From the NCBI GenBank assembly GCA_017991915.1, contig JAGOPQ010000006.1, forward strand, positions 1 through 32,348: a DNA stretch of 32,348 nucleotides, given 5' to 3'. Origin of the DNA: Minisyncoccota bacterium. GTDB lineage: Bacteria > Patescibacteriota > Minisyncoccia > Phycocordibacterales > UBA9973. The position numbers were made by a program, and so were the translations under genes. Below, piece after piece: positions 1 to 32,348 of the stretch. Within the stretch, counting starts at the first letter, position 1, and each line of letters begins with the position of its first letter. Below the pieces are notes generated by a model. That model had not been told where the DNA came from. It saw only the letters and a program-made list of their open reading frames with translations, and made no database searches.

Positions 1-34
1 GGGTAGGCCGGGGGTTCAATCCCCTCACCGCGCA
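1..34 (+). tRNA. 3' end of a tRNA, cut by the window edge; identity unknown
   Basis: Positions 10-26 fold as a T arm (five-pair stem around the loop TTCAATC). Positions 27-33 are the 3' strand of an acceptor stem and 34 is the discriminator A. No CCA is encoded. The anticodon lies outside the window, so the amino acid cannot be named; the missing 5' end should begin GCGCGGT or a wobble variant. It ends only 6 bases before the tsaD start. Confidence 0.8.
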
Positions 35-40
35 CAATAT

Positions 41-1090
41 ATGAAAATCTTATCAATTGAAACTAGTTGCGATGATACAGGTATAAGCATCCTGCAAGCT
101 ACTGGAAAATTAAAAAATCTATCTTTCAAAGTTCTAGCAGATTCTCTAGCCATTCAAGACCACGCCCAATATGGTGGCGTATTCCCAATGATGGCTAAAA
201 AGGAGCACCTAAAAAATTTACCAATACTTTTGGAAAAAGTTTTAAAGAAAACAAAATTAAATAAAAAAACAAAACCAGTGGATGCAATAGCGGTGACTTA
301 TGGCCCAGGACTAGAGCCATGCCTCTGGACTGGTATAGTCCTTGCACAAGAACTTTCAGAAAAGTGGGGTGTGCCGGTCGTTCCTACAAACCACATGGAA
401 GGACACATACTTTCAGTGTTTGGTAAAACTACCGGACAATTTAAATTCCCGAAAGTAGAGTTCCCTGCTTTAGCACTACTAGTATCTGGAGGCCACACCG
501 AGCTAGTGTTGGTAAAAGATTTTGGTAAATACAAAATCATAGGCAAAACCCTAGACGACGCTGCTGGCGAAGCTTTTGATAAAGTGGCCAGAATGATGGG
601 CTTGCCGTATCCTGGCGGACCACATATTTCCAAACTCGCTCACGAAGCTAGGCTTGCTCAAGAGCGAAGCTCCGGCTTAAGTTTCCCTCGACCAATGCTA
701 CACAGCAAGAATCTAGATTTTTCTTTCTCTGGATTGAAAACCGCAGTTCTGTATTACATTCAAAAAAATAAATCCTATGACAAGGCCGAAGTGGCGATGG
801 AATTTGAAAACGCAGTAGTAGACACACTGATACACAAAACCAAAAAAGCCATCGAGGAGTATAAAATCAAAACCATGATAGTGGCTGGTGGTGTCGCCGC
901 AAATAAGCACTTGAAATCAGAAATGCAAAAACTAACCAAGAATAAAATAAAACTTTATTTCCCCACTCGAGAACTCTCTAGAGACAATGCTCTCATGATA
1001 GGCATCGCTGGCTACTTGAACTATGTAAAAAAGAGTGGCCGTTTCCCCAAAGCTTCCAAGATCAAAGCCACCGGCAATCTACAGCTTTAA
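41..1090 (+). CDS. tsaD: tRNA N6-threonylcarbamoyladenosine transferase TsaD
   Basis: TsaD transfers the threonylcarbamoyl group from threonylcarbamoyl-AMP to A37 of tRNAs reading ANN codons, in the cytoplasm with TsaB and TsaE. The 349-residue length is normal for the family. Visible family marks are the N-terminal ATPase-fold motif ETSCDDT (residues 7-13), the metal-binding pair in HMEGH (H118 and H122), SGGHTEL (149-155), and a C-terminal GGVAANK followed by DNALMIG. The start codon is 6 bases after a tRNA 3' end and has no Shine-Dalgarno site, so this mRNA is probably made as a tRNA-mRNA precursor. valS follows after 38 bases and has its own -10-like box. Assignment is firm; only the way it is expressed is inferred. 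Confidence 0.96.
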   Translation: MKILSIETSCDDTGISILQATGKLKNLSFKVLADSLAIQDHAQYGGVFPMMAKKEHLKNLPILLEKVLKKTKLNKKTKPVDAIAVTYGPGLEPCLWTGIVLAQELSEKWGVPVVPTNHMEGHILSVFGKTTGQFKFPKVEFPALALLVSGGHTELVLVKDFGKYKIIGKTLDDAAGEAFDKVARMMGLPYPGGPHISKLAHEARLAQERSSGLSFPRPMLHSKNLDFSFSGLKTAVLYYIQKNKSYDKAEVAMEFENAVVDTLIHKTKKAIEEYKIKTMIVAGGVAANKHLKSEMQKLTKNKIKLYFPTRELSRDNALMIGIAGYLNYVKKSGRFPKASKIKATGNLQL

Positions 1091-1112
1091 ACTAGAAAAA
1101 GCTCATATTTTA

Positions 1113-1121
1113 TGATAATAT
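1113..1121 (+). promoter_or_regulatory. extended -10 element of valS, probably leaderless
   Basis: TGATAATAT (TG, one base, TAATAT) ends 7 bases before the valS ATG, which places the expected transcription start at or next to the start codon. There is no Shine-Dalgarno site. I see no convincing -35 box, as is common for extended -10 promoters. Confidence 0.5.
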
Positions 1122-1128
1122 TTAGGCT

Positions 1129-3234
1129 ATGAATGAGAAGCTGTTAAAGCCATATAGCCCTAAAGATACTGAAGAAAGAATCTACAAGCTCTGGGAAGAG
1201 AGCGGTTTTTTTAACCCAGACAATCTACCTGGCGAAAGGAAGGAACCTTTTACCATCATCATGCCTCCACCAAACGTCACTGGAGTTCTACACATGGGTC
1301 ATGCGCTTATGATTACCCTAGAAGACATAATGATTCGCTACAAACGCATGCAAGGATTTAAAACCTTGTGGCTTCCAGGCACAGATCATGCAGCTATTGC
1401 GACACAATCCAAAGTTGAGAAAGATATCCAAAAGAAAGAAGGCAAATCTCGCCACGACTTGGGCCGAGAAGAAATGTTGAAAAGGATAAATGAATTTGCT
1501 AAGCAAAGTCATGACACTATCATATCCCAGATCAAGGTCATGGGGGCATCTTGTGATTGGTCACGCGAAGCTTTTACCTTGGACGAAAAAAGGAATTTAG
1601 CTGTAAATACCATGTTTAAGAAAATGTATGATGATGGACTCATTTACAGAGGAAATAGAATAATAAACTGGGATCCCAAAGGTCAAACAACCATCTCCGA
1701 TGATGAAATAGTCTACGAAGAAAGAACTGCAAAGATGTACACTTTTAGATACAGCAAAGACTTCCCTATTTCCATATCAACGACCCGACCAGAAACCAAA
1801 GTTGGCGATGTGGCCGTAGCTGTACACCCTGACGACACAAGATATTCAGATTTTGTGGGCAAAGAATATGACGCCGAGTTATGTGGAGTACCAATACACA
1901 TCAAAGTCATAGCGGACAAGGAAGTTGACCCAGCTTTCGGGACTGGAGCTTTGGGCGTAACTCCTGCACATTCCATGACCGACTGGGAAATAGCCGACAG
2001 ACACGACCTACCTAGACCACAAATAATAAATGAGTACGCCAAAATGACTGTGGGTGGAGAAAACCTTATGGGAAAGAAAACAACCGAAGCCAGAGAAATC
2101 ATAGTAGAGTGGCTACGCTCTCAAGGACTCTTGGAAAAGGAAGAAGAGATCAAGCAAAATATCTCTACAGCTGAACGCACTGGTGGAATCATAGAACCCC
2201 TTCCCAAACTACAATGGTTCATAAATGTAAATAAGCCTATCGCGGAGCGTGATGGCAAAACACTTAAGGACTTGATGCGTGAACCTTTTGAAAAAAAAGA
2301 TATTACCATAATCCCAGAATATTTTGATAAAACTTATTTCCATTGGATACACAATTTACGCGATTGGTGTATTTCTAGACAAATATGGTACGGACATAGA
2401 ATTCCCGTCTGGTATAAAAAAGAAACTATTTCAGAGTTTTATGTTGGCACGACACCTCCTGCCAATACTGAACTATGGGAACAAGACCCCGACACACTAG
2501 ACACTTGGTTCTCTTCAGGACTTTGGACTTTCTCTACTCTAGGCTGGCCAGAAAAAAACGAAGACTTGGGAACATTCCACCCTACAGACGTACTTGAAAC
2601 TGGATATGAAATCCTATTCTTCTGGGTAGCCAGAATGGTTTTAATGTCACAGTACGCTTTGGGTGAAATACCATTCAAGAATGTATTTTTGCATGGTACC
2701 GTTCGTGATGCTAAGGGTCAAAAAATGTCTAAATCTTTAAATAACGGTATAGATCCACTAGAGATTGCTGACAAATATGGTGCAGACGCAGGACGTATGG
2801 CTCTGGTGGTAGGCACAGCCCCGGGAACAGATAGTAAAATTTCTGAAGATAAAATTAAGGGTTATAAAAATTTCGCAAACAAGGTCTGGAACATCACTCG
2901 ATACGTACTTTCTACAGAAAATATAGGTGAACCAAAAAAAGAATTGGTAGAAGAATTTAAAGCCATAAGCCAAGACATCACCCTTGATATGGATAACTTC
3001 CGCTTTCACTTGGCCTCAGAGAAAATATATCAATACATCTGGCATCGTTTTGCAGATGAGATAATTGAAGAATCCAAGGGTAAGCCAGAGTATGGAGCTA
3101 CCCTCTACTACATCCTAGAAGATTGCTTAAAACTCCTTCACCCATTTATGCCTTTCGTCACCGAAGAAGTCTGGAGCATGCTCCCTGATAAAAATGGTAA
3201 AATATTAATGATAGAAAAATGGCCAAATGTTTAG
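1129..3234 (+). CDS. valS: valine-tRNA ligase (ValRS), short form
   Basis: Class I aminoacyl-tRNA synthetase charging tRNA-Val with valine in the cytoplasm. The ATP-binding motifs are present: HMGH at residues 55-58 and KMSKS near residue 532. The CP1 editing insertion begins at TTRPET (about residue 220). At 701 residues it is well short of the usual 850-950: the protein stops after the anticodon-binding helices, and the C-terminal coiled coil of typical bacterial ValRS is absent. The editing core reads GVTPAHS, where I remember canonical enzymes having KITPAHD, so the posttransfer editing site may be altered. The 3' end overlaps the next gene by 8 bases. ValRS rather than IleRS is supported by the overall pattern of the HMGH region and anticodon domain. 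Confidence 0.95.
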   Translation: MNEKLLKPYSPKDTEERIYKLWEESGFFNPDNLPGERKEPFTIIMPPPNVTGVLHMGHALMITLEDIMIRYKRMQGFKTLWLPGTDHAAIATQSKVEKDIQKKEGKSRHDLGREEMLKRINEFAKQSHDTIISQIKVMGASCDWSREAFTLDEKRNLAVNTMFKKMYDDGLIYRGNRIINWDPKGQTTISDDEIVYEERTAKMYTFRYSKDFPISISTTRPETKVGDVAVAVHPDDTRYSDFVGKEYDAELCGVPIHIKVIADKEVDPAFGTGALGVTPAHSMTDWEIADRHDLPRPQIINEYAKMTVGGENLMGKKTTEAREIIVEWLRSQGLLEKEEEIKQNISTAERTGGIIEPLPKLQWFINVNKPIAERDGKTLKDLMREPFEKKDITIIPEYFDKTYFHWIHNLRDWCISRQIWYGHRIPVWYKKETISEFYVGTTPPANTELWEQDPDTLDTWFSSGLWTFSTLGWPEKNEDLGTFHPTDVLETGYEILFFWVARMVLMSQYALGEIPFKNVFLHGTVRDAKGQKMSKSLNNGIDPLEIADKYGADAGRMALVVGTAPGTDSKISEDKIKGYKNFANKVWNITRYVLSTENIGEPKKELVEEFKAISQDITLDMDNFRFHLASEKIYQYIWHRFADEIIEESKGKPEYGATLYYILEDCLKLLHPFMPFVTEEVWSMLPDKNGKILMIEKWPNV

Positions 3235-3901
3235 CAATCCTAAAATTCTAGGTCTAGCTTTCGTCGGAGGGATACTACCCTCTCTTTTTTGGCTTTGGTT
3301 TTGGCTCAAAGAAGAAAGAAAAAAGACTGAACCAAGAAGTCTACTCACGATGTGTTTCGTGGTGGGCATGATGTCTGTGTTTTTTGTACTTCCAGTGCAA
3401 AAATTTATCCAAGGTATGGTTGGGAATTCCGACTGGCAGATAGTACTGTGGGCCACCGCTGAAGAATTGATAAAATATATCGCAGTTTGGATAATTCTTT
3501 TCAAAACAACATACGTGGATGAGCCCCTAGATTGGCCAATTCTTATGATCACTACTGCACTTGGCTTTGCCGCGATGGAAAATATTCTTTTTCTGGTGCG
3601 ACCATTCCTATTCTTGGATCAAATTACTCTCGGACTATTGCGCTACCTCGGCTCTACTTTACTACACTCAGTTTCTAGTGGAGTTATCGGTATATCCATG
3701 GGGCTTTCATTTTATATTCATGGTGCGCGAGCGAAGTTTCAACTTTTAATCGGCATTTTTGTGTCCATCGCCTTGCATAGTGTCTTTAATTTTTTTATAA
3801 TGGAGAATGACGGAGGGAATTTTTTGAAAGCTTTAGCTTTCTTATGGGTCGTCACAATTATCATAATGCTTCTTTTTGAAAAATTAAGAAGAATGCAATA
3901 A
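3227..3901 (+). CDS. PrsW-family intramembrane metalloprotease
   Basis: A 224-residue polytopic membrane protein with about seven hydrophobic segments. It shows the conserved pattern of the PrsW/M82 family: an EE pair with a nearby lysine (E79, E80, K83), an EN pair in a helix (E118, N119), and histidines in later helices (H147 and H184). In Bacillus subtilis PrsW makes the site-1 cut of an anti-sigma factor; many family members have unknown substrates, and no anti-sigma factor is visible here. The start lies inside the end of valS (8-base overlap), which suggests translational coupling. The Hsp20 gene follows 11 bases later, so a shared transcript and an envelope or protein stress role are plausible but inferred. 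Confidence 0.82.
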   Translation: MFSNPKILGLAFVGGILPSLFWLWFWLKEERKKTEPRSLLTMCFVVGMMSVFFVLPVQKFIQGMVGNSDWQIVLWATAEELIKYIAVWIILFKTTYVDEPLDWPILMITTALGFAAMENILFLVRPFLFLDQITLGLLRYLGSTLLHSVSSGVIGISMGLSFYIHGARAKFQLLIGIFVSIALHSVFNFFIMENDGGNFLKALAFLWVVTIIIMLLFEKLRRMQ

Positions 3902-3912
3902 AAAATATATTT

Positions 3913-4380
3913 ATGGAACCAAAAAAGAGAAGTTTTTTTGAAAGACTAACCGGTAGCGTCCGAGCTGAAGAAGAACCCGAGGAAGTAACCAGAAAGCTAC
4001 CAGTCAAAGAAGACAAAAAAGGGGCTGGATGGATGGAAGAAGAAAATGAAGAGATGGAGCTAGCCGTGGATGTATATCAAACAGCCAAAGACATAATAGT
4101 GCAAACCATGGTGGCTGGAGTGCGTCCTGACGACCTAGAGCTCACCATAGCTCGAGACATGATCACTATCCGTGGTAAGCGCGAAGAACTACGAAATATC
4201 GACGAAGAAAATTATTTCACCAAGGAGCTCTACTGGGGAAGTTTCTCTCGAACCATTCTCCTTCCACAGGAAATAGAGCCCGAAGAAGCCGACGCTACGG
4301 AGAAGCAAGGACTACTGACCATAACTCTCCAGAAAGTAGATAAAGAAAAGAAAGCTACAATCAAAGTCAAAGCTATATAG
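3913..4380 (+). CDS. small heat shock protein, Hsp20/alpha-crystallin family
   Basis: A 155-residue ATP-independent holdase chaperone that should bind unfolding proteins in the cytoplasm as an oligomer. Residues 1-45 are charged and probably disordered, as is usual for the variable N-terminal arm. The alpha-crystallin domain runs from about 48 to 150: a DVYQTAKDIIV-like first strand, an IRGKREE strand, the FSRTILLP segment, and a QGLLTITL strand that matches the family's G-x-L signature. A short basic tail follows in which an IxI-like motif is not obvious. It is the last gene of the tsaD-valS-prsW-hsp20 run and is followed at once by a strong hairpin terminator. I see no CIRCE or other heat-shock operator. 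Confidence 0.93.
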   Translation: MEPKKRSFFERLTGSVRAEEEPEEVTRKLPVKEDKKGAGWMEEENEEMELAVDVYQTAKDIIVQTMVAGVRPDDLELTIARDMITIRGKREELRNIDEENYFTKELYWGSFSRTILLPQEIEPEEADATEKQGLLTITLQKVDKEKKATIKVKAI

Positions 4381-4385
4381 AAAAT

Positions 4386-4411
4386 AAAAACCACTCATGC
4401 GAGTGGTTTTT
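4386..4411. terminator. bidirectional intrinsic terminator
   Basis: CCACTC and GAGTGG pair around the loop ATGC, and flanking A and T runs extend the stem to 11 pairs. T-rich tracts follow on both strands, so it can end the hsp20 transcript on + and the tRNA-Phe transcript on -. Confidence 0.88.
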
Positions 4412-4421
4412 ATTTTTAATG

Positions 4422-4494
4422 TGCTCAGGCGCAGGATCGAACTGCGGACCCTTCCCTCTTCAGGGGAATGCTCTACCAGCTGAGCTACCTGAGC
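4422..4494 (-). tRNA. tRNA-Phe (GAA)
   Basis: The reverse strand folds as a complete cloverleaf: a seven-pair acceptor GCTCAGG/CCTGAGC, a D arm GCTC/GAGC, an anticodon stem TTCCC/GGGAA around CTGAAGA (anticodon GAA at 4459-4461), and a T arm CGCAG/CTGCG around TTCGATC. The discriminator is A and CCA is not encoded. Its 5' end is only 7 bases after the stop of the 78-residue gene upstream, so it probably shares that transcript. Confidence 0.95.
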
Positions 4495-4501
4495 GAACTA
4501 T

Positions 4502-4738
4502 TTATTTATTAAAACCTTTTAGTACTTCACTAGTACTGCCGTATATACCAATAACTTCATCTACATATGGCTGTATAAAGTAATACGCGCCCACCGCAGA
4601 GCCAATAATGAATACCCAATATACTATACTCATTAGGCGAGCGATTCGCATGGAACGTCGCATGGATTGAAGCATCTGGTTGTTTTCCTTAGCAAGTTCT
4701 AAGGTATCTTGTAACAACTTTTTTGATTCAGCATCCAT
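4502..4738 (-). CDS. small membrane protein with N-terminal coiled coil, function unknown
   Basis: A 78-residue protein. Residues 1-33 are charged, with a heptad-like pattern rich in L, E and K. A hydrophobic segment at about 34-55 should cross the membrane, and the short remainder is polar. I do not recognise a named family. An extended -10 box (TGCTAGAAT) ends 6 bases before the ATG, which supports this start and suggests leaderless expression. The gene is followed after 7 bases by tRNA-Phe and then the terminator, and lies downstream of the diguanylate cyclase and a 74-residue protein on the same strand. Confidence 0.72.
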   Translation of the reverse strand: MDAESKKLLQDTLELAKENNQMLQSMRRSMRIARLMSIVYWVFIIGSAVGAYYFIQPYVDEVIGIYGSTSEVLKGFNK

Positions 4739-4744
4739 GGGGAG

Positions 4745-4753
4745 ATTCTAGCA
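4745..4753 (-). promoter_or_regulatory. extended -10 element of the 78-residue membrane protein gene
   Basis: On the - strand this reads TGCTAGAAT and ends 6 bases before the ATG at 4738. No Shine-Dalgarno site lies between. It fits the extended -10, leaderless pattern seen at other genes here. Confidence 0.5.
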
Positions 4754-4776
4754 CAAGAATAAATATTTTAAAAGAG

Positions 4777-5001
4777 TTAGTTTTCTTTAGGCATGTGCTC
4801 CATTAATAGAGCAACTAGCTTTCCATATTCATCCATGTTTATCAATCCATCCTTAAAAGCAAGATCTAAATCCGCCTCAGAGCCCGCATAGTCCCCACTT
4901 AGTATTTCTTGTTTAATATCTTCAAATATTGCTGGCTGAACAACTTCCTCAAATCTGTGATCATCTATACTTTTATCTATCGGTCGATCAAATTGGCTCA
5001 T
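4777..5001 (-). CDS. small acidic cytoplasmic protein, function unknown
   Basis: A 74-residue soluble protein with no signal peptide or membrane segment. It is acidic and predicted largely helical, with a DLDLAFKDGLI stretch and an EYGKLVALLMEHM helix near the C-terminus. I cannot assign a family. It lies 15 bases downstream of the GGDEF gene, so it is probably cotranscribed with it and might be a partner or effector of that cyclase; this is context only, and no known c-di-GMP binding motif is seen. Confidence 0.65.
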   Translation of the reverse strand: MSQFDRPIDKSIDDHRFEEVVQPAIFEDIKQEILSGDYAGSEADLDLAFKDGLINMDEYGKLVALLMEHMPKEN

Positions 5002-5016
5002 ATAAGATATTCCAAT

Positions 5017-5736
5017 TTACTTTTTAATACCCTTCTTATCTTCATACATTTTGTTATCTGCTTCTTCGATAATTCTAGCAACAGCTTCTTCATCACCTTC
5101 TTCTATTAAACGGTGCCCCATAGAAATATTAATAGGGACTCTTTTCCCACGCGCCTCAACTGAAAGACTTTTATTTATTTCTGTTTGAACTCTTGCAAAA
5201 CTAGCCTCAGCATCTTTTTTGTGAGCAACTGGCATCACCACCATAAATTCATCGCCACTAATTCTAAACAATGAATCAGATGGACGTGTCACTTCTCTTA
5301 ATCTCTGAGCCACAGCAATCAATGCTCTATCTCCAACTGGATGACCATAATTGTCGTTGATAGATTTAAAAGCATTTACATCTAAGAATATAACCATAAC
5401 ACCCTCAATACTATCTTCTCGAGATTCCCCCTCTCTATGCACAGAAAGTTGCTTGAGATAACTTTTTAAAATAGATTTTAAAAATACCCTATTAAGAAGT
5501 TGGGTCAAATCATCGAGGGCCAACTGTCCTTGAAGTTCTATCACCTGCTGATCAAGTATCTCAGCTAATTCAAAAGCTAATGCATTTCTTTCATCCAAAG
5601 GAATGGCGGTGTTTGCTCTAAGTTCTTTATATCCGGCCTTACCCTCAGTAATTAATTTTCTCATCGTCGAATAGTCTACCAGCTTGGTATCTATAGCTTG
5701 AGGTGCAAGACGTCTTTCTGGTCCTTTAAATTCCAT
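5017..5736 (-). CDS. diguanylate cyclase, soluble GGDEF protein
   Basis: A 239-residue cytoplasmic protein that should make cyclic di-GMP from two GTP. Residues 1-75 form a helical N-terminal region without a recognisable sensor domain; the GGDEF domain spans about 72-235. It opens with DDLTQLLNR, has the metal-binding aspartate in FLDVNAFKSIND (D118/D119), and has the active-site motif SGDEF at 160-164; serine in the first position is found in active enzymes. The inhibitory I-site RxxD is present as RPSD (151-154), exactly five residues upstream. The C-terminal EADNKMYEDKK is typical. An extended -10 box lies 6 bases before the ATG. No EAL, HD-GYP or PilZ protein is visible nearby. Confidence 0.92.
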   Translation of the reverse strand: MEFKGPERRLAPQAIDTKLVDYSTMRKLITEGKAGYKELRANTAIPLDERNALAFELAEILDQQVIELQGQLALDDLTQLLNRVFLKSILKSYLKQLSVHREGESREDSIEGVMVIFLDVNAFKSINDNYGHPVGDRALIAVAQRLREVTRPSDSLFRISGDEFMVVMPVAHKKDAEASFARVQTEINKSLSVEARGKRVPINISMGHRLIEEGDEEAVARIIEEADNKMYEDKKGIKK

Positions 5737-5742
5737 AGGTGT

Positions 5743-5751
5743 ATTTTATCA
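5743..5751 (-). promoter_or_regulatory. extended -10 element of the diguanylate cyclase gene
   Basis: On the - strand this reads TGATAAAAT and ends 6 bases before the ATG at 5736, with ACACCT between and no Shine-Dalgarno site. The predicted transcript begins at or next to the start codon. Confidence 0.5.
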
Positions 5752-5774
5752 CATAGTAATTACCTCTACAATTG

Positions 5775-5846
5775 TGTCCTTGGCAAGAATCGAACTTGCA
5801 TCTATTCCTTAGGACGGAACTGTTCTATCCATTGAACTACAAGGAC
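5775..5846 (-). tRNA. tRNA-Arg (CCT)
   Basis: The reverse strand folds fully: acceptor GTCCTTG/CAAGGAC, D arm GTTC/GAAC, anticodon stem GTTCC/GGAAT around GTCCTAA (anticodon CCT at 5811-5813), a four-base variable loop, and T arm GCAAG/CTTGC around TTCGATT. The discriminator is A and CCA is not encoded. It reads AGG codons. The dapA cassette ends about 75 bases upstream of its 5' end. Confidence 0.94.
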
Positions 5847-5849
5847 GTG

Positions 5850-5873
5850 GTGTTAACCATTACAATTTAACAC
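5850..5873. repeat. inverted repeat just upstream of tRNA-Arg
   Basis: GTGTTAA and TTAACAC form a perfect seven-base inverted repeat with a ten-base spacer, starting 3 bases upstream of the tRNA-Arg 5' end. It could be a hairpin in the pre-tRNA leader or an operator over the tRNA promoter. Confidence 0.55.
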
Positions 5874-5891
5874 GAAAATAGTCTTTTTGAA

Positions 5892-5905
5892 ATTGATTAA
5901 TCAAT
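5892..5905. repeat. 14-base perfect palindrome between tRNA-Arg and the dapA terminator
   Basis: ATTGATTAATCAAT equals its own reverse complement. It lies between the GC-rich dapA terminator and the tRNA-Arg leader, in AT-rich DNA where such palindromes arise fairly easily. It may be a protein-binding site or part of the tRNA promoter. Confidence 0.45.
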
Positions 5906-5921
5906 CACCCTAAAATGCAAA

Positions 5922-5948
5922 CCCCGCGCAGCATCCAGCTACGCGGGG
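5922..5948 (-). terminator. intrinsic terminator of dapA
   Basis: On the - strand CCCCGCGTAGC pairs with GCTGCGCGGGG (11 pairs, one G-T) around TGGAT and is followed by a T-rich stretch beginning TTTGCATTTTA. It lies about 20 bases after the dapA stop and is far richer in GC than the neighbouring intergenic DNA, so it probably arrived with the gene. Confidence 0.82.
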
Positions 5949-5968
5949 GAAATGATTGTTTCGCTTGA

Positions 5969-6847
5969 TCAGAATCCAAATGCAACCATGGCATCAAGAA
6001 TCTTCGCTTGGTTCTCCTTGGTCGGAATAACCATAGGCAGGCGGAGAGTCGGCTCCATTGCGCCATCCTCATGCAGAGCCCACTTGATGCCAGAGGGATT
6101 CACCTCAGTGAAGATCGCCTCCATGAGTGGCAAAAGCTTCATGTGAGCTTCAGCGGCACTCTGCCAGCTTCCCCCTTGTGCCATAGAGACCAGCTTCTTC
6201 ATCTCCCTGGGGAGGAGGTTTGAGACGACGGAAATGACTCCATGTCCGCCGCCTTCAATGAATTCCAACGTCCGTGCATCATCTCCGCAGAGGTAGGTAA
6301 GCATCTCACCGCAGAGACGAAAGTTCTCCTTGGCCTGCTCCATGTCGCCCGTCGCATCCTTGACCGCCACGATGTTCTTATGAGCGGCAAGATGATACAA
6401 CGTATCCGGCAACAGGTTGACTCCCGTACGCGACGGAATGTTGTAGACGATGATCGGCAAACCGACATTAGCCACTGCCGTGAAGTGCTCAATCATCCCA
6501 AACTGGCTGGGCTTGTTGTAGTACGGCACCACAACCAGCGCACCGTCGGCGCCGAGACTCATGACCTCGCGAGTCATCTCCACAGCATGAGCGGTAGAGT
6601 TTGATCCAGTGCCGGGAATGACGGGCACACTACCCTGAACTTGAGCGATGATGGACCTCACCACCAAAAGCTGCTCAACTTTTGTGAGGGTTGGCGCTTC
6701 CCCTGTAGTACCACAAGGCACTAAAAAGTCGACCCCAGCATTGACCTGAGATTCAACCAATCGGGCAAGCGCGTCCCAGTCAATCGAGCCGTCCTGACGA
6801 AACGGCGTGACCAGTGCCGTTCCCAGCCCCTTGAAAGAACACTGCAT
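5969..6847 (-). CDS. dapA: 4-hydroxy-tetrahydrodipicolinate synthase DapA, probably acquired
   Basis: DapA condenses pyruvate with aspartate semialdehyde in the first step of the lysine/diaminopimelate branch. Counting from an upstream in-frame ATG at 6901, the catalytic residues are all present: the threonine pair in CGTTGEAP (65-66), tyrosine in PYYNKP (128), Y153 and R158 in YNIPSRTG, and the Schiff-base lysine K181 in VAVKDATGD. I choose the start at 6847 because AAGGA lies 7 bases upstream, it gives the usual N-terminus (KGLGTALVTPF) and length (292 residues), and the 6901 ATG overlaps the -10 box. GC is 50-62% in lines counted, against about 40% around it. No other lysine gene is in the window. 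It has its own promoter, ribosome site and terminator. Confidence 0.93.
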   Translation of the reverse strand: MQCSFKGLGTALVTPFRQDGSIDWDALARLVESQVNAGVDFLVPCGTTGEAPTLTKVEQLLVVRSIIAQVQGSVPVIPGTGSNSTAHAVEMTREVMSLGADGALVVVPYYNKPSQFGMIEHFTAVANVGLPIIVYNIPSRTGVNLLPDTLYHLAAHKNIVAVKDATGDMEQAKENFRLCGEMLTYLCGDDARTLEFIEGGGHGVISVVSNLLPREMKKLVSMAQGGSWQSAAEAHMKLLPLMEAIFTEVNPSGIKWALHEDGAMEPTLRLPMVIPTKENQAKILDAMVAFGF

Positions 6848-6891
6848 TTCACCGTCCTTGTTCAGGTTAGTAAAGTTTGCAACACAAAAAT

Positions 6892-6920
6892 ACTCTACCA
6901 ATGTAGAAATATTCTGTCAA
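6892..6920 (-). promoter_or_regulatory. sigma70-type promoter of dapA
   Basis: On the - strand a perfect TTGACA (6915-6920) is separated by 17 bases from TAGAGT (6892-6897), itself preceded by TGG as an extended -10. The predicted leader is about 40 bases and ends in the AAGGA ribosome site. Nowhere else in the window did I see both a consensus -35 and a well-spaced Shine-Dalgarno site. Confidence 0.7.
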
Positions 6921-6936
6921 TTATTTTTAAAGTCAG

Positions 6937-7176
6937 CTAGGCAGGAATTCCTAAAAGTTCTGCAACCTTTGGCTTGTTAAAGCCGACGATGATTTCATCA
7001 CCGATAAGTATAACTGGCACACCCATTTGTCCGCTTTTTTCTACCATAGCCTTTCTTTGTTCTAGATCAGCAGCTACATCGTGTTCAGTATAAACTATAC
7101 TGTTTGCAGTAAAAAATTCTTTAGCTAAATGGCAGTAGTGGCATGTTGGGGTTGAATATATTGTTACGTTTTGCAT
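6937..7176 (-). CDS. glutaredoxin-like thiol oxidoreductase
   Basis: A 79-residue cytoplasmic protein of the glutaredoxin/NrdH type. It has the redox motif CHYC at residues 12-15 within TPTCHYC, a cis-proline in GVPV (P54), and the later G-F segment IIVGFNKPK. The length equals that of small glutaredoxins and NrdH. Whether it takes electrons from glutathione or from thioredoxin reductase cannot be told; CPR bacteria often lack glutathione synthesis, so an NrdH-like role serving ribonucleotide reductase is possible. An extended -10 box (TGTTATACT) lies about 32 bases upstream, giving a short leader. Confidence 0.88.
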   Translation of the reverse strand: MQNVTIYSTPTCHYCHLAKEFFTANSIVYTEHDVAADLEQRKAMVEKSGQMGVPVILIGDEIIVGFNKPKVAELLGIPA

Positions 7177-7208
7177 AATATTTCTTTAATTACCTTCTAA
7201 TACTCTTA

Positions 7209-7217
7209 AGTATAACA
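7209..7217 (-). promoter_or_regulatory. extended -10 element of the glutaredoxin gene
   Basis: On the - strand this reads TGTTATACT, 32 bases before the ATG at 7176. Unlike most promoters here it leaves a leader of about 25 bases. AGAAGG in the leader ends 16 bases before the ATG, too far for a normal Shine-Dalgarno site. Confidence 0.45.
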
Positions 7218-7242
7218 TACGTGTCAAGCTTTGGAAATTTAC

Positions 7243-7620
7243 CTATTTAAATAAGTTTTTGAAAAATGAAAATATTCCACCTGAATCTTCCTCTTTCTGT
7301 GGTTCTTGGGCGGATTTGTCATCTACCACCACTATCACCCCTTCACCTTCTTTAACCCAGCCAAATTTTTCCCGAATACTCTCTTCCATGCCCTCATCTG
7401 TTTGCAATTTAGATATATCAGCGGTTAGTTTTTCCTTGTTCTTGGTTAATTCCAACATTCTAGCCTGCACGGCTTGTTTATTTTTAGAGGTTTCTTGCAT
7501 CTTACCTATCAAGCCAACAACACTCCAAGAAAAAACCAGAATTACAATCGACAAAAAACCCAAAACCGGCTTGGATTCCATAACTTTCCTCCACTTTTTC
7601 TTATCTTGAAAACTTCGCAT
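7243..7620 (-). CDS. FtsB/DivIC-like septum formation initiator protein
   Basis: A 125-residue single-pass protein of the FtsB/DivIC type, which in other bacteria joins FtsL and FtsQ/DivIB to activate septal peptidoglycan synthesis. A basic cytoplasmic N-terminus (1-16) is followed by a membrane helix (about 18-38), a coiled coil (42-80), and the family's characteristic segment ESIREKFGWVKEGE (about 80-94). The C-terminal tail is longer than usual, with a K/E/D-rich linker and a final FFKNLFK segment that may be amphipathic. It is divergent from a 38-residue membrane protein gene, and the two share a 19-base intergenic region. A TATACT box lies 8 bases before the ATG. Confidence 0.85.
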   Translation of the reverse strand: MRSFQDKKKWRKVMESKPVLGFLSIVILVFSWSVVGLIGKMQETSKNKQAVQARMLELTKNKEKLTADISKLQTDEGMEESIREKFGWVKEGEGVIVVVDDKSAQEPQKEEDSGGIFSFFKNLFK

Positions 7621-7624
7621 ATTG

Positions 7625-7634
7625 TGCTAGTATA
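7625..7634. promoter_or_regulatory. overlapping divergent -10 elements of the ftsB-like gene and the 38-residue gene
   Basis: On the + strand TGCTAGTAT (7625-7633) ends 6 bases before the ATG at 7640. On the - strand TATACT (7629-7634) ends 8 bases before the ATG at 7620. The two boxes overlap, so the two promoters would exclude each other on one DNA molecule. Confidence 0.45.
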
Positions 7635-7639
7635 AGTAT

Positions 7640-7756
7640 ATGCTTTTCAATAAAAAACATCAAAAGAAGATTCAGACAGTTTGGGCGGTCCTTTGCGTGC
7701 TTATTATCATCAGCATGGTACTGCTCTACTCTCCTATATTTAGAATTCAACAATAG
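7640..7756 (+). CDS. 38-residue single-pass membrane microprotein
   Basis: A short reading frame beginning MLFNKKHQKK and ending PIFRIQQ. The basic N-terminus (residues 3-11) is followed by one hydrophobic helix (about 14-33). Support for translation comes from the extended -10 box 6 bases before its ATG, its clean fit between ftsB-like and lepA (its stop is 6 bases from the lepA stop), and the resemblance, from memory, to small proteins with this N-terminus in other Parcubacteria. The function is unknown; the divergent divisome neighbour suggests, without proof, a role in the cell envelope or division. Confidence 0.65.
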   Translation: MLFNKKHQKKIQTVWAVLCVLIIISMVLLYSPIFRIQQ

Positions 7757-7762
7757 TAGCTT

Positions 7763-9586
7763 TTAGTTTTCTCCCCCTCGCATCATCTTCAAGAAAACGT
7801 CTTGAGGTATGTTTACTCGTCCACGTTCCTTCATTTTCTTCTTTCCTTTCTTTTGCTTTTCGCGTAGTTTCATTTTACGAGTTATGTCTCCACCATACAT
7901 GTGCTGAGTCACGTCTTTTTTCATCCCAGATAAAGTACGTGAAGAAATGATGCGCCCCAGAGCTTGTCCTTGGATTTTCAAAGTAAACATTTGTCGTGGC
8001 AAAATCTTTTCCAACTTCTCTACCGAATTTTCAGCTTCTTCTTCTGCGCGTCGTTTGGAAATAACTTTAGAGAACGCAGGAATAACTTCATCCGCTACCA
8101 ATATATCTAGTCGAGTGACATTGGCTTCTCGCATCTCACCCACCTTATATGAAATAGAACCGTACCCAGAAGACACACTCTTTAAATCATCAAAGAAATT
8201 TCTCATCAATTCTCGAAGTGGCATTTTTACAGATATGGACGAACGGTTGTCTCCGAAATTTTCAGTCTCACCTATCTCCGCTTCATGATCAAAAAGTAAT
8301 TGCATAATTCCACCCAAATATTTGGCTGGAGTAATTATCTTTATATCCACCCAAGGTTCGTACGCAGTCTCAATATTTCCATCATCAGGAAAAAAGTATG
8401 GAGAATATATCTTTTCTCGCTTTCCGTTTTTCAATACCACTTCATAGGTTATGGAAGGTGTGGTGATGATGAGTTTTAAATTAAATTCACGTCGTAGTCG
8501 CTCGGTGATTATTTCCAAGTGTAGCATTCCCAAAAATCCGCAACGGAATCCCCGGCCGAGCGAGCCAGAAGCTTCTTCCTCATAAGAAAATGCGGAATCA
8601 GACAAACTGAGTTTTCCTAGGGCGAGCTTGAGTTCCGCAAAATCATCCGCATCCTCTGGAAACACAGAAGCCCACACCACTGGTAGTGGCTTCATGTATC
8701 CTTCAAACGCTGGCAGTGGATTCTTAAACATGGTGATGGTGTCTCCCACAGAAGCTATACCGGGTTTTTTAATTCCAGTAACTATGTAACCAGTATCACC
8801 GGCTTCTAGTGTGTCGCGTGGAGTTTCTTCTGGAGAGAATGTGCCCACCTCAAGTGCAGTAAACTTTTCTCCAGACACTGCGAATACCAAACTATCACCC
8901 TTGCTGATTTTTCCATCCAAGACTCGCACGAAGACTATCACTCCGCGATGATTGGAATATTTAAAATCGAAAACTAGTGCTCGTAAATCGTTTGCACCTT
9001 TGTAAGTTTCTTGTGGTTGTGGAACCCGCTTTACCACTTCTTGCAGTAGGTTTTCTACTCCTTCGCCAGTACGTCCTGACACAAGCAAGATTTCATTTGG
9101 ATCACAATCTAAGAGTTTTACCACCTCTTCTTTCACCTCTTCTACTCTAGATAACGGAGAGTCAATTTTAGACAAAACTGGGATGATTTTTAGCCCCCCA
9201 TCCCTAGCTAGAGCCAAGGTGGTCAGCGTCTGTGCTTGTACGCCCTGAGTAGCGTCTATAAGCAATATAGAGCCCTCTACGGCCTTTAAAGCACGTGATA
9301 CCTCATAGGAGAAGTCTATGTGTCCAGGCGTGTCTATAAGGTTTAAAACGTAGTTTTCAGACCTACCAGCACCAACAGAATACTCCATTCGCACTGGTTG
9401 CATTTTGATAGTTATGCCACGTTCACGCTCTAACTCCATAGAGTCCAAGACCTGATCGCGCATTTTGCGAGTTTCAATGGTGTGCGTAATTTCAAGCATT
9501 CTGTCCGCCAAGGTACTCTTACCGTGATCGATGTGAGCGATGATTGAAAAGTTTCGTATATGCTTTAATTTATTTTCTTTTTCCAT
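7763..9586 (-). CDS. lepA: elongation factor 4 (LepA), ribosomal back-translocase GTPase
   Basis: LepA is a translational GTPase acting on ribosomes and membranes. The 607-residue length is normal. Motifs are the P-loop AHIDHGKST (17-25), the switch I region RERGITI, G3 DTPGH (85-89), and the LepA-specific C-terminal domain ending with a basic KQKKGKKKMKERGRV stretch and the IPQDVF motif. G4 reads SKID (139-142) instead of the usual NKID, which removes the asparagine that contacts guanine; the SGRTG segment follows in place of G5. The gene begins 14 bases after the ABC exporter stop. A TAGAAT box lies 6 bases before the ATG, so it may also have a leaderless transcript. Confidence 0.96.
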   Translation of the reverse strand: MEKENKLKHIRNFSIIAHIDHGKSTLADRMLEITHTIETRKMRDQVLDSMELERERGITIKMQPVRMEYSVGAGRSENYVLNLIDTPGHIDFSYEVSRALKAVEGSILLIDATQGVQAQTLTTLALARDGGLKIIPVLSKIDSPLSRVEEVKEEVVKLLDCDPNEILLVSGRTGEGVENLLQEVVKRVPQPQETYKGANDLRALVFDFKYSNHRGVIVFVRVLDGKISKGDSLVFAVSGEKFTALEVGTFSPEETPRDTLEAGDTGYIVTGIKKPGIASVGDTITMFKNPLPAFEGYMKPLPVVWASVFPEDADDFAELKLALGKLSLSDSAFSYEEEASGSLGRGFRCGFLGMLHLEIITERLRREFNLKLIITTPSITYEVVLKNGKREKIYSPYFFPDDGNIETAYEPWVDIKIITPAKYLGGIMQLLFDHEAEIGETENFGDNRSSISVKMPLRELMRNFFDDLKSVSSGYGSISYKVGEMREANVTRLDILVADEVIPAFSKVISKRRAEEEAENSVEKLEKILPRQMFTLKIQGQALGRIISSRTLSGMKKDVTQHMYGGDITRKMKLREKQKKGKKKMKERGRVNIPQDVFLKMMRGGEN

Positions 9587-9600
9587 AATTTCATTCTAAC

Positions 9601-11376
9601 TTATTCCTCCAAGAAACCGCCAGCTTGTAAATCCCACAACTTCTTGTACACACCCATATCTTTGTTTAATAGGTCATCATGGGTTCCGTCTTCTACTATT
9701 TTTCCTTCTTCTAGGACAACTATTCTATCCATTTGTCTGATGGTTGAGAGTCTATGAGCGATGATAATTGTGGTTTTATTTTTAATTAAGTTGTGCAGTG
9801 CATCTTGAATCAACATTTCTGAATGCGAATCAAGAGACGAAGTAGCTTCATCGAGAATAAGTATGGGTGCGTCTTTTAGTATTGCTCTAGCTATTGCAAC
9901 TCTCTGCCTCTCACCACCAGAGAGTTTAACTCCCCGCTCTCCAACGTGTGTCTCATACTTAAGTGGCAAACGTTCTATAAACTCATCACAATGCGCTAAG
10001 CTGGCTGCACGCTTCACTTCTTCATCTGTAGCATCCCTCCTTCCGTATCGAATATTTTCCATAAGTGTTCTATGGAACAGGGCTGTGTCCTGGGGAACAA
10101 AAGCTATCTTTTCCCGTAAATTCTTTTGAGTAACATCCGAAATGTTAATACCGTCCACGGTTATTTTACCGCCGGTAACATCAAATAGGCGCATTATCAG
10201 TCTAACTAGTGTAGTTTTTCCAGCTCCTGATTTACCGACTAGAGCTACTTTTTGTCCAGCTGTTATTTTTATAGAAAATTTATCAAGAACCTTGGTGTTG
10301 TTCTTGTCATATATATAAGTAACGTCTTCAAAAGAAATGTCCCCTTTTATATTTTCCAGAATAGAATTATTTCTATCTACAATTTTATATGGCATGTCCA
10401 ATATAGTGGCCATTTCTTGCGCATCAGAAAATCCTTCGTAGTATGTCCGAACGAGACTAGCCCAGTTCCAAAGAACACTAATGAGGTTGTTCAAGTAGGT
10501 TTGTAGAATGATAAATATAGGCAGGCCAATCAATCCCAGATACCAATCCTCGATCGCAATCCAAAAAATACCTATTTCTATGGCTACTGTAAAAATAGCC
10601 TGAACTGCAAATATTGAATCCCATAAACGCCAGTTGAGTAATGTGGCTTTGTATTGATTGTTGATAACAGCACCGACATGCTTTTTTTCATAATCGTGAC
10701 CAGTGAAGAATTGAATTGAGGAATGATTGGTGATCGAGTCAGCCAGTGCTCCAGTAGTTTTGGAATCCAATTCTGCTGCAGCGATATCGTACTTTAATTT
10801 GAATTTACTTAGAATTATTCCGGAGAAAATAAATACAAAAAAGAAGGCTGCGAAAAGATAAGCGTACTTGTGTGGCAGAAGTGCATAGACAGCTATAATT
10901 GTACCGATGCTTCGAATTATTATAGGAAATCCATCCGACAAAATTTTATCTTTCAGCTTCCTAAAAGCATTAGCATATTTACTAATTTTTTGAACGAGTG
11001 AACCGCCGAAATTATCTGCAAAGAATAATGCTGGGTGTCCTATCATGTAGGAGAAAGCTTGGTTGCGAAGCCCCCTCATTACATTAGATGTAAAGTAGTC
11101 ATCGGAGAAATCTGCCACACGTCGCAATATATATCTACCAGCGTGAAGAGCCAACACCCCGAATAATATGGCACGGGCGTGATCTATGTCCAGAAAATCT
11201 TTTGCCGAAATTACATTCCATAATTTTAAATACTGAAGTGGAATAATAATATCAAAAATGAAAGGGAGGGCATTGGAAATAATCATGGTAAAAAAGGAGA
11301 ACTTGAATCCCCTTATTACCTGCCAGAAGTATTTTAATACTAGGCCTCTATGTAGATTTGTATAGTCTTTTTTCAT
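9601..11376 (-). CDS. ABC exporter half-transporter, fused membrane and ATPase domains
   Basis: A 591-residue type IV exporter subunit that should act as a homodimer in the cytoplasmic membrane. Six membrane helices lie in residues 20-310, followed by the ATPase domain from about 345. It has Walker A GKSGAGKTT (381-389), the Q-loop in VPQDTALF, the signature LSGGERQ (485-491), Walker B ILILDE (505-510), the D-loop SSLD, and the H-loop histidine 541 in IIAHRLST. The family exports lipids, peptides or drugs (MsbA and relatives); substrate cannot be read from sequence. The next genes upstream are murJ and an O-antigen-ligase-like polymerase, so an envelope lipid or glycan substrate is a reasonable inference. 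Confidence 0.93.
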   Translation of the reverse strand: MKKDYTNLHRGLVLKYFWQVIRGFKFSFFTMIISNALPFIFDIIIPLQYLKLWNVISAKDFLDIDHARAILFGVLALHAGRYILRRVADFSDDYFTSNVMRGLRNQAFSYMIGHPALFFADNFGGSLVQKISKYANAFRKLKDKILSDGFPIIIRSIGTIIAVYALLPHKYAYLFAAFFFVFIFSGIILSKFKLKYDIAAAELDSKTTGALADSITNHSSIQFFTGHDYEKKHVGAVINNQYKATLLNWRLWDSIFAVQAIFTVAIEIGIFWIAIEDWYLGLIGLPIFIILQTYLNNLISVLWNWASLVRTYYEGFSDAQEMATILDMPYKIVDRNNSILENIKGDISFEDVTYIYDKNNTKVLDKFSIKITAGQKVALVGKSGAGKTTLVRLIMRLFDVTGGKITVDGINISDVTQKNLREKIAFVPQDTALFHRTLMENIRYGRRDATDEEVKRAASLAHCDEFIERLPLKYETHVGERGVKLSGGERQRVAIARAILKDAPILILDEATSSLDSHSEMLIQDALHNLIKNKTTIIIAHRLSTIRQMDRIVVLEEGKIVEDGTHDDLLNKDMGVYKKLWDLQAGGFLEE

Positions 11377-11384
11377 GCAAAAAT

Positions 11385-11400
11385 GTCCAACAAAGTGGAC
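11385..11400 (-). promoter_or_regulatory. small hairpin with T tract in the ABC exporter leader
   Basis: GTCCA and TGGAC pair around a six-base loop and, on the - strand, are followed by ATTTTTGC directly before the ATG at 11376. It resembles a weak attenuator or a structure hiding the start region. The stem is only five pairs, so it may be chance. Confidence 0.35.
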
Positions 11401-11408
11401 TCCGGCTG

Positions 11409-11417
11409 ATTATAGCA
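11409..11417 (-). promoter_or_regulatory. extended -10 element of the ABC exporter gene
   Basis: On the - strand this is TGCTATAAT, a perfect extended -10, in the 56-base gap between murJ and the exporter. It leaves a leader of about 25 bases that contains the small hairpin. Confidence 0.6.
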
Positions 11418-11432
11418 GAAAATAGCTCAATT

Positions 11433-13112
11433 TTAAAGCTCTTCTTGAGAAGGTGCCAGAACTTTAGCTTTCCAAAACTTGGTATGGAATGCATTCATTA
11501 GAACCTTTAGCTCTTCACTCTTTAATAAATAGAGAATCAGGAAAGCTGCCAAGATGCCCAGAATACCAGAAATAAATCCCTGCAAGAAAACTCCCCAGAA
11601 TGTGGTGGTACCAAAGATTGGTGAAAGAATGTTTAGACTCACGTAACCCACTCCACCCAAGAAGAATGACGCTCCGAGACTTTGGAAAAAAGTTTTAGTG
11701 ATAAAGGATTCATTTTTCATAAAATCTTTTTTAATGAAGACCCAATGTAAAATAAAGTTCAAAATTGTACCTATAGAATATGCCAGTGGAAGCATTAGTA
11801 CTTCTGTTCCAGGAATGTCGGACACCTTGAGCAAAGATTCAATGAAGAATCTAAAGATCAATACATTCTCAAAAAGATGTATCAACACATAAGAAAGTAT
11901 AATAATCAAAACAGAACAAGAAAAGTTTACAATGAGTGGGCGCTTGGTATCTCCTGTCGCATAGTAAGCCCTAGAAAGCAGTGTTATCATACCTTGAGCT
12001 AAAATAGAAACAGAGAATATCGCCAAGCATGCAGCCACTAGACGAGTGTTTTCCCAAGAAAAAGAACCCGAACCCAAAATGACACGAACTATCTGCGCTC
12101 GTAATACGATAAATAAAAATATCACTGGCAGGGACCAGAAAACTATCGCTCGTGAAGCATCCTTGAGGTGACCTTTGAATTCATCCATCTTGCCGAGCGA
12201 TGCAGACTTCACGAGGGTTGGAAAGGCAGCCACAGCATAAGATATGCCGATTATGTTTAGTGGCACAGACTGTAGGTTGAAAGAAAAATTAAATATTGAA
12301 ATAGAACCACTCTTCAAAAACGAAGCGAGCGCAATGATAGAGATAAGCGCCATGTTGTTAAAAGCTAGTCCTAGGGTTCGGGGCAAAGAAGCCATGGCTA
12401 CTTGTTTGATTTCTTTGAAATTAATAGAGAAAGAAAACTTTGGAGAAAATCCACAATGTCTAGAAGCCAAAGCCTGAACTAAAAAGTGCATAAATGCGCC
12501 CAAGGCCACACCGACAGCCAGGCCTACTATGCCCCACATTGGATAAAGGAAAACCACACCAACAATGATTCCAAAATTATAAAAAACCGGACTCAAAGAA
12601 TAAATAAAAAATTTACGAAAAAGTTGAGTCACTGTACCAAAAAGATTTGAGAGTCCCATCAATATGGGTGAGAGCAACATTATTCTAGAAAGCAAAACTA
12701 GCTTGGCTTGATAAAATGGTGTAAATCCAGGAGCGATCAGGTGGGCAAAGAGTGGCATGAGAATAAAAGCCACTAGTGATACAAACACCATCAACATAAA
12801 GAATATGGTGAAAAGATTATTTAAATATTTTCGAGCTTCTGGTGTTACTTTATCTCCATCCATTCGAGCAACAATAAATGGAATGAGTACGGTGATTGAG
12901 GCCAGTGAAGCAATACAAATAAATATAAGGTCAGGAACTCGAAAGGCTGCATAGTATGCATCCAGTGCTGGTGACGGTCCTATAAAGTGGGCAATAAACC
13001 TATCTCGAAATAAGGCTAGCACCTGAGATAAAAAAGCAAACGAACCTAAAAGTATCGCCGCTTGGTTTATGTTCACATATTCTTTACTAAATATTCTGAA
13101 AATCTTCTCCAT
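11433..13112 (-). CDS. murJ: lipid II flippase MurJ
   Basis: MurJ flips the peptidoglycan precursor lipid II across the cytoplasmic membrane. The 559-residue protein is polytopic (about 14 helices) with the MOP-superfamily N-terminal pattern: LGSFAFLSQVLALFRDRFIAHF is typical of MurJ in this group, followed by DAYYAAFRVPDL (about 51-62). Later marks are the PFIVARM loop, ARAIVFWSLPVIFLF near residue 320, and YATGDTKRPLIVN. The start codon is 12 bases after the stop of the O-antigen-ligase-like gene, implying a common transcript. A flippase for O-antigen-type lipid-linked glycans (Wzx) is the main alternative, especially given that neighbour, but the N-terminal pattern favours MurJ. Confidence 0.88.
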   Translation of the reverse strand: MEKIFRIFSKEYVNINQAAILLGSFAFLSQVLALFRDRFIAHFIGPSPALDAYYAAFRVPDLIFICIASLASITVLIPFIVARMDGDKVTPEARKYLNNLFTIFFMLMVFVSLVAFILMPLFAHLIAPGFTPFYQAKLVLLSRIMLLSPILMGLSNLFGTVTQLFRKFFIYSLSPVFYNFGIIVGVVFLYPMWGIVGLAVGVALGAFMHFLVQALASRHCGFSPKFSFSINFKEIKQVAMASLPRTLGLAFNNMALISIIALASFLKSGSISIFNFSFNLQSVPLNIIGISYAVAAFPTLVKSASLGKMDEFKGHLKDASRAIVFWSLPVIFLFIVLRAQIVRVILGSGSFSWENTRLVAACLAIFSVSILAQGMITLLSRAYYATGDTKRPLIVNFSCSVLIIILSYVLIHLFENVLIFRFFIESLLKVSDIPGTEVLMLPLAYSIGTILNFILHWVFIKKDFMKNESFITKTFFQSLGASFFLGGVGYVSLNILSPIFGTTTFWGVFLQGFISGILGILAAFLILYLLKSEELKVLMNAFHTKFWKAKVLAPSQEEL

Positions 13113-13124
13113 TCATTTATTCAA

Positions 13125-15212
13125 TTACTGCCCATTTTTCTTTACATCTTTAGCGTCATCTTTGGATGCAGTCGTAGGAGGAGTCGGTTTCTTTAGAGAA
13201 TCCACATACCCTGATAGTTCTTTGTTGTCAGGAGCTAAAGCTTGCGCTCTTTTGGCATAAAACAAGGCCTGGTCAATATCACCTTCGCTTTGTGAAATCT
13301 GGGCAAACAAAACAAAACCATCTACATAATCAGGCTTGAGATTTAAAGCTTGAGTTGTATAATCTCTGGCTTCTTTGGTTTTCTTTTGAGCCAAAAACAC
13401 ACGAGCAAGTGATAATTTTAATTCAGGATTTAATGGATTTAGACTAGAAGCATTTGAGTACGCCTCTACTGACTTGTCATATGAATCCGGAACACCAAAC
13501 AGCCCAGCAGTGCCGTAAACATAACCCAGTGTTTGAAAATTCAGGTAATTTTGTCGGTTATTAGCCACAGCTAGCTGTGCCCCAGATACAGCTTCATCCA
13601 GGCTCTTTTGTAAATCTGCTTTTTCAGCGTCAGACAATGCAGAATTTTTATTTGCCAAAGAGCTAAATTTTATTGCGTACACTTGAGCATAAGTACGTAG
13701 ATATAAATCATTTGTATTTAGAGCAAGTGCTTTTTGAATAGCTGCTTCTGCCTCGGGCATAGTGGTAGAAGATAAAGAACGGCCAAAGTAATTTACTGAG
13801 GCAAAACGTTCAAGGTATTTCAAACCAAAACCAGCTGATAAAATAATCATCAGCACTATGATAAATATCGCCACAAAACTCCTCTTGGGATTACTGGAAA
13901 ATTCAAGAGTTAGTTCTCTGTTTTCTGCATATGACTTTAGCCCAATAAATATACCAGCAAAAACAAAAGCCAAAGAGATAAATGCTACTCCAGTAGAATA
14001 GAAGAAGGATGCAGAGAATAGATAAATGGTAGCGAGGAAAAACACAGCAAGTTCAAAATTTACTTGATTTTCTCTGTTGGAAAATACAGATTGGATGCCC
14101 GACTTAATAAAGAGCACAAAAAATGCAAGAAGTGAGAGTATGCCGAGTATGCCAGTAAGAGAAAGAAGGGTGGTGAAAAAACCAAAGCCCGATTGAAAAT
14201 ATACATTCCAAAAAGGACTAGTATTTAGATTTATAGATTTATAGAGCCCCCACATTTCTCCAAACTTGTTTGGACCAACGCCCAAGATAGGGTTGTGTGA
14301 GATCACAGCTTTAGCAATAGAGAATGTCGCCCCAAAAGAAGGAGTGATATCTGTATTTACAGCGTTTACATAACGTGGCAAGTAACCCCCTATAAATGAT
14401 CCTGAGACGAAAAAGATAAGTGAGACCATCACCACGGCCAAAGAAAACACTGGAAAAGGAGTACTTCCACTAGTTCCCTGTTGCAACCCTGAATGAAACG
14501 AAATTTTGTATATAAAAAGCAATAATGAAAAGATTCCGAGCATTACCCAAATTAGTGAGAAGTTCACAGTTGCCACGAACAACAACGACAGAACGATCAG
14601 CACAGATAGAATTATTTTTTTTATTTTTGAAATAGGGAAAAATTCAATAACAAACAAAGAAATAATAATAATAAAACCAAAGAAAAGTCCCAGACTATTC
14701 CAAGAACCAAAAACATTATCTATTTTGGAAGAAAAAATACCGAGAGAGAATACGGTTGGAGAAATAATTCTTAAAATTTGGAAAATTAAAGCAACGGAAG
14801 TAGAAACAACCACCCCCCACAAAACGAGTCTAGCTTTATGGAAATCTTTCAGCACTATAGAAGACAAGAGCATTAGGAGAAAACAACAGAGCATAAACCA
14901 AAATGTCCCTATATCAAACAAGGTGCCAAACAAAGACACATGTGGGACTTTAGAAAACAAAGATGAGGCTAAAAACACCAAAACGACAACAAGGGCAGAG
15001 ATCAGGACTATAGATCTCGGTAAAACAATTTTTTTATCATAAAGTCTAGCTGATAACCAAGAAATAATAGCAACAGACAACCCCACCACCAATAACAAAC
15101 CTTTGGCATTCTCAATTGGTATTTTTGAAAAAGGTATAAAAAATATAGGCAAAAGAACAATTACAGAAAATAGTGCCCAGAACGAAATCTTATCTAAGGT
15201 ATTTGATGACAT
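13125..15212 (-). CDS. O-antigen ligase/polymerase-like membrane protein with C-terminal TPRs
   Basis: A 695-residue protein with about 12 membrane segments over residues 1-470 and a soluble tetratricopeptide region from about 500 to 670. The hallmark is HNPILGVGPNKFGEMW (about 305-320), matching the H-x-x-x-G-x-G motif of the Wzy_C/O-antigen ligase superfamily in the large extracytoplasmic loop. TPR units include AEAAIQKALALN, ELKLSLARVFLAQKKT and VDGFVLFAQISQSEGD. The C-terminal tail is K/T/D-rich. In other bacteria these proteins join lipid-linked glycans to an acceptor or polymerise them; here the product could be a surface polysaccharide or a protein glycan. A TATAAT box lies 10 bases before the ATG. 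murJ follows 12 bases downstream. Confidence 0.85.
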   Translation of the reverse strand: MSSNTLDKISFWALFSVIVLLPIFFIPFSKIPIENAKGLLLVVGLSVAIISWLSARLYDKKIVLPRSIVLISALVVVLVFLASSLFSKVPHVSLFGTLFDIGTFWFMLCCFLLMLLSSIVLKDFHKARLVLWGVVVSTSVALIFQILRIISPTVFSLGIFSSKIDNVFGSWNSLGLFFGFIIIISLFVIEFFPISKIKKIILSVLIVLSLLFVATVNFSLIWVMLGIFSLLLFIYKISFHSGLQQGTSGSTPFPVFSLAVVMVSLIFFVSGSFIGGYLPRYVNAVNTDITPSFGATFSIAKAVISHNPILGVGPNKFGEMWGLYKSINLNTSPFWNVYFQSGFGFFTTLLSLTGILGILSLLAFFVLFIKSGIQSVFSNRENQVNFELAVFFLATIYLFSASFFYSTGVAFISLAFVFAGIFIGLKSYAENRELTLEFSSNPKRSFVAIFIIVLMIILSAGFGLKYLERFASVNYFGRSLSSTTMPEAEAAIQKALALNTNDLYLRTYAQVYAIKFSSLANKNSALSDAEKADLQKSLDEAVSGAQLAVANNRQNYLNFQTLGYVYGTAGLFGVPDSYDKSVEAYSNASSLNPLNPELKLSLARVFLAQKKTKEARDYTTQALNLKPDYVDGFVLFAQISQSEGDIDQALFYAKRAQALAPDNKELSGYVDSLKKPTPPTTASKDDAKDVKKNGQ

Positions 15213-15247
15213 AATTACTATGATTATACTACAACCCGCAAAGCTTC

Positions 15248-17539
15248 TTAAACCACAATGTTAATAAGTCTATTTTTGATATAAATTACCTTTCTTACCT
15301 CCTTACCCTCCAAATTTTTTAGAACATTTTCATTCAACATGGCTTGTCTTTTTACTTCAACTTCATCTGTGTCTGTGGGCAATAAAATTTCTGCTCGCAA
15401 TTTTCCATTCACCTGTACTGCTATTTTTACTTCATTATCTACAATTAAATTCGGATCCCATGTTGGCCATTTACTAATGTGAATTGATTTCTTCTCACCC
15501 TGTTCGTGCCACAGCTCTTCTGCCATGTGTGGAGCAAAAGGAGCCAAAAGTTGCAGAAGAATTTTATAGTCATTCTGGTGCACAGCTTCAGCTTTTTCCC
15601 ATTCATTCATGAGCACCATCATCTGTGATATCGCGGTGTTGAATTTATATTCCGCCATATCTTCAGTCATTTTCTTTATCGCTTTATGCAAAGAAGCTGA
15701 ACCCGTATGTTTTTGTGAAGGAGTGACAATTATTTTATCTTGCAACTTCCAAACACGCTCAAGGAATCTACGTACTCCCACTACCCCATTCGGATCCCAA
15801 GGATAATTTGTAGTAACCCCATATGGACCCATAAATGCCAAATACATACGCACAGTATCTGCACCGAGGCGGTCTACTATTTCATCTGGATCTACGACGT
15901 TCCCTTTACTCTTGCTCATTTTGTTTCCATCTGGACCCAAGATAAGCCCACGATTCCGGCGCACCTTATAGGCTTCGTCATTTTTAACCAATCCTAAATC
16001 ATACAAGGCCTTTACCCAAAAGCGTGAATAGAGTAAGTGCATAGTAGTATGTTCCGCACCACCCATATACAAATCTATCGGCATCCAAGCATCTAGGTGT
16101 TTAGGGTCCGCAAATTTCTTTTTATTTTTAGCATCGAGGTAACGATAGAAATACCAAGAAGAATCCACGAAAGTATCCATGGTTTCTACTTCTGGTTTCC
16201 AACCTTTGCCGAAAATTTTCTCAGTTCGTTTTAATAATTCCTTGCTTCTAGCTAGTGGTGCTGTACCGTCAGGTGTATGGTCTACATCTTTTGGTAGTAG
16301 CCATGGTAGGTGTTTATCTGGTATTGGGTACGCCTTACCATCCGGATCATAGACAATAGGAATCGGGCACCCCCAGTAACGCTGGCGACTGATACCCCAG
16401 TCTCGCAAACGATAGGTATTCTTTTTAGTACCATAATCTTCAAACCCAGCTTTTTGATAATTCTCAACAACTGGCAAATTGAAAACTTTTGCAAATTCCG
16501 CATCTCGTTCATCATCAGCCGGAACAGCCATGATAGCTCCTGTGCCATATCCTGCGAGTACATAGTCAGCTATAAATACTGGAATCTCTTTTTTGGTAGC
16601 TGGATTTATGGCGTGAACTCCTTTGAGCTCCACTCCGGTCTTGACCTTGGATTGCTGGCGATCAAGTTCAGATTTCTTTTTTGTGTCAGCAATATATTTT
16701 TCTACTTCACTCCAGTTTGAGATCTGTGATTGAAAACTTTGAACAAGTGGATGCTCGGGCGCAAGCACTATGTATGTGGCGCCGTAAATTGTATCGGGTC
16801 GAGTAGTGAAAACTTTTATTTTATTTTGAGCAACAGAAAAATCAATCTCCGCGCCCTCGCTTCTGCCTATCCAATTTCTTTGTGCAGATTTTATTTCTTC
16901 TGGCCACGCAAGTTTTTCTAAGTCATCCACTAGTCGGTCAGCGTATTTTGAAATTCTTAGCATCCATTGCTCTTGGTTGCGTTGCTCTACTGCCGAACCA
17001 CAACGTTCACACATACCAGCGTCTACTTGTTCATTGGCTAAAATCGTTTTGTCCTTTGGACACCAATTTACTTTGGTTGTCGCGCGGTAAACCAAATCTT
17101 TTTTCAAGAATTGGTTAAACATCCATTGTGTCCATTTGTAATACTCTGGATCACAAGTGATGACTTCCCTTTCCCAATCAAACATACCACCCATAGACTT
17201 GAGCTGGTCACGCATGGCATCCATTTGCTTATAGGTCAAAACCTTTGGATCAGCACCTTTATTTATGGCGGCATTTTCAGCTGGTAAACCAAAAGCATCA
17301 AAGCCCATAGGATAGAGGACATTAAAACCTTGCATGCATTTGTAGCGCGCAAAAATATCCGTCACTCCGAAAGCGTACCAGTGGCCCGCATGGAGGTTAC
17401 CAGAAGGGTAAGAAAACTCTACTAAGGCATAGAAGTTTTCTTTACCTTTGACCTTATCTTTAACTTGATAGATTTTATTTTTATCCCACGCTTTCTGCCA
17501 CTTCTTTTCGATTTTTTTATGGTCGTAATTTTTAATCAT
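15248..17539 (-). CDS. leuS: leucine-tRNA ligase (LeuRS), short form
   Basis: Class I synthetase charging tRNA-Leu. HAGH lies at residues 50-53 and KMSKS near 537. A zinc-type CERCG knuckle follows WCPKDKTILANEQV. The CP1 editing domain carries the threonine-rich TTRPDT and the AVPADDERD motif. It is 763 residues long, about 100 below the usual 860. Part of the loss lies in the editing domain: only 28 residues separate DERD from TYRLRDWG, where I recall nearly 70 in E. coli. It also has aspartate where the canonical VPGHD or VPAHD has histidine. The C-terminal domain ending in VNGKLRAEI and VRKVIYIKNRLINIVV is intact. It starts 19 bases after the gene upstream. Confidence 0.95.
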   Translation of the reverse strand: MIKNYDHKKIEKKWQKAWDKNKIYQVKDKVKGKENFYALVEFSYPSGNLHAGHWYAFGVTDIFARYKCMQGFNVLYPMGFDAFGLPAENAAINKGADPKVLTYKQMDAMRDQLKSMGGMFDWEREVITCDPEYYKWTQWMFNQFLKKDLVYRATTKVNWCPKDKTILANEQVDAGMCERCGSAVEQRNQEQWMLRISKYADRLVDDLEKLAWPEEIKSAQRNWIGRSEGAEIDFSVAQNKIKVFTTRPDTIYGATYIVLAPEHPLVQSFQSQISNWSEVEKYIADTKKKSELDRQQSKVKTGVELKGVHAINPATKKEIPVFIADYVLAGYGTGAIMAVPADDERDAEFAKVFNLPVVENYQKAGFEDYGTKKNTYRLRDWGISRQRYWGCPIPIVYDPDGKAYPIPDKHLPWLLPKDVDHTPDGTAPLARSKELLKRTEKIFGKGWKPEVETMDTFVDSSWYFYRYLDAKNKKKFADPKHLDAWMPIDLYMGGAEHTTMHLLYSRFWVKALYDLGLVKNDEAYKVRRNRGLILGPDGNKMSKSKGNVVDPDEIVDRLGADTVRMYLAFMGPYGVTTNYPWDPNGVVGVRRFLERVWKLQDKIIVTPSQKHTGSASLHKAIKKMTEDMAEYKFNTAISQMMVLMNEWEKAEAVHQNDYKILLQLLAPFAPHMAEELWHEQGEKKSIHISKWPTWDPNLIVDNEVKIAVQVNGKLRAEILLPTDTDEVEVKRQAMLNENVLKNLEGKEVRKVIYIKNRLINIVV

Positions 17540-17558
17540 AAATCTATCCGATTCTATT

Positions 17559-18593
17559 CTATTGCTTTTTGAATGGAGGGTAAATATCTTTATCTATTGT
17601 TCTTTCAAAACAAGTTCTGCCTGCCTGGTGATCCCAAGATTCATTTATACCACCATAGGGTGGGCGAGCTGACATGGCTACATCCTTTTCAGAATAATAA
17701 GGCATTGGAACCATACCTCCACTACTATATTCGCGCCATCCTTGAGGAATAGGCAGGGCAAATGTCGCACATAATTCAAATTTTAAAGCCTTGGCATCTA
17801 TAACCTTATATTCATACTGCTCTCCTTTTTCAAATTCAGGTGGAACTGGTAAAGAAAAACCGTTGGTTGGATCTGATAATTCTGCTAGCTCAGTTGGCAA
17901 TTTTTCCTTTTGTTGCCAAAAGCCTATTACTTGATTTTGAATTCCTTGTATATCACCGAGTCGTCGATCATCCAAGCGAAGCATTCTCTGCTTTGCTGGA
18001 GAACCCATGACGGAGAAACTAAACCAGATCATCAATACCACAATGATTGAAGATTTAATCGCAGACCAAAGTCCGACAGAAAAACCAAATATTTTTTCCT
18101 TAGCCATCAATTGGCAAACATAGTACACGCCGACATAAAGAGCCACAACCAGTGTCACCAAGACTTTCAATATAAATCGAGTAGTGATTTCACCAGACAA
18201 GAAATATTTTACTAAGGTTACTAGGTCTACTATCAAAACAATTGAAGCCAAGAATAGAATGATGTATATCATCCACTTCTTCACCAATTGATCAAAGTTG
18301 CCCATCATGCCCTTTGTAAATTTATTCCAGAAATAAGATACTATCAAGAAAACTGGGAAGAATATCACTAGGGTGGCTAGAGCAGATCTGATACTTTCGT
18401 AATCATAAGTAGAATACCCGTATTGATAATTTGAATTCAAAACATCTGGAAATCTCTTATTAAGGGTGTTAAAAACCAGATTTAGAAATGAAACGACGCT
18501 GGTAATCAAAGAAACCAAGACTCCTAATGATAAAAAGAAGAAACCTATGTTTAATTTTGGGCTATTTTGTTGTAAATTTTGTTGTGTTTCCAT
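17559..18593 (-). CDS. polytopic membrane protein, DUF5671-like, function unknown
   Basis: A 344-residue protein when read from the ATG at 18593. The first ~200 residues hold five or six hydrophobic segments with charged loops. The rest (about 215-344) is a soluble domain with FWQQKEKLPTELAELSDP and a paired-cysteine C-terminus (CATFALP and CFERT), resembling the substrate end of pilin-like or DUF5671-type proteins common in Parcubacteria. A longer reading from 18638 would start inside the divergent gene and add 15 residues before METQQN; I prefer 18593 because an extended -10 (TGATATAAT) ends 7 bases before it. It lies 19 bases upstream of leuS. Confidence 0.75.
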   Translation of the reverse strand: METQQNLQQNSPKLNIGFFFLSLGVLVSLITSVVSFLNLVFNTLNKRFPDVLNSNYQYGYSTYDYESIRSALATLVIFFPVFLIVSYFWNKFTKGMMGNFDQLVKKWMIYIILFLASIVLIVDLVTLVKYFLSGEITTRFILKVLVTLVVALYVGVYYVCQLMAKEKIFGFSVGLWSAIKSSIIVVLMIWFSFSVMGSPAKQRMLRLDDRRLGDIQGIQNQVIGFWQQKEKLPTELAELSDPTNGFSLPVPPEFEKGEQYEYKVIDAKALKFELCATFALPIPQGWREYSSGGMVPMPYYSEKDVAMSARPPYGGINESWDHQAGRTCFERTIDKDIYPPFKKQ

Positions 18594-18600
18594 AGCAGAT

Positions 18601-18609
18601 ATTATATCA
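18601..18609 (-). promoter_or_regulatory. perfect extended -10 element of the DUF5671-like gene
   Basis: On the - strand this is TGATATAAT, ending 7 bases before the ATG at 18593, so the predicted transcript is leaderless. It settles the start codon choice for this gene. Confidence 0.62.
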
Positions 18610-18612
18610 TAA

Positions 18613-18621
18613 TGGTAATAC
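18613..18621 (+). promoter_or_regulatory. possible extended -10 element of the coiled-coil membrane protein gene
   Basis: TGGTAATAC ends 9 bases before the ATG at 18631, giving a leader of only a few bases. It lies back to back with the - strand promoter at 18601-18609. The hexamer is a weaker match, so this is tentative. Confidence 0.35.
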
Positions 18622-18630
18622 AGAATAAAT

Positions 18631-18996
18631 ATGGACAAGAAATTTGAGGAATTTTCTAAAAAACTAACTTACTGGATTGGTTCACCCCAATCCATCATTG
18701 TACATACGCTATTTTTTATAGCTATGTTTTGTTTACGATTCTTTGGGGTTTCCCCTTCTGATGTTCTACTGATTTTGACCACCATTGTCTCCTTGGAAGC
18801 TATCTACCTTTCTATCTTTATCCAAATGACAGTAAATAAACACAGCGAAGAACTAGAAGAAGTATCTGAGGACATTGAAGAAATCTCAGAAGACATCGAA
18901 GAAATCCAAGAAGATGTGGATGAAATTCAGGAAGACGTGGAAGAAATCCAAGAAGAGCACAAGGAGGAACACCAGAAGCTATTCAACAAGCAATAA
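18631..18996 (+). CDS. DUF1003-like membrane protein with heptad-repeat coiled-coil tail
   Basis: A 121-residue protein. Two membrane helices lie at about 20-38 and 44-66; the second contains VSLEAIYLSIFIQM, which resembles DUF1003 (TIVSLEAI-type) membrane proteins. From residue 73 the sequence is an acidic coiled coil, with four back-to-back heptads of the form E-D-(I/V)-(E/D)-E-I-(S/Q) at 80-107. A cytoplasmic, probably oligomeric rod is predicted. The start is close behind a weak extended -10. It is divergent from the DUF5671-like gene and ends 11 bases from the converging methyltransferase gene. Function is unknown. Confidence 0.82.
   Translation: MDKKFEEFSKKLTYWIGSPQSIIVHTLFFIAMFCLRFFGVSPSDVLLILTTIVSLEAIYLSIFIQMTVNKHSEELEEVSEDIEEISEDIEEIQEDVDEIQEDVEEIQEEHKEEHQKLFNKQ
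18868..18951 (+). repeat. four tandem 21-base units encoding heptads
   Basis: Each unit encodes one seven-residue coiled-coil heptad (residues 80-86, 87-93, 94-100 and 101-107). The units differ mainly at synonymous or conservative positions, so they are diverged copies. Unit number may vary between strains. Confidence 0.8.
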
Positions 18997-19007
18997 TCTA
19001 TTAAAAT

Positions 19008-19913
19008 TTATAGAGAGCTCCACACCGCCGTATTGGCTAGTGAAATTATTCGCTCTTTGGATTTTTCTGTCACGCACAATTCCCCTTGAGTGACTACACC
19101 ATGTAGATCTTTAGTAGCTTCAGTGAGTGCATTCCCTAGAGATAATGAAGAAGCATCTATGGCATAAGAAGTCAGGACAACGAAAAGTGGCTTATTGCTT
19201 AGAACTTTGGTTACTTTAGACAATAAATCACCCAGGTCTTCTTCTATTTTCCATGTTTCCCCCTTGGGTCCGCGACCAAACTTGGGTGGATCCATGATCA
19301 CTGCATCATACTTGTTTCCCCTTTTTATTTCGCGCTCTAAAAATTTTATGGCATCTTCGGGAATTATGCGCATTGGCATTTTTTCCATTCCGGAGAGTTC
19401 TTGGTTGTCTTTCACCCAAGTTAGAATTTGCTTGGAAGCGTCGACATGAGTAACATCTGCACCACCACGTAATGCAAACAAACTAGCCACACCTGTGTAA
19501 CCAAATAAGTTTAAAAATTTGATAGGTCTGCCCGCGCTCTTGATCTGCTTTTCAATAAAATCCCAATGCGGAGCCTGTTCGGGGAAAAATGCCAAATGTC
19601 GAAATGGTGTAGGTAAAGCCCAAAAATTCACACCCTCGTAGGACATTTCCCATTTTTTAGGAACTTCTTTATTTAGCTTCCAACCAGCCTTGGCGCCAGT
19701 CTTGGAACTCCAAAATTTACCATCCACCTCTGCCCAATCTTTAAGCGGTAGAGTTTTCTTCCAAACCGCACCTTCATATGGTCGCACAAAAGTGTACTTT
19801 CCAAATCGCTCAAGCTTTTCACCCTCTCCAGTATCCAAGAGTTCATATCCTGTCTGCGCAGGCAGGTCGTGCCAATTACCGGATGAGAAAATTTTTATTT
19901 CAGTGTTTTTCAT
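19008..19913 (-). CDS. SAM-dependent methyltransferase, RlmI/RlmK-like
   Basis: A 301-residue class I methyltransferase. Residues 1-105 form an N-terminal RNA-interacting region; the Rossmann domain follows. Motif I is LNLFGYTGVAS (134-144), motif II the acidic D158 in THVDAS, and motif IV DPPKFGRG (208-215), which matches the DPPxF signature of the RlmI/RlmK group acting on 23S rRNA. The target base cannot be assigned. It overlaps the ychF stop by one base (TAATG), so the two are translationally linked, consistent with a translation-related job. It lacks the PUA domain of E. coli RlmI. Confidence 0.85.
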   Translation of the reverse strand: MKNTEIKIFSSGNWHDLPAQTGYELLDTGEGEKLERFGKYTFVRPYEGAVWKKTLPLKDWAEVDGKFWSSKTGAKAGWKLNKEVPKKWEMSYEGVNFWALPTPFRHLAFFPEQAPHWDFIEKQIKSAGRPIKFLNLFGYTGVASLFALRGGADVTHVDASKQILTWVKDNQELSGMEKMPMRIIPEDAIKFLEREIKRGNKYDAVIMDPPKFGRGPKGETWKIEEDLGDLLSKVTKVLSNKPLFVVLTSYAIDASSLSLGNALTEATKDLHGVVTQGELCVTEKSKERIISLANTAVWSSL

Positions 19914-20902
19914 TATATTAAAAACTCAATTACATCTCCGTCCATTACTATATAATCTTTACCTTCAGTACGTAGCCACCCTTTTTCACGAGCTTTAGAA
20001 TAACTACCCGCTTCCATGAGCTCTACGTAGGACACGACTTCGGCACGAATGAATTTATCTTTGAAGTCTGTGTGAATAGCCATACCAGCCACAGGTGCAG
20101 TACTGCCGATCTTTATAGTCCAAGCCCGAGTTTCATCTTCACCTGTGGTCAGAAAAGTTTCCAGACTCAAGAGTTTGTAACAGGATTTAATCAGATCATC
20201 AAGTCCTTTTTCAAAAACTGTATCTATTTTTACTGACGCCCCAGGCACAGCAAACTCTACATTCTCATTTGCTTCTGAAGTATTCAGTACGTACAGCATC
20301 GGCTTTAGAGTGAGTAAGTTTAAAGATTTGATTTTAAATTTCTCATCCTCGCTTAGATTAATAGACGTAGCTACCTTGCCTTCCTCTAAAACTTTCTCCA
20401 ATTTTTTTAAAATTATTTCTTCGGCAATGGCTTCTTTGTCCCCCTTTTTTACATCACGAACTATAGTAGTCAGTCTCTTGGCCACGACTTCCATATCTGA
20501 AAGGACTAGCTCTAGATTTATGACTCCAATGTCTTGCAAGGGATCAATTTTGTTCGCCACGTGAATAACAGAAGGGTCTTCAAAGACCCGTACCACGTGA
20601 GCAATAGCATCTACTTCACGAATGTTAGAAAGGAATTTGTTCCCCAAACCTTCACCCTTGGAAGCACCAGCCACAAGCCCAGCAATATCTACGAACTCTA
20701 TCACCGCTGGGATAGATTTTTTAGATTTAGAAAGTTCAGTAAGTTTTTGCACTCGCTCGTCCGGCACAGGCACGATGCCCACTGATGGATCAATGGTACA
20801 AAAAGGGTAATTTTCTGCAGGCACAGATTTTTTCGTCAACGCATTAAAAAGCGTGGACTTCCCGACATTTGGCAAACCGACAATTCCTATAGATAAAGAC
20901 AT
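19913..20902 (-). CDS. ychF: ribosome-binding ATPase YchF (OLA1 family)
   Basis: A 329-residue member of the Obg-related family that binds ribosomes and prefers ATP. The P-loop GLPNVGKST is at 9-17, and the G3 motif is DIAG in VEFVDIAGLVAG. The G4-equivalent NTSE fits the NxxE pattern that distinguishes YchF from true GTPases. The C-terminal TGS domain is seen as TRAWTIKIGS through YIVMDGDVIEF. It is about 35 residues shorter than usual: only about 22 residues link NTSE and the GLDDLI motif, so the helical segment there is trimmed. An extended -10 (TGTTATATT) ends 6 bases before the ATG. Confidence 0.95.
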   Translation of the reverse strand: MSLSIGIVGLPNVGKSTLFNALTKKSVPAENYPFCTIDPSVGIVPVPDERVQKLTELSKSKKSIPAVIEFVDIAGLVAGASKGEGLGNKFLSNIREVDAIAHVVRVFEDPSVIHVANKIDPLQDIGVINLELVLSDMEVVAKRLTTIVRDVKKGDKEAIAEEIILKKLEKVLEEGKVATSINLSEDEKFKIKSLNLLTLKPMLYVLNTSEANENVEFAVPGASVKIDTVFEKGLDDLIKSCYKLLSLETFLTTGEDETRAWTIKIGSTAPVAGMAIHTDFKDKFIRAEVVSYVELMEAGSYSKAREKGWLRTEGKDYIVMDGDVIEFLI

Positions 20903-20908
20903 GGGAGA

Positions 20909-20917
20909 AATATAACA
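20909..20917 (-). promoter_or_regulatory. extended -10 element of ychF, probably leaderless
   Basis: On the - strand this is TGTTATATT, ending 6 bases before the ychF ATG with TCTCCC between. It lies between ychF and the envelope gene run, so ychF can be transcribed independently. Confidence 0.55.
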
Positions 20918-20926
20918 AAAATACTG

Positions 20927-21145
20927 CTATTGCGCCAATTTTTTCAGCTCGGCTTCGTACTTTTTCATCACCACCATGGATGCTGTGGCCTGATCAGAAC
21001 CAGTCTTTATCCTATGCTGTATTTCTTCGGCAATAGTTTTAAAAAGCTCAGGATTCTTTTCCATCATAAGTAGCACACTATCTATCTGAGATTCTGGCAC
21101 TCCTTGTTTCTTCAACATTTGTTTCAGTAAAAAATTTTTTATCAT
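20927..21145 (-). CDS. small helical cytoplasmic protein, function unknown
   Basis: A 72-residue soluble protein, predicted all-helical, with a leucine/methionine- and lysine-rich first third and an ESQIDSVLLMMEKNPELF helix pattern in the middle. No signal peptide or membrane segment is seen. I do not recognise the family beyond a resemblance to short helical proteins in other Parcubacteria. The start lies 6 bases after the stop of the membrane-tethered solute-binding protein, so it is the last gene of that transcript and may act with its cytoplasmic coiled coil; this is context only. Confidence 0.65.
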   Translation of the reverse strand: MIKNFLLKQMLKKQGVPESQIDSVLLMMEKNPELFKTIAEEIQHRIKTGSDQATASMVVMKKYEAELKKLAQ

Positions 21146-21151
21146 AAAATA

Positions 21152-22231
21152 TTATTCTCCTAGGGTTTTTAATTTTTCTTTTAATTTTTCTTCTTCCAGC
21201 TTTACCTGCTCCAATTCTCTGGTTAACTCTTGACTCTCTCCTTCTAATTCTGTAAATTCTTCCTTTAAGTCTTTTACGTTGTGTACCTTTTCAAAATACC
21301 TGTCGCGGTGAGATTTCTTGGTTAGCAATAATACTATTATCGTCAATATTCCTACACCAAACAATCCATATATAGTCACCGTACCTAAATTATTCTTTAA
21401 TATAGACCATATTGAGGAATCCTGAGATTGCACTTCTCCAGGTAAAGCAATCCACTTATCTACCAATATTCCCCTATCGTTTACACCTATTTGAGACAAT
21501 CCTTTTTCCAATATAGATTGCAGAATGGCTTTATTCTTAGTTAAAGCAAAAGATGGTTTGTAGTCCAACCCAGTATTTCCGACAATTTTTACACTACTTA
21601 GTACTTGCTTGGATAAATAATATGACAGGGAGGCCACGTCCATAATCGCAGCATCCACTTCACCGAGGACTACTTGCTGTAGTCCCACTTCATCATCCGT
21701 AACGCCATCTCGCACTACGCGAGGATAATTTTTACTCACATACTTCTCAACAGCAGAACCATCAACCATTGCCACTCGCTTACCATTAAAATCATTCAGG
21801 GTGAGTCCATTTCTTTTATCTGCGTCTTTACGCACCACGATGACCACAGGCACTGTGGCGTAGGATTCAGTGAAAATCAAATTGTCTTCAGTGGTGACAT
21901 CTGGAGTAAAGAAAGCCACATCACCCTTACCACTTTGGATTTCAGTACTTATTTGAGCGCGAGATCTTGGAGTTAAATATTGAATCTTTGCTCCAATCTT
22001 CTCCGCAACCAATTCAATATAATCTATGGAAAGGCCCTGAATATTCCCTGAAGGATTTTGATATGAATATGGTGGATTGTTTTGCTCAGGATAAACTACG
22101 ATTGTGTTGTTTCTTTCTTTCAGCCACAAAGTTTCCTCTGGAGTCAGCAGGTCTCTAGTCTGCGCAAAAACATGCAAAGAAGCCAGCATGGAAAGTGAGA
22201 ATAATAATGTTGCTAGGGTTATTTTTTTCAT
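21152..22231 (-). CDS. membrane-tethered solute-binding (Venus-flytrap) receptor-like protein
   Basis: A 359-residue protein with a signal peptide (1-23), an SBP_bac_3 type domain (about 42-262), one membrane helix (284-304) and a cytoplasmic coiled coil (315-358) rich in E, K and L. The binding domain shows NNPPYSYQNPSGNIQGLSIDYIELVAEKIG, the DVAFFTPDVTTEDNLIF stretch and a C-terminal ILVDKWIA, all typical of amino-acid-binding proteins and of the periplasmic domains of BvgS-type sensors. No kinase, cyclase or chemotaxis domain follows, and no ABC importer genes are nearby. It overlaps the upstream cohesin gene by ATGA. It may be a receptor that signals through its coiled coil, or a subunit of a multi-protein sensor. 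Confidence 0.85.
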   Translation of the reverse strand: MKKITLATLLFSLSMLASLHVFAQTRDLLTPEETLWLKERNNTIVVYPEQNNPPYSYQNPSGNIQGLSIDYIELVAEKIGAKIQYLTPRSRAQISTEIQSGKGDVAFFTPDVTTEDNLIFTESYATVPVVIVVRKDADKRNGLTLNDFNGKRVAMVDGSAVEKYVSKNYPRVVRDGVTDDEVGLQQVVLGEVDAAIMDVASLSYYLSKQVLSSVKIVGNTGLDYKPSFALTKNKAILQSILEKGLSQIGVNDRGILVDKWIALPGEVQSQDSSIWSILKNNLGTVTIYGLFGVGILTIIVLLLTKKSHRDRYFEKVHNVKDLKEEFTELEGESQELTRELEQVKLEEEKLKEKLKTLGE

Positions 22232-23352
22232 TGCGGTTTATCTGGAGTTACTATGTTATCAATAGTTTTATCCATCATTTTATCTTGACGTTCCAGCTGA
22301 TGACCAGACAACTCAATTTGTTCTTCTTCCAATCCAAGCTTTTTCTTCAACACCCGCATTCTCTTCCATGAATACCAAGGGATAAAATATATTATAACAC
22401 CGAGTCCAACCACAGGAATCAATAGCCCCAATACGTTTATTATGACCACTAGGGCCTTCACTATCTTACTATCACTCACCAACAATTGGACACCTAGTCC
22501 TGGCTTCTCTACATTAGCATCTGGGTCCACCAAAAATGGAGTAGCATTATAAACTCCAGCCACTAGGTTGGTAGCACTGGTGTATTGGAATCCACCTTCA
22601 GCATCATTTTTTACCAGAACTTCATCTAGCCTTTTCTTTTTAGATTGGAGTATTTCCAAGAATTTTTCACCCACGGATTTAAAGGATACGTCTTTAAAAA
22701 CAATTTTTGTTAGAGCATTTGGTTCTCCTTTTCCTTTTAGGTAGGCATTACTTTTCGGATCCACTGCTGGTGAATATTCGGTGATGACGGGCAATGCTGC
22801 CAATTTACTACCAGGCAAGGCAGCTATAGTTTGATATTGAGAAAATGATTGCCCTGGAATTATACTTAGTTTGGCAGAGCCAAGTGTAGCTAAAATATTT
22901 GTACCCCGTCCATCGTTAGCCAATATTGCCCCTTCACTAAAGTTCAGTATCGCATTACCGGTGTTCTGTGCTTCAAAAGTAACCCGAAACACCAAACCAT
23001 TGTCTCCCTGAAACCCTGGATTCAATATAATACCCTCGAAGTTAATTTTATTTCTGCCTATCTTGGGATCTTGTGTCCATAAATTGATGATACTTCGTTC
23101 TTTGGATATAGAAACAACTTTAATCAGATTTTCTGGAAATGATAGTACACCCGAGATGGCATTAATAGATTGCAGGTTCGACTGAGTTTTTACATCTAAG
23201 ACAAAACGCTCACCCACTTCTACTCTTGAAGGTGGCGTGCTGAGATATATATTTTGATTAGCACCACCAGAAAACTGTGCACCCACTTGGTGCACACCGA
23301 GAAAAACTACAAACATTAGACAAAAAATCTGAAGATATCGGGAAAATCTCAT
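22228..23352 (-). CDS. membrane-anchored cohesin-domain protein 1
   Basis: A 374-residue protein with a signal peptide (1-25), a cohesin-like beta-sandwich (about 33-165), a second extracytoplasmic domain (about 190-290), a membrane helix (299-325) and a basic then acidic cytoplasmic tail. The cohesin call rests on the pattern YLSTPPSRVEVGERFVLDV, then SGVLSFPENLIKVV, the INFEGIIL strand and the closing GTNILATLGSAKLSI. Cohesins bind dockerins, and a dockerin protein is encoded two genes upstream. It overlaps both neighbours by four bases (ATGA), which couples translation of the pair of cohesins and the receptor-like protein. Cohesin domains also occur in proteins that bind other partners. 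Confidence 0.83.
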   Translation of the reverse strand: MRFSRYLQIFCLMFVVFLGVHQVGAQFSGGANQNIYLSTPPSRVEVGERFVLDVKTQSNLQSINAISGVLSFPENLIKVVSISKERSIINLWTQDPKIGRNKINFEGIILNPGFQGDNGLVFRVTFEAQNTGNAILNFSEGAILANDGRGTNILATLGSAKLSIIPGQSFSQYQTIAALPGSKLAALPVITEYSPAVDPKSNAYLKGKGEPNALTKIVFKDVSFKSVGEKFLEILQSKKKRLDEVLVKNDAEGGFQYTSATNLVAGVYNATPFLVDPDANVEKPGLGVQLLVSDSKIVKALVVIINVLGLLIPVVGLGVIIYFIPWYSWKRMRVLKKKLGLEEEQIELSGHQLERQDKMMDKTIDNIVTPDKPQ

Positions 23353-24251
23353 ATTTTATATTTTAACAATTTAAAGCCCAAAATACCAGACAGGGCCAAG
23401 AGGACAAGCATTAGAACCAAAAGCTTTGACGGCAAAATTCCCGGAATCACGGTATTGGCGTCTTGGAAGTTGCCGTAGAAATCAAAAGCTCGCACGATGA
23501 CACTTCTAGAGAAAATACTCTTGGCTATAGGTTGTGGACTGTTTGAATCCTGCCACTCACCCACTCCTATCTTGATTTGATATTTCTTGATACCAGAATC
23601 CGCATCCTCGGCTTTAAATACTATCATGTCTGGAGTTTCTGAAAATACTGAGGACGATATGACTGATAAATCAAAAATGTTCGGCGGAGTTACATCTACC
23701 GCGCCATTGGTGGTGGTCGGCGATATAATATTTTTGACCGCCACTATGATATTTTTCTTCTCGTGTTCTAGGGCAGTTCCCTTACCATCATGTTTTAAAA
23801 TCGTTGTGTTTAAAAAAGAAAAATCTGCATCACCTGCTCCCTTGGCCACAAATAGGAGCCGAGCTATTGGCGTTGGGCTGATGCCTTTCTTTTGTGGATC
23901 ATATAAGCCAGAAACTCCGCCGGGTATGATTCCACTCATGCTGATAGTACCAGCATCATCATGTGGGGAATCAATCCAAATTCTTACCACTGTATTTTCA
24001 TCCTTGTATCCGGCAAAAGATAATAGATTTTCATCATAATTTATAGATACATTTATCGAGTTGATGAGGTTGCCTAGAGTATCCGCATTCACCGCCACCT
24101 CAAAAGTCTCACCTATGCTCACGCTACTCGGAGCCTTGAAGTAAATGCTGGCTTTGGACTCTACTGCACTTGCTTGATTCACAGCCACAAAAAACCCAAT
24201 GAAAAGTATGGTTAGTGGAAGAATAAATTTTAATCGTTTTATTTTTTTCAT
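23349..24251 (-). CDS. membrane-anchored cohesin-domain protein 2
   Basis: A 300-residue protein. The signal peptide ends at about residue 29 (ASA), followed by a cohesin-like domain (33-172), an Ig-like domain (188-268) that includes PPNIFDLSVISS and RAFDFYGN, and a C-terminal membrane helix (274-294) with a short basic end. The cohesin pattern is ASIYFKAPSSVSIGETFEVAV, SINYDENLLSF, the GTISMSGIIPGG strand, ARLLFVAKGAGDADFSF, and a closing KKNIIVAV. The domain order differs from protein 1, so they are not simple duplicates. It lies 10 bases after the dockerin gene and overlaps protein 1 by ATGA. The likely function is holding dockerin-bearing proteins at the cell surface. Confidence 0.85.
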   Translation of the reverse strand: MKKIKRLKFILPLTILFIGFFVAVNQASAVESKASIYFKAPSSVSIGETFEVAVNADTLGNLINSINVSINYDENLLSFAGYKDENTVVRIWIDSPHDDAGTISMSGIIPGGVSGLYDPQKKGISPTPIARLLFVAKGAGDADFSFLNTTILKHDGKGTALEHEKKNIIVAVKNIISPTTTNGAVDVTPPNIFDLSVISSSVFSETPDMIVFKAEDADSGIKKYQIKIGVGEWQDSNSPQPIAKSIFSRSVIVRAFDFYGNFQDANTVIPGILPSKLLVLMLVLLALSGILGFKLLKYKI

Positions 24252-24261
24252 ATTTATGTGA

Positions 24262-25155
24262 TTAACCAGTCCACCAGAAAGCCAAGATAGAAAAGTCTAC
24301 AAGGTCAATCTTGTTATCTCTGTTTGTATCTACGCATTTAGGCGGATTGGGTTTATTGTACCAAAAAGCCAACACAGAGAAATCTACTAAATTTATAATC
24401 CCATCATAATTGCAATCTCCTGGAATATTTTCCACGATGTCGGTGTTGGGTATATTCAGCTCGCCAATGATAAATTTCACGAGCTTGGTGATTCTTGTGT
24501 CGTTCAAATATCTAGCGTAAACCACATAATCTCCCTTCGGTAAATTCTGCATAGGAAGTATTATTTTATAAGTTCCATTTTTATTAGAAGTGAGTGTAAA
24601 ACTCTTTTTTTCCTTACCCTCGATAAAAACTTCCATATCCGCATTTGGCAAACTGTGTCCATAAACTGTCAGGTAGTCTCCAAAACGAACCTCAGCTTTG
24701 TCGGTGACTATGGTTGGGGCAAACTTTATTCCGCTCAAATGGGTGACATAGCCCGTATAGACAACTATGGGGTAATTGATAAGCAGTGATTTATTTCCTG
24801 ACACATCCATGGCATATAGAGTATAGATAGTGGTGGTGTCATATTTTTCTTCCAATGTCGCACTAAAATATCCAGAGGTGTCGGCTAAAACAGATATGGC
24901 CTTCGTGCCTTCTTTAAGTATTGTCACGATAGCTTTAGGATAAGCGTATCCAGAAAAGCTCACCGCAGTACGAGGTAATCCAAAACCACCAGTCGTTGGG
25001 GTGACAGTAACAGTACCTACTTGTGCCGTTACGGTTACTTCTTCCGTTTCGGTTAATGTCAAAGCCTCTGCTACATGAGCAGACATGTTGCAGACAAAAA
25101 AGAGTAGAAGGAATCCACTTATGAAAGTTGAAGTTTTTTTAGAGAGAAGAATCAT
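24262..25155 (-). CDS. exported dockerin-containing protein with Ig-like domains
   Basis: Read from the ATG at 25155 this is 297 residues; an alternative ATG at 25176 adds seven. Both overlap the upstream gene, and I prefer 25155 because it gives a normal signal peptide (LLFFVCNMSAHVAEA). Two Ig-like beta domains follow. The C-terminus is a dockerin: on the longer numbering, D254-D265 (DCNYDGIINLVD) and D283-D294 (DTNRDNKIDLVD) are two EF-hand-type calcium loops with D/N at positions 1, 3, 5, 9 and 12, each followed by FS(V/I)LAFW. One cysteine lies in each half. The two halves are nearly symmetrical, as in type I dockerins that can bind in two orientations. Two anchored cohesin proteins are encoded just downstream. 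Confidence 0.9.
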   Translation of the reverse strand: MILLSKKTSTFISGFLLLFFVCNMSAHVAEALTLTETEEVTVTAQVGTVTVTPTTGGFGLPRTAVSFSGYAYPKAIVTILKEGTKAISVLADTSGYFSATLEEKYDTTTIYTLYAMDVSGNKSLLINYPIVVYTGYVTHLSGIKFAPTIVTDKAEVRFGDYLTVYGHSLPNADMEVFIEGKEKKSFTLTSNKNGTYKIILPMQNLPKGDYVVYARYLNDTRITKLVKFIIGELNIPNTDIVENIPGDCNYDGIINLVDFSVLAFWYNKPNPPKCVDTNRDNKIDLVDFSILAFWWTG

Positions 25156-26176
25156 GAGAAGGCATAGATGGAGCATGTGTATTCATGCCAACTTTCGCTT
25201 TCTCAATAATGAATCTGTTGTAGCGCTTGATAAGTTTTTTACCACCCCAAAATACAATAATAAAGAGAAGTATCATTACCAACACGAGTTGCCAAGGAAA
25301 TACAAAGAACCAAGCAGTCTTTTTGACTTGCAGGGCTTGGGTTCCATAAGTTAGGTTTAAGTGTGCAGAATAAAGTCCAACCGCGAAATTTTTCCACTGA
25401 TAAGAAACGTCACTCCAAAACTTTTTAGCAAAGTTGGTGGGTGCTACATAATCCATAGGACGTTCGTATTCTACCCAATCCACGTTATACTTTCTGGTAC
25501 TTAGGGGTAAAACATTTCCTTCAGATGGATTGGCATTTATTTTATCGCTTGGCAAAAACAAAGTATCTAATATTGAAATTTTACCTTGTGGCTTAATTCT
25601 GTCTCCTCCATCATTCTTGAATCTATATTCAAATGAGACTGGAAGCGTGTTGTAGAAAAATTTATTATCTTTGGTGTTGAAATTGAGTAAACCTCCAGCT
25701 TCTTTCACATCACCATTTACTGACAGCAGGACAAGTATTCCTGTCTTTGCACCGATAGACACTCCTTGTCCAGCAGGAGAAGTACCCCAGAAAAGAACAG
25801 CAAAGTGTCCTCCGGGTTCGGCATTTGTAGGGATAGTTATTTTAAATGGAATAATTTTTTGCTGACCAGGAGAAAGTGTGGCTGATTCATCTGTCTTCAT
25901 CCATGTTCCTAGTCCTTCCTTTGGATCTACGAAGGCTGGACTACCTGACTCTCCTTGAGCTTCAAAGTTAGAAAATGAAGAATAATATGTCTCGATATTA
26001 TTAGTCTCATTTATAAGAATAATTTCTTCGCTTACTACGTCTCCGGGATTACCTTTTACCTCGAAACGTGTCGGTGAAATAGTCAGAGCGTCTGCAGTGG
26101 TCGGCAAACTAAGCCAAGACAACATTGCTATCGCAAAAATTGCCAGTGAAGTTCTGTAATTCGGGTATTTCTTCAT
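25139..26176 (-). CDS. DUF916-like (WxL-interacting-protein type) membrane-anchored protein
   Basis: A 345-residue protein with a signal peptide (1-30, ending ADA), two extracytoplasmic beta domains (about 31-155 and 160-285), a membrane helix (288-311) and a basic cytoplasmic tail. The start LTISPTRFEVKGNPGDVVSEEIILINET resembles the first strand pair of DUF916/WxL-interacting proteins, which share this signal-peptide/beta/beta/helix order and which, in Firmicutes, hold WxL surface proteins and bind peptidoglycan. The call is by pattern and topology, so the family assignment is moderate. Two candidate WxL-like secreted proteins lie immediately upstream. A TATAAT sequence sits between it and the 385-residue gene, but no clear -35. 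Confidence 0.7.
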   Translation of the reverse strand: MKKYPNYRTSLAIFAIAMLSWLSLPTTADALTISPTRFEVKGNPGDVVSEEIILINETNNIETYYSSFSNFEAQGESGSPAFVDPKEGLGTWMKTDESATLSPGQQKIIPFKITIPTNAEPGGHFAVLFWGTSPAGQGVSIGAKTGILVLLSVNGDVKEAGGLLNFNTKDNKFFYNTLPVSFEYRFKNDGGDRIKPQGKISILDTLFLPSDKINANPSEGNVLPLSTRKYNVDWVEYERPMDYVAPTNFAKKFWSDVSYQWKNFAVGLYSAHLNLTYGTQALQVKKTAWFFVFPWQLVLVMILLFIIVFWGGKKLIKRYNRFIIEKAKVGMNTHAPSMPSHDSSL

Positions 26177-26200
26177 TATGCGAATGATAATTATAAATTG

Positions 26201-27358
26201 TTAAAAGGTCGCTGTTCCTATGAAGGTAAGCGTGTCTGCGTAGTCTGCATGAGCAGGTACTGATCCACTGATAGCAGCGTTTACTACCACTTCAGCATGG
26301 CCAGAAGCCAAGACAGAAGAAGAAGTAACTATATTTGCAGGAGTAGTGGTAAGTCCACGAATAGGGTTAGTTGCAGATGCGAGAGCACAAGCAGCTGCAT
26401 CGTATGTACCCGCGGCACGAATGAACCCAGTCAATCCAGCTGTCGCCACACACAATCCATAGTTAGAGGTTCCAGCAGCCATTGTACCAGTGGAGCTGGC
26501 AATAGTATCAGCTGGTGTAGAAGTAGATACTAGTCCACTTGCACCGTTAGCATTTTGCACAGTAACATTCAAACCACCTGATGCGTTTGTTGCGGCCTCG
26601 AGAACAATCATTTTAACTGATGAAGAATCAGAGTGAGTCACTGATCCTGTAGAAAGTGTCCCGAGTTCCACAGTATATGGAGCAGATGATTCATCAGAAC
26701 CAAAGTCAGCCTCAGCATCTATATCAAAAGTAAGAGTCTGGTTTACAGAAGCAGAAATTGTAACTTGGTCGTCATCAATAATATCTACAGTGATAGTTCC
26801 AGAATCTCCGAATGCTCCACCTATAACTATAGTATCGTCATCATCCACGTTAGTAGCATTTACGATTGTGGACGCAGATCCCGTACCACCAGTTGTAGCA
26901 GCAGTACCCCAGACTAGACGCATACAGAATCCAGCAGTGAGGGCTTGGTCTGTTTCAGGATCAATTGTAATTACATTTCCAGTTACGTCCACATTCCAGT
27001 CGGTAGCTGTTGCACCAGTGGTAGCAACTACTTCATCTGTATATGTAGCAGTAGAACATGTTCCACTGTCTCCGAGCTCTATGTCGTAGTTGGTAGCAGA
27101 CTCGGCAGCAAGCACGAATTCACTACTAAAAGTGAAGGAGATTGTATCAGCAGTACCAGCTTGTATTCCAGTTGGAGTAGCAAATTGTATGGTACCTGAT
27201 TCACTGTTTGCACTTACTTTTAGTCTTCCAAAAGTAGCTTTTGCAGTAGTGATACTAGCAGCTTGAGCTGGCATCGGTGCAATAATAGATAAGAGTGCGA
27301 CCATTACCACAGAACCCAAGAAACGTGAAAATGCGGACTGTCTAAAAAATTTAATCAT
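26201..27358 (-). CDS. secreted beta-rich surface protein A, WxL-like or spore-coat-U-like
   Basis: A 385-residue protein with a signal peptide (cleaved after about residue 33, AQA), an N-terminal beta domain (about 35-200) and a C-terminal domain (208-385) that is a paralogue of the same region in the 274-residue protein upstream. The C-terminal domain ends DTLTFIGTATF, which resembles the terminal strand of WxL domains (YxATLTWTL) and also that of spore coat protein U/CsuA domains (YxDTVTVTF). It has no membrane anchor, so it should be secreted and held by another protein. Cysteines come in pairs in both domains. Composition is rich in A, S, T and G. It is expressed from an extended -10 about 66 bases upstream. 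Confidence 0.72.
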   Translation of the reverse strand: MIKFFRQSAFSRFLGSVVMVALLSIIAPMPAQAASITTAKATFGRLKVSANSESGTIQFATPTGIQAGTADTISFTFSSEFVLAAESATNYDIELGDSGTCSTATYTDEVVATTGATATDWNVDVTGNVITIDPETDQALTAGFCMRLVWGTAATTGGTGSASTIVNATNVDDDDTIVIGGAFGDSGTITVDIIDDDQVTISASVNQTLTFDIDAEADFGSDESSAPYTVELGTLSTGSVTHSDSSSVKMIVLEAATNASGGLNVTVQNANGASGLVSTSTPADTIASSTGTMAAGTSNYGLCVATAGLTGFIRAAGTYDAAACALASATNPIRGLTTTPANIVTSSSVLASGHAEVVVNAAISGSVPAHADYADTLTFIGTATF

Positions 27359-27423
27359 ATTTTTTTAATTACTAATAAATTCCAACTAAGCTATTACCAC
27401 TTATTTATAATATATATATGAAT

Positions 27424-27432
27424 ATTATAGCA
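27424..27432 (-). promoter_or_regulatory. extended -10 promoter for secreted protein A and genes downstream
   Basis: On the - strand this is TGCTATAAT in the 134-base gap upstream of the 385-residue gene. The leader of about 60 bases is very AT-rich and shows no Shine-Dalgarno site or clear structure. This gap is the longest within the envelope run, so genes from 27358 down to 20927 probably form one transcript. Confidence 0.55.
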
Positions 27433-27492
27433 AAGACAAGGCCACAAACATATGGAATTGTGTGTGGATAACTTAGTCTGTAAATAAAATCC

Positions 27493-28317
27493 TTAGAAAG
27501 TTCCAGTCATTATGAATGTTAGCGTGTCAGTATAGTCCGTGTGCGCTGGAGAAGTAGTGCTAATCGTTGCATTTACCACCACTTCTGCGTGCCCATTGGT
27601 TAGCGCTCCAGAAGAGTTCACTATGCTTATGGGTGTGGTGGACAATGCCCTTATACCATTGGTTCCAGAGCTAAGCGCGCATGTATCTGACACATAGCCA
27701 GTAGAGCGTGAGAATCCAGTCAAGCCCGAAGTAGCTACGCACAATCCGTAGTTCGCCGTGCCGGCAGACATAGTGCCTGTAGAGCTAGGTATAGAATCTG
27801 CTGGTACAGTGGCAGAAGTGAGTCCACTGGCACCACCGGCGCTTTTAACCGTAACCACCACTCCACCTGCTGCGTTTGAATCTCCTTCTAGAACTATCAT
27901 TTTAATAGTAGAAGTATCGGAAACTTTTACTGACGCAGTAGATAGAGTTCCAAGCGGAACTGAGTAAGGTGCTGAAGATTCACCATTAGAAAAATCTCCC
28001 GCTGTGTCAATATCAAAAGTTATGGTTTGCGCTACGTCTTGATAATACAAAAATCCATAATTTGCTTTAAAGGAAGCTGAGGATGCTCCACCCATGGACC
28101 CTAGAATATTTCCAGATCCTACGGCTTGAAAATTTGTGGAAGTTCCAAAGCCTCCACCAGTTCCGACTATCGGATCATGAATAATAAAATTTGTACTAGT
28201 CAGGTCAGAAGCGTACACAGACACACCCAAAGACGCAACCAAAAAACACAAAAATAATTTAAGTGCAGATGAGGTGGAAAAATTTATTTTATTTTTATAC
28301 TTTTTTTGTAAAAGCAT
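27493..28317 (-). CDS. secreted beta-rich surface protein B, paralogue of protein A
   Basis: A 274-residue exported protein with a signal peptide (ending YAS, about residue 37). The region 41-90 contains the STNFIIHDP and TSTNFQAVGSG repeats seen, from memory, in many CPR surface proteins. The domain 99-274 matches residues 208-385 of protein A (more than half identical by eye, including SSTGTMSAGTANYGLCVATSGLTGF). It ends DTLTFIMTGTF. Two cysteines in this domain (NYGLC and DTCAL) fit a disulfide. There is no membrane helix. It follows the 148-residue gene with a slight overlap of start and stop regions. It could be a minor subunit of the same surface structure as protein A. Confidence 0.72.
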   Translation of the reverse strand: MLLQKKYKNKINFSTSSALKLFLCFLVASLGVSVYASDLTSTNFIIHDPIVGTGGGFGTSTNFQAVGSGNILGSMGGASSASFKANYGFLYYQDVAQTITFDIDTAGDFSNGESSAPYSVPLGTLSTASVKVSDTSTIKMIVLEGDSNAAGGVVVTVKSAGGASGLTSATVPADSIPSSTGTMSAGTANYGLCVATSGLTGFSRSTGYVSDTCALSSGTNGIRALSTTPISIVNSSGALTNGHAEVVVNATISTTSPAHTDYTDTLTFIMTGTF

Positions 28318-28322
28318 AATAA

Positions 28323-28769
28323 TTAAAATTCATTTTTATTTGAACCTGAAGTTGTAGAATTTATCTTGGTATTAGAAAGTTCTTCGGGTTTGTTTGGAAA
28401 ATCACCGGTATTGACTGGCGCCATGTTTACAATTTTTTTAATTATCGGATCATAGAGAATAGCCTTCTTGGCATTTGTATATATCAAAACTTTATCTCCC
28501 TTTTTTGCATCTGCAAAGAAAGCTTGGTTTTTGAGTGCACTAGGATCAGACACTGTGGCAATGGTTGGTGTTTCATTTGTAGGCAACACTATCAACTGAC
28601 CTACCTCTTCGGTCAGCATTTGTATTTCTGTACGATTTACAGCTTCGGGGTTGTTGTAGGAAATATTATTTTTGTAAAAATATCCACCGATAACTACTAC
28701 AGTCACTAATAGAAAGACTGCAACAAATGGTAAATGTCTTCCAATGAATTTGCCCATATGTTTTATCAT
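28323..28769 (-). CDS. small single-pass extracytoplasmic protein, CPR-type, function unknown
   Basis: A 148-residue protein with a basic N-terminus, a membrane helix (about 12-34) and an extracytoplasmic domain (50-120) with the pattern FFADAKKGDKVLIYTNAKKAILYDP. I associate this pattern with small CPR membrane proteins, but no function is known to me. The C-terminal 30 residues are disordered (N, S, T-rich). The start at 28769 is supported by AGAGG 6 bases upstream, one of the few well-placed ribosome sites here; it sits just after the giant gene's stop, so the two are coupled. A second ATG four codons later is possible. Confidence 0.72.
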   Translation of the reverse strand: MIKHMGKFIGRHLPFVAVFLLVTVVVIGGYFYKNNISYNNPEAVNRTEIQMLTEEVGQLIVLPTNETPTIATVSDPSALKNQAFFADAKKGDKVLIYTNAKKAILYDPIIKKIVNMAPVNTGDFPNKPEELSNTKINSTTSGSNKNEF

Positions 28770-28779
28770 ATCACACCTC

Positions 28780-31700
28780 TTACCACCACAAAAGAAAACT
28801 GACTAGATATTGAAGTGGATTAACGATAGGAAAACCAGACTGGTAAACGGAAGCCAGATTGCTTTTACCGTCCAAGAAGCCACTGTCTCCCCCTCCGCCA
28901 CCGGCACCACCACCACAACTACCGTTAAATACAATTGTAGGGGGTGTAGAGTAGTTACTACCACCAGAAGTTATGTTTACGTTTGTCACAGCGCCACTAG
29001 ATACTACTGCGGTTCCAGCTGCACCAGAACCCCCACCTCCACAGAAAGATACTGATGGAGGTGTAGCATAGTTTGTACCGCCGGAAGTTATGCTTACACT
29101 TTCTACTAAACCATTGGACAATACTACGGTACCACCAGCACCACTAGGCACGCCACCATCACCACCGCCTCCACCGCCAACTCCGCCTCCGCCAACTTGA
29201 CCATCGGGGTTAGCTGATGCTTCCACACCACCTCCACCACCGCCCTTAGATATAAATTTCCAACAAGAACCGTTGTTACCAAGGTCTATGATGGTTGCAC
29301 TTGGGGAAATATTGTTACCACCAGCACACGCAGAATCTTTCAACCTAACGTAGGCAACGTTTGCAGTAGAATTAAATGTTGCAGTCCATGAACTACCAGA
29401 AGTAGTTGAGCTCAACTCAAGGAAGCTACCAGTTTGACCCGCCACACTAAATGTTCCATTGAAAGTATAACTATTACCATTCTTAAATTTCAAAAACTTT
29501 GATCCACCATTTGAAGGAGTAACTGTAAAGTCATGGAAGGCGATATTACTTGCACCACCGATGATTGTAGTAGAACCATTTACTGACTCACTGCCAACTG
29601 CATAAAATGTAGAAGGTGAATTTTGATTGTTATATTCGGTGGTAATCCAACCAGCACTGCGAATTACATTTGAATAACGAACTTCGTCAAATTGCTCATT
29701 GGCATCAATACCACCGGTTTGGTTTTCTCCAAACTTAAAATCATTTGGGCTGTCACTTTGGACCGTTCCCAATGTCGGTTGTGGGGCAGTGAGTGATTCC
29801 GCTACTCCATCCAAATAGATAGTTGGAGCGTTTCCAGCGGTTGAATTGTTCATTGTCACCACAATATAGTACCAAGGTGTAGTACTGTTTAGTTTTGTAG
29901 TACCATAATAAATTGCTTGACCAAATGTTGAAGCTGTCCAATTTTCATCATAAAATATTTTATGACCATTTGTGGCATCACTTCCTCTACGTAAACGTAG
30001 CGCCCAACCTGCAGTATTTAGACCCTTGGTGAGAAGCGCATAATCAGTACTGGAGCCAGGAACAGAATTTCTCTTGAGCCAGAATGAAATAGTCTTTGTG
30101 GTGAATCCATCAATTGAGGCATTGGATCCATAGTTAACGTTTTGGTCTGTTCCATTGGTTGAAGAAGCACCACCAATTTTTCCAGTTACAGCAGTAGTGC
30201 CTGTGATAGTTCCATTATTTCCAAAATAAGTTGAATCAACAGCTGAAAGAGTAGAGCCGTTTGGTAAGTGACTTACCAATTTGTATCCAGGATCCCAAGT
30301 AGCTGGTGCGTTGGATTGATCGCTAGAAATATTACTATTTCCGTAACACATATAGAATACTGTGTCGGTGCTACTAGATAAAACAGGAACTCTAACCCAA
30401 TAATTTACTAATCCAGATGATGCAGTATATGTTTCTGTTTCCCACGGCATCTTTCCAGAAGAACAGTTGCTGTTCGTGTAGAAGCCAACATCATACCCTG
30501 ATGCATTCAGGACCTTACCTCCATTTTGAGTTGTTGCCAAGTAAGAGTAAGTACCAGAAACAAGGACTGGGAAATTTACCTGGTTGGATGCAGACACTTT
30601 TGTATGATCTACGGTGATAGCTCTATAATATTGGAATTCAGAAACTCCCGGGTTGATGGTCACGGTGCGAGATCCGCTAGTGAAAGTACCATCATTAATC
30701 AAGTTTCCACTGAGTGCCAAGTTGGTAGGTGCAGTAAATGTTGCCCCAGAATCAATTTTCAATCCATTGCCGAGAGTAGTAGTCTCACCACTACCACCTG
30801 TATAAGTTCCCTTTACGTGTATATTGTCTACAGACACATCTCCACCCGGAGCAAATGTCTTACTATCATCCACGTGAATTTCCACGCCAGAATCACCAAC
30901 TAGATTTGAACCAGTGACATTGACTGGTATATCAGAATCGTTAGTTTTATCATAGGTTGAAATATTTGCATTAGTTATTGAGGAACCAGTTTCATAACGC
31001 AACCATGCAGTATTTTTTACCAAAGAAAGTCCTGTAATATTTGTAGCGCTATCCACCGCTCTAGTGTAGGTAACACCCTTGTCCGCCCCAGCAGTGTCCA
31101 TAAATATAGTAACAATATTATTAGAAGATACAGTTTTATTTACAGTAAACACTCCTGTAGCTGTATTACATACGACATTTGTTTTAGTTCCACCATTTAC
31201 TGAGATAGCAATGTTGGTATTCGCTCCACATCCAGGCCAAGGAGAATTTCCGGATTCATCATCATATACAGTACCAGATATAGTAACTGTAACTGCTGGA
31301 GTCACTGGACTACCAGTAGGCACAGTTCCTGCATCATAGTTGCCTCTTGAATCTTTCGTAAATATTTTGTAGTAGTAGGGAGTACCATTTGAAAGTGAAG
31401 TATCTTGGCAAGTTACTGCTGGTGGAGAGCCGGCCAGTACACAAGCTACTGTAGAGCTACCGATGGTATTGCCCACTGAATATGTGGTTCCCTCTACTGG
31501 TACATCCGTCACTACTGATGTAGTTCGTCGCAAGACCACCACTGTTCCAGAAGTAGTGAAGTCACTATCAGCTGGGTTGGTCCAAGCCAGGTCAACCACA
31601 GTACTACCACTTGATGCAGTAGATGAAGTTACCCCTGCTGGTGAAGCATTGTCTACAGTAATAGTTGCAGAGTCTGTGTCTGTGCCAGTGGTAGCGTTTG

Positions 31701-32348
31701 TAGCAGTGATACTAGTCACAGTAGCGGTAGTTGCATAGCTTGCTCCTGGTACTGCTGGCATAACTGCATGAGATTTGGGAGTTATTATAATTGCGTAATC
31801 TGTGGGCGTAGTTGTGACACCAATAGCACAGGAAGTAAGGAGTACAGTGTTGGATGATGGAGTGGCAGAACATTTAGAAACTCCACCACCGGTTTGAATA
31901 TCAACAGTGGCAATGTTGTTAAAAGCTCCAGTTGGACCTAGAGTTACTGTTAGTCCAGTGACGGTGTCTGTACCTGAAGAAGTTGAAAGAGAGAAGCGAT
32001 CAATTTCAGTAGCAGCTGCTCCAGGGCCTATGGTGCTGTTTCCCCCATCGGTACCGTCGCCGATAACTGTAGAAGACGGCACGATGTACGCCACTATTAT
32101 TCCAGCTTCGTTCAAAGTGGTCGTATGTGGCGTAGTGGTATATTCAGCATCTATACCAATGTCAGTATTTCCTGGTGGGTAAGTTGTAGAATGAGCAAAT
32201 TGTGTATATACAGCGTTAGACGTAGTCAGTACCTTGGGTGTAGCTGTTCCATTTAAAATAATATTGTGTACTGGACTATTAGAAGTAGAGTCTACTTTTG
32301 CAGAAATCCAACCCATATAATCTACAATATTGGCTGATGAAATATTCG
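28780..32348 (-). CDS. giant surface protein with FN3, DUF2341 and LamG-like domains (5' end outside the window)
   Basis: At least 1178 residues, counted from an ATG at 32316; the frame stays open to the window edge, with codons that read like protein, so the true N-terminus is probably outside. Domains on this numbering: beta-rich repeats (1-220), a fibronectin type III domain (about 224-343, ending TPYYYKIFTKDSRGNYDAG), another beta domain with pectate-lyase-like IHVDDS and GNLINDGTF strands (450-560), DUF2341 (about 562-665), a LamG/concanavalin-type domain (about 690-905), then a Gly-rich tail. The tail has two SGGxNYxxPP repeats. It ends PLQYLVSFLLWW, a hydrophobic terminus with no charged end. 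A ligand-binding surface protein or adhesin is the most likely role. Confidence 0.85.
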   Translation of the reverse strand, partial: NISSANIVDYMGWISAKVDSTSNSPVHNIILNGTATPKVLTTSNAVYTQFAHSTTYPPGNTDIGIDAEYTTTPHTTTLNEAGIIVAYIVPSSTVIGDGTDGGNSTIGPGAAATEIDRFSLSTSSGTDTVTGLTVTLGPTGAFNNIATVDIQTGGGVSKCSATPSSNTVLLTSCAIGVTTTPTDYAIIITPKSHAVMPAVPGASYATTATVTSITATNATTGTDTDSATITVDNASPAGVTSSTASSGSTVVDLAWTNPADSDFTTSGTVVVLRRTTSVVTDVPVEGTTYSVGNTIGSSTVACVLAGSPPAVTCQDTSLSNGTPYYYKIFTKDSRGNYDAGTVPTGSPVTPAVTVTISGTVYDDESGNSPWPGCGANTNIAISVNGGTKTNVVCNTATGVFTVNKTVSSNNIVTIFMDTAGADKGVTYTRAVDSATNITGLSLVKNTAWLRYETGSSITNANISTYDKTNDSDIPVNVTGSNLVGDSGVEIHVDDSKTFAPGGDVSVDNIHVKGTYTGGSGETTTLGNGLKIDSGATFTAPTNLALSGNLINDGTFTSGSRTVTINPGVSEFQYYRAITVDHTKVSASNQVNFPVLVSGTYSYLATTQNGGKVLNASGYDVGFYTNSNCSSGKMPWETETYTASSGLVNYWVRVPVLSSSTDTVFYMCYGNSNISSDQSNAPATWDPGYKLVSHLPNGSTLSAVDSTYFGNNGTITGTTAVTGKIGGASSTNGTDQNVNYGSNASIDGFTTKTISFWLKRNSVPGSSTDYALLTKGLNTAGWALRLRRGSDATNGHKIFYDENWTASTFGQAIYYGTTKLNSTTPWYYIVVTMNNSTAGNAPTIYLDGVAESLTAPQPTLGTVQSDSPNDFKFGENQTGGIDANEQFDEVRYSNVIRSAGWITTEYNNQNSPSTFYAVGSESVNGSTTIIGGASNIAFHDFTVTPSNGGSKFLKFKNGNSYTFNGTFSVAGQTGSFLELSSTTSGSSWTATFNSTANVAYVRLKDSACAGGNNISPSATIIDLGNNGSCWKFISKGGGGGGVEASANPDGQVGGGGVGGGGGGDGGVPSGAGGTVVLSNGLVESVSITSGGTNYATPPSVSFCGGGGSGAAGTAVVSSGAVTNVNITSGGSNYSTPPTIVFNGSCGGGAGGGGGDSGFLDGKSNLASVYQSGFPIVNPLQYLVSFLLWW
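28915..29136 (-). repeat. two diverged repeats encoding SGGxNYxxPPxVxF units
   Basis: Residues 1061-1097 and 1101-1134 of the giant protein align: VESVSITSGGTNYATPPSVSF and VTNVNITSGGSNYSTPPTIVF share spacing and most residues, and each is followed by a C-containing glycine run. Such glycine-rich repeats occur in many surface proteins. Confidence 0.75.

Follow-up and report, generated by a model that had tools for sequence, protein, structure and literature searches.

A conserved operon that couples one dockerin gene to membrane cohesins in Parcubacteria, probably as a non-cellulosomal surface anchor

The window, a stretch of 32,348 nucleotides from a Minisyncoccota bacterium, holds an operon in which the gene for one exported dockerin protein is followed directly by the genes for two membrane-anchored cohesins. 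We consider it probable that this operon is a dedicated, non-cellulosomal device, which fixes a stalk-like surface protein to the membrane without a covalent bond. Non-cellulosomal cohesin-dockerin pairs are a known kind of system; what is new here is the coupling of a single dockerin gene to two membrane cohesins. How proteins are attached to the surface of CPR bacteria, and how these bacteria are attached to their hosts, is largely an open question, and a compact plug and socket that is conserved across many Parcubacteria provides a defined domain pair for in vitro tests.

The genes of the run all lie on the minus strand. The dockerin gene (24262-25176, 304 aa) encodes an exported protein with a Big_6 Ig domain and a C-terminal two-loop dockerin (domain proper, 24265-24426). 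Cohesin 1 (23349-24251, 300 aa) comprises a predicted signal peptide, the cohesin (23730-24158), an OmpL47/Ig-like domain and a C-terminal TM helix with almost no cytoplasmic tail, and cohesin 2 (22228-23352, 374 aa) comprises a signal peptide, the cohesin (22855-23259), a second domain, a TM helix and a helical cytoplasmic tail. The overlapping run ends with a 359-aa protein (21152-22231) that carries an SBP_bac_3 ligand-binding domain (Pfam, E 6e-16), a TM helix and a coiled coil. Spacing among these four genes is +10, -4 and -4 bp, with the overlap ATGA occurring at the junction of the two cohesin genes and again at the junction of cohesin 2 with the 359-aa gene. A preliminary description of this DNA, made from the sequence, had the gene geometry right, as the ORF coordinates place the dockerin stop 10 bp ahead of cohesin 1 and join the cohesins by ATGA. 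The interval that it gave, 21152-25155, does contain the trio, and also the SBP_bac_3 gene, which it left undescribed; its start for the dockerin gene was an inner ATG at 25155, from which the signal peptide is kept too. An SBP_bac_3 gene stands at the equivalent place in two loci of the same genus (L068 and L179), and at L084 one follows a cohesin-2 fragment at a contig edge. The SBP_bac_3 protein, with its TM helix and cytoplasmic coiled coil, shows a partial likeness to the sensor part of EvgS (NCBIfam).

The dockerin protein scores 23.9 bits against Pfam Dockerin_1, over the cut-off of 22.9, and its best sequence match in the PDB is itself a dockerin (2y3n_B, E 5e-5); the Big_6 match (Pfam, E 3e-7) lies N-terminal to the dockerin domain. 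Both calcium loops, DCNYDGIINLVD and DTNRDNKIDLVD, are intact, and the protein terminates in ..FWWTG. Among 69 relatives, residues D1 and D12 of the first repeat and D12 of the second never vary, and the calcium-loop residues in general are invariant or nearly so. The domain forms the extreme C-terminus of the protein in nearly all relatives. With two calcium-binding F-hand repeats and recognition positions that are two-fold symmetric, it has the sequence features of a type I dockerin (PF00404).

For the cohesins, Pfam gave a weak match below the cut-off in cohesin 1 (E 2e-4, 21.8 bits against 24.1) and no cohesin match in cohesin 2, and membership of the cohesin family (PF00963) therefore rests on the family profile and the fold. 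By profile and alignment, the two proteins are homologous to one another and to cohesins from other members of the phylum, and the profile of this family (A3) matches cellulosomal cohesins in the PDB, with a best E of 5e-4. The preliminary description had proposed structure prediction as a check, and a cohesin fold is predicted for both proteins. In the AF2 models, residues 93-239 of the model for cohesin 1 match 2jh2_A with a Z of 16.4, and residues 31-170 of cohesin 2, modelled with a pLDDT of about 90 or more, match 2vo8 with a Z of 16.5. For each of the two, 49 of the 50 best fold matches are cohesins or cohesin-containing entries. As modelled, then, the window cohesins have the beta-sandwich fold of cohesins. 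The OmpL47-type domain of cohesin 1 was found by NCBIfam below its cut-off. Each cohesin protein has a hydrophobic helix at its N- and C-terminus; signal peptides and TM helices were called from hydropathy alone. The anatomy first proposed, of signal peptide, cohesin-like domain and C-terminal helix, is thus borne out by hydropathy, family profile and predicted fold. The model used for cohesin 1, in which dockerin and cohesin were linked by reading through the window DNA (TAAT counted as a single residue; in relatives, TAA translated as glycine), reached a pTM of 0.69 and informs on the fold, not on the interface. The readthrough residues served purely as a linker in this model, and we claim no recoding.

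The trio of genes recurs widely. A cohesin-2 profile made from six close sequences was used to scan one genome per species (84,980 species) and returned 266 relatives, of which the loci of the best 80, picked without regard to dockerins, were analysed; as the profile came from six close sequences, these 80 loci are biased toward close cohesin relatives. At the 72 testable loci, nearly all from Parcubacteria, which were found by the cohesin alone and have enough flanking sequence, a dockerin stop lies at most 100 bp upstream of the cohesins in 55 and at most 2.5 kb upstream in 63, and over 73 pairs the median gap is 3 bp. The remaining nine have no separate dockerin gene inside 2.5 kb, and in one of them, L143, cohesin and dockerin are fused. 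The order of the genes is conserved across loci beyond chance, and the module first seen in this one contig is therefore real. Throughout the group, each dockerin gene is coupled with between one and three cohesin genes of its own, in a ratio of about 1:2; in one such locus (L069:6308-7629), the third cohesin is spread over two frames, probably by a frameshift. Where the best 80 records carry specific titles, these are Parcubacteria or other Patescibacteria in all cases save two, and several records are titled merely 'bacterium'. One exception, titled Methylomirabilis (L137), has a typical Parcubacteria module, and its contig is probably misbinned; the other is titled Elulimicrobium, a placement taken from the title. 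In an even sample of the phylum (287 genomes), 93 had a cohesin match and 79 a dockerin match. Exact synteny is found in another species of the window's genus (L179). Within this genus, cohesin-protein matches occur in 8 of 25 genomes, the window's own counted, and this patchiness indicates that part of the lineage can do without the device.

In cellulosomal dockerins, positions 10, 11, 17, 18 and 22 recognise the cohesin. Two main types of dockerin are present at the loci, one with L at position 10 (and commonly A at 17) and the other with S and L at these two positions; the window dockerin is L-type, with L at 10 and A at 17 in both repeats. Among 74 dockerins, position 10 is identical between the two repeats in 68 and position 17 in 59, where shuffling would give 30 in each case. 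Position 11 shows no excess of between-repeat identity in the same test, which argues against a simple homogenisation of the repeats. On a tree of cohesin 2, built from a short domain, position 10 changed 8 and 7 times in the two repeats, with 6 changes on shared branches (p 4e-8), and 3 of 3 first-repeat changes at position 17 likewise share branches. In these sequences, positions 10 and 17 appear to change in step, as expected if both faces of the dockerin bind cohesin. Taken with the conserved pairing in Parcubacteria, this concerted change makes it very likely that dockerin and cohesin interact. Mirror-tree correlations were also computed (r 0.55 and 0.47) and set aside as evidence of interaction, since linkage alone predicts such values.

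From the computed folds, domain order, operon, conservation and concerted change of the faces, we infer how the device could work in a bacterium that is very small and probably symbiotic. The dockerin protein would be exported and, having no C-terminal membrane helix, would be held through its C-terminal dockerin by the two neighbouring cohesins, presumably in a calcium-dependent manner. The cohesins in turn would be fixed in the cytoplasmic membrane through their C-terminal helices, leaving the N-terminal part of the dockerin protein exposed as the presented payload, of Ig type here and in the form of long fn3/MG2 stalks in relatives. Pfam finds Dockerin_1 in 65 of 69 dockerin proteins, Big_6 in 34, MG2 in 13 and fn3 in 8, and the dockerin protein of one relative has 24 fn3 stretches; these N-terminal Ig/fn3-type domains look like stalks. 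A search of the window's genome (94% complete) gave no match to sortase (PF04203) at E 0.01, so exported proteins need another anchor, which is an argument for the device rather than a proof of it. The anatomy of the module thus fits the role in surface anchoring that had been suggested for it. That the device makes contact with a host cell is speculative.

The two faces of the dockerin are near-identical, so either could take a cohesin, or both could do so together. Two kinds of natural fusion protein occur among the loci. At two loci, both cohesins are found in a single chain, in the order cohesin 1, TM, cohesin 2, TM (L097, 6790-9387, 865 aa; L117, 1085-3541, 818 aa). Five others encode a small exported protein of 247-284 aa that combines a cohesin with a C-terminal dockerin (L143:7734-8588, L144:10372-11118, L146:6388-7131, L161:10376-11122 and L162:10364-11107); two of the last four are titled Kaiserbacteria. 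These fusions link the cohesin and dockerin parts whether or not binding is assumed, and the cohesin-dockerin proteins could chain together. A bolder version of the model, which we put forward tentatively and think rather unlikely as a whole, is that a symmetric dockerin is held on both faces at once, with one membrane cohesin on each, as a 1:2 non-covalent substitute for sortase in many Parcubacteria, and that the cohesin-dockerin fusions could chain into a fibre.

The cohesins might instead be receptors for other dockerin proteins, whether encoded at a second locus of the same genome or made by neighbouring cells, with the adjacent dockerin just one client among several. A search of the genome found three dockerin places in the bin: the window, C31 and C13. 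On C31, a longer dockerin protein is accompanied by two cohesins, so a second source of dockerins does exist; its dockerin, however, differs from that of the window at positions 10 and 17. The third place (C13 of G000, locus L008) has a dockerin with three cohesins, and after these come the genes that also stand downstream in the window, which from their sequences we take to be YchF, a methyltransferase, a TM protein and LeuRS. YchF would thus occur twice in the bin, and C13 therefore probably belongs to a co-binned relative. Elsewhere in the phylum, L175 and L176 have four to six dockerin-ended proteins in tandem with few cohesins near, as might be expected of clients for a receptor, yet the ratio at the operons, of about one dockerin to two cohesins, is the reverse of a scaffold that gathers many clients, and we judge the receptor explanation unlikely. 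The tandem dockerins of L176 adjoin a cohesin-dockerin protein and a PilN-like gene. At L169 and L171, a dockerin is followed by a cohesin, and membrane-anchored cohesins are found within PilN/PilO-like gene runs at L167, L168 and L172, the last two of which also show a weak dockerin match. This variety suggests that the pair has several uses in CPR.

It is also conceivable, though distinctly improbable, that the domains with a cohesin fold serve simply as adhesin modules, with the dockerin as a calcium-stabilised cap, the genes being adjacent as surface genes and not through binding of their products. A fibrillar-adhesin domain, CLIPPER (9ifr), is indeed among the fold matches of the cohesins. 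However, adjacency of this kind would leave unexplained why the order and spacing of the genes are near-fixed, why the recognition positions change together in both repeats while position 11 shows no excess, and why fusions unite two cohesins, or a cohesin with a dockerin.

A dedicated membrane anchor, as we prefer to read the operon, would resemble the cell-surface anchoring scaffoldins of cellulosomes, in which surface cohesins likewise hold dockerin proteins; it differs from them in having one cohesin per protein, a TM helix as anchor and no catalytic clients. Proteins with two cohesins are confined, among the loci, to L097 and L117. No recognised glycoside hydrolase is present among the 25 most frequent of the 35 Pfam families in the 69 dockerin proteins, the remaining 10 families matching one dockerin protein each; one of the 69 has a domain that is GH-associated but non-catalytic, and one carries a BNR repeat. 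Neither a glycoside hydrolase nor a cellulose-binding module was found by Pfam in nine window proteins. Dockerin-bearing glycoside hydrolases, the mark of a cellulosome, are thus absent from the families and proteins examined, and with a single cohesin per protein this supports the initial view that the module is not a cellulosome. A small cellulosome-like enzyme complex, as proposed in a report on a Shapirobacterales organism that expresses the same pair of domains (PMC9123182), is on these grounds highly improbable here.

The closest solved folds, at Z about 16, are the secreted cohesin-like (X82) modules of C. perfringens (2jh2, 2vo8 and 2w1n), which are non-cellulosomal too; those are modules of glycoside hydrolases, whereas the window cohesins are membrane-anchored, lack enzyme domains and share an operon with one dockerin. 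From a different lineage, the archaeon Archaeoglobus fulgidus, comes another non-cellulosomal cohesin (2xdh), which matches the window cohesins with Z 15.5 and 14.9. Within CPR, a dockerin protein of Southlakia epibionticum, a species with genetic tools, is essential and thought to target host glycans (PMC10633639). The novelty claimed at first holds in part: dockerins and cohesins of CPR are already in print (PMC9123182, PMC10633639), from the same domain families and the same radiation, but the portions of these two reports that we consulted do not describe the pairing in an operon or an anchoring role, and our literature search found no description of a conserved CPR cohesin-dockerin operon and no tested pair. 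The operon points to another way of interpreting the cohesins and dockerins of CPR than as a cellulosome, and it suggests a setting in which the essential dockerin protein of a cultured member of CPR may belong.

Upstream of the dockerin gene, the run continues on the same strand with genes that recall the WxL/WxLIP clusters of Firmicutes. The immediate neighbour (25139-26176, minus strand, 345 aa, C-terminal TM) overlaps the start of the dockerin gene and encodes a WxLIP(DUF916)-like protein of family A8, which is the immediate upstream neighbour of the dockerin in many L-type loci, always on the same strand. The A8 profile matches EfmWxLIP1 (9i25_C) over its first part, with E 2.6e-4, and PF06030 is found by Pfam in 5 of 21 members, the window protein not among them; DUF3324 was not seen. 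Sequence comparison thus supports a probable relation of A8 to WxLIP. Farther upstream lie two secreted proteins of family A9 (26201-27358, with C-terminal ..DYADTLTFIGTATF, and 27493-28317, both minus strand), which are 54% identical in alignment; such genes recur farther upstream of the dockerin in many L-type loci, in a neighbourhood that is nearly all on one strand. Pfam and PDB searches with A9 gave no match, and we call its members WxL-like by their C-terminal pattern. In Firmicutes, the clusters most often contain one WxLIP, of 337-365 aa, and two WxL proteins (PMC10599100). The window likewise has one WxLIP-like and two WxL-like genes in one run, but here the dockerin and cohesins come after them. 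Beyond these genes, still on the minus strand, are a 148-aa protein (28323-28769) and a large protein matching DUF2341 (28780-32316), whose frame is still open where the contig ends. Elsewhere in the window, the product of 5017-5736 resembles, by eye, a GGDEF domain with the motif SGDEF, which is unusual in so small a genome.
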